This document shows, in pieces, positions 1-33,367 of a DNA stretch of 33,367 bases (positions are counted from its first letter, which is position 1; each line of letters opens with the position of its first letter). This DNA is from Magnetococcales bacterium (GTDB taxonomy: Bacteria > Pseudomonadota > Magnetococcia > Magnetococcales > JADFWT01). The DNA lies in contig JADFWT010000021.1 of NCBI GenBank assembly GCA_015233785.1, positions 1 through 33,367 of the forward strand, given 5' to 3'. Position numbers and translations under genes: made by a program. The notes under the pieces were generated by a model that was not told the DNA's origin, made no database searches, and worked only from the letters and a program-made list of their open reading frames with translations.

Positions 1-148
1 ATATATACAACTATAATATAAATAACAATTTAATAAAGATCGTTAGTATCGCCACGCTGCATCGTATGGCAAGGCAATAAATAGGTGAAGGGAGGGGGGG
101 ATCATGGCATATTGGGGATTGACGACCTTTAACCCGTGATGGAGCTCC

Positions 149-2461
149 ATGAATTCCCGCACATTTACCATACCCGAAGCGATTCAGGTGGCGCTTCAGC
201 ATCAACAGAATGGCGCATTGGCCGAGGCCGAGGGGATCTATCGTCAGGTTCTCGCGGTGGAGCCTCATCAGTTGGATGCCCTGCATCTGCTGGGGGTGTT
301 GGCCATTGGGCAGGGGCGGTTTGCGGAAGCGGTAGGGTGCTTTCGGTCGTTGGTTACATCCCAACCGGAGCGTGGTGGAGCGTGGTGCAACTTGGGGCTT
401 TCACTGCAGCGCCTGGGGCGGCGAGAGGAGGCGCTTGAGGCTTTCCGGCAGGCGATGGCAGTAGCCCCTGAGATGCGGGATGCCTTTATCAATAGCGGGA
501 ATCTATTGCGGGAGATGGGGCGACTTGAAGAGGCCATGGGGATGTTTCGGCAGGCGCTGCGTCTGACGGGTGGCCAGGGGGAGAGATTTTATCGATTGGG
601 CGAGTCGTTGCTGAAGGGTCGCTCCGAGGCGGTTGTGATGCCGTTCGGTATCCATAAGGCAGCTCCCAAGGCTTCCTATGTTGCCATGCTGGAACGGCTG
701 GAGAGGGTGGTGCAAGAGGCGGAGGTGCGGCCCCATGCGGAACTTTATGATGCCGAAGCGGCCTTGGTGCATTTAAAGCGTCCAAGCGCACACGACGGCC
801 TTCGTATCCTTCTGATTCAACCCCCCTACAAAAAGAGTGAATCGCCCCCAAAAGATGAGGATTGGGATGCCAAGATTGCCGCCTATGGTCTGCTCTCCAT
901 CGCCGCCCAGGTGCTGGCGTCGGGCCGGGAGCTGGCGATTGTCAATATGAGCGACTACCGCTGGCAGGAAGTGGAGCAGAGCCTGGACGGTCTGGAGGCC
1001 GATCTTATCGGCCTGTCATGCATGACGCCCAATCTGCCGGGTGTGATGGCCCTGGCGGCGGCGTTGCGTCGGCGCTATCCCAAGGCCGTCATTGTGGCCG
1101 GAGGCACCCACATCACCGCTCTGCCGGAAGAGAGCTTGCGCCATATTCCCGCGTTGGATCTGGCGGTGATCGGAGAGGGGGAGGCGACCTTTTTGGAGAT
1201 CATCCAGAAGTTGGAGGCGGAGGAAGTGCCGCACGGTGTGGCCGGAACCGCATGGCGACAAGGCAATACCATCCGCTTCGGCGAGGCGCGTCCCAGGCTT
1301 CACGACCTGGATCAACTGGCGTCGCCGCATCACTATTTTCAGCTTGATTATCTTCTCAGTTCACGGGGCTGCCCGCAGAAGTGCAGCTACTGCGGCAGCT
1401 TCGCCATGTGGGGTCGCAAGTTGCGTTTTCAGAGTGTCGGCAAGCTGCTGGACACCCTGGAGATGATCGTCAAGCAGCAGGGGCGGCGGCTGCTGGCCAT
1501 CAAAGATGACACCTTTACCGCCTCCAAAAAGCGTACGTTGGAGATCTGTCGGGGCATGCGGGAGAGGGGCCTAAACTTCATATGGAGCTGCGATACCCGT
1601 ATCGATAGTCTGGATAAGGAGGTGTTGGAGGCCATGCGGCTGGCGGGGTGTCAGCGGATTAGTCTGGGAGTGGAGTCGGGGGCGTCGGAGATTCTGGAGA
1701 CTATCCATAAGCACATCACCCCGGAGGATGTGCGCCGGGTTACCGAAATGGCCCACAGTTTCGGCATTCATGTGCGTTACTACATGATGGTGGGTAATCG
1801 CGGGGAGAGTTTGGGGAGCTTCCGGCAGAGTCTGGAGCTGATGGAGAGCGCCCAGCCGGATAGCTTCAGCTTCTGCAATCTGACGCTCTATCCCGGCACC
1901 GAGGAGTTTGAAATCTACCGTCAACGCCATGGTCTCTCAGCAGAGGCCTTTTTTGGCGATGATTGGGAGGGGTTGATGCATGTGGGGTATGCCGATCCGG
2001 TGCCTCTGGAGATGCGCGAGGTTGTCACGCTGTGGATGAACGGCTATGGGGAGCAGATGCCGGGTCGTCAGGCCGATGTGGCGCACTGCCGGGCAGTGTT
2101 GGAGCGGCTGAATGGATATCATGGGGCGCATCTGGATCTGGCGGCCGCACTGCTGCGGGCCGGAGAGGCTGAAGCTGCCACCCATCACCTTCTGGAGGCC
2201 ATGGAAGGGGGCTATCCGATTGGGGGGCATCTGGAGAACTATGCGGCCTGCATCGCCGCATTACGGGGCGATGAGGCGGCGGTGGTGCGGCTGCTGGATC
2301 GGGCCGAAGTGCGCACTTCCGATGGGATTGGGGTGCTCAATCGGACGCGGTTTCGCATCTGGCAGCAGGCCCAGGGGGCACTGCCACTGGAGTTGGTGGT
2401 GGATCACCCCTTCGAGCCGGGGAAGGGGATGGGGCAACCGGCTTGGCCGGAGAGAGTGTGA
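149..2461 (+). CDS. TPR - B12-binding-like - radical SAM protein
   Basis: Three parts are visible. Residues 1-150 are TPR repeats (paired Ala/Leu/Gly patterns such as ALHLLGVLAIGQGRFAEAV). Residues about 218-345 look like a B12-binding Rossmann domain (RILLIQPPY, IVAGGTHITALPEESL, AVIGEGEATFLEI). Then comes a radical SAM domain whose CxxxCxxC cluster is in SSRGCPQKCSYCGSF (Cys408, 412, 415). I did not see the DxHxxG histidine motif of base-off cobalamin binding, so B12 may not be bound in the usual way. Family knowledge says such proteins bind a 4Fe-4S cluster and cleave S-adenosylmethionine; many methylate or rearrange their substrates. The substrate here is unknown. The C-terminal 130 residues look helical and repeat-like. 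The ATG at 149 is preceded by GGAG; the longer ORF starting at 136 is in another frame. The gene converges on the NspC-like gene with only 13 bases between stop codons. Confidence 0.88.
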   Translation: MNSRTFTIPEAIQVALQHQQNGALAEAEGIYRQVLAVEPHQLDALHLLGVLAIGQGRFAEAVGCFRSLVTSQPERGGAWCNLGLSLQRLGRREEALEAFRQAMAVAPEMRDAFINSGNLLREMGRLEEAMGMFRQALRLTGGQGERFYRLGESLLKGRSEAVVMPFGIHKAAPKASYVAMLERLERVVQEAEVRPHAELYDAEAALVHLKRPSAHDGLRILLIQPPYKKSESPPKDEDWDAKIAAYGLLSIAAQVLASGRELAIVNMSDYRWQEVEQSLDGLEADLIGLSCMTPNLPGVMALAAALRRRYPKAVIVAGGTHITALPEESLRHIPALDLAVIGEGEATFLEIIQKLEAEEVPHGVAGTAWRQGNTIRFGEARPRLHDLDQLASPHHYFQLDYLLSSRGCPQKCSYCGSFAMWGRKLRFQSVGKLLDTLEMIVKQQGRRLLAIKDDTFTASKKRTLEICRGMRERGLNFIWSCDTRIDSLDKEVLEAMRLAGCQRISLGVESGASEILETIHKHITPEDVRRVTEMAHSFGIHVRYYMMVGNRGESLGSFRQSLELMESAQPDSFSFCNLTLYPGTEEFEIYRQRHGLSAEAFFGDDWEGLMHVGYADPVPLEMREVVTLWMNGYGEQMPGRQADVAHCRAVLERLNGYHGAHLDLAAALLRAGEAEAATHHLLEAMEGGYPIGGHLENYAACIAALRGDEAAVVRLLDRAEVRTSDGIGVLNRTRFRIWQQAQGALPLELVVDHPFEPGKGMGQPAWPERV

Positions 2462-2474
2462 GGTCTGACAGGCT

Positions 2475-4247
2475 CTATCCGCCAGCGCGCTCCAAAAAAT
2501 CCTCCAAGGTAAACCGCTTCACCAGCGAACAGTCGCCATCCTCTTGCATCCAGTAGAGGGTCGGTGGGGGCAGGCCATTGTATTGAATGGTGAAGGCGTG
2601 GGTGTAGGCGCCGACATTTTCGAACAGGATTCGCGAGCCGATGCAGAGCGGTTCGTCAAAGCGGTGCTCCCCCAACAGATCTCCTGCCAGACAGGTCGCC
2701 CCCGCCAGTTGATAGCGGTGCGGACCATCTGGCGTGGTGCCGTATACCACAGTCCGGTAGCCGTAAATAAACGACTCCAGTTGGTGGTTGATCGAGCTGT
2801 CCAGAATGGCCAGGGGCTTCCCTTCGCTCTCGTACAGATCCACCACCGTTGCAACCAGCCAACAGGTTTTTCTCACCAGCGCTGTGCCCGGCTCCAGGTA
2901 CAGTTCCAGGTTATAACGATTCCGCAGATGGGCCAGCGTTTTCAGTAATATATGCCGGTTTTGATGATGGTGCTGGTCGAAGCGGTAGCCCCCTCCCAGA
3001 TTGAGCCAACGTATGCGCTTGAGAAGTTCTGGCAGCCTCTCTTCCAGCACCGCCGCTGTGCGACGAATGTGATCATAATCACGCTGACCCGCAGCGTTGT
3101 GTAGATGAAGGCCCTCCAGCGCCTCAAAGCGGCTCGGATTCTCCTGCCACGCCTCTTGTAGTTGATGCACCGACACCCCCAGTTTGGAGAATGGGCGGCA
3201 GGGGTCGTAATGGGGGCGGCGTACCAGGGAGATGTGGGGGTTGACTCGCAGACCGCAGGAGGTTGTCCCCGCTGCCCGTTCATGAAACCGATCCCACTGG
3301 CTAAGGGCGTTGAAGTGGATATGGCTGCATTCGCGGGTGACGGTATCGATCTGCGCTTCGGTGATGGCGGGGGTGGTGTAGTGCAGAGGCTTGTCTGGTC
3401 CTGCCGCCTTCCGGGCCAGTTGCAGCTCCGGCAGGGAGCTGCAGGTGATTCCATCGCAGTGCGTGGCCAGCTTCTCCACCAGAGGGAAGATGGCGTTGGC
3501 CTTCATGGAGTAAAGCAGATGGGCACCCCCCTCATCCGTCAGAGCGCGAATGCCCGTGGCCACCTGGGCCAGCCGGGGGCCATCGATAACCAGAGCCGGG
3601 GTTGAGAGGGTCTTGTTTTCCAGTAGATGGCGGCGGACGGTTGCGATGCGATTCTTGTTGGCCTGCTCTTGGGGAAGGGGGCTCTTGCGGCGCAGCGTGA
3701 TGGTGAGGGCGGATTTGGGGCTGGGTAGCTGCTTCAAGAGCGATTGGGGATGAAAGGTCTCCTCAAGATGGCCAAGGAGTTGGCGAACCTGTTTTAACAG
3801 CGCAGGGTTTCGCTGTGGTTTATCCTGTTTGAGCCAATGTCTCAGGGCGTCCTGAAGGCCGGTATTAGGGTCATGCATCAGCGCCGAATCAGGCAACTTT
3901 GCCATCAGGGCGGCGCTCATCTCTCGGGTTTGTTGCACCTGGGCCAGGGCAACCCCAAGAGAGCTGGTTCCCTCTATCAGGCGCTTTAGCAGGCGACAGC
4001 GGAAGTGTTGGCAGTCGGCGGGGCGCTGGATATAGATGTTGCATCCTTCTGGCTGAAGATGCGGGCAGGGATGGCTAAAGTAATAGTCCCCCTTGGTTCG
4101 TGGGCGGATCTCGGTGTTGGTCTCGGCGTAGAGTGCCCGCTCATCGGGGGTGAGGATTACCGGGCATAGCAAACCCTGGCAACATAAGCCGCAATCCAGG
4201 CAGAGCCTCTGTGCGGGGTCCGGTGGGGGGGCATCTTGTGGCGGCAT
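2475..4247 (-). CDS. YkgJ-like Cys-cluster domain fused to carboxynorspermidine decarboxylase-like domain
   Basis: The N-terminus carries a cysteine cluster (LCLDCGLCCQGLLCPV, then CPHLQPEGCN and CQHFRC), typical of YkgJ-type Fe/Zn-chelating domains. A Lys/Pro-rich linker of about 100 residues follows. From about residue 212 the protein resembles carboxynorspermidine decarboxylase (NspC), a PLP-dependent alanine-racemase-fold enzyme of polyamine synthesis. The PLP lysine is in LLYSMKAN (Lys249). A substrate/phosphate region is in HYDPCRPFSKLG, a glycine-rich LNLGGGYRF and an EPGTALV motif follow, and the C-terminal catalytic Cys is in GATCLAGD (Cys519). The decarboxylase half is about the usual NspC length. 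The HTLCE-like segment of classic NspC reads HLHNAAGQRD here, so the substrate could be a related carboxy-polyamine or an amino acid. No carboxynorspermidine synthase gene is in the window. The fusion itself is unusual. Confidence 0.82.
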   Translation of the reverse strand: MPPQDAPPPDPAQRLCLDCGLCCQGLLCPVILTPDERALYAETNTEIRPRTKGDYYFSHPCPHLQPEGCNIYIQRPADCQHFRCRLLKRLIEGTSSLGVALAQVQQTREMSAALMAKLPDSALMHDPNTGLQDALRHWLKQDKPQRNPALLKQVRQLLGHLEETFHPQSLLKQLPSPKSALTITLRRKSPLPQEQANKNRIATVRRHLLENKTLSTPALVIDGPRLAQVATGIRALTDEGGAHLLYSMKANAIFPLVEKLATHCDGITCSSLPELQLARKAAGPDKPLHYTTPAITEAQIDTVTRECSHIHFNALSQWDRFHERAAGTTSCGLRVNPHISLVRRPHYDPCRPFSKLGVSVHQLQEAWQENPSRFEALEGLHLHNAAGQRDYDHIRRTAAVLEERLPELLKRIRWLNLGGGYRFDQHHHQNRHILLKTLAHLRNRYNLELYLEPGTALVRKTCWLVATVVDLYESEGKPLAILDSSINHQLESFIYGYRTVVYGTTPDGPHRYQLAGATCLAGDLLGEHRFDEPLCIGSRILFENVGAYTHAFTIQYNGLPPPTLYWMQEDGDCSLVKRFTLEDFLERAGG

Positions 4248-4386
4248 GACACGCCTGTCGTGGGGGTTGGCACCAAAGGTCAGAATACAGAATAATGGGG
4301 TGTGATTACAGGTGGGTGTGGTGGATCATTGTCAATATCTTTAGAGTATGTAGAACAATCTTGGAATGTTTATTGGCCTTGGGTAG

Positions 4387-4497
4387 AAGCCTGATACAGT
4401 CAAAAGGCATTATGAACAGGCTCTGGAGATTCTTCAAAAAATCGGAATGCACCAGGAGGCGCAGCAGGTTTGGGCGTGGTTGGCGGAGTATGATTGA
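4387..4497 (+). pseudogene. Relic of a TPR protein (C-terminal 36 codons)
   Basis: An open stretch between in-frame stops reads HYEQALEILQKIGMHQEAQQ and ends in WLAEYD before TGA. This matches one TPR helix pair, as found at the end of kinesin-light-chain-like TPR proteins. It has no usable start codon and is preceded in frame by TAG at 4384-4386. The surrounding gap holds no other gene. I read it as the tail of a decayed TPR gene. A short chance match is possible because the stretch is only 36 codons. Confidence 0.45.
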
Positions 4498-4519
4498 CGA
4501 AGCGTGGTCAGGTCACCAC

Positions 4520-5521
4520 TCACTGGGTGCTCTGGTTCTGCTTGGAAATCTGCTGTTGCATCACATGATCCAGAACCTTTCGCGCCTCCTTGGAACCCCC
4601 CGCGATAGCCCGCTTGAGCAGCTCTGTCCCGCGTTCAAGATTGGTCGCCACCCCTTGTCCGCTGACCAACATGGCGCCGGTCATGTAGAGGCTCTGTAAA
4701 TGGTTCTTCTGGGCCGCTTTTTCAAAGTAGTGAAAAGCCTTCTTCTTATTGGGTGGCCGGCCCTCTGCGCCGTTGAAGTGGAACTGTGCCAGAATGAGCG
4801 TCGCCTCCATTGATCCAGCCTCGGAGGCTTTGTTGAGCAAAGAGAGCCCCTTGGGGATATTAATCTCAACGCCGCGCCCTTCTAGGTAGAGCATCCCCAG
4901 CAGTAAGGTGCCGCGTCGGTGCTTCTTAGCTGCCAGCTTGGTGGCCCAGTGAAACGCCACCGCATCATGCTTAGGCACCATGTCGTTGGGCAGATAGTGA
5001 AGCAGTGCTAACTCCTGTTGGGCAGAGATGTGGCCCTTTTCAGCAGCGCGGCGTATCAGTGTCAAGCCAGCCTTGATGTCCCGTGGTACATGGAGGCCCT
5101 TTAGCAACTGCGCGCCATAGTTAAATTGGCCGTGCATGTTGTCTTGCAGGGCCGCACGTCGATAGAGTTCCACGGCTTGTTTGGGCAGCCGAGGCACTTT
5201 CATACCCTTTAAGAGAATGTGCCCTGCCATGACCTGACTTTCGGCATCTCCGGCTTTGGCCATGGGAAGCCAAATAGAGAGCGCCTTTCTCCCTTCCCCC
5301 ATGGTGTAGAATTGCTGAGCAATGATTCGTTTTCCGCCAAGGCGAAACGCCTCCATGGAGAAGGGCTGCATCTGAGCCAGTATAAACCATGTCAAGAGTG
5401 GTACCGGGAGCAGCAGCGCTAGATGTAGCATTAAGCGAATCAAACGCGAACCACCAGCTTCCGAGGAGTGTTTTGATTCGGATGGAGGGGGTGTGTCAGA
5501 AGTGGATGTAAGAGGCATCAT
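4520..5521 (-). CDS. Membrane-anchored Sel1-repeat protein
   Basis: After a Ser/Pro-rich cytoplasmic start, one hydrophobic segment (LMLHLALLLPVPLLTWFILA, about residues 30-52) should anchor the protein in the inner membrane. The rest is a chain of Sel1-like repeats of about 36 residues (for example AVELYRRAALQDNMHGQFNYGAQLL, GMLYLEGRGVEINIPKGLSLL, TELLKRAIAGGSKEA). Such repeats form solenoids that bind other proteins. The start codon overlaps the stop of the upstream YfhO-like gene as ATGA (5518-5521), so the two are probably translationally coupled and may work together at the membrane. The specific partner is unknown. Confidence 0.85.
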   Translation of the reverse strand: MMPLTSTSDTPPPSESKHSSEAGGSRLIRLMLHLALLLPVPLLTWFILAQMQPFSMEAFRLGGKRIIAQQFYTMGEGRKALSIWLPMAKAGDAESQVMAGHILLKGMKVPRLPKQAVELYRRAALQDNMHGQFNYGAQLLKGLHVPRDIKAGLTLIRRAAEKGHISAQQELALLHYLPNDMVPKHDAVAFHWATKLAAKKHRRGTLLLGMLYLEGRGVEINIPKGLSLLNKASEAGSMEATLILAQFHFNGAEGRPPNKKKAFHYFEKAAQKNHLQSLYMTGAMLVSGQGVATNLERGTELLKRAIAGGSKEARKVLDHVMQQQISKQNQSTQ

Positions 5522-8025
5522 CGGGTTATGCTCCCGCGCCGGGCTTGGACGAATGCAACCCCCAACATGACACCAATCAATAACAGACCGGCCAGGGCGC
5601 TAAGTCCAATCAGTAGATGCCCTGCCTGTCCCATCATGCCGTGCTCAAATTGAAGCCGCAGCCGATGATTTCCTGGAGGGATTCGCACGGTTTTGAACCC
5701 AATATTGGCCCTTGCTATCGGAATCTCCTGGTCGTTAAGCCACGCCTTCCAGTGGGGATGATAGCCGTCTCGGTAGAGGAGCCAGAGCGGTTGGCCGTCG
5801 TTGTTGGTGACCTGAGCATCAAGGCGGTTGGCGCTGAAACGGGTCACCTTGATGGTGCCTTCCACATCACGGCCTGGATTTTCGACCGCCATCTCCTCTT
5901 TGAGCTGAAGATCATCCCCAGGTTTCACCCGTGCATCTCCGTCAAACAGAGCCTGTAAGGAAGGGGGCGGGTCGGTCACAATCACCATGCGGTCCAACGC
6001 CTTGCTCTGCTTGAACAGGGCGCGGGCTTCGGTGTCGTTCCTGGCCAGTCGGGCTGTGCGTAACAGTAACAACTTGTCGCTCTCACAGCCGAGACTGCGC
6101 ACGATGTCGGGCCGGTAATTTTTTGTGTAGTAGCGCTGGGTGTGGCTGCTTTGTACCCCCAGGTCGGGAAAAAATTGGTCATCAAAAAGTGCCGCCAACA
6201 TACGTTCTACCGGCTGATCCATGATCTGAATCTTGGTTTTGACCATCTGTGGAAAACAGGGGTCGAAGTGGGCAAAGGGGTAGAGCGACATGGCGTACTG
6301 TACGTTGTGAAAGGCCAACTCTCTGGTGGCCATGGCCATGCTTGCCTCTGCGCGACTGCCCATTTGGGGCGTTTTTTGACGGCTGGGAATGTAGGGCGTT
6401 GGCGTGCTCTGATAGAGCGAGGCACCGGCTCCTGGCTCATAGAGCGTTGCTGCCATATGGGTCTGAAGGCGATAACTGCCCATATCTCCAAGAAAGATAA
6501 GCAATAAGATAAACGCCAACTTACGCCCACGCTTGCCTCTATCCTGGCTGGAGGTCTGCATGGGAAGCAGTCGCCATATGATGAATAGCAGCAGCCCGAT
6601 TTCATAGAGTGCCATGCGGGCAAGAAAAAAACTTTTCCAGTTGGGGTCGTTCAACATTTGGGTGTTGAAGAGCTTGATAAGACCTCCACGACCGTCGTGC
6701 ATGGCCACATCCAGCGCCAACGTGCCCAGCAGAAGTATGGCCAGAAGCCATTGAGGAAACGGCCCAAAACGGCTTGGTTTCGGGGGGTTGAATCCGCGTG
6801 TTAGCCCATGGTGAATATGCTCCAGAACAAACCCCGAGCCTATCACCATCAGCACCATGGCCAGACCGCTATAGCCGCCAATATGGCGCACCATGTTCAT
6901 GCCGGGCCATAAATAGTAGAGGCCGGTGGCAAAATAGCCCGCAACAGAGAGCCACACCAGCGCTATAGCGCCCAACGCGCAGCTCCAGAAAATCGTATCA
7001 CGGATAAAAAAGAGTCCGGCTATAAAGAGCAGCAGCGGCAGCAGGCCAAAATAGTAGATAAAATCATTGAGCGGATAGGCTCCGGTAATGATGGCAACCA
7101 GGTAACCGCCAAAGCTTTGGCGACCGTAATGGAGAAAATTCTCCAGTGTTACCAGCCCGGTATCCGAGGCGCGCTCTTCGCTGATAAAGACGCCATCGAG
7201 ATTGTGCAGCAGAAAATATCCCTCGATGGCCATCATGGCCAGGGTTAGCGCTATCAGTAGCCAGGTGACCCGATCCGGTTTTAGAAGAACCATCAGAAGC
7301 TTAGGTTTTTCTAGAACAATCGGCACCAGAAACAGTGTGACCACCAGGATGGAAATAAAGGCTATGTAGTGCAGGCTCCCATGCATGGAGACCAAGCCCA
7401 GAAGTGCGGCCAGCCATAGCCAGCGTGGGGACTCTTCATCGCGAAAACGCAGCAAGGCATGAATAATCAGCGGCAGAAGATAGAAAACCTGAAGGTTCAT
7501 AAAGGGTTGTCGAACCCAAACTACGGCCCCAGTGGCGGCCAGTACCACCACCCAACGGGCCAGGACGGACCCAAACAAGCGCTGCGCTACAAGAGCCATG
7601 CCAAATACATAGACCATCACTTCAAGCATCAGGGAGAGCTTATAGAGAAGCATCACATCGGAGATGCCTGCCGCCGCACCGCCCAACAGCAATAACCAAC
7701 CGATGGAAGGCACGGTTGCCCAAAGGTTGATATCATTTGATACGCCGTAGGTTCCATAAGGTACCCAGAATGGAATCTCTCCATCAAAATGCAGGCTATT
7801 GAAGAAGAAGAAGAAACTCTGGAAATTCTGCAACGTATCGTGCAGAGGAAGTATCTGTGAGGATAGATAAAATAGTTGACTGAACAGAGCCAGGGAGATG
7901 GCTTGCAGAATAAACATGGATCCTTCCGGCGCGCCTGTTGGTGAACGCCACGGTACTTTTGGGGCCAGCATTGAAGGCTGTTCGTTCATAAGTGGCTGTT
8001 TATGCATATTAATGGTATGTGTCAT
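5518..8025 (-). CDS. YfhO-like multi-pass membrane protein
   Basis: The 835-residue product begins with about 35 polar residues, then has roughly a dozen hydrophobic segments from MFILQAISLALFSQ to about residue 500. A soluble domain of about 280 residues follows, and a last membrane segment lies near the C-terminus (HLLIGLSALAGLLLIGVMLG). The soluble part ends in LLYRDGYHPHWKAWLND and a beta-rich stretch (PPGNHRLRLQFEH). This arrangement, with a 'what a peculiar sugar-like' Trp/Asn motif before the last helix, is typical of YfhO-type membrane proteins, which are GT-C-like and are thought to modify envelope glycopolymers. Catalytic function is inferred from family only. Several Met codons lie near the start (MTHTINMHKQPLMNEQPSM), so the exact start is uncertain. 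It is the first gene of a two-gene operon. Confidence 0.75.
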   Translation of the reverse strand: MTHTINMHKQPLMNEQPSMLAPKVPWRSPTGAPEGSMFILQAISLALFSQLFYLSSQILPLHDTLQNFQSFFFFFNSLHFDGEIPFWVPYGTYGVSNDINLWATVPSIGWLLLLGGAAAGISDVMLLYKLSLMLEVMVYVFGMALVAQRLFGSVLARWVVVLAATGAVVWVRQPFMNLQVFYLLPLIIHALLRFRDEESPRWLWLAALLGLVSMHGSLHYIAFISILVVTLFLVPIVLEKPKLLMVLLKPDRVTWLLIALTLAMMAIEGYFLLHNLDGVFISEERASDTGLVTLENFLHYGRQSFGGYLVAIITGAYPLNDFIYYFGLLPLLLFIAGLFFIRDTIFWSCALGAIALVWLSVAGYFATGLYYLWPGMNMVRHIGGYSGLAMVLMVIGSGFVLEHIHHGLTRGFNPPKPSRFGPFPQWLLAILLLGTLALDVAMHDGRGGLIKLFNTQMLNDPNWKSFFLARMALYEIGLLLFIIWRLLPMQTSSQDRGKRGRKLAFILLLIFLGDMGSYRLQTHMAATLYEPGAGASLYQSTPTPYIPSRQKTPQMGSRAEASMAMATRELAFHNVQYAMSLYPFAHFDPCFPQMVKTKIQIMDQPVERMLAALFDDQFFPDLGVQSSHTQRYYTKNYRPDIVRSLGCESDKLLLLRTARLARNDTEARALFKQSKALDRMVIVTDPPPSLQALFDGDARVKPGDDLQLKEEMAVENPGRDVEGTIKVTRFSANRLDAQVTNNDGQPLWLLYRDGYHPHWKAWLNDQEIPIARANIGFKTVRIPPGNHRLRLQFEHGMMGQAGHLLIGLSALAGLLLIGVMLGVAFVQARRGSITR

Positions 8026-8444
8026 GTTGCTTTAATGCTTGCTGCCGGTTGCCCATTATCCGAATCATCAGTTTCAAGATCTGCGACTTGCAGAGGGCTT
8101 AAGTTAATATCATTGAATGATGATGTCTTGTTGATCCTTGATCTCTGATTGAAGATCTAATGTTACCACACATGTTTATACGGCTTCCAAATTGTGGTGC
8201 AGGCGGTGTTTGGTGTATCGAGACGGCGTTGAGGTGCTGGATGATAAGGATTGATCAAAGCTCTACCATAAATAGGGCAACATGGCCAAGGCCAAAGCGG
8301 TTTCAAACTGCCTGAGGGAAAGATGGTCGGGGGCATGGAAAAGGCGCATAAGGAGATTGGGAAGGGGTAGAGATCATCTCCAACACATGGAAAAAAGATG
8401 TTATCCTTCCGGTTATCGAAGAATCTCCCCTCTACGGAGAAGAT
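8026..8444. other. Divergent intergenic region, 419 bases, no gene seen
   Basis: The region separates the leftward YfhO-like operon from the rightward FHA-phosphatase gene and must hold promoters for both. The half near 8026-8170 is AT-richer and contains the small palindrome TCATTGAATGA. Short ORFs here (8163-8822 minus, 8282-8497 plus) run into the phosphatase gene and have no recognisable protein character. Confidence 0.5.
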
Positions 8445-9869
8445 ATGGGCTGGATACAATCCCTCAAAGAGCGCTTTGTTGCACCCAGGGTCTATGACCA
8501 GATTGACCTGATCGGTGAGGTTCATCTCATGAAGGACGACATGCGCGTCCCGTACACCGGCGTTCCCATTCAGATTATTCTTGGCAAAAGGCGTCGGGGT
8601 AAGAAGCTCTGGATCTGTCCTGAGTTTCTGCTTGATGCGGATGAGGAGGATGCCACGCCTGATTTTATCCTCTTTGACCCAGAGCATTTTTTTCAGGAGA
8701 CCAGTGGCTTTTTGCGTCTGGAGGCGGGGGAGAGCCTGCAACTGGGGCGTGGCGATAAGGAGCAGCAGGCATTTTTCCACTTTTCGCGGGACGTGGCCCG
8801 CAGGCATGTGGCCATTACGCACGATGGTGACGGCATTATTCTCAAGGATCTGACGGCCCGTTCCGGGACGTATATCACGCCGCTGGGCGAAAACCTGGAG
8901 GAGGAGCGGCTGGTCTCTCAGCGCATGAGTCGACTGGGACGGATTCGGCGCATCTACGGAGGCCCTCTTGATCCGCTACCACCCCAGGAGGCGTGCAATA
9001 CCCTCGTCGAGGTCAACGATATTCTCACGCATGAGGGCCAACGTCCTCTGGATCATGAAAGGCGCTGCGGCGGGCTGTTGCAGCTCTCGGACCAGTTGAC
9101 GCCGTTGGTGGTGGGGGATCTTCATGGTCAGGTGGATAACCTGCTGAAAATAATCAGCGAAAATCATTTTCTCGGCGGTCTGGAGAGGGGAAAGATTGCC
9201 CTGATAATTCTTGGCGATGCGGTTCACTCTGAAATCGATGGCCAGATGGATGATATGGCTAGCTCCATGTTGATGATGGACCTTATTTTCAAGTTGAAAC
9301 GGCGCTTCCCGGAGCAGGTTCACTACATTCTCGGCAACCATGACGGCTTCTCTGAGACGGTGATGAAAGCGGGGATTCCCCAGGGATTGTTATGGAAGCG
9401 CCACCTCAAACAGAATCGGGGCCGAGCCTATATTGATCTGATGGAGCGTTTTTATCGTCGTTCGCCATACTGTGTTATTTCTAAACACCTTGTTGCCTGT
9501 CATGCGGGGCCGGCCAAGGGCAAGGTCAGCCGTGAAGATTTGATCAATATGCGGGAGAATCCGCGCCTTATCCGGGAGATAACCTGGAACCGATTGCGTC
9601 GTCCCAACTATCCTCTGGGCTATACGCGTCTAGATGTAGCACGCTTTCGCCGGGGGCTGGAGTTGGTCCCGGAGACCCCCTTTATCGTCGCCCACAACCC
9701 TCTCTCGCGGGATAAATCGGTATGGATGGATATCGACGATATTCCCCACCATCACATCATATTCAGTGGTCTTCCCGATCAGGTGAGCGTCTTTTTCCAG
9801 ATCAAAGGGCAATTGGTGCCTTTGATCTATAAGGCTGAGCCGCTTTTGGGGTTGATCAACCGGATTTGA
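8445..9869 (+). CDS. FHA-domain PPP-family metallophosphatase
   Basis: This is a two-part signalling protein. Residues about 85-150 form an FHA domain, a phosphothreonine-binding module: LQLGRG, VARRHVAI and LKDLTARSGTYI carry its conserved Gly-Arg, Ser/Arg-His and Asn-Gly-like positions. Residues about 220-450 are a PPP-type calcineurin-like phosphatase with metal-binding motifs in order: VVGDLHGQ (224-228), ILGDAVHSE (257-263), ILGNHDG (297-301), CHAGPAKG (His353) and VAHNP (His417). Together these predict a cytosolic phosphatase directed to phosphothreonine-bearing proteins; that targeting is inference. There is no signal peptide. The ATG at 8445 has GGAG six bases upstream. The next gene on the same strand is the caspase-FGE gene, 174 bases later. 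Confidence 0.85.
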   Translation: MGWIQSLKERFVAPRVYDQIDLIGEVHLMKDDMRVPYTGVPIQIILGKRRRGKKLWICPEFLLDADEEDATPDFILFDPEHFFQETSGFLRLEAGESLQLGRGDKEQQAFFHFSRDVARRHVAITHDGDGIILKDLTARSGTYITPLGENLEEERLVSQRMSRLGRIRRIYGGPLDPLPPQEACNTLVEVNDILTHEGQRPLDHERRCGGLLQLSDQLTPLVVGDLHGQVDNLLKIISENHFLGGLERGKIALIILGDAVHSEIDGQMDDMASSMLMMDLIFKLKRRFPEQVHYILGNHDGFSETVMKAGIPQGLLWKRHLKQNRGRAYIDLMERFYRRSPYCVISKHLVACHAGPAKGKVSREDLINMRENPRLIREITWNRLRRPNYPLGYTRLDVARFRRGLELVPETPFIVAHNPLSRDKSVWMDIDDIPHHHIIFSGLPDQVSVFFQIKGQLVPLIYKAEPLLGLINRI

Positions 9870-9902
9870 GGGGAGTGCTTGTAAGATTGTTCGTCCCCTT
9901 TA
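9869..9902 (+). terminator. Weak candidate terminator after the FHA-phosphatase gene
   Basis: AGGGGA at the stop codon pairs with TCCCCT (9894-9899) across a 19-base loop and is followed by three to four T residues. The stem is short, so this is only a candidate. Confidence 0.2.
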
Positions 9903-10043
9903 CCAATCCCAACCGAGCACCGTCAGTAGGCTTCACAGCCGGTGTAGGTGTCGCTTTCCTCGCCTGGGTTTGCTCTATTATGATGGAATCGGTTCAAGTA
10001 GGCAGATTTATGAGGGATCATTGTGACGGGTGAGGGGTTAAAT

Positions 10044-11828
10044 ATGAAGCGGATCGGCATCGGCATGCTCATGGTGTGGGTCGTAATAGGGTTGACGGCG
10101 GGTGATCTCTTGAGTGCCACACGGGGGGTCTCGGTGGTAATGCGCAGCAGCGAAAACCCCAACGCCTCCAAACTGCCTCCCGCCCAGCTCTACGAGGAGA
10201 GTCATGCGCTGGTGATCGGCATTGACCGCTACAGTGCCGGATGGCCGCGCCTCTCCAACGCGGTCAAGGATGCCGAACAGGTGGCCGCCGAACTGGAGCA
10301 GCGTGGCTTTCAGGTCACCTTGAAGAGAGATCTCAACGCCGCCGCCCTCAAAGAGGCCATGGAGCGCTTTTTTATTCTTAAGGGGGAGAATCCCAACGCC
10401 CGGCTACTGGTCTGGTTCGCCGGGCATGGCACCACCGAGCATGGTGAAGGGTATCTGATTCCTGCTGATGCGCCGCTGCCCCGGGCCGGAACCCGCTTTC
10501 GGCTTAAGGCGCTCTCCCTGCGGCGCATGGGGGAATATGTTCGTCAGGCGCGCTCCAAGCATCTGTTTGCCGTCTTTGATGCCTGCTTTGCCGGAACCAT
10601 CTTCGAAGGGGTGCGTTCGGCCCCGCCCCCGGCCATTACCCGGGTGACCGCCGCGCCGGTGCGGCAGTTTCTCACCTCTGGCGATGCCAATCAGGAGGTG
10701 AGTGATGATGGGCGCTTCCGGCGTTACTTTCTGGAGGCGCTGCGGGGCCAGCGGCGGGCCGATGCCAATCGTGACGGCTATCTCACTGCCAGCGAGCTGG
10801 GGATGTATCTCACCGACCGGGTGAGCAACCTCACGCGCAACCGCCAAACCCCTCGCTACGGCAAGCTGCGCGATCCCGATTACGACCGGGGGGATTTTGT
10901 CTTTTTGCTGCCCGATACTGCCGCCTCCCCGCCTAAATCCCCCATGCGGCCCGTTGCCCGACAGATTGCCGCCTCACTGCCGCGTGGTCCCGAGAGCTGC
11001 TGGAGTCGGCCCCAGGCCGGTAAAATGTGTCGGGAGCCGCTTGTCGGAATGGCGTTCGTCTGGATCCCCAAAGGGCGCTTTACCATGGGCAGTCCACCTG
11101 GCGAAAAGGGGCGCAAACGGGATGAAGGGCCACAACATTCGGTGGCTCTGGACGGCTTCTGGATGGCCCGCCATGAGGTGACCAACGGTCAGTTGCGCCA
11201 GTTCCATGCCGGGCATGACAGCGGCCACTACAAGGGCCACGCTCTCAACGGCGAGCAGCAACCCGCCGTAAGAGTCAGTTGGGAGCAGGCCAGCGCGTTT
11301 GCGGCTTGGCTAACCGAGCACTCCGCCAGCGAAACCCAGGATCCCCGCTATCGATTGCCCAGCGAGGCCCAGTGGGAGTACGCCGCTCGGGCCGGAAGCA
11401 GAACCGCCCGCTTTTGGGGGGATGATCCCGACGATGCATGCCTTTTTGCCAACGTCGGTGATCGGGCCTTTAAGAAGGGATTTCAGAACTTATACCCTAA
11501 TAAACCAATCCATAATTGTGACGACGGACATATAGTCTCCGCGCCGGTGGGTCGTTTCAAACCCAATAGGTGGGGGATATTCGATATGTTGGGAAACGTC
11601 TGGGAGTGGACGCGAGATCACTACAAACCTACCGCCTATGATCAGCATCGACGGCGCAATCCAGTGATTATCAGCGGCGATCCCAACGCCGAACGGGTGG
11701 ATCGGGGCGGAGGCTATCGCTTTTCGCCGGAGAACGTCCGTGCAGCCGATCGGGATGGTGACCAGCCCGGACTTAAAAACAACGCGCTCGGCTTTCGCCT
11801 GATGCGCGAAGCGGATAGGGGCATGTGA
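10044..11828 (+). CDS. Exported caspase-like (C14) / EF-hand / FGE-sulfatase-like protein
   Basis: The first 25 residues (MKRIGIGMLMVWVVIGLTAG) look like a signal peptide. Residues about 50-235 form a caspase-like domain with its catalytic dyad: His128 in WFAGHGTTEHG and Cys181 in FDACFAG. An EF-hand-type calcium loop, DANRDGYLTASE, follows at about 240-251. Residues about 335-594 form a formylglycine-generating-enzyme/sulfatase-modifying-like domain: MAFVWIPKGRFTMGS, HEVTNGQLRQF, RLPSEAQWEYAARAG, GNVWEW and a C-terminal GGGYRF...ALGFRLMR. In bacteria such FGE folds are often binding or effector modules rather than sulfatase activators. The track start at 10023 is GTG, but ATG 10044 is preceded by TGAGGGG and begins the signal peptide, so I chose it. 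Calcium-controlled extracytoplasmic proteolysis is a reasonable inference. No sulfatase lies nearby. Confidence 0.88.
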   Translation: MKRIGIGMLMVWVVIGLTAGDLLSATRGVSVVMRSSENPNASKLPPAQLYEESHALVIGIDRYSAGWPRLSNAVKDAEQVAAELEQRGFQVTLKRDLNAAALKEAMERFFILKGENPNARLLVWFAGHGTTEHGEGYLIPADAPLPRAGTRFRLKALSLRRMGEYVRQARSKHLFAVFDACFAGTIFEGVRSAPPPAITRVTAAPVRQFLTSGDANQEVSDDGRFRRYFLEALRGQRRADANRDGYLTASELGMYLTDRVSNLTRNRQTPRYGKLRDPDYDRGDFVFLLPDTAASPPKSPMRPVARQIAASLPRGPESCWSRPQAGKMCREPLVGMAFVWIPKGRFTMGSPPGEKGRKRDEGPQHSVALDGFWMARHEVTNGQLRQFHAGHDSGHYKGHALNGEQQPAVRVSWEQASAFAAWLTEHSASETQDPRYRLPSEAQWEYAARAGSRTARFWGDDPDDACLFANVGDRAFKKGFQNLYPNKPIHNCDDGHIVSAPVGRFKPNRWGIFDMLGNVWEWTRDHYKPTAYDQHRRRNPVIISGDPNAERVDRGGGYRFSPENVRAADRDGDQPGLKNNALGFRLMREADRGM

Positions 11829-11918
11829 TGCATTAAACCATGGATCAACAATTCCACCCGGTGGTGCGCGCTTTCCAGGTGGAAGGGATGGAGTGCCGGG
11901 ATTCTGAATCTGTTTTGG

Positions 11919-13121
11919 CTAGGCAGAGGGGGCGTGCGCGACTGGGGTGACACGCTGAAGGATGGCAAGATCATTGACTAGGCGGTGCCATTTATGGATC
12001 GGCGTAATCAAGAGCAACTCGGCATAATAAGGTAGTCCAGAGGTTTTTACAGCGCACGCCTGATCCACAAATCGGCCTACTATCGGGGCGATAATCTTTG
12101 ATCGTTCCATTGCGTCCAGTTGTTCCAGGGTCTCTGAATCAACGCCCTTTAGTTTCAGGGGGCCAGAATAGCTGGCCATCTGCTCAAAATAGTCATCTCT
12201 GTAGATCGCCGTGGATTGGAGAAGAATCTTGATCATCGACGCATCCTCGCCCTCTTTTAAGAAGGCCAGCAACTCGTTTTTTATCACCAGAAATGGATCA
12301 AGGTCGATGCTTGCGACCATCGTTAGTACCGAATACTTGGCGTGCATCAGTTCATGGATGATGGATCGTTTGATGAAACGAAACATCTCCTGATCAGTGC
12401 TCCATGCCTGTCGATCAATTAGCCCCATATTGATCAGAATGATAAAGAATGGCCCGCCATCCAATAGGTCTTCCGGCAGCGACTCATAGTGAAAAAGGGC
12501 GTTGATCTGTGCTTCTTGGGTGATCTCGCCGCCCATGGCCGCAAAGTCGTGCTCATTTTCAAAAAAAGCCGTTAATGTGCCAAGGTACATCTTAATGGAT
12601 ATGTCACCTTTAAAGGCGTACTCTTCCTTGTGGAACATGGCACGAATAAAGGCTTCCGGCCTGCTTCCATACCAGATTTCATATTGGCTGTACTTCTCTG
12701 CAATGCCTTCAAAAAAGTGCGTCAGATGGAAGACAAAGAGTTTTTGGTGCGTTGAGTATCGGCTGGGATCTTTGATGATTCTGGAAAGAATATCGGGGAA
12801 TCGCGATTCCATGAACAGGGTGGGTGCATCGCCATCTGGGAAGGCGGTATCCATGAATGCTTGAATCAGCTCCAACTGTTGCCTGTAGAACTGTTCTTTA
12901 ACGCGCTGAATAGATTGTTTTTTATCAACTATTGACGCTGATGAAAGCCGACTTAACGCTTCTATGGGGTCATCCCCTTTTGCCTGGAAGAAAGGCGCAA
13001 GGTCTTCACCCCAATAGTCGGCATAGCGAATCATCCATGATTCGGCATCATGGCTGAACGTTTTTAAAATCGAGTGTGCCTTTTGGTCTAGCCAATTCGG
13101 TTTTTTGGAAGATTCAGCCAC
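11919..13121 (-). CDS. Unrecognised protein with HExxH zinc-protease motif
   Basis: The family is not recognised. The protein is about 400 residues, mostly helical in character, soluble and without signal peptide. Near residues 256-260 (of the 13121 start) is SIIHELMHAKY, a HExxH motif in a hydrophobic helix. About 22 residues later comes KNELLAFLKEGE, whose Glu could be the third zinc ligand of a gluzincin-type metallopeptidase. This reading is inference. The track start at 13181 overlaps the SPOR gene by 31 bases. GTG 13121 has an AGAGG ribosome-binding site five bases upstream and leaves 29 bases after that gene's stop, so I prefer it. The gene follows the Sel1-SPOR gene on the same strand, and converges on the caspase-FGE gene. 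Its base composition looks less GC-rich than its neighbours. Confidence 0.6.
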   Translation of the reverse strand: MAESSKKPNWLDQKAHSILKTFSHDAESWMIRYADYWGEDLAPFFQAKGDDPIEALSRLSSASIVDKKQSIQRVKEQFYRQQLELIQAFMDTAFPDGDAPTLFMESRFPDILSRIIKDPSRYSTHQKLFVFHLTHFFEGIAEKYSQYEIWYGSRPEAFIRAMFHKEEYAFKGDISIKMYLGTLTAFFENEHDFAAMGGEITQEAQINALFHYESLPEDLLDGGPFFIILINMGLIDRQAWSTDQEMFRFIKRSIIHELMHAKYSVLTMVASIDLDPFLVIKNELLAFLKEGEDASMIKILLQSTAIYRDDYFEQMASYSGPLKLKGVDSETLEQLDAMERSKIIAPIVGRFVDQACAVKTSGLPYYAELLLITPIHKWHRLVNDLAILQRVTPVAHAPSA

Positions 13122-13150
13122 GTTTGCCTCTGTTCCCGAAGATATACCGG

Positions 13151-14698
13151 TTAGGGGGTCAAGCGTCTTTCTTGCCACCACTTTTTGGAGGCAAAACGTC
13201 GAATAGAGAAGGCCATCGCCTCCCGGTTCTCTTTACGCTGGAATGCCAGAGCGGCGGCATCGGCATCGCTGCGTTTGTCAAAGCGGCCAATCTGAACCGT
13301 ATACCAAGTTTGGTCCTGGCGCTTGTTTTTAATCTTGAGAATAAACGGGTTGTACCCTTTCTGGCGTAGATTGGCAACGCTGGCTTCGGCACTTGTGCGC
13401 TCTCGACAGGCATCTACCTGCACCGCGTACACGCCATAATCCTGGGGCGGTTTGTTGCGGAGGGAGGTCTCCCTTCGGCGTGGTGATTTGGAGGACGGTT
13501 TCGACTTGGTTATGTGGGCTGCGGGCTTGGGGGCCTGTTTTGGGGGCACAATCACCAGTTGGCCGGGGTAGAGGTCGGCCAGGGGGTCGGGTTTGGGGTG
13601 CTTGAGCGCTTTACGTTTGGCGACCATCCATTTGGGAGCAGGTGGTTTGGGAATTACAGCAACCTGAAGACGCGGCCTGACGGCCGGCTCTGTCCTGACT
13701 GGTGACGTGGAAGACGGCTTGTGGAGCATCTTCGGCACCAGGGGGGTCTTGGTCGCTGGTTTGCTGATGGTTTTCGGCATCACGGGCGTCTTGGTCGCCG
13801 GTTTGCTGGTGATCTTCGGCATCACGGGGGACATTGGCGCGGGCTCAGACTTGGCAAGCTTGACCGGCTGCGCAAGGGGCGCCGTGGTCATGGAGGGGCG
13901 TTCGCTCAGGATTGGGTCATCTTCCAGCGGCGGCGGGATCTCCAGTAGCGGTTCTTCACCCGGTAGAACGCCTTTTGAAAGCCTCGGCTCAGGGAAAATA
14001 GGCTTCGGCATGGCTTGTAACGGCTTCCGGGGTATAGCTTTGCTCTTCATCGCCATCGGCGGCTTCACCGGTTTCTTGACCACCATCGGCGGTTTAGCGG
14101 GGGGCTTCTCCAGTTTTTTGACCGTTGGCTTCCTCTTCAGAGCTGGTTTGGTGACGGTTTTGACGACTCTCTTTGGTTTGCCAAGCTGTCTGTCAGCCTG
14201 GGCTGCGGCCCCTTTTGGATTGCCCTTGTAGCGTTTTAATAGTGCCTTGCCTTGCTTTCGTTCAGTGGCGGAGAGGGTCGCCTCCAGGGCCAGGCGATCT
14301 TCAATACCCTCCGGTGCGGCCAGATGCAACCACAGATAGGCCAGAGACCTGCGACGTTTTACCCCATCTCCATCCCGATAGAGTCGTGCCAGAGCATGCA
14401 TGGCCTTTTTGTGGCCGGATGCGGCAGCGCTCTTAAACCATTTGGCGGCTTGATATCTGTTTCGGGTAGTGCCTTCACCGCGTTGCAGCATATCGCCCAG
14501 TTGAAACTGCGCCTCGGCATTGGTCCCCTTTTGCGCCAGAGGGGCGAGCATTTCGTAGGCTGCTTTAGGATAGCCGAGTTGACGTTCAAAGAGGGCATCC
14601 TCCAGCGGCCCGGCGTGGAGGGTCAGGGCTGGAACCATTAGTGCAGCAGCGGCCAGTAGCGTTAGGCCGTGGGTTCTGAGTCGGGGTCGGGTTGCCAT
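13151..14698 (-). CDS. Exported Sel1-repeat / Lys-Pro-rich / SPOR-domain protein
   Basis: From the chosen ATG (14698) the product has 515 residues. It begins with a signal peptide (LTLLAAAALMVPALTLHAGP). Two to three Sel1 repeats follow (EAQFQLGDMLQRGEGTTRNRYQAAKWF, KAMHALARLYRDGDG). Next is a long Lys/Pro-rich region of about 280 residues with a 14-residue tandem repeat. A SPOR domain sits at the C-terminus (YAVQVDACRERTSAEASVANL, TWYTVQIGRFDKRSDADAAA). SPOR domains bind septal peptidoglycan lacking stem peptides, so the protein probably sits in the periplasm and reaches the cell wall through the linker. The track ORF begins at 14980, but the first 94 residues look non-coding and overlap the divergent glucosaminidase gene. 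ATG 14728 is an alternative start. Confidence 0.82.
   Translation of the reverse strand: MATRPRLRTHGLTLLAAAALMVPALTLHAGPLEDALFERQLGYPKAAYEMLAPLAQKGTNAEAQFQLGDMLQRGEGTTRNRYQAAKWFKSAAASGHKKAMHALARLYRDGDGVKRRRSLAYLWLHLAAPEGIEDRLALEATLSATERKQGKALLKRYKGNPKGAAAQADRQLGKPKRVVKTVTKPALKRKPTVKKLEKPPAKPPMVVKKPVKPPMAMKSKAIPRKPLQAMPKPIFPEPRLSKGVLPGEEPLLEIPPPLEDDPILSERPSMTTAPLAQPVKLAKSEPAPMSPVMPKITSKPATKTPVMPKTISKPATKTPLVPKMLHKPSSTSPVRTEPAVRPRLQVAVIPKPPAPKWMVAKRKALKHPKPDPLADLYPGQLVIVPPKQAPKPAAHITKSKPSSKSPRRRETSLRNKPPQDYGVYAVQVDACRERTSAEASVANLRQKGYNPFILKIKNKRQDQTWYTVQIGRFDKRSDADAAALAFQRKENREAMAFSIRRFASKKWWQERRLTP
13697..13822 (-). repeat. Three 42-bp coding repeats in the SPOR protein linker
   Basis: The encoded 14-residue units are MPKITSKPATKTPV, MPKTISKPATKTPL and VPKMLHKPSSTSPV. 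The first two are also very similar at DNA level (TGATGGTTTTCGGCATCACG-like blocks), the third is more diverged. This is a recent tandem duplication likely to vary in number between strains. Confidence 0.8.
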
Positions 14699-14946
14699 GA
14701 GGATGCCTATCTCGTTGGGTTGTGTCATCGGGGTTCCCGGCGTGGCTGGGCTTGGCCGACAGCAACAGGTATGATGTCGGTTCTTGGGAAAGACCCCATC
14801 AAAAAGGCAGCAAGCAAAATATGGGCCGATTGTTGGGGGTCCAAGAGGGCTTATCATAACCTGTTGGCGGGTGCAGGACAGCGTCTGTTCAGAGGTTTGG
14901 GTGCGGCTCCCCGATATCAAAGTGGAAGAAGAGGTCATCAAACCAG

Positions 14947-16638
14947 GTGAACAGACAGCACGGTAAAAGAGGCTGGCCAACAGCCCTGGTGATCCTTCTG
15001 GCGATGTTGTTCTCCGGCTGCCAGCTCACCCTGAGCAGCACCTCGCCCAGCGTCACGCCTGAGAAGGTAACCTCGCCAGATCGAATTCCGGTGGAGACCA
15101 GCCAGCTTCAGGCACGCATCGAAGCGGCCCGTGAGAACGGACAGCGGGCAGCATTGGTGGCGGCGCTGACCCGATTGGCGCAGCTCTACGCTATGGGCCA
15201 GGAGGGGGATCTGTCCCTGGCACTACCCCTGGCCGAAGAGGCCTCCGAGTTGGTGAAGCAGGCTCTGGAGGAGGGGGCGGAGCGAGAGCCGGATGAGCAC
15301 TTTCCGTGGCTGGCTGATGAGGAAATTCGCACCCTTCTCAAGGAGCAGCTCCAGGGTGACGAAACGTGGCTGAAGGCCCGGAAGCGGGCGTTCTATCACA
15401 ATCGCAACCGCTGGTTGGCCATGCTGTTGGAGCAGCTGCACGCCATGCGGGAGGAGCGGCGGGTGCTCTCCGCCCGCTGGGAGACGCTGAAGACGCGGAA
15501 ATTTCGTCGTCGGTTGGCCCAAACGCCCGGGGCCGAAGAGGTGAACGAGACGCTGACGCACCCTTCTGAGGTACCCCTCCCGGTGGATCCTCTGCCTCAG
15601 GGACCAGAGCAACAGGCCGTTTCGCCGGTGGGCTATGTGGAGTCCTCATCCGCCGTACCGATGGCCGAGAGAGCCCCTGCGGCACCTCGGGTGTCGGTGC
15701 GGGCCAAGGAGCTTCCCGCCCGACATGGCGAACGGGTGGATAGCGGCGAGAGGCTGCGCAAAAAAATTATCACCATCACCGATCGGAGCCGCCATAAGCG
15801 GCCCAACGTCATCCGAAAAAAGAGCCGCAAAAAGATTATCAAACAGCCCAAGGCCAAGCCCAAGCGGTTAGCCAAGAAGGGGCCCAAGCAGACCAGAAGC
15901 TCCACCAAGGTTCCGGCCCCCAAGAGAAAATCGGCTCTGGAGGGGGTCTCCTTAGGCAAGGATGGTGTGCCGCGCTTTAAGGAGATGCGTGATTTTCGCA
16001 AGAGAAAGCGGGCTTTCTTCGAGTATCTGGCCCCCATTGTTCAGGATGAAAACCGGCGGCTGCTCAAGCAGCGCAAAAAGCTCTACACATTGCGGCGGCA
16101 GATGCGCAAAGGTGTGGAGTCCAGCCCCGAGGATCTGCGCTGGTTAGGGGCCATGGCCCAGCGCTACGGCGTCACCTCTCCCAAGAAGAGTAAGCGTGAC
16201 CGGCTGCGCTTTTTTCGGGAGATGTTCAAGCGGGTGCATCGTATTCCGGTCTCTCTTGCGCTGGCCCAGGCGGCCATGGAGAGTGGTTGGGGCACCTCGC
16301 GCTTTGCCGTTCAGGGCTATAATTACTTCGGCCATTGGTGCATGACCAAAGGGTGCGGCATGGTGCCCACCGGGCGCGACAACGGCAAAACCCACGAAGT
16401 GACCCGTTTCGCCAGCGTGCGGGATTCGGTGCGTTCGTATCTGGTTAATCTCAACAGTGGGCGGGCCTATCGCAAGTTGCGGAACATTCGAGCGCGGCTT
16501 GTGGCTCAGAAAAAACGCATCTCCGGCTATGCCCTGGCTGGTGGGCTAAGCGCCTACTCTAGTCAGGGGCGGGTCTATGTGCGGCGAATTCGGCGGGTGA
16601 TTCGGGATAATGGGCTGGCGGGGTATCGGATACCCTGA
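14947..16638 (+). CDS. Bax-like glucosaminidase lipoprotein
   Basis: The N-terminus has a lipobox after a hydrophobic stretch (ALVILLAMLFSGCQL), so the mature protein should be lipid-anchored at Cys25. A helical, charged middle region and a very basic Lys/Arg-rich linker (about residues 270-330) lead to a C-terminal glucosaminidase domain of the Bax/FlgJ type (PF01832). The catalytic Glu445 is in AQAAMESGWGTSRFA, followed by NYFGHWCMTKGCG and VTRFASVRDSVRSYLVNLN. Such enzymes cut peptidoglycan glycan strands. The start is GTG with AGAGG about 12 bases upstream. The gene is divergent from the SPOR gene across about 250 bases, and both products probably act on the cell wall. The small palindrome GGGTATCGGATACCC lies at the very end of the gene. 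Confidence 0.85.
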   Translation: MNRQHGKRGWPTALVILLAMLFSGCQLTLSSTSPSVTPEKVTSPDRIPVETSQLQARIEAARENGQRAALVAALTRLAQLYAMGQEGDLSLALPLAEEASELVKQALEEGAEREPDEHFPWLADEEIRTLLKEQLQGDETWLKARKRAFYHNRNRWLAMLLEQLHAMREERRVLSARWETLKTRKFRRRLAQTPGAEEVNETLTHPSEVPLPVDPLPQGPEQQAVSPVGYVESSSAVPMAERAPAAPRVSVRAKELPARHGERVDSGERLRKKIITITDRSRHKRPNVIRKKSRKKIIKQPKAKPKRLAKKGPKQTRSSTKVPAPKRKSALEGVSLGKDGVPRFKEMRDFRKRKRAFFEYLAPIVQDENRRLLKQRKKLYTLRRQMRKGVESSPEDLRWLGAMAQRYGVTSPKKSKRDRLRFFREMFKRVHRIPVSLALAQAAMESGWGTSRFAVQGYNYFGHWCMTKGCGMVPTGRDNGKTHEVTRFASVRDSVRSYLVNLNSGRAYRKLRNIRARLVAQKKRISGYALAGGLSAYSSQGRVYVRRIRRVIRDNGLAGYRIP

Positions 16639-16755
16639 TGCCGGCATACATTCCTATGATGGAATATGGCGTTGCCGTTATCTATAAATGCATGAAAATA
16701 TAGCGATATTGTTCTCATGTGCAGGGGGTATGTCCATCTTGAACGGCTTGGCGGA

Positions 16756-18588
16756 TCAGCCCCCGGCTGCCTCCAGCTCCTCCTTGCGTGCCTCCAGCCG
16801 TTCCCACGCCTCATAGGCAGTCTCCAGCTCCGCCTCTACGGCTTTAGCTCGGGTTTCGACCTCTCGGGTGCGGTCGCTTTCGCCGTTCTGGTAGAAGGCT
16901 GGGAGGCCCATCTCGTCGAAGAGGGACTGTTGCTCCTCTTCCAGTCTTTCGATGCGTCCCGGTAGGCTTTCCAGGGCTTTTTGCTCCTTGTAGCTGAGTT
17001 TGGGCGCGCGGTTGCGGTTGCGTGCCGGCTGCTTGGGGCGGGGGTTCTTGGCTTCGACTGGGGGCGGTTCCAGCGGCTGCGGACGTTGACGGAGCCAGTC
17101 GTCATAGCCCCCTACATACTCGGCGATGCGACCATCTCCCTCGAACGCAAATACTGAGGTGACCACGTTGTTCAGAAAGGCGCGATCATGACTCACCAAT
17201 AGCAGCGTTCCGGTGTAGGTCTGGAGCTGTTCTTCCAGCAGCTCCATGGTCTCCATGTCCAGATCGTTGGTGGGCTCGTCGAGAATCATCACGTTGGAGG
17301 GCTTCAGAAAGATTCGTGCCAGCAGCAGGCGATTTCGCTCGCCGCCGGAGAGCACTTTGACCGGCGTCCGGGCCCGCTCTGGGGTGAAGAGAAAATCCTG
17401 AAGGTGAGAGATAATGTGACGGGGTTTGCCATCCACGGTGACGAACTCACGACCGCCGGCTACGCTATCGGCCACGCTCTGCGTATCGTCCAGTTGCGCC
17501 CGTAATTGATCGAAGAATACCGGTTCCAGGCGGGCTCCGTGGCGAACGGTGCCTTGCAGGGGCTCTAGCTTGCCCAGCAGCAGATGGAGCAGGGTGGATT
17601 TGCCGCAGCCGTTGGGGCCGAGAATGCCGATGCGGTCGCCGCGCAGAATCAGCGTCGAGAAATTTTTGACGTAGGGCACCGTATCGTAGGCATAGGTGAT
17701 GCCTTTGGTCTCGATCACCAGCTTACCGCTGCGTTCTGCTTGCTGCACGGCGCCCTTGGCAGATCCGACACGCGCCCGGCGTTGTTCCCGCTCCCGGCGC
17801 ATTTTCACCAGGGCACGAACCCGGCCCTCATTGCGTGTACGGCGGGCTTTAATGCCCTGTCGAATCCAGGTCTCCTCCTGGCTCAGCTTGCGATCAAAGG
17901 CCGCCTGATGTTGGGCCTCGGTCTCCATCATCTCCTGCTTTCGACGCTGGTAGGTTTCAAAGTCGCCCGGCCAACTGGTGAGGCGGCCATTTTCCAGATC
18001 GATGATTCGTGTAGCCAGTCGCTCCAGAAACATGCGGTCGTGGCTGATGAATAGCAGCGCTCCAGAGTAGCCCAGCAGAAATTTCTCCATCCAGTCGATG
18101 GAGGCGATATCCATATGGTTGGTGGGCTCATCCAGTAGTAGAAGGTCAGGGTTTCGCGCCAGGGCTCGCGCCAACAGAACCCGACGCTTCAATCCGCCGG
18201 AGAGATCTCCGAAGCGGGCCTCTGGATCCAGTTGTAACTGAGAGAGGGCCTTCTCTACGCGCTGCTTGCGTTGCCACTCGTCGTCCGCTCCTGCCAACTC
18301 CTCAAGACCCGACTGATCCGAAGCGGCCACTTCAAATACGGTTCCCGTGGTGTCTTGAGGAACCTCTTGTTCCAGACGAGCAATGATGGGTGTGCCGGGC
18401 ATCTGAATCTCGCCGCCATCCGGCTTGAGATCTCCTGCCAGCAGTTTCATCAGGGTGGTTTTGCCCGCCCCGTTGCGTCCCACAAGGCAGATGCGTTCGC
18501 GTTTTTCAATTACCAGATCGGCGCCATCCAGCAATGGATGTCCGCCAAAACTGATGCTGACGTTGCGAAACTGAATCATGTGGCTCAT
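16756..18588 (-). CDS. uup: ABC-F ATPase Uup
   Basis: The 610-residue protein has two ABC ATPase domains with no membrane segment. Walker A motifs are GRNGAGKTT and GPNGCGKST. Signature motifs are LSGGLKRRVLLARAL and LSGGERNRLLLARIF, each followed by Walker B LLLDEPTNHMD and MILDEPTNDLD. The linker between them is helical and basic (RRTRNEGRVRALVKMRRER). The C-terminal coiled-coil (LPGRIERLEEEQQSLFDEM onwards) separates Uup from other ABC-F members such as EttA or YheS. ABC-F proteins act on ribosomes, and Uup is also linked to transposon excision and DNA structure in Escherichia coli. The length is normal. The gene is divergent from the DUF3301 gene across 89 bases. Confidence 0.92.
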   Translation of the reverse strand: MSHMIQFRNVSISFGGHPLLDGADLVIEKRERICLVGRNGAGKTTLMKLLAGDLKPDGGEIQMPGTPIIARLEQEVPQDTTGTVFEVAASDQSGLEELAGADDEWQRKQRVEKALSQLQLDPEARFGDLSGGLKRRVLLARALARNPDLLLLDEPTNHMDIASIDWMEKFLLGYSGALLFISHDRMFLERLATRIIDLENGRLTSWPGDFETYQRRKQEMMETEAQHQAAFDRKLSQEETWIRQGIKARRTRNEGRVRALVKMRREREQRRARVGSAKGAVQQAERSGKLVIETKGITYAYDTVPYVKNFSTLILRGDRIGILGPNGCGKSTLLHLLLGKLEPLQGTVRHGARLEPVFFDQLRAQLDDTQSVADSVAGGREFVTVDGKPRHIISHLQDFLFTPERARTPVKVLSGGERNRLLLARIFLKPSNVMILDEPTNDLDMETMELLEEQLQTYTGTLLLVSHDRAFLNNVVTSVFAFEGDGRIAEYVGGYDDWLRQRPQPLEPPPVEAKNPRPKQPARNRNRAPKLSYKEQKALESLPGRIERLEEEQQSLFDEMGLPAFYQNGESDRTREVETRAKAVEAELETAYEAWERLEARKEELEAAGG

Positions 18589-18677
18589 GGGCGCTCTCGG
18601 TCTCGGGTGTGCTAAGCTAATGGGATGCCCATCTTGCGCAATGGCGCGCGTGCGGAAAAGGGGGAAAAGGAGTCATC

Positions 18678-19178
18678 ATGGAGAGCCATGTATTGATTTT
18701 GATCGGAGTGGGGGCGTTGGGGCTCTGGTGGCACTGGGGTATGCGCGCTCGTGAAATCGCCCTGGGGTTGGCTCGGGGAGGATGCCAACAGTATGGCGCG
18801 CGTCTTCGGGACGATACCATTTTGCTCACCTCGCAAAAGCCGGTGTGGTTGAGCGAGGCACGTCGCATGACCATTCGTCGTACCTATGAGTTTCACCTCA
18901 TCGACACCAAGGCCCAGCAGCATACCGGTTGGATTGTCATGGAGGGTGAGGTGCTGGAGTCCATGATGCTTGACGGCACCTCCACCCCGGTTCTCCATGA
19001 GGATCACGAAGCGGGGTGGAGTGAGGATATGGGCGATACACGTGGCTTTGGTTCCAATAAGTGCGGCGGTTTTAAGATCGCCTCCGGTTGTGGAACCGGG
19101 ATGGCGCCGCCGGTGGGAGGATGTGGGTCTAAGGGGTGCGATACAAAGTCGCCTCAGGAGTCAGGTGATGGGGCATGA
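18678..19178 (+). CDS. DUF3301 membrane protein with Cys/Gly-rich tail
   Basis: One N-terminal hydrophobic segment (VLILIGVGALGLWWHW) is followed by MRAREIALGLARGGCQQYGARLRDDTI and LRRTYEF-like text (IRRTYEFHLID), the pattern of DUF3301 proteins, which are about 100 residues long and of unknown function. Here a tail of about 60 residues follows, rich in Gly and Cys (NKCGGFKIASGCG, VGGCGSKGCD). The tail resembles a metal-binding or disordered segment and is not part of the usual family. AAGGAG six bases before the ATG is a strong ribosome-binding site. The 3' end overlaps the tail of the opposing kinase-like gene by 25 bases. Confidence 0.78.
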   Translation: MESHVLILIGVGALGLWWHWGMRAREIALGLARGGCQQYGARLRDDTILLTSQKPVWLSEARRMTIRRTYEFHLIDTKAQQHTGWIVMEGEVLESMMLDGTSTPVLHEDHEAGWSEDMGDTRGFGSNKCGGFKIASGCGTGMAPPVGGCGSKGCDTKSPQESGDGA

Positions 19179-22100
19179 TCTTCGGTCTCCTCCAGCCCAA
19201 GGATTTCCTCCAGTCTGACGCGTCCCGCCTGGACTCGTTGCAACATGTCTGCCTGTAATATTTTTTTTCCTTTCCAAAAGCGCAGGCCGCGCCCGGCGGA
19301 GAGGGATGAAAGCTCATTAAACATGTCCTCAAGCAGTCCAGCGAGTTGAGATGCTTTGTGTTGGCATTGGTTCAACATGCCCTCAAGGCTTTCAACGGTT
19401 TTTGAGGTCTCGGTGAGCGCCTTTTCATTGCGCGTATATTGTCGTTCCAACGACTTGACGGTAGCCTGTAGGGCTTGTTTTTCATTATGGTATTTGGAGT
19501 GAAGTTTTTCCATTTCATCACGCCAATTGGCCTCTTTTCTTGTGATAGTTTTCTGGATAGCAGATTTTTCGGCTTCAATCTGCAAGAGTTTATCGTTAGC
19601 TGATTTGATTTCACCTCTGAGATTAGTTCTTAAATTTGAAAGAATCTCTACTTTATTGCGATATGCTGCCAATTGTTCTTCAAGTTTCTCGGCATTTCCT
19701 TTAATCTTCTCCAGTTCTTCTTTAGCATCTTGCCACTTGTTGTTGGCCAGTTCATGCTCTTGGACCATATTATCAAACTGCTCTTCAAGTGTCAGGTTGG
19801 ATTCCCTGAAGGCCTCTGTTGTTTTTGCGTCTGATCCTTGATTTGAATCTTGCGTGTCGTGTAGCGAGTCATATGCGTCATCGTCATTGAGCCTATTCTC
19901 AATTTTTTCAAACCGTTCCAAAAACCTCAAGGCTCTGGTAGCTGGTCCGGCAGGGTTGGTCTCAGCTGTTTCGGGATTATTGGCAATTCTTAGGCGGTTT
20001 GTACAATAGGGCTTGAAATCGAACTTATTCGAATTCTTGTTAGGTGCCTGTTCTGTTTGAATATCAATGGAATGAAGCTGATCGCTTCGAGATGTACAGG
20101 CCAAGCAGAAATATATGATCAGGGTAAACAAAAGATCATTTTGGCCCACTGCATAGTGAATCAGTTTTAGATCACGCGCACTACCACAGATACGTGCGCG
20201 TGCCTGTGCCGTCTTATCGATATTTTTCTTCCATATGCTGGTGTCAACACCAAGGAGGTTTAGCAGGTCAGATTCATTTTTTATATCTTTATCAAAAAGG
20301 GCGTTGAAAAAACGCTCTCTGAACTCGTCTTTGCTCAGGTGTTCAATAAGGTTTGCAAAAGCTTTTTGGCGATCACTACGATGTTCCATCCTTCTAATAA
20401 CAGGGTCATCTTCATCTCCTTGGCCCATTCCATGTAGTTTTACATATTGAGTGATGCCAAACATGTAGAAGATGTAGAGGGATAGAATACCCAAACTGTA
20501 TAAATCTGACGCCTCGCTCCATTGCTGGAAGATTCGATATCTGGAAATCGGGGTTCGGTTCAGAATTTTACTGATACTATCAAGGGTCATATGGTTGGTT
20601 TTTTTGCCATTACCGCGTTGGATCTCGATCAATACACGGTCCAGCATGATGTGAAATACACGGCTGACGATTACCGCCTGTTCTTCTACGCGTTCCACTT
20701 CAAATAAAAACTCGCGAACCTGGATTTTATCGCCGTTTTTCAGTTCTGCAATCGGGGAGAAAATGCGCTTTCCTCTAGAGAGATAGGCGGGTTCCGTTGA
20801 GGGAATATTGGTGCGCCGATGGGAGATAAAATGCAGCTTGTTGACCTTATCATCCAGCACGAATGAGACCTGATCAAAATCTTCATGTTCACTGGCATCA
20901 CCACGCTCCGGGGCGTAGAAAATGGTTGAACGTCCACCCAGGGGACCCGGTGAAAATTTGGTCTCATCCACGGCCGCATGACTGTTGCTATACCCTAGTG
21001 CGATATCAATCCATTTAAAGCTTTTATGGTCCAGTTCAAGATTATCGCCAAGAAAAGCCATAATGTTGGCTGGCCGCATATCCCCATGGAGGGCATTTTC
21101 CGAATGAAGATAGGCAATGCCCTTGGTAAGGTGTCTCACCAGTTTAACCCATTTTTCCAACTTCCATTTTGCCAGTCGCAACCCGTGGTCTGTTTGATGA
21201 TTATTTGCATCGCGTTGGTCAAGTGAAGTCTCGACATTTTGCACAAGATAGCGTTGCAAATTGACGGTCTGCCAGTTGTATCGTGCAGCGGGGAGAAGAA
21301 ACCACCAACCACCAAGCTTGCTCTCTCTGGCAATCCGGTCCATCTCCAGGCGATTAAACGGAAAGATGTTAAGATCGCGCCATGTATTGCAAGGGGGAGG
21401 CTGTCTAGGATTCTCGGCTTCTGTACTGTTGTGGTCTTGATCCGAGATGGTTTCGCTTTCTTGGGCTTTACTGGCACTTTCAGAGCTCTCTGCAATCGTA
21501 TCTTCACCAACGTTTGTTTCCTGGTGTTCTCCCTTTTCGATTTGTGTTTTCGTCACTTCCGGGTTATACGGGATGAATACCAAGTTATCAATTTTTTCAC
21601 CAGAGCTGTTTTCCGACCCTGGGTAGTCAATATCATTATTTATCTGTGTATGGCGTTCCATGAGAAGCGCATGAAGATCGGATATTGTTTTCCCGCCTTT
21701 TTGCAAACTATCTTTGATCTGATGTTCAAATTCTTCTGGCCAAGCTTTATCCTCACAGATGATGGCAACGCGATATTGGGAGTTTGGCGCTAGGAAGAAA
21801 CCGATGAAATAGTTTGTAAAATCAGTAATTTTATTATTGTATTTCAATTTTGCAGTAAAATTTTTCAGAATGAATCGGCTCGTTTCCGAGCAGGTTCTTA
21901 GAATGCTTGATTCATCAGCCAGACGATCTTGCTGAATCCCCTCATTATAGACAATATCGGCAATATGTAGATTGAGCAGGTCATCGCCCTGCAGTAGACG
22001 AGGAATTCTCAGTGCCTCAGCGTTGCCAAGCCTGTTTTTGATGGCAAGAGTATCCCTTTTCCCAACGTAGAAGATGGATGCCAACGTCCCTTCCGCCTTA

Positions 22101-22468
22101 GGCCCTAATATTTCCCCATTCTTTGGATTAACAAACAGGTAACGTCGTTCAGCCAGAGGGATCCAAGCTGCATTTTTCAGCTGTTCGTACATCTTTGCCT
22201 CGGCCTTCACCTCTCGCTGTCGCTCAAGGGCGGAAAGGGAGATGTTTGGTGCTTTTTCCTTGGCCTTAGATCCATCTGTGGAAGAGTCAACCTTGGTGGG
22301 GGGGTGCTTTTTTGGACCACCTTTTGGTTTGGCTTTGGCAGGTGGCTTGGTAGCACTGTTTTGACGCTTCTTGGGGGAAGAAGCCGAGGTTGTTGTGGCA
22401 CTCTTCTTTCTTGGTGTTTTTGAGGTCGGCTTTGTTTTCGGGGAAGTGGTCTTCTTGGTGGTTGCCAT
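19154..22468 (-). CDS. Kinase-like protein with activation-region insertion and C-terminal coiled coil
   Basis: This 1104-residue protein appears to be a heavily modified Ser/Thr-type kinase. Residues 1-75 are Lys/Pro/Thr-rich, histone H1-like. A possible N-lobe lies near 120-160 (ILGPKAEGTLASIFYV, then ALRIPRL, where the usual VAxK lysine seems to be Arg). About 230 further residues, including a disordered acidic stretch (320-355), lead to the C-lobe: YLHSENALHGDMRPANIM (catalytic loop, 461-468), WIDIALG in place of DFG (Asp kept), and YAPERG (APE). Then about 125 extra residues, beta-rich in part (GDKIQVREFLFEVERVEEQA), are inserted before helix F (ASDLYSLGI, 654-660). Residues 893-1060 form a coiled coil. 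Activity is uncertain because Lys is not obvious. It is the second gene after the cyclase-like gene, and AT-richer than flanking genes. Confidence 0.72.
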   Translation of the reverse strand: MATTKKTTSPKTKPTSKTPRKKSATTTSASSPKKRQNSATKPPAKAKPKGGPKKHPPTKVDSSTDGSKAKEKAPNISLSALERQREVKAEAKMYEQLKNAAWIPLAERRYLFVNPKNGEILGPKAEGTLASIFYVGKRDTLAIKNRLGNAEALRIPRLLQGDDLLNLHIADIVYNEGIQQDRLADESSILRTCSETSRFILKNFTAKLKYNNKITDFTNYFIGFFLAPNSQYRVAIICEDKAWPEEFEHQIKDSLQKGGKTISDLHALLMERHTQINNDIDYPGSENSSGEKIDNLVFIPYNPEVTKTQIEKGEHQETNVGEDTIAESSESASKAQESETISDQDHNSTEAENPRQPPPCNTWRDLNIFPFNRLEMDRIARESKLGGWWFLLPAARYNWQTVNLQRYLVQNVETSLDQRDANNHQTDHGLRLAKWKLEKWVKLVRHLTKGIAYLHSENALHGDMRPANIMAFLGDNLELDHKSFKWIDIALGYSNSHAAVDETKFSPGPLGGRSTIFYAPERGDASEHEDFDQVSFVLDDKVNKLHFISHRRTNIPSTEPAYLSRGKRIFSPIAELKNGDKIQVREFLFEVERVEEQAVIVSRVFHIMLDRVLIEIQRGNGKKTNHMTLDSISKILNRTPISRYRIFQQWSEASDLYSLGILSLYIFYMFGITQYVKLHGMGQGDEDDPVIRRMEHRSDRQKAFANLIEHLSKDEFRERFFNALFDKDIKNESDLLNLLGVDTSIWKKNIDKTAQARARICGSARDLKLIHYAVGQNDLLFTLIIYFCLACTSRSDQLHSIDIQTEQAPNKNSNKFDFKPYCTNRLRIANNPETAETNPAGPATRALRFLERFEKIENRLNDDDAYDSLHDTQDSNQGSDAKTTEAFRESNLTLEEQFDNMVQEHELANNKWQDAKEELEKIKGNAEKLEEQLAAYRNKVEILSNLRTNLRGEIKSANDKLLQIEAEKSAIQKTITRKEANWRDEMEKLHSKYHNEKQALQATVKSLERQYTRNEKALTETSKTVESLEGMLNQCQHKASQLAGLLEDMFNELSSLSAGRGLRFWKGKKILQADMLQRVQAGRVRLEEILGLEETEDHAPSPDS

Positions 22469-22515
22469 TAGAGCCTCATGTTATACTGAAATGCCAATTA
22501 ATTGAATTATTTGTA

Positions 22516-22653
22516 CGTGTTGACATGTGCGTCTATTTGGCCCCTGACAGCGTAAGGATTGCGCTCAAATCCACACGAACTTGGTGGTTCGTTGCTATTT
22601 ATCGCACGTTTATATCCTCTGTCAGGAAACCAAATTCACTCAATGTCAACACG
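22516..22653. repeat. 138-bp foldback (MITE-like or long hairpin) element
   Basis: The outer ends are a perfect 11-bp inverted repeat, CGTGTTGACAT (22516-22526) and ATGTCAACACG (22643-22653). Moving inward, ATTTGG (22535-22540) mirrors CCAAAT (22630-22635), CCTGACAG (22543-22550) mirrors CTGTCAGG (22619-22626), and the centre is ACGAAC-TTGGTG-GTTCGT (22575-22592). The whole stretch can fold into one long imperfect hairpin. The right end lies two bases from the stop codon of the cyclase-like gene. It could be a non-autonomous mobile element, a terminator/attenuator or an RNA-processing structure. I saw no target-site duplication. Confidence 0.7.
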
Positions 22654-22655
22654 CT

Positions 22656-24152
22656 TTAGGTCAGCTGAATGAAAAGCGTGTCTCTGTCAGGATCGGGAAT
22701 ATGCCAATCCAGCGATAAAATATCTCTTGCGCGTTCGTGAGAATAGCCACCATCATCCCACACTTGTGTCAGTATGAGTGTTACCCCCATTGTTCCATTT
22801 TCGGAAAAATGTGCGACAATCTGCTCCCGATTTTCTCCGCCGAGAAGAAACACCGGATTGGTTGCCAGGTTGATATTGCTGGTGGGGATGACATTGCCAT
22901 CTTTAAGAATTCTGGGTCGCGGTGCCATCTTGTCGACTTTGGTAAAAACAAGATGCCAGCGGTCATTGGCCGTCTTGGGCTCGTGAAGTGTCAACTCCCG
23001 CCCCCTATATTGCGTCGTCAGCTGTTTAAGGATGGCGTTATTCTCGTCGGTCTCGCAGATCTTGCCAGAGAAACAAGATTGCAGGAGGCCCGAAATATCC
23101 ACTTCCTCTCGCAAGTCAGCCGTAAGGTGAATGGTTCGCATCTGAGGGGTAGGGCGCTTTAAAAAAGCATGGTTAAGTCCGCGCAGATCTCCACCGACAT
23201 AGACATGCGCTATGCAGGTTCGGTACTCACTAGCCTCCAGACCTTTCAGGGGTTCTGATTCCAAAGGTGCAAGAATGGGGCGGAATGGTGTGTGCAGAAT
23301 GTGGCTTTGCGCATCTAGTTCACCGTCAAGCACGATCTCCATGCCCGGATTGAGCATGAAAAGAGAAGCGCCCTCTTTCCCCATGACTCTGATGGCAGGC
23401 TCAATGTTGAGATATGGAAGACCGCAGGTAAGGGGGAGGGCCTGTAATTTCTCAATAAACGGAACATGGATGCCAATAGAGAGAATGGATCGAGATAGGA
23501 TTTGGTCTTGATTTGGATGGGTCTGTAACTCTCCATTGTGAGTAGATTTCAGGTAAGTTTCCAGACGTTTTGCTGCGATAAGCGCCTCACCATTATGAAG
23601 ACGTATGGCAGGATGATCTTCAGATTTTGAAAGGAGGGTCGTCTGGAGCACTTCTCCGAAAGAGAGGACACCGCGCAGCTGAATTCGAGGGTAATTTTTT
23701 TCAGGTTCATGGCGTTTATGATGGATGAAAATTTGTTCGGCCTCTTGCATGGCGCGTGCCAGTGCCAGGGTCGTCAGGGCAACAGCTTCTGACATGGCCT
23801 CTTCCAGTGATTGCCCCTCTTGACCACGCACCAAACCCCATAACGCATCTCCCGGAGCCCAGATAGCCCCCGATTGAAATGCAGCATGGAGTTGGGATGA
23901 GTTTGCGAGTAGCTTGCACATTGTTGTCAGAACGCGCCCCATGTCGTTGAGGCCGTCACTGCCAAATTTAAGGATGTAGTCTGTAGAGTCTGCAATATCA
24001 ATGGAGTAGCCACCAAGGATCACATCATCTTTGAGTGGCACGTTTGGTGTTGATTGATCTCTTGATGGGCTGGGCATTGGATCGCTTCTATTAGTTGGAA
24101 ATGTGAATGAAGTTGAGGACATATATCGCAAGAAAGTCGATATCCATGGCAA
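22656..24152 (-). CDS. Class III nucleotide-cyclase-like protein with altered active site
   Basis: Residues about 48-200 follow the class III adenylate/guanylate cyclase pattern. YSIDIADSTDYI holds the first metal-binding Asp, AIWAPGDALWGL matches the GDGxxxxF region with the second Asp, IQLRGVLSFGEVL matches the RIGIHxGxV strand, and NGEALIAAKRLETY aligns with GxxVNxAARLE. In the last motif the transition-state Asn appears replaced by Ile, while the Arg is kept. Cyclase activity is therefore doubtful, and a nucleotide-sensing role is possible. Residues 210-498 are not recognised and look beta-rich. No signal peptide or membrane segment is seen. The start is uncertain: Met codons at 24152, 24122 and 24077 all have weak ribosome-binding sites. 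The kinase-like gene follows 187 bases downstream. Confidence 0.55.
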   Translation of the reverse strand: MPWISTFLRYMSSTSFTFPTNRSDPMPSPSRDQSTPNVPLKDDVILGGYSIDIADSTDYILKFGSDGLNDMGRVLTTMCKLLANSSQLHAAFQSGAIWAPGDALWGLVRGQEGQSLEEAMSEAVALTTLALARAMQEAEQIFIHHKRHEPEKNYPRIQLRGVLSFGEVLQTTLLSKSEDHPAIRLHNGEALIAAKRLETYLKSTHNGELQTHPNQDQILSRSILSIGIHVPFIEKLQALPLTCGLPYLNIEPAIRVMGKEGASLFMLNPGMEIVLDGELDAQSHILHTPFRPILAPLESEPLKGLEASEYRTCIAHVYVGGDLRGLNHAFLKRPTPQMRTIHLTADLREEVDISGLLQSCFSGKICETDENNAILKQLTTQYRGRELTLHEPKTANDRWHLVFTKVDKMAPRPRILKDGNVIPTSNINLATNPVFLLGGENREQIVAHFSENGTMGVTLILTQVWDDGGYSHERARDILSLDWHIPDPDRDTLFIQLT

Positions 24153-25576
24153 CTATTTTATTAATATAGTAGTTTAATACCATGCGCCAAAAACAAGATC
24201 AATACATTTTTAGTTTATAATTTCCCATATTCTCCATAATTTGCATGCGATGACTTGTCCTGTTGATGTATGTTGTGAGGTCACATTTTGTATTGAAAAT
24301 CATGAAAACACACATTTTTTCACACTTTTGCAGGGAAATATTTGATGAACATATTGTAAATATCCTTTTGAAGTTATTTTTCTTGTTATTGTGATGTGCG
24401 ATTGGTGTGACAAAGGCATCATGTTTATCATCATCGGTGGATTGTCATCGGAGCGATTCTGTCCGGGGGCGATCTTGTTATTCCGTATTTAGTACAGATC
24501 GGCGTATGGTAGGTGAAGTGGAACGAGGGGCAGCGCGATTTGCGTAGCAGCCCATTCTATTTCAGTCCGGGTATCGTGGCTCGATGGAAGCAGTCACAGT
24601 AGTGCAGAAGCGGTGCATGATTGGGCGCGCATAGTGAACGATTACTGGGTAGACCGCGCGCGCTTTGGCGCTTGTGCTGAATTTATTACCTGCGAGCCAA
24701 AATCATCTCTATGGCGGTTTTTGCGAGACCGGCCGTTCCTGCATCTACCAAACCAGCCGGTTTTGGAGCATGTTCTGTTCCACGCGCTGTTGGTCGGGGC
24801 GGCTGGTTTGCGTCATTAGGACCTGAAGGTGCATTGAGAGAGGTGAGAGTGGTGGCCCTATTTTCATGGTATATGCCACTTTGGTAATGTGTGGCATTAT
24901 ATGATTATTCCGCAATAAAATATGCGATAGATCCAATAAATAAAATAATTATCTCTAGAGAGAGCTCCTGGATAGGGTGGCTAAGATGATCTACTTAGAG
25001 TTTTTGTATATTAATTTTTCACTAGATTCATCAGCTAAAAGTTGTATTTTTCAGGCGCATTCTCGCTTTAATTCTTTGTCGATGGAACTTATCATGCTTG
25101 CTTTGGGGCTGTATGGACATACTGCTTGGTCTGTTCGAGTGGGGTGGGGTAACGGTGTGGGTAAAGTGGGGCCAAAAATATTGAAATAAAGTGGGTAATT
25201 CGAAATAAAAAAGGTGCACTTATTGTGTGTGGTTGGGGGTGATGTTGTGAGGATAGGCCCAATTTATCTTTTTGAAGCGCACGATTTTTTACGTATAATT
25301 TTTCATCTTAATGTTGTATTCATGGGTTGCACGATTTTCTATTTTCAGTATCCTTGAATCAGTCACGTCACTGCAAGGTACCTTTCCTGACCATCTGAAA
25401 ATTTGTGCCATGTGTTGGTGTCTTGTTGGGAGGGTGATGCTTCGCATGCGGTCGGTGCGATGATTTATTGGCCATTTTTTAATATTTGGGCTGGACAACC
25501 AGCACCTTTCATCCGATGATTACATAACAAGATAGTTTTAATGTCTGCATACACAATAGCCAAATAGGTAGGGTCC
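24153..25576. other. Gene-free AT-rich region upstream of mucR, about 1.4 kb
   Basis: No convincing ORF is present. The outer parts (24153-24450 and 24850-25576) are very AT-rich with many T-runs, fitting a regulatory region for the leftward cyclase-like gene and for mucR. A GC-richer island at about 24480-24850 contains a perfect 11-bp inverted repeat and may be a small RNA or a decayed gene. MucR/Ros proteins bind AT-rich DNA and often control their own promoter, so autoregulation here is plausible but inferred. Confidence 0.5.
24749..24810. repeat. Inverted repeat with 11-bp arms
   Basis: CAAACCAGCCG (24749-24759) is the exact reverse complement of CGGCTGGTTTG (24800-24810), separated by 40 bases. 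The RNA from either strand would form a stable stem. No T-run follows, so a simple terminator is unlikely. Confidence 0.65.
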
Positions 25577-26062
25577 ATGTCATCTCCTAAGTATACTATC
25601 CAGGTTCTTCAAGCTTATCTCTCCAAGACCGAGGTGCCGCCGGATGAGCTTCCTGCATTGATCCAGCAAGTACATCGTTCCATCAAAGGCCTGGATGGTG
25701 TGGAAGTTGCGGATGTTTCTGGTGCGCCGGTTGTTGAAGAAACGCCGGTTGGTGAAGCACCAGCCGAAGAGAAGAAGTCGCGCCGTCCCTTGAAGCCCGA
25801 ACCGGTGGTTCCTGTGGAAGAGGCCTTCAATGAGACCTCAGTGGTCTGCTTGGCCTGTGGCAAAAGAATGAAGTCGCTCAAGCGTCACATCAAGACTGCC
25901 CACAAAATGGACGTTGCAACGTATCGTAGCCAGTACAATCTGCCGGAAGATGTGCCAATTGTTGCGCCGTCGTTCTCCAAGCAGCGCCGTGAAGCAGCTC
26001 AGACCATCGGTCTCGGTAAGAAGAGAAAAGGTAAAGGTCGCGGTCCAGCCAAGAAGAAATAA
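25577..26062 (+). CDS. MucR/Ros-family zinc-finger transcription regulator
   Basis: The C-terminal half matches the alphaproteobacterial MucR/Ros family. VVCLACGKRMKSLKRHIKTAH provides the Cys2His2 zinc finger, followed by the typical YRSQYNLPEDVPIVAPSFSKQRREAA helix region and a basic tail (GLGKKRKGKGRGPAKKK) for DNA contact. The N-terminus lacks the compact MucR oligomerisation segment in its usual form. It has a helical start (YTIQVLQAYLSKTEVPPDELPALIQQVHRSI), matching the MucR N-terminal helices, and then an acidic Val/Pro/Glu spacer of about 35 residues that makes the protein slightly longer than usual. MucR proteins are global regulators that often act like H-NS, silencing AT-rich genes. 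That may matter for the AT-rich block next to it. GGTAGGG precedes the ATG. Confidence 0.92.
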   Translation: MSSPKYTIQVLQAYLSKTEVPPDELPALIQQVHRSIKGLDGVEVADVSGAPVVEETPVGEAPAEEKKSRRPLKPEPVVPVEEAFNETSVVCLACGKRMKSLKRHIKTAHKMDVATYRSQYNLPEDVPIVAPSFSKQRREAAQTIGLGKKRKGKGRGPAKKK

Positions 26063-26111
26063 AGCACTCTGTGCCCAGCCTTGAATAAGGCAAACTTGTC
26101 GTAGTTATTAG

Positions 26112-26147
26112 ACGACCCCGCTTTTTATTCACAATAAGCGGGGTCGT
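26112..26147. terminator. Bidirectional terminator between mucR and the lipoprotein gene
   Basis: ACGACCCCGCTT pairs perfectly with AAGCGGGGTCGT across a 12-base loop. T- and A-rich tracts lie on the two sides. It lies between two convergent genes and can serve both. Confidence 0.9.
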
Positions 26148-26165
26148 TCTGTTATTAGGGTCTTA

Positions 26166-26861
26166 TCAGGGCTCGATTTCCCAGCCGCCGTCGTCATCCC
26201 CAAGATCCATTTCAATTTCTGGATCCACCCCGTCAATCTCCTCCACCAGATCCTTCACGGTCTGGTCGTCCATATCGCCGGAGTCCGGATTCTGTGCCTG
26301 GACGCGGCGCGGGGCATTTTTTATGGCCTCGGCATAGACTGCTTGCAGATCGGGATAGAGCATCTGTGCTGCGTTCAGAGCATCCTTGTAGCGGATATCA
26401 CCGCTATGCTTGGCGTAGAGATGGACCGCCATCGCCTCCAGAGTGGCATAGGATTGGTCGGAGCTGCTGGAGATGAACGCCATGCCGCCAATATTTTCGA
26501 TCATGAGGGCGGGGCTGGATGGCGTTGTGGAGGCTTCGGGTTGCTCTGAAAGGCCGCCTAGAAATGACATCAGGTCGTCCGACTCCTCTTCAGCAGCCTC
26601 TTTGGTCTCGGTGCCGGATTCGGTCTTAGCCAATTTGCTGAGTTGATCTGCCCAGTCGCTCAGGTCGCCGTAAGACATGTAGGGCGAGAGAAAGCGGCCA
26701 CTGGTGTCATCAATGGGGGGCGGTGCTTTGAGTGATGATGGCGGCGGAAGATCGCCGGCCTCCATGGTGGGAAAGCCATCGGTAGCACAGCCGGAGAGCA
26801 ATAGCGTGAGAAATAGCAGTATTCCTGCGCGGGGCCAATTGTGGGAGAAGCGGTTCAGCAT
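26166..26861 (-). CDS. Acidic lipoprotein of unknown function
   Basis: The family is not recognised. From the chosen ATG (26861) the product begins with a lipoprotein signal (AGILLFLTLLLSGCATDG), giving a lipid-attached Cys. The mature protein of about 210 residues is rich in Glu/Asp/Ser, with a probable helical region in the second half (SYATLEAMAVHLYAKHSGDI, YKDALNAAQMLYPDLQAVYAEAI) and a strongly acidic end (DLVEEIDGVDPEIEMDLGDDDGG). The track start at 26951 puts 30 poor residues before the signal. ATG 26861 has GAGG nine bases upstream, so it is preferred. Confidence 0.72.
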   Translation of the reverse strand: MLNRFSHNWPRAGILLFLTLLLSGCATDGFPTMEAGDLPPPSSLKAPPPIDDTSGRFLSPYMSYGDLSDWADQLSKLAKTESGTETKEAAEEESDDLMSFLGGLSEQPEASTTPSSPALMIENIGGMAFISSSSDQSYATLEAMAVHLYAKHSGDIRYKDALNAAQMLYPDLQAVYAEAIKNAPRRVQAQNPDSGDMDDQTVKDLVEEIDGVDPEIEMDLGDDDGGWEIEP

Positions 26862-27057
26862 GGGGTGTATAACCTCTGCGGTGAGATCTGGATGGGGGAC
26901 ATCCGGTAGCCAATAGCATAACGGACGCGATGCATAAACGAGTGACACCATTAAAACGGAATCGGGGACAGGGCGTCAATTCCTCTCTGTCCACAGAGGT
27001 GTGGTGCCAGATATAAGCCGCCCACTTCCATGCGAAGGGGGTGGTGCCTAATCCAGG

Positions 27058-27453
27058 TTATGGTGCGACGTAGTACACCGGCGGCGAAGAGGTACAGCAG
27101 TAGGCTGGCGGTGGGGGCTCCGGTATAATGTAAATGGGGCCGGGAATCGGAACCGCCATGTAGTGTCGTGGGGTGTAGAGCATGGTTGCCCGAGCTTGAC
27201 GCTGTCTCAGCGCCTTATTATTCTCTTCCATTTTTCGCATGGCGTAATGCGGTGGGGTGTCGTGGTCCGCTCCGACAACGGCGTGGGCGGTGCGGTTTTC
27301 ATGGGGAAACAGCAGGCCGCCCAGCACTCCGCCTACCAAAGCGCGGATGCCGCTTTTTTGGGGGGTGCCATCTCCCGCCAGAAGATCAGGCGACCAGAGA
27401 AGAGGCAGGCAGGCTAGGGTCAGTGATAACGTCAAGGTGCGTAGTCGTCGCAT
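27058..27453 (-). CDS. Small exported Pro/Tyr-rich protein
   Basis: The family is not recognised. The N-terminus has a clear signal peptide (LRTLTLSLTLACLPLLWSPDLLAG). A short Gly-rich stretch (IRALVGGVLGGLLF) follows, then a charged helix (RKMEENNKALRQRQAR), and a Pro/Tyr-rich end (PIYIIPEPPPPAYCC). The pattern resembles small periplasmic or outer-membrane-associated proteins with a glycine-zipper-like segment. The start at 27453 has GGAG eight bases upstream. The track start at 27474 adds seven residues before the signal and is less likely. Confidence 0.6.
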   Translation of the reverse strand: MRRLRTLTLSLTLACLPLLWSPDLLAGDGTPQKSGIRALVGGVLGGLLFPHENRTAHAVVGADHDTPPHYAMRKMEENNKALRQRQARATMLYTPRHYMAVPIPGPIYIIPEPPPPAYCCTSSPPVYYVAP

Positions 27454-27641
27454 GTCGAGCGCTCCATCAATCATAAAATACGCTGCATTAACGTATAGAT
27501 AAGTAAATATATTGAGACAGAGTGTAACATACCCCCCGTCAAACGGTTTACGGAAAAGTATTCAATAATGGATTTATCGGATCCGATTCATTAAAATTTA
27601 AGCTAATTTTTCTAATTGCGCGGCTTGAGGTGATCAAAGGC

Positions 27642-28247
27642 ATGAAAAGGTCCATCCCCAGCAGACCGGTTTCGTTCTGGCGCGGTCTTGTGTTGTTCTA
27701 TCTGGTTTTTCTGGTGGTGTTTTTCGCTGCGACGCCCTTTTTGACCGTTCTTCTGTATTGGGAGGCGGATCTCAGCACCTCGATCCTTCCTGAGTTGATC
27801 GGTTTTTGTCTCCAGGGGGCGTTTTTGGTGCTGGTGTTTGCGCTCTATGAGCGGCGCTCCTCCATGGCTGTACGTGAGCGTCACAAAATGGCGCTCAGTG
27901 CTTATCTTGCCGCCTTCCTTGGTCGGCTGGTGACCCATGGGACCGGTGAGCGGATGGAGAGCGACGATGATTCGTCAAGCCTCAATCCCCACCTGGAGAA
28001 GGCTGCCATGAAGGTGCTGGCCGAACATGGTGACAAGCTGGCCACACGCGTTGAGGGGGAAGCGGCCTCCATGGCTGTTCTGGTTTCGGTGGCGGTCTCT
28101 ATCGATCAGAAACATCTTCATGCCTGGTCGGATATTGTCGAAGCGTTGCGACAGGTGGCAGAGAATGTCAAAGGCGCACAGGCCGAAGGTGCGTCGGCCC
28201 AGCTGATGCAAGCGGTGCGGAGGTTTGCGGATCTGTCGCTGGAGTAA
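27642..28247 (+). CDS. Small inner-membrane protein of unknown function
   Basis: Two hydrophobic segments are visible near the N-terminus (GLVLFYLVFLVVFFAATPFLTVLLYW and ELIGFCLQGAFLVLVFALYE). They are followed by a helical, charged soluble part of about 130 residues (HKMALSAYLAAFLGRLVTHG, HLHAWSDIVEALRQVAENV). No family is recognised. The ATG at 27642 has GAGG eleven bases upstream. The track start, GTG 27630, overlaps that site and is less likely. It is divergent from the small exported protein and converges on the TRAP permease gene. Confidence 0.65.
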   Translation: MKRSIPSRPVSFWRGLVLFYLVFLVVFFAATPFLTVLLYWEADLSTSILPELIGFCLQGAFLVLVFALYERRSSMAVRERHKMALSAYLAAFLGRLVTHGTGERMESDDDSSSLNPHLEKAAMKVLAEHGDKLATRVEGEAASMAVLVSVAVSIDQKHLHAWSDIVEALRQVAENVKGAQAEGASAQLMQAVRRFADLSLE

Positions 28248-28387
28248 AAGCGTATTCGAAAAAACAGCCCCATGAAGGCGGTCACCATTCGCATGCCTGA
28301 AGGCGTGGTGGATGAAGTCGTTATTGAACAGGTCAAAAGAGAGATGGGAAGGGTTCATGGATGGCCTGGAAGGCCGGAATTCCCGTC

Positions 28388-30490
28388 TCAAGCCTCACAC
28401 GTCGCCGCTTTCAGAGGATCATCGCGATCCGGTTGGTGTGTTCCTCGCCATTTAAACAGCGCCAGAGCCCCGTAGATCAATATGGGCGGAAGCCACATCA
28501 GCCGTTTTTCGGTGATGTTCAGGAGTTCCGCCAGCAGGTCCGGTCGAAACAGCCCGAAGGAGATCACCAGAAGCAGTGCCCGCTCCGGCCACTTGGCGCG
28601 TCGAATATTCCAGCCCATCACCGCCGAAACAAACGCAAACATCCCCAGCATGGCTGTGGCAAAGATGGCCAACATCAGCCAGGGATCTTCGATCCAGATC
28701 CAGTCGCTGGCACTGGCTGCAAAACCGCCTGGCTTAACGCCCTCGATCAGTAGAAGGTCGGTATTGAGTAGAAACATGAACGGTAAAATCGCCGTGCGCA
28801 TGTCGTAGGTAAAGCCCTGAATGCCGGTTTGGATCGGGTTGGATCGGGCGATACCGGCAGCGGCGTAGGCGGCCAATCCCACCGGCGGCGTATCATCCGC
28901 CAGAATGCCGAAGTAGAAGACAAACATATGCGCGGCGATGGCTGGAATCAGCAGGCCGTTGGAGGCGCCCAATTCCAGAATGATCGGCGCGGTAAGCGTG
29001 GCCATGACGATGTAGTTGGCGGTGGTGGGCAGGCCCATGCCGAGAATCAGGCTGGTGAGGGCCGTCAGCAGCAGCGCTGGGATCAGGTGGCCCATGGAGA
29101 GCAGTTCAATCAGCTCCAGAAGGCGCTGGCCCAGTCCGGTGAGGGTTACCGTGCCCACCACAATGCCCGCTGCGGCGGTGGCGATGCCGATGGGAACCAT
29201 ATGTCGGGCACCGTTGATCAGGCCGTGGTAGATATCCTCCATACCCCGTCTGAGTGCCGGAAGGAGCGGTTGCTTGTGTATGGCGGCGTAGAGGGGGTGC
29301 TGAATGGCTATGATGGTCATGGCGGTGAGGATGGCGTTGAAAGCCGCCTGGGTAGCCGACTGCTCCAGAACGGCCAGTGTGTAGATCAACACCGCTACTG
29401 GAATCAGGTGATGCAATCCCTCTATCAGTGTTTTCCAGCGGGAGGGTAGTTGGCTGCGAGGGGTGCCGGAGAGTCCCAGTTTACTTGCCTCCAGGTGCAC
29501 CACGTAGAAGAGCCCCATATAGGAGACAATGGCCGGAATAAAGGCTGCTTTGATCACATCCAGATAGGCGATACCGAGAAATTCGGCGATGATGAATGCT
29601 GCTGCCCCCATGATGGGCGGCATGAGCTGGCCGTTGGTGGAGGCGGCCACTTCGACGGCGGCTGCTTTCTCTGGCGTAAAGCCCACCTTTTTCATCAGGG
29701 GGATGGTGAAGGTGCCAGTAGTTACGGTGTTGGCGATAGAGGAGCCGGAGATCATACCGGTGAGGCCGGAAGCTGCCACCGCCGCTTTGGCCGGGCCGCC
29801 CCGCAGCCCCCCCAGAATGGCATAGGCCAGTTGGATGAAGTAGCGCCCGGCCCCAGCCCGCTCCAACATGGCGCCGAACAGCACAAACAGAAACACAAAG
29901 CTGGTGGAAACCCGCAACGGCACCCCGAAGATGCCTTCGGTAGTGAGATACATGTGGCTGATGATTTTGTTGAGGGAGGCACCGCGATGGGCCAGCAGCG
30001 ACGGCATATAGGGGCCGAAGTGGGCATAGAGCAGAAACAGCAGGCCGATTACCGCCAGGGCTGGTCCCAGCGTGCGACGGGTGGCTTCCATGAGCAGCAC
30101 CATGGTGACTACGCCAAAGAGCAGATCTCGCTCCAGAGGCAGGCCAGGGCGCATGGCGATGCCTTCATAATCCAAAAACAGATAGAGCGCCCCCATCCCG
30201 GCCAGAAGCGCCAACAGCAGATCCCACCACGGCAGGCGTGTTGAATCGGCTCGGTGGCTGATGGGAAAGGCCAGATAGGCTAGGGCCATGGCAAAGGCGA
30301 GGTGGACCGAGCGGGCCAGGGTGTCGTTAAGGGTGGCCTGGGCAAACCAGAGTTGAAACAGCGACCAGCCAAGTGCGATGACTACCACCAGATAACGCGC
30401 TGCACCCGAGGGTTTTCGACCCCCCCCTTCGTGCTCCTCTGTCGTCATGTCCAGCGTTGCGGACTCGTCCGCTTCGCGCTGTTTCATCAT
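28388..30490 (-). CDS. TRAP transporter permease, DctQ-DctM fusion (4TM/12TM)
   Basis: The approximately 700-residue product is a polytopic membrane protein matching the fused TRAP permease family, where small (DctQ) and large (DctM) subunits are one chain. Diagnostic stretches are LFGAMLERAGAGRYFIQLAY, GPAKAAVAASGLTGMISGSS, STNGQLMPPIMGAAAFIIAE and ILGMGLPTTANYIVMATL. The TRAP family uses a Na+ or H+ gradient and a soluble binding protein to import organic acids; fused forms usually work with a TAXI-type binding protein. None is in this window. The track ORF runs to 31585, but the part beyond 30490 is antisense to rfbF and reads as noise. ATG 30490 and 30487 are adjacent starts, with no strong ribosome-binding site. 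Confidence 0.87.
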   Translation of the reverse strand: MMKQREADESATLDMTTEEHEGGGRKPSGAARYLVVVIALGWSLFQLWFAQATLNDTLARSVHLAFAMALAYLAFPISHRADSTRLPWWDLLLALLAGMGALYLFLDYEGIAMRPGLPLERDLLFGVVTMVLLMEATRRTLGPALAVIGLLFLLYAHFGPYMPSLLAHRGASLNKIISHMYLTTEGIFGVPLRVSTSFVFLFVLFGAMLERAGAGRYFIQLAYAILGGLRGGPAKAAVAASGLTGMISGSSIANTVTTGTFTIPLMKKVGFTPEKAAAVEVAASTNGQLMPPIMGAAAFIIAEFLGIAYLDVIKAAFIPAIVSYMGLFYVVHLEASKLGLSGTPRSQLPSRWKTLIEGLHHLIPVAVLIYTLAVLEQSATQAAFNAILTAMTIIAIQHPLYAAIHKQPLLPALRRGMEDIYHGLINGARHMVPIGIATAAAGIVVGTVTLTGLGQRLLELIELLSMGHLIPALLLTALTSLILGMGLPTTANYIVMATLTAPIILELGASNGLLIPAIAAHMFVFYFGILADDTPPVGLAAYAAAGIARSNPIQTGIQGFTYDMRTAILPFMFLLNTDLLLIEGVKPGGFAASASDWIWIEDPWLMLAIFATAMLGMFAFVSAVMGWNIRRAKWPERALLLVISFGLFRPDLLAELLNITEKRLMWLPPILIYGALALFKWRGTHQPDRDDPLKAATCEA

Positions 30491-30718
30491 AGGAAACCAG
30501 TCCAATTTGAAGTTCTCTTCACATGGAGCATCATAGCGTACATTGAAACGGTTGGCAAAGCTGGATGGCTTGTTATTTCTTGGAATGCTAGAATAGCCTC
30601 CGGCGTGGCGGCGCTGGTGGCGAGGTGATGGAAAACACCTGGTGGTTCCCTCTGGACGCAGGGGGTGCTTATATCCGGGGGTGCGGCGGAAACAGCAGAC
30701 GAGAACAGGCAGGGATTC

Positions 30719-31504
30719 ATGAAGGTTGTTATTCTTTGCGGTGGATATGGGACGCGGATTCGGGATGTTTCGGAGTCGGCCCCCAAGCCGATGATTCCCA
30801 TCGGTTCGTTTCCGATCATTTGGCACATTATGAAACACTATGCTCACTACGGCCATCGGGAGTTTGTACTCTGTCTTGGTTACAAGGCTCATGTAATAAA
30901 GGATTTCTTTCTTAACTATCAGGCTCTTACCAATGATTTCACCCTGACATTCGGGGCGCAGGAATCCATTGAATACCACAGTCAGAGTGATATTACCGGT
31001 TGGAAGATCACCCTGGCCGATACTGGTTTGGATGCGCTCACCGGAACCCGTGTGTTGCGCATTCAGGACTATCTGCGGGACGATGAGGATTTTTTCCTCA
31101 CCTATGGCGATGGCGTCGGTTCGGTGGATCTGGATGCTCTGTTGGCCTTTCATCAATCCCACGGGCGGGCTTTGACTGTTACCGGCGTGCGACCTCCGGG
31201 ACGTTTCGGCGAGCTGGGCTTTGATCACGATAGTGGCCAGATTCGTGAGTTCAACGAGAAGCCCCAGGTTTCGGAAGGGCGCATCTCCGGTGGATTTTTT
31301 GTCTGCCGCAAGGGATTTCTCGACGCTCTGGATCCAAATGAGAACCAGATGTTTGAGCAGGAGCCCATGACCCGGCTGGTCCAGGAGGGTCAGGTGATGG
31401 TCTATCGTCACGACGATTTCTGGCAGTGCATGGACACCTATCGGGACTACAAGCTGCTTAATCGGCTCTGGGAGGCGGGAGATCCGCCCTGGAAGTGCTG
31501 GTAG
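30719..31504 (+). CDS. rfbF: Glucose-1-phosphate cytidylyltransferase
   Basis: The enzyme joins glucose-1-phosphate and CTP to give CDP-glucose, the first step to CDP-deoxyhexoses of O-antigen. The N-terminus has the nucleotidyltransferase signature MKVVILCGGYGTRIRD and PKPMIPIGSFPI. Further motifs are FFLTYGDGVGSVDL, the metal-binding region, and FNEKPQVSEGRISGGFFVC. The length, 261 residues, is normal for RfbF. The start at 30719 gives the canonical N-terminus; the track start at 30665 adds 18 foreign residues. A partial GCAGG ribosome-binding site precedes it. This is the first gene of an apparent operon running off the right end, divergent from the TRAP permease. Confidence 0.93.
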   Translation: MKVVILCGGYGTRIRDVSESAPKPMIPIGSFPIIWHIMKHYAHYGHREFVLCLGYKAHVIKDFFLNYQALTNDFTLTFGAQESIEYHSQSDITGWKITLADTGLDALTGTRVLRIQDYLRDDEDFFLTYGDGVGSVDLDALLAFHQSHGRALTVTGVRPPGRFGELGFDHDSGQIREFNEKPQVSEGRISGGFFVCRKGFLDALDPNENQMFEQEPMTRLVQEGQVMVYRHDDFWQCMDTYRDYKLLNRLWEAGDPPWKCW

Positions 31505-31528
31505 GCGCAACAGCGGAGAAGACAAGCC

Positions 31529-32599
31529 ATGGCGGCTTCCCATCTGGCGGCGTTTCGCGGCCTGAAGATATTTCTCACCGGCCACACCGGCTTCAAAGGG
31601 GCCTGGTTGGCGCTCTGGCTCCGGGAGTTAGGGGCCGAGGTGACCGGCTTTGCCCTGCCGCCACCCACCAATCCCAGTCTCTTCGAGATGGCCGGCGTGG
31701 GGGAGTTGGTGGAGCATGTAGAGGGGGATATCCGCGATTTTGACGGGCTGCGCGGGGCGCTGGATGAGTGTCGGCCCGATCTGGTTTTTCATCTGGCGGC
31801 TCAGGCGCTGGTTCGGCCTTCCTATGAGAGCCCCAAGGAGACTTTTGACGCCAATGTCGGCGGTTCGGTAAATCTACTGGAGGCGGTGCGGCTTCAGCCT
31901 TCAGTGCGGGGCTTGATCTACGTCACCACCGACAAATGTTACCATAACAACGAGTGGATCTGGGGCTATCGGGAGAACGATCCTCTGGGGGGGCGGGATC
32001 CCTACAGCGCTTCCAAGGCCGCCGCCGAGATGGCCTTTGCCGCCTATCGGCACTCTTATTTGGCGGAGCGGGAGGGGCTTGGGGCGGCATCGGTGCGAGC
32101 TGGAAATGTGATCGGCGGCGGCGACTGGGCCTTGGATCGGATCATACCCGACTGCATGCGGGCGCTTCAGGCCGGTGAGGCCATCGGCGTCAGAAATCCC
32201 AGCGCCACCCGCCCTTGGCAACATGTGCTGGATCCTCTGGCGGGCTATCTGCAACTGGCGGCGGCGCTTCTGGAGGATTCGGACCGTTACACCGGCTCCT
32301 GGAACTTTGGACCGCGTACCGACTCGGTGCGGAGTGTGGGCGAGCTGGTGGAGCGGGTCACCACGGCCTGGGGTGGCGGCGAGGCCCAGCACACGCCGGC
32401 TCATGCGGCTCCTCATGAGGCCAACCTGTTGCAACTCAATATCGATAAGGCGCAGATGCGCCTCGGCTGGCAGCCCCAATGGCAGGCGGCGCGCGCTATT
32501 CAGGAGACGGTGGTCTGGTATCGGCAGGTGGCCGATGGCGCATCGCCAAGAGAGGAGACCCGAAAGCAGATTCGGGCATTTATGGAGGAGCAGTCATGA
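31529..32599 (+). CDS. rfbG: CDP-glucose 4,6-dehydratase
   Basis: The enzyme converts CDP-glucose to CDP-4-keto-6-deoxyglucose using NAD. It is an extended SDR protein: the Rossmann motif is TGHTGFKGAWLALWL, the catalytic residues are in YVTTDKCYHN and the YxxxK of YSASKAAAEM, and NVIGGGDWALDRIIPDCMRA and TRPWQHVLDPLAGYL are family-diagnostic. The 356-residue length is as expected. It starts 24 bases after rfbF and overlaps the next gene by four bases (ATGA), which supports an operon. Confidence 0.95.
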   Translation: MAASHLAAFRGLKIFLTGHTGFKGAWLALWLRELGAEVTGFALPPPTNPSLFEMAGVGELVEHVEGDIRDFDGLRGALDECRPDLVFHLAAQALVRPSYESPKETFDANVGGSVNLLEAVRLQPSVRGLIYVTTDKCYHNNEWIWGYRENDPLGGRDPYSASKAAAEMAFAAYRHSYLAEREGLGAASVRAGNVIGGGDWALDRIIPDCMRALQAGEAIGVRNPSATRPWQHVLDPLAGYLQLAAALLEDSDRYTGSWNFGPRTDSVRSVGELVERVTTAWGGGEAQHTPAHAAPHEANLLQLNIDKAQMRLGWQPQWQAARAIQETVVWYRQVADGASPREETRKQIRAFMEEQS

Positions 32600-33045
32600 T
32601 TGAAGGCGTAATCGTCACCCCACTTCGGCAGTTTGTGGATGAGCGGGGCAAGGTGATGCATATGTTGCGCTGCGACCAGGCGCACTTTCAGCAGTTTGGC
32701 GAGATCTACTTCTCCGGTGTCAATCCGGGGGCCATCAAGGGGTGGCATGTTCATGAGCGCATGACGCTCAACTATGCCGTACCCCACGGTAACATCAAGT
32801 TTGTGCTCTATGATGATCGCCCCGAGAGCGCCACATGCGGAGAGGTTCAAGAGCTCTATCTGGGGCCGGACAACTATCAGCTGGTGACGGTGCCGCCGCT
32901 GGTCTGGAACGGCTTCAAAGGCATCGGTACCGTGCCGGCGCTGGTGGCCAATTGCGCCACCATTCCCCACGATCCCTCCGAGATTCGGCGTATGGATCCG
33001 TTTGATCCAAGCGTTCCTTACGACTGGGCGATTCAACATGGTTAA
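32596..33045 (+). CDS. dTDP-4-dehydrorhamnose 3,5-epimerase-like cupin protein
   Basis: The 149-residue product resembles the RmlC cupin family: GAIKGWHVHERMTLNYAVPHG and VPPLVWNGFKGIG are recognisable, with the conserved His in KGWHVHE. It is shorter than typical RmlC (about 180 residues), as in the small variants found in CDP- or GDP-sugar clusters. It probably acts on a 4-keto-6-deoxyhexose made by RfbG, but epimerase activity on that substrate is inference. The ATG overlaps the rfbG stop, and the next gene overlaps its own 3' end by eight bases. Confidence 0.82.
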   Translation: MIEGVIVTPLRQFVDERGKVMHMLRCDQAHFQQFGEIYFSGVNPGAIKGWHVHERMTLNYAVPHGNIKFVLYDDRPESATCGEVQELYLGPDNYQLVTVPPLVWNGFKGIGTVPALVANCATIPHDPSEIRRMDPFDPSVPYDWAIQHG

Positions 33046-33367
33046 GCCGCAGGACAAACGTATTCTGGTGACGGGTGGTCTGGGATATCTGGGGGGGCGC
33101 CTCTCCCAGCACTTGGCCCAAACCGGGGCCAAAATTCGCATCGCCACCCGCCGAACGTTGGATCTTTTTCCCCACTGGGCCGACCACTTTGAGATGGTGA
33201 CCTACGATGGTACCAGTGATGAGGATCTGGATCGGCTCTGCGAAGGGGTGGATGTGATCATCCATCTGGCGGCTGCCAACGAGCATCGTAGCGCGGCGGA
33301 TCCTGCCGGTGCTTTGATGGATACTGGCGTGGCCACTGTGCGCTTGCTTCAGGCGGCAGAGCGGCAG
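33038..33367 (+). CDS. NAD-dependent sugar epimerase/dehydratase, partial
   Basis: Only the first 110 codons are in the window. The Rossmann motif is KRILVTGGLGYLGGRLSQHL, followed by VDVIIHLAAANEHRSA, typical of extended SDR nucleotide-sugar epimerases. The product may finish a CDP-deoxyhexose; the exact sugar cannot be named. It starts eight bases inside the preceding gene. Confidence 0.85.
   Translation, partial: MVKPQDKRILVTGGLGYLGGRLSQHLAQTGAKIRIATRRTLDLFPHWADHFEMVTYDGTSDEDLDRLCEGVDVIIHLAAANEHRSAADPAGALMDTGVATVRLLQAAERQ

Follow-up and report, generated by a model that had tools for sequence, protein, structure and literature searches.

Within the window, by which we mean the whole 33,367-nt stretch of DNA that was analysed, two co-oriented genes lie side by side, with gene A upstream, gene B downstream and a gap of 187 nt between them. 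The genes and the segment that carries them are listed here, with the basis of each call in brackets where there is one.

19154..22468, minus strand: gene B, kinase-like protein P0002, 1104 aa (ORF, Pkinase match, two relatives, A9 profile)
22656..24152, minus strand: gene A, cyclase-like protein P0001, 498 aa from TTG (ORF; no family match)
23538..24032, minus strand: cyclase-like N-terminal region of P0001, residues 41-205 (motif test)
22516..22656, minus strand: 141-bp MITE-like inverted repeat with TA duplication (fold, copies in another genome, empty site)
19179..27629: 8.4-kb insert; besides A and B it has a ROS/MUCR regulator, two small genes and 1.4 kb of AT-rich DNA

Both A and B are real genes. 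The first-pass annotation had placed two leftward genes here and called them AT-richer than their surroundings, and both points hold: the reading frames are present, and G+C runs at 0.41-0.50 along the two genes as against 0.55-0.61 on both flanks. A better start for gene A is the ATG at 24077, where translation probably begins, giving a product of 473 aa (22656-24077).

In four loci of relatives, about 74-240 nt separate the DUF3301 gene from the homologue of the gene at 27630 (distances taken between the ends of BLAST matches), and in a fifth the distance is about 1 kb. As the same two genes are separated by 8.4 kb in the window, the A-B pair lies within an inserted accessory segment. In the remaining loci examined, a homologue of the 27630 gene was not found. 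No known defence gene adjoins the pair inside the insert. Between gene A and the ROS/MUCR regulator, 1.4 kb of AT-rich DNA (24153-25576) holds no convincing gene. Elsewhere in the window, the gene at 10023-11828 joins a caspase (Peptidase_C14) domain to a sulfatase-modifying-factor-like one, and that at 8445-9869 joins an FHA domain to a calcineurin-like phosphoesterase; apart from the pair, the latter is the one phospho-signalling gene that was noticed there.

The inverted repeat in the gap between the genes folds with a z of -5.5 and was considered as a regulatory RNA, a reading that was rejected. As it has no Rfam match and its copies adjoin unrelated genes in another genome of the same order, the hairpin is most likely a mobile, MITE-like element. 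Near-full-length copies (22516-22656 in the window, 1501-1635 in L013 and 1501-1630 in L017) have GGGCGTGTTGACATT ends and a TA duplication, and in each of the three the element is placed precisely at the stop codon with which the upstream gene ends, its first base completing that codon, here that of gene A. When the empty site is read, the stop of gene A and the ATG of gene B are 38 nt apart, and the A-B spacing is operon-like once the element is removed.

The following features were delineated along P0002, the product of gene B:

22244..22468, minus strand: basic N-terminal tail rich in Lys, Ala, Pro and Thr, residues 1-75 (sequence)
21992..22015, minus strand: ALRIPRLL, residues 152-159, probable beta-3 strand by inferred assignment (alignment)
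21059..21088, minus strand: catalytic loop HGDMRPANIM, residues 461-470 (Pkinase match, alignment, A9 profile)
20903..20917, minus strand: YAPER, residues 518-522, end of the activation segment (alignment)
20534..20881, minus strand: insert between APE and helix F, about residues 530-645 (alignment, BLASTP)
19298..19852, minus strand: C-terminal coiled coil, about residues 873-1057 (SMC-like coiled-coil matches)

The core of P0002 is divergent and carries the motifs HGDMRPANIM, D-x-A (ID-I-A), YAPER and SDLYSLG. Pfam Pkinase matches it weakly (E 4.9e-5) over residues 438-471, at the catalytic loop, with a score under the curated cut-off, and the A9 profile, made up of P0002 and the two relatives described below, matches solved eukaryotic kinases at E 1.2e-6. 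The HxD...N loop, the DFG-type Asp, APE and the helix-F Asp of the protein kinase superfamily occur in all three members. It is through these motifs, and not through the beta-3 Lys, that P0002 is assigned to the superfamily, and judged by them it is a genuine kinase-like protein. The basic tail, long insert and coiled coil that had been ascribed to it are likewise all present. Its structure prediction, at a pLDDT of 31.5, is too poor to be used.

Relatives of P0002 were sought by scanning the genome contigs of about 85,000 species genomes with the motif HGD[MIL]RP[AES]N, and two full-length proteins having its core and insert in common were recovered. One, at L027, comes from a MAG of the Desulfobacterales and is 38% identical over 244 aa (E 4e-50); the other, at L028, is from a second MAG of an unclassified bacterium (E 7e-10), both E values being calculated relative to the candidate stretches only. 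In single direct BLASTP comparisons, P0002 and P0004 matched P0005 at E 1e-12 and 5e-19, respectively. The alignment of the three members has in common A-x-[RK]-x-PRLL, HGDxRPANIM, the DFG-type Asp, YAPER, a helix-F region with QW and, ahead of the coiled coil, a further conserved region, and the insert motif L-x-x-GD[KR][IV]-x-[VL]R[ED]F-x-F-[ED][VI]E is kept in all of them. Where P0002 has its basic tail, the L027 protein has an N-terminal ATPase (ATPase_2/AAA_16, under the curated cut-offs), and the L028 protein has no N-terminal extension. Next after the L028 gene comes a canonical kinase gene; by eye, the N-terminal part of its product resembles an FHA domain, with no Pfam match there. 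PIN, AEP-TOTE and DDE transposase genes are found near L027 and two integrase-like ORFs (recognised by eye) near L028, and the surroundings of both look mobile.

When plasmids, viral contigs and related genomes (several hundred) were searched with P0001 and P0002 by tblastn and by pattern, generic kinases alone were returned, and no relative of P0001 was found in phages and genome contigs. As the full-length P0002 search was possibly blunted by coiled-coil candidates, it was redone without the coil, and no relative except generic kinases was obtained. Viral scans with motif baits (alignments A2-A7, which include artificial variants meant for pattern choice and do not count as evidence) gave no match, nor did the relatives' sequences as queries against plasmids and phages, and A9 profile searches in 292, 247 and 213 genomes returned the known members only. 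L029-L034 were considered as family members and rejected, their match being confined to the catalytic loop as in ordinary kinases. Gene B is absent from the other related genomes that were sampled, and gene A occurs in 1 of 48 genomes of its class. The pair had been called undescribed, and this is supported by the finding of no relative of P0001 and only two of P0002. Going by the common core and insert, P0002 and the L027 and L028 proteins are an undescribed, very rare kinase-like family in three unrelated bacteria. This kinase, new, rare and divergent by sequence and with neighbours that differ, is the solid finding of the analysis.

The N-terminal region of P0001 has the motif order D-I-x-x-S-T / G-D-A / G-x4-G / G-x7-R-L-E of class III cyclases, with the two metal Asp (D52, D102), the glycine motifs (G161/G166) and the Arg (G188...R196) all in place and Arg196 eight residues past Gly188, as in those enzymes. 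At the position of the transition-state Asn (G+4), which this genome's class III cyclases retain, P0001 has Ile192, and the metal Asp52-Asp102 spacing is 50 as against 44 in this genome's own cyclases and in EaPycC (PMC11224242). The motif pattern was found in 0 of 100,000 shuffles and, in about 150,000 residues from further long ORFs, it picked out genuine cyclases only, figures that are suggestive only as the pattern was composed after P0001 had been seen. For that reason the cyclase-like domain, with its site changed from Asn to Ile, is treated as likely but unproven. An extra match in L025 proved to be a genuine CHASE2-type cyclase; this class III enzyme (L025 2000-6261), in a relative of the same order, has a canonical Ser/Thr kinase two genes away and is unrelated to the A/B pair. 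P0001 has no significant match in Pfam, NCBIfam, PHROGs or PADLOC. Against the genome's own cyclases, hhalign placed it in the expected register at E 0.13, HMMER scores were no better than those of shuffles, and no profile-level similarity to them or to Guanylate_cyc was detected. The earlier claim of a cyclase-like protein with a changed site is compatible with the motif order, and neither the profile comparison nor the structure prediction confirms it.

As our favoured reading, we consider it possible, with a probability of about 0.4, that A and B form a horizontally acquired accessory signalling module, most likely for stress or phage response (conflict), in which a kinase-like part is constant and a sensor part changes. 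The constant part would be the new kinase-like family with its large insert and C-terminal coiled coil, and the sensor part would vary by genome, being the upstream cyclase-like gene here, the N-terminal STAND/AAA-type ATPase in L027 and the adjacent canonical kinase in L028. The cyclase-like protein may bind or make a nucleotide, or serve as a catalytically altered sensor, and would switch the kinase-like protein, which in turn may phosphorylate a target or act as a scaffold via its coiled coil. In favour of the conflict module, we counted the full-length relatives that keep both core and insert, their differing partners at L027 and L028, the retained catalytic residues, the 38-nt gap, the insert junction intact in relatives, the mobile contexts and the sparse occurrence of A and B; the pairing that is not conserved, the unconfirmed cyclase fold, the beta-3 Arg and the lack of an adjoining defence gene were counted against it. 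The analysis shows the genes themselves, the kinase-like core and its insert, the three-member family, the operon-like spacing and the placing of the insert in a variable locus; kinase activity of P0002, the cyclase fold, the A-B interaction and the defence role of the module are what we infer. A defence role is favoured on account of the mobile context and of the analogy to conflict systems that carry kinases (PMC11341870, PMC7159879). A bolder version appears unlikely: an undescribed conflict system would be built around the kinase-like family as its common core, an altered cyclase, a STAND-type ATPase or a partner kinase would serve as interchangeable sensors controlling an atypical kinase, and here the kinase would be switched directly by a nucleotide-binding relative of cyclases.

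The two genes may instead be independent accessory genes in one variable segment, with the kinase-like protein acting alone or with a partner encoded elsewhere, which we regard as conceivable though not probable. The segment is mosaic, its genes being unrelated, and the adjacency is not conserved: by the motif-order test no cyclase-like ORF lies in the neighbourhoods of L027 and L028, and neither genome has a detectable homologue of P0001. The common strand, the original gap of 38 nt and the similarly low G+C argue against independence. The proposal that the genes work together is supported only by their adjacency, with 38 nt between them before the MITE-like insertion. Under the refuting condition that came with it, a lack of conserved gene order, it has so far gained no support, since neither of the two kinase relatives lies near a cyclase-like gene, although two relatives are too few to refute the pairing. 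From the spacing, and without conserved gene order, P0001 is a plausible partner of P0002 in this genome.

Each partner could also be other than it seems. The presumed beta-3 Lys, which anchors ATP, is Arg154 in P0002, Arg in L027 and Lys in L028 (by alignment), and HGDxR replaces HRDxK. Pseudokinases also lack the beta-3 Lys; its absence lowers the claim of an active enzyme, and the P0002 kinase may be inactive. With two of three members carrying Arg and the Pkinase score under its cut-off, a dead pseudokinase scaffold, in which nucleotide binding would reshape the protein and the coiled coil would pass the signal with no phosphotransfer, is a tentative alternative, which the catalytic Asp, Asn and DFG-Asp retained in all three members and the beta-3 Lys kept in L028 speak against. 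That P0001 is not a cyclase and owes its motif order to chance or convergent resemblance seems somewhat unlikely: the lack of support from profile and library searches and an unusable structure prediction (pLDDT 32.5) would fit such an origin, but the motif order and spacing come close to class III cyclases and the shuffles and other ORFs yielded no false positives. If the reading as an acquired module is true, a kinase-based system with exchangeable sensors would join the bacterial conflict systems, and a cyclase-like protein might be tied directly to a kinase in bacteria. The three-member family and its common insert offer a concrete handle for tests of structure and activity.

Among known systems, P0002 has the kinase core in common with the defence Hanks-type Ser/Thr kinases PD-T4-6, MAD6, MkoA (Mokosh) and PglW; its matches to PADLOC defence kinases are weak, centred on the catalytic loop and absent beyond the catalytic region, and unlike those four it has the insert between APE and helix F, the HGDxRP motif, the C-terminal coiled coil and other partners. 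The Pycsar pyrimidine cyclases (PMC11224242) resemble P0001 in motif order, the two metal Asp positions and a compact cyclase-like gene in an accessory locus, but the Asp spacing is 50 and not 44, Ile stands at the transition-state Asn position and sequence similarity is undetectable; the insert encodes no cyclic-nucleotide-gated effector, and PADLOC does not match P0001. Compared with the kinase-kinase-phosphatase (KKP) module of two kinases and a PP2C (PMC11341870), the insert has neither a phosphatase nor a second kinase, there is no cold-shock domain and the neighbour is cyclase-like; the likeness lies in an accessory locus with a divergent kinase and a second regulatory protein, and in the L028 relative beside a canonical kinase. 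The locus is unlike the vWA-MoxR and related NTP-dependent conflict systems (PMC7159879) in having no vWA, MoxR or VMAP component, and like them in that cyclase, kinase and NTPase modules appear to be exchanged around a constant component.
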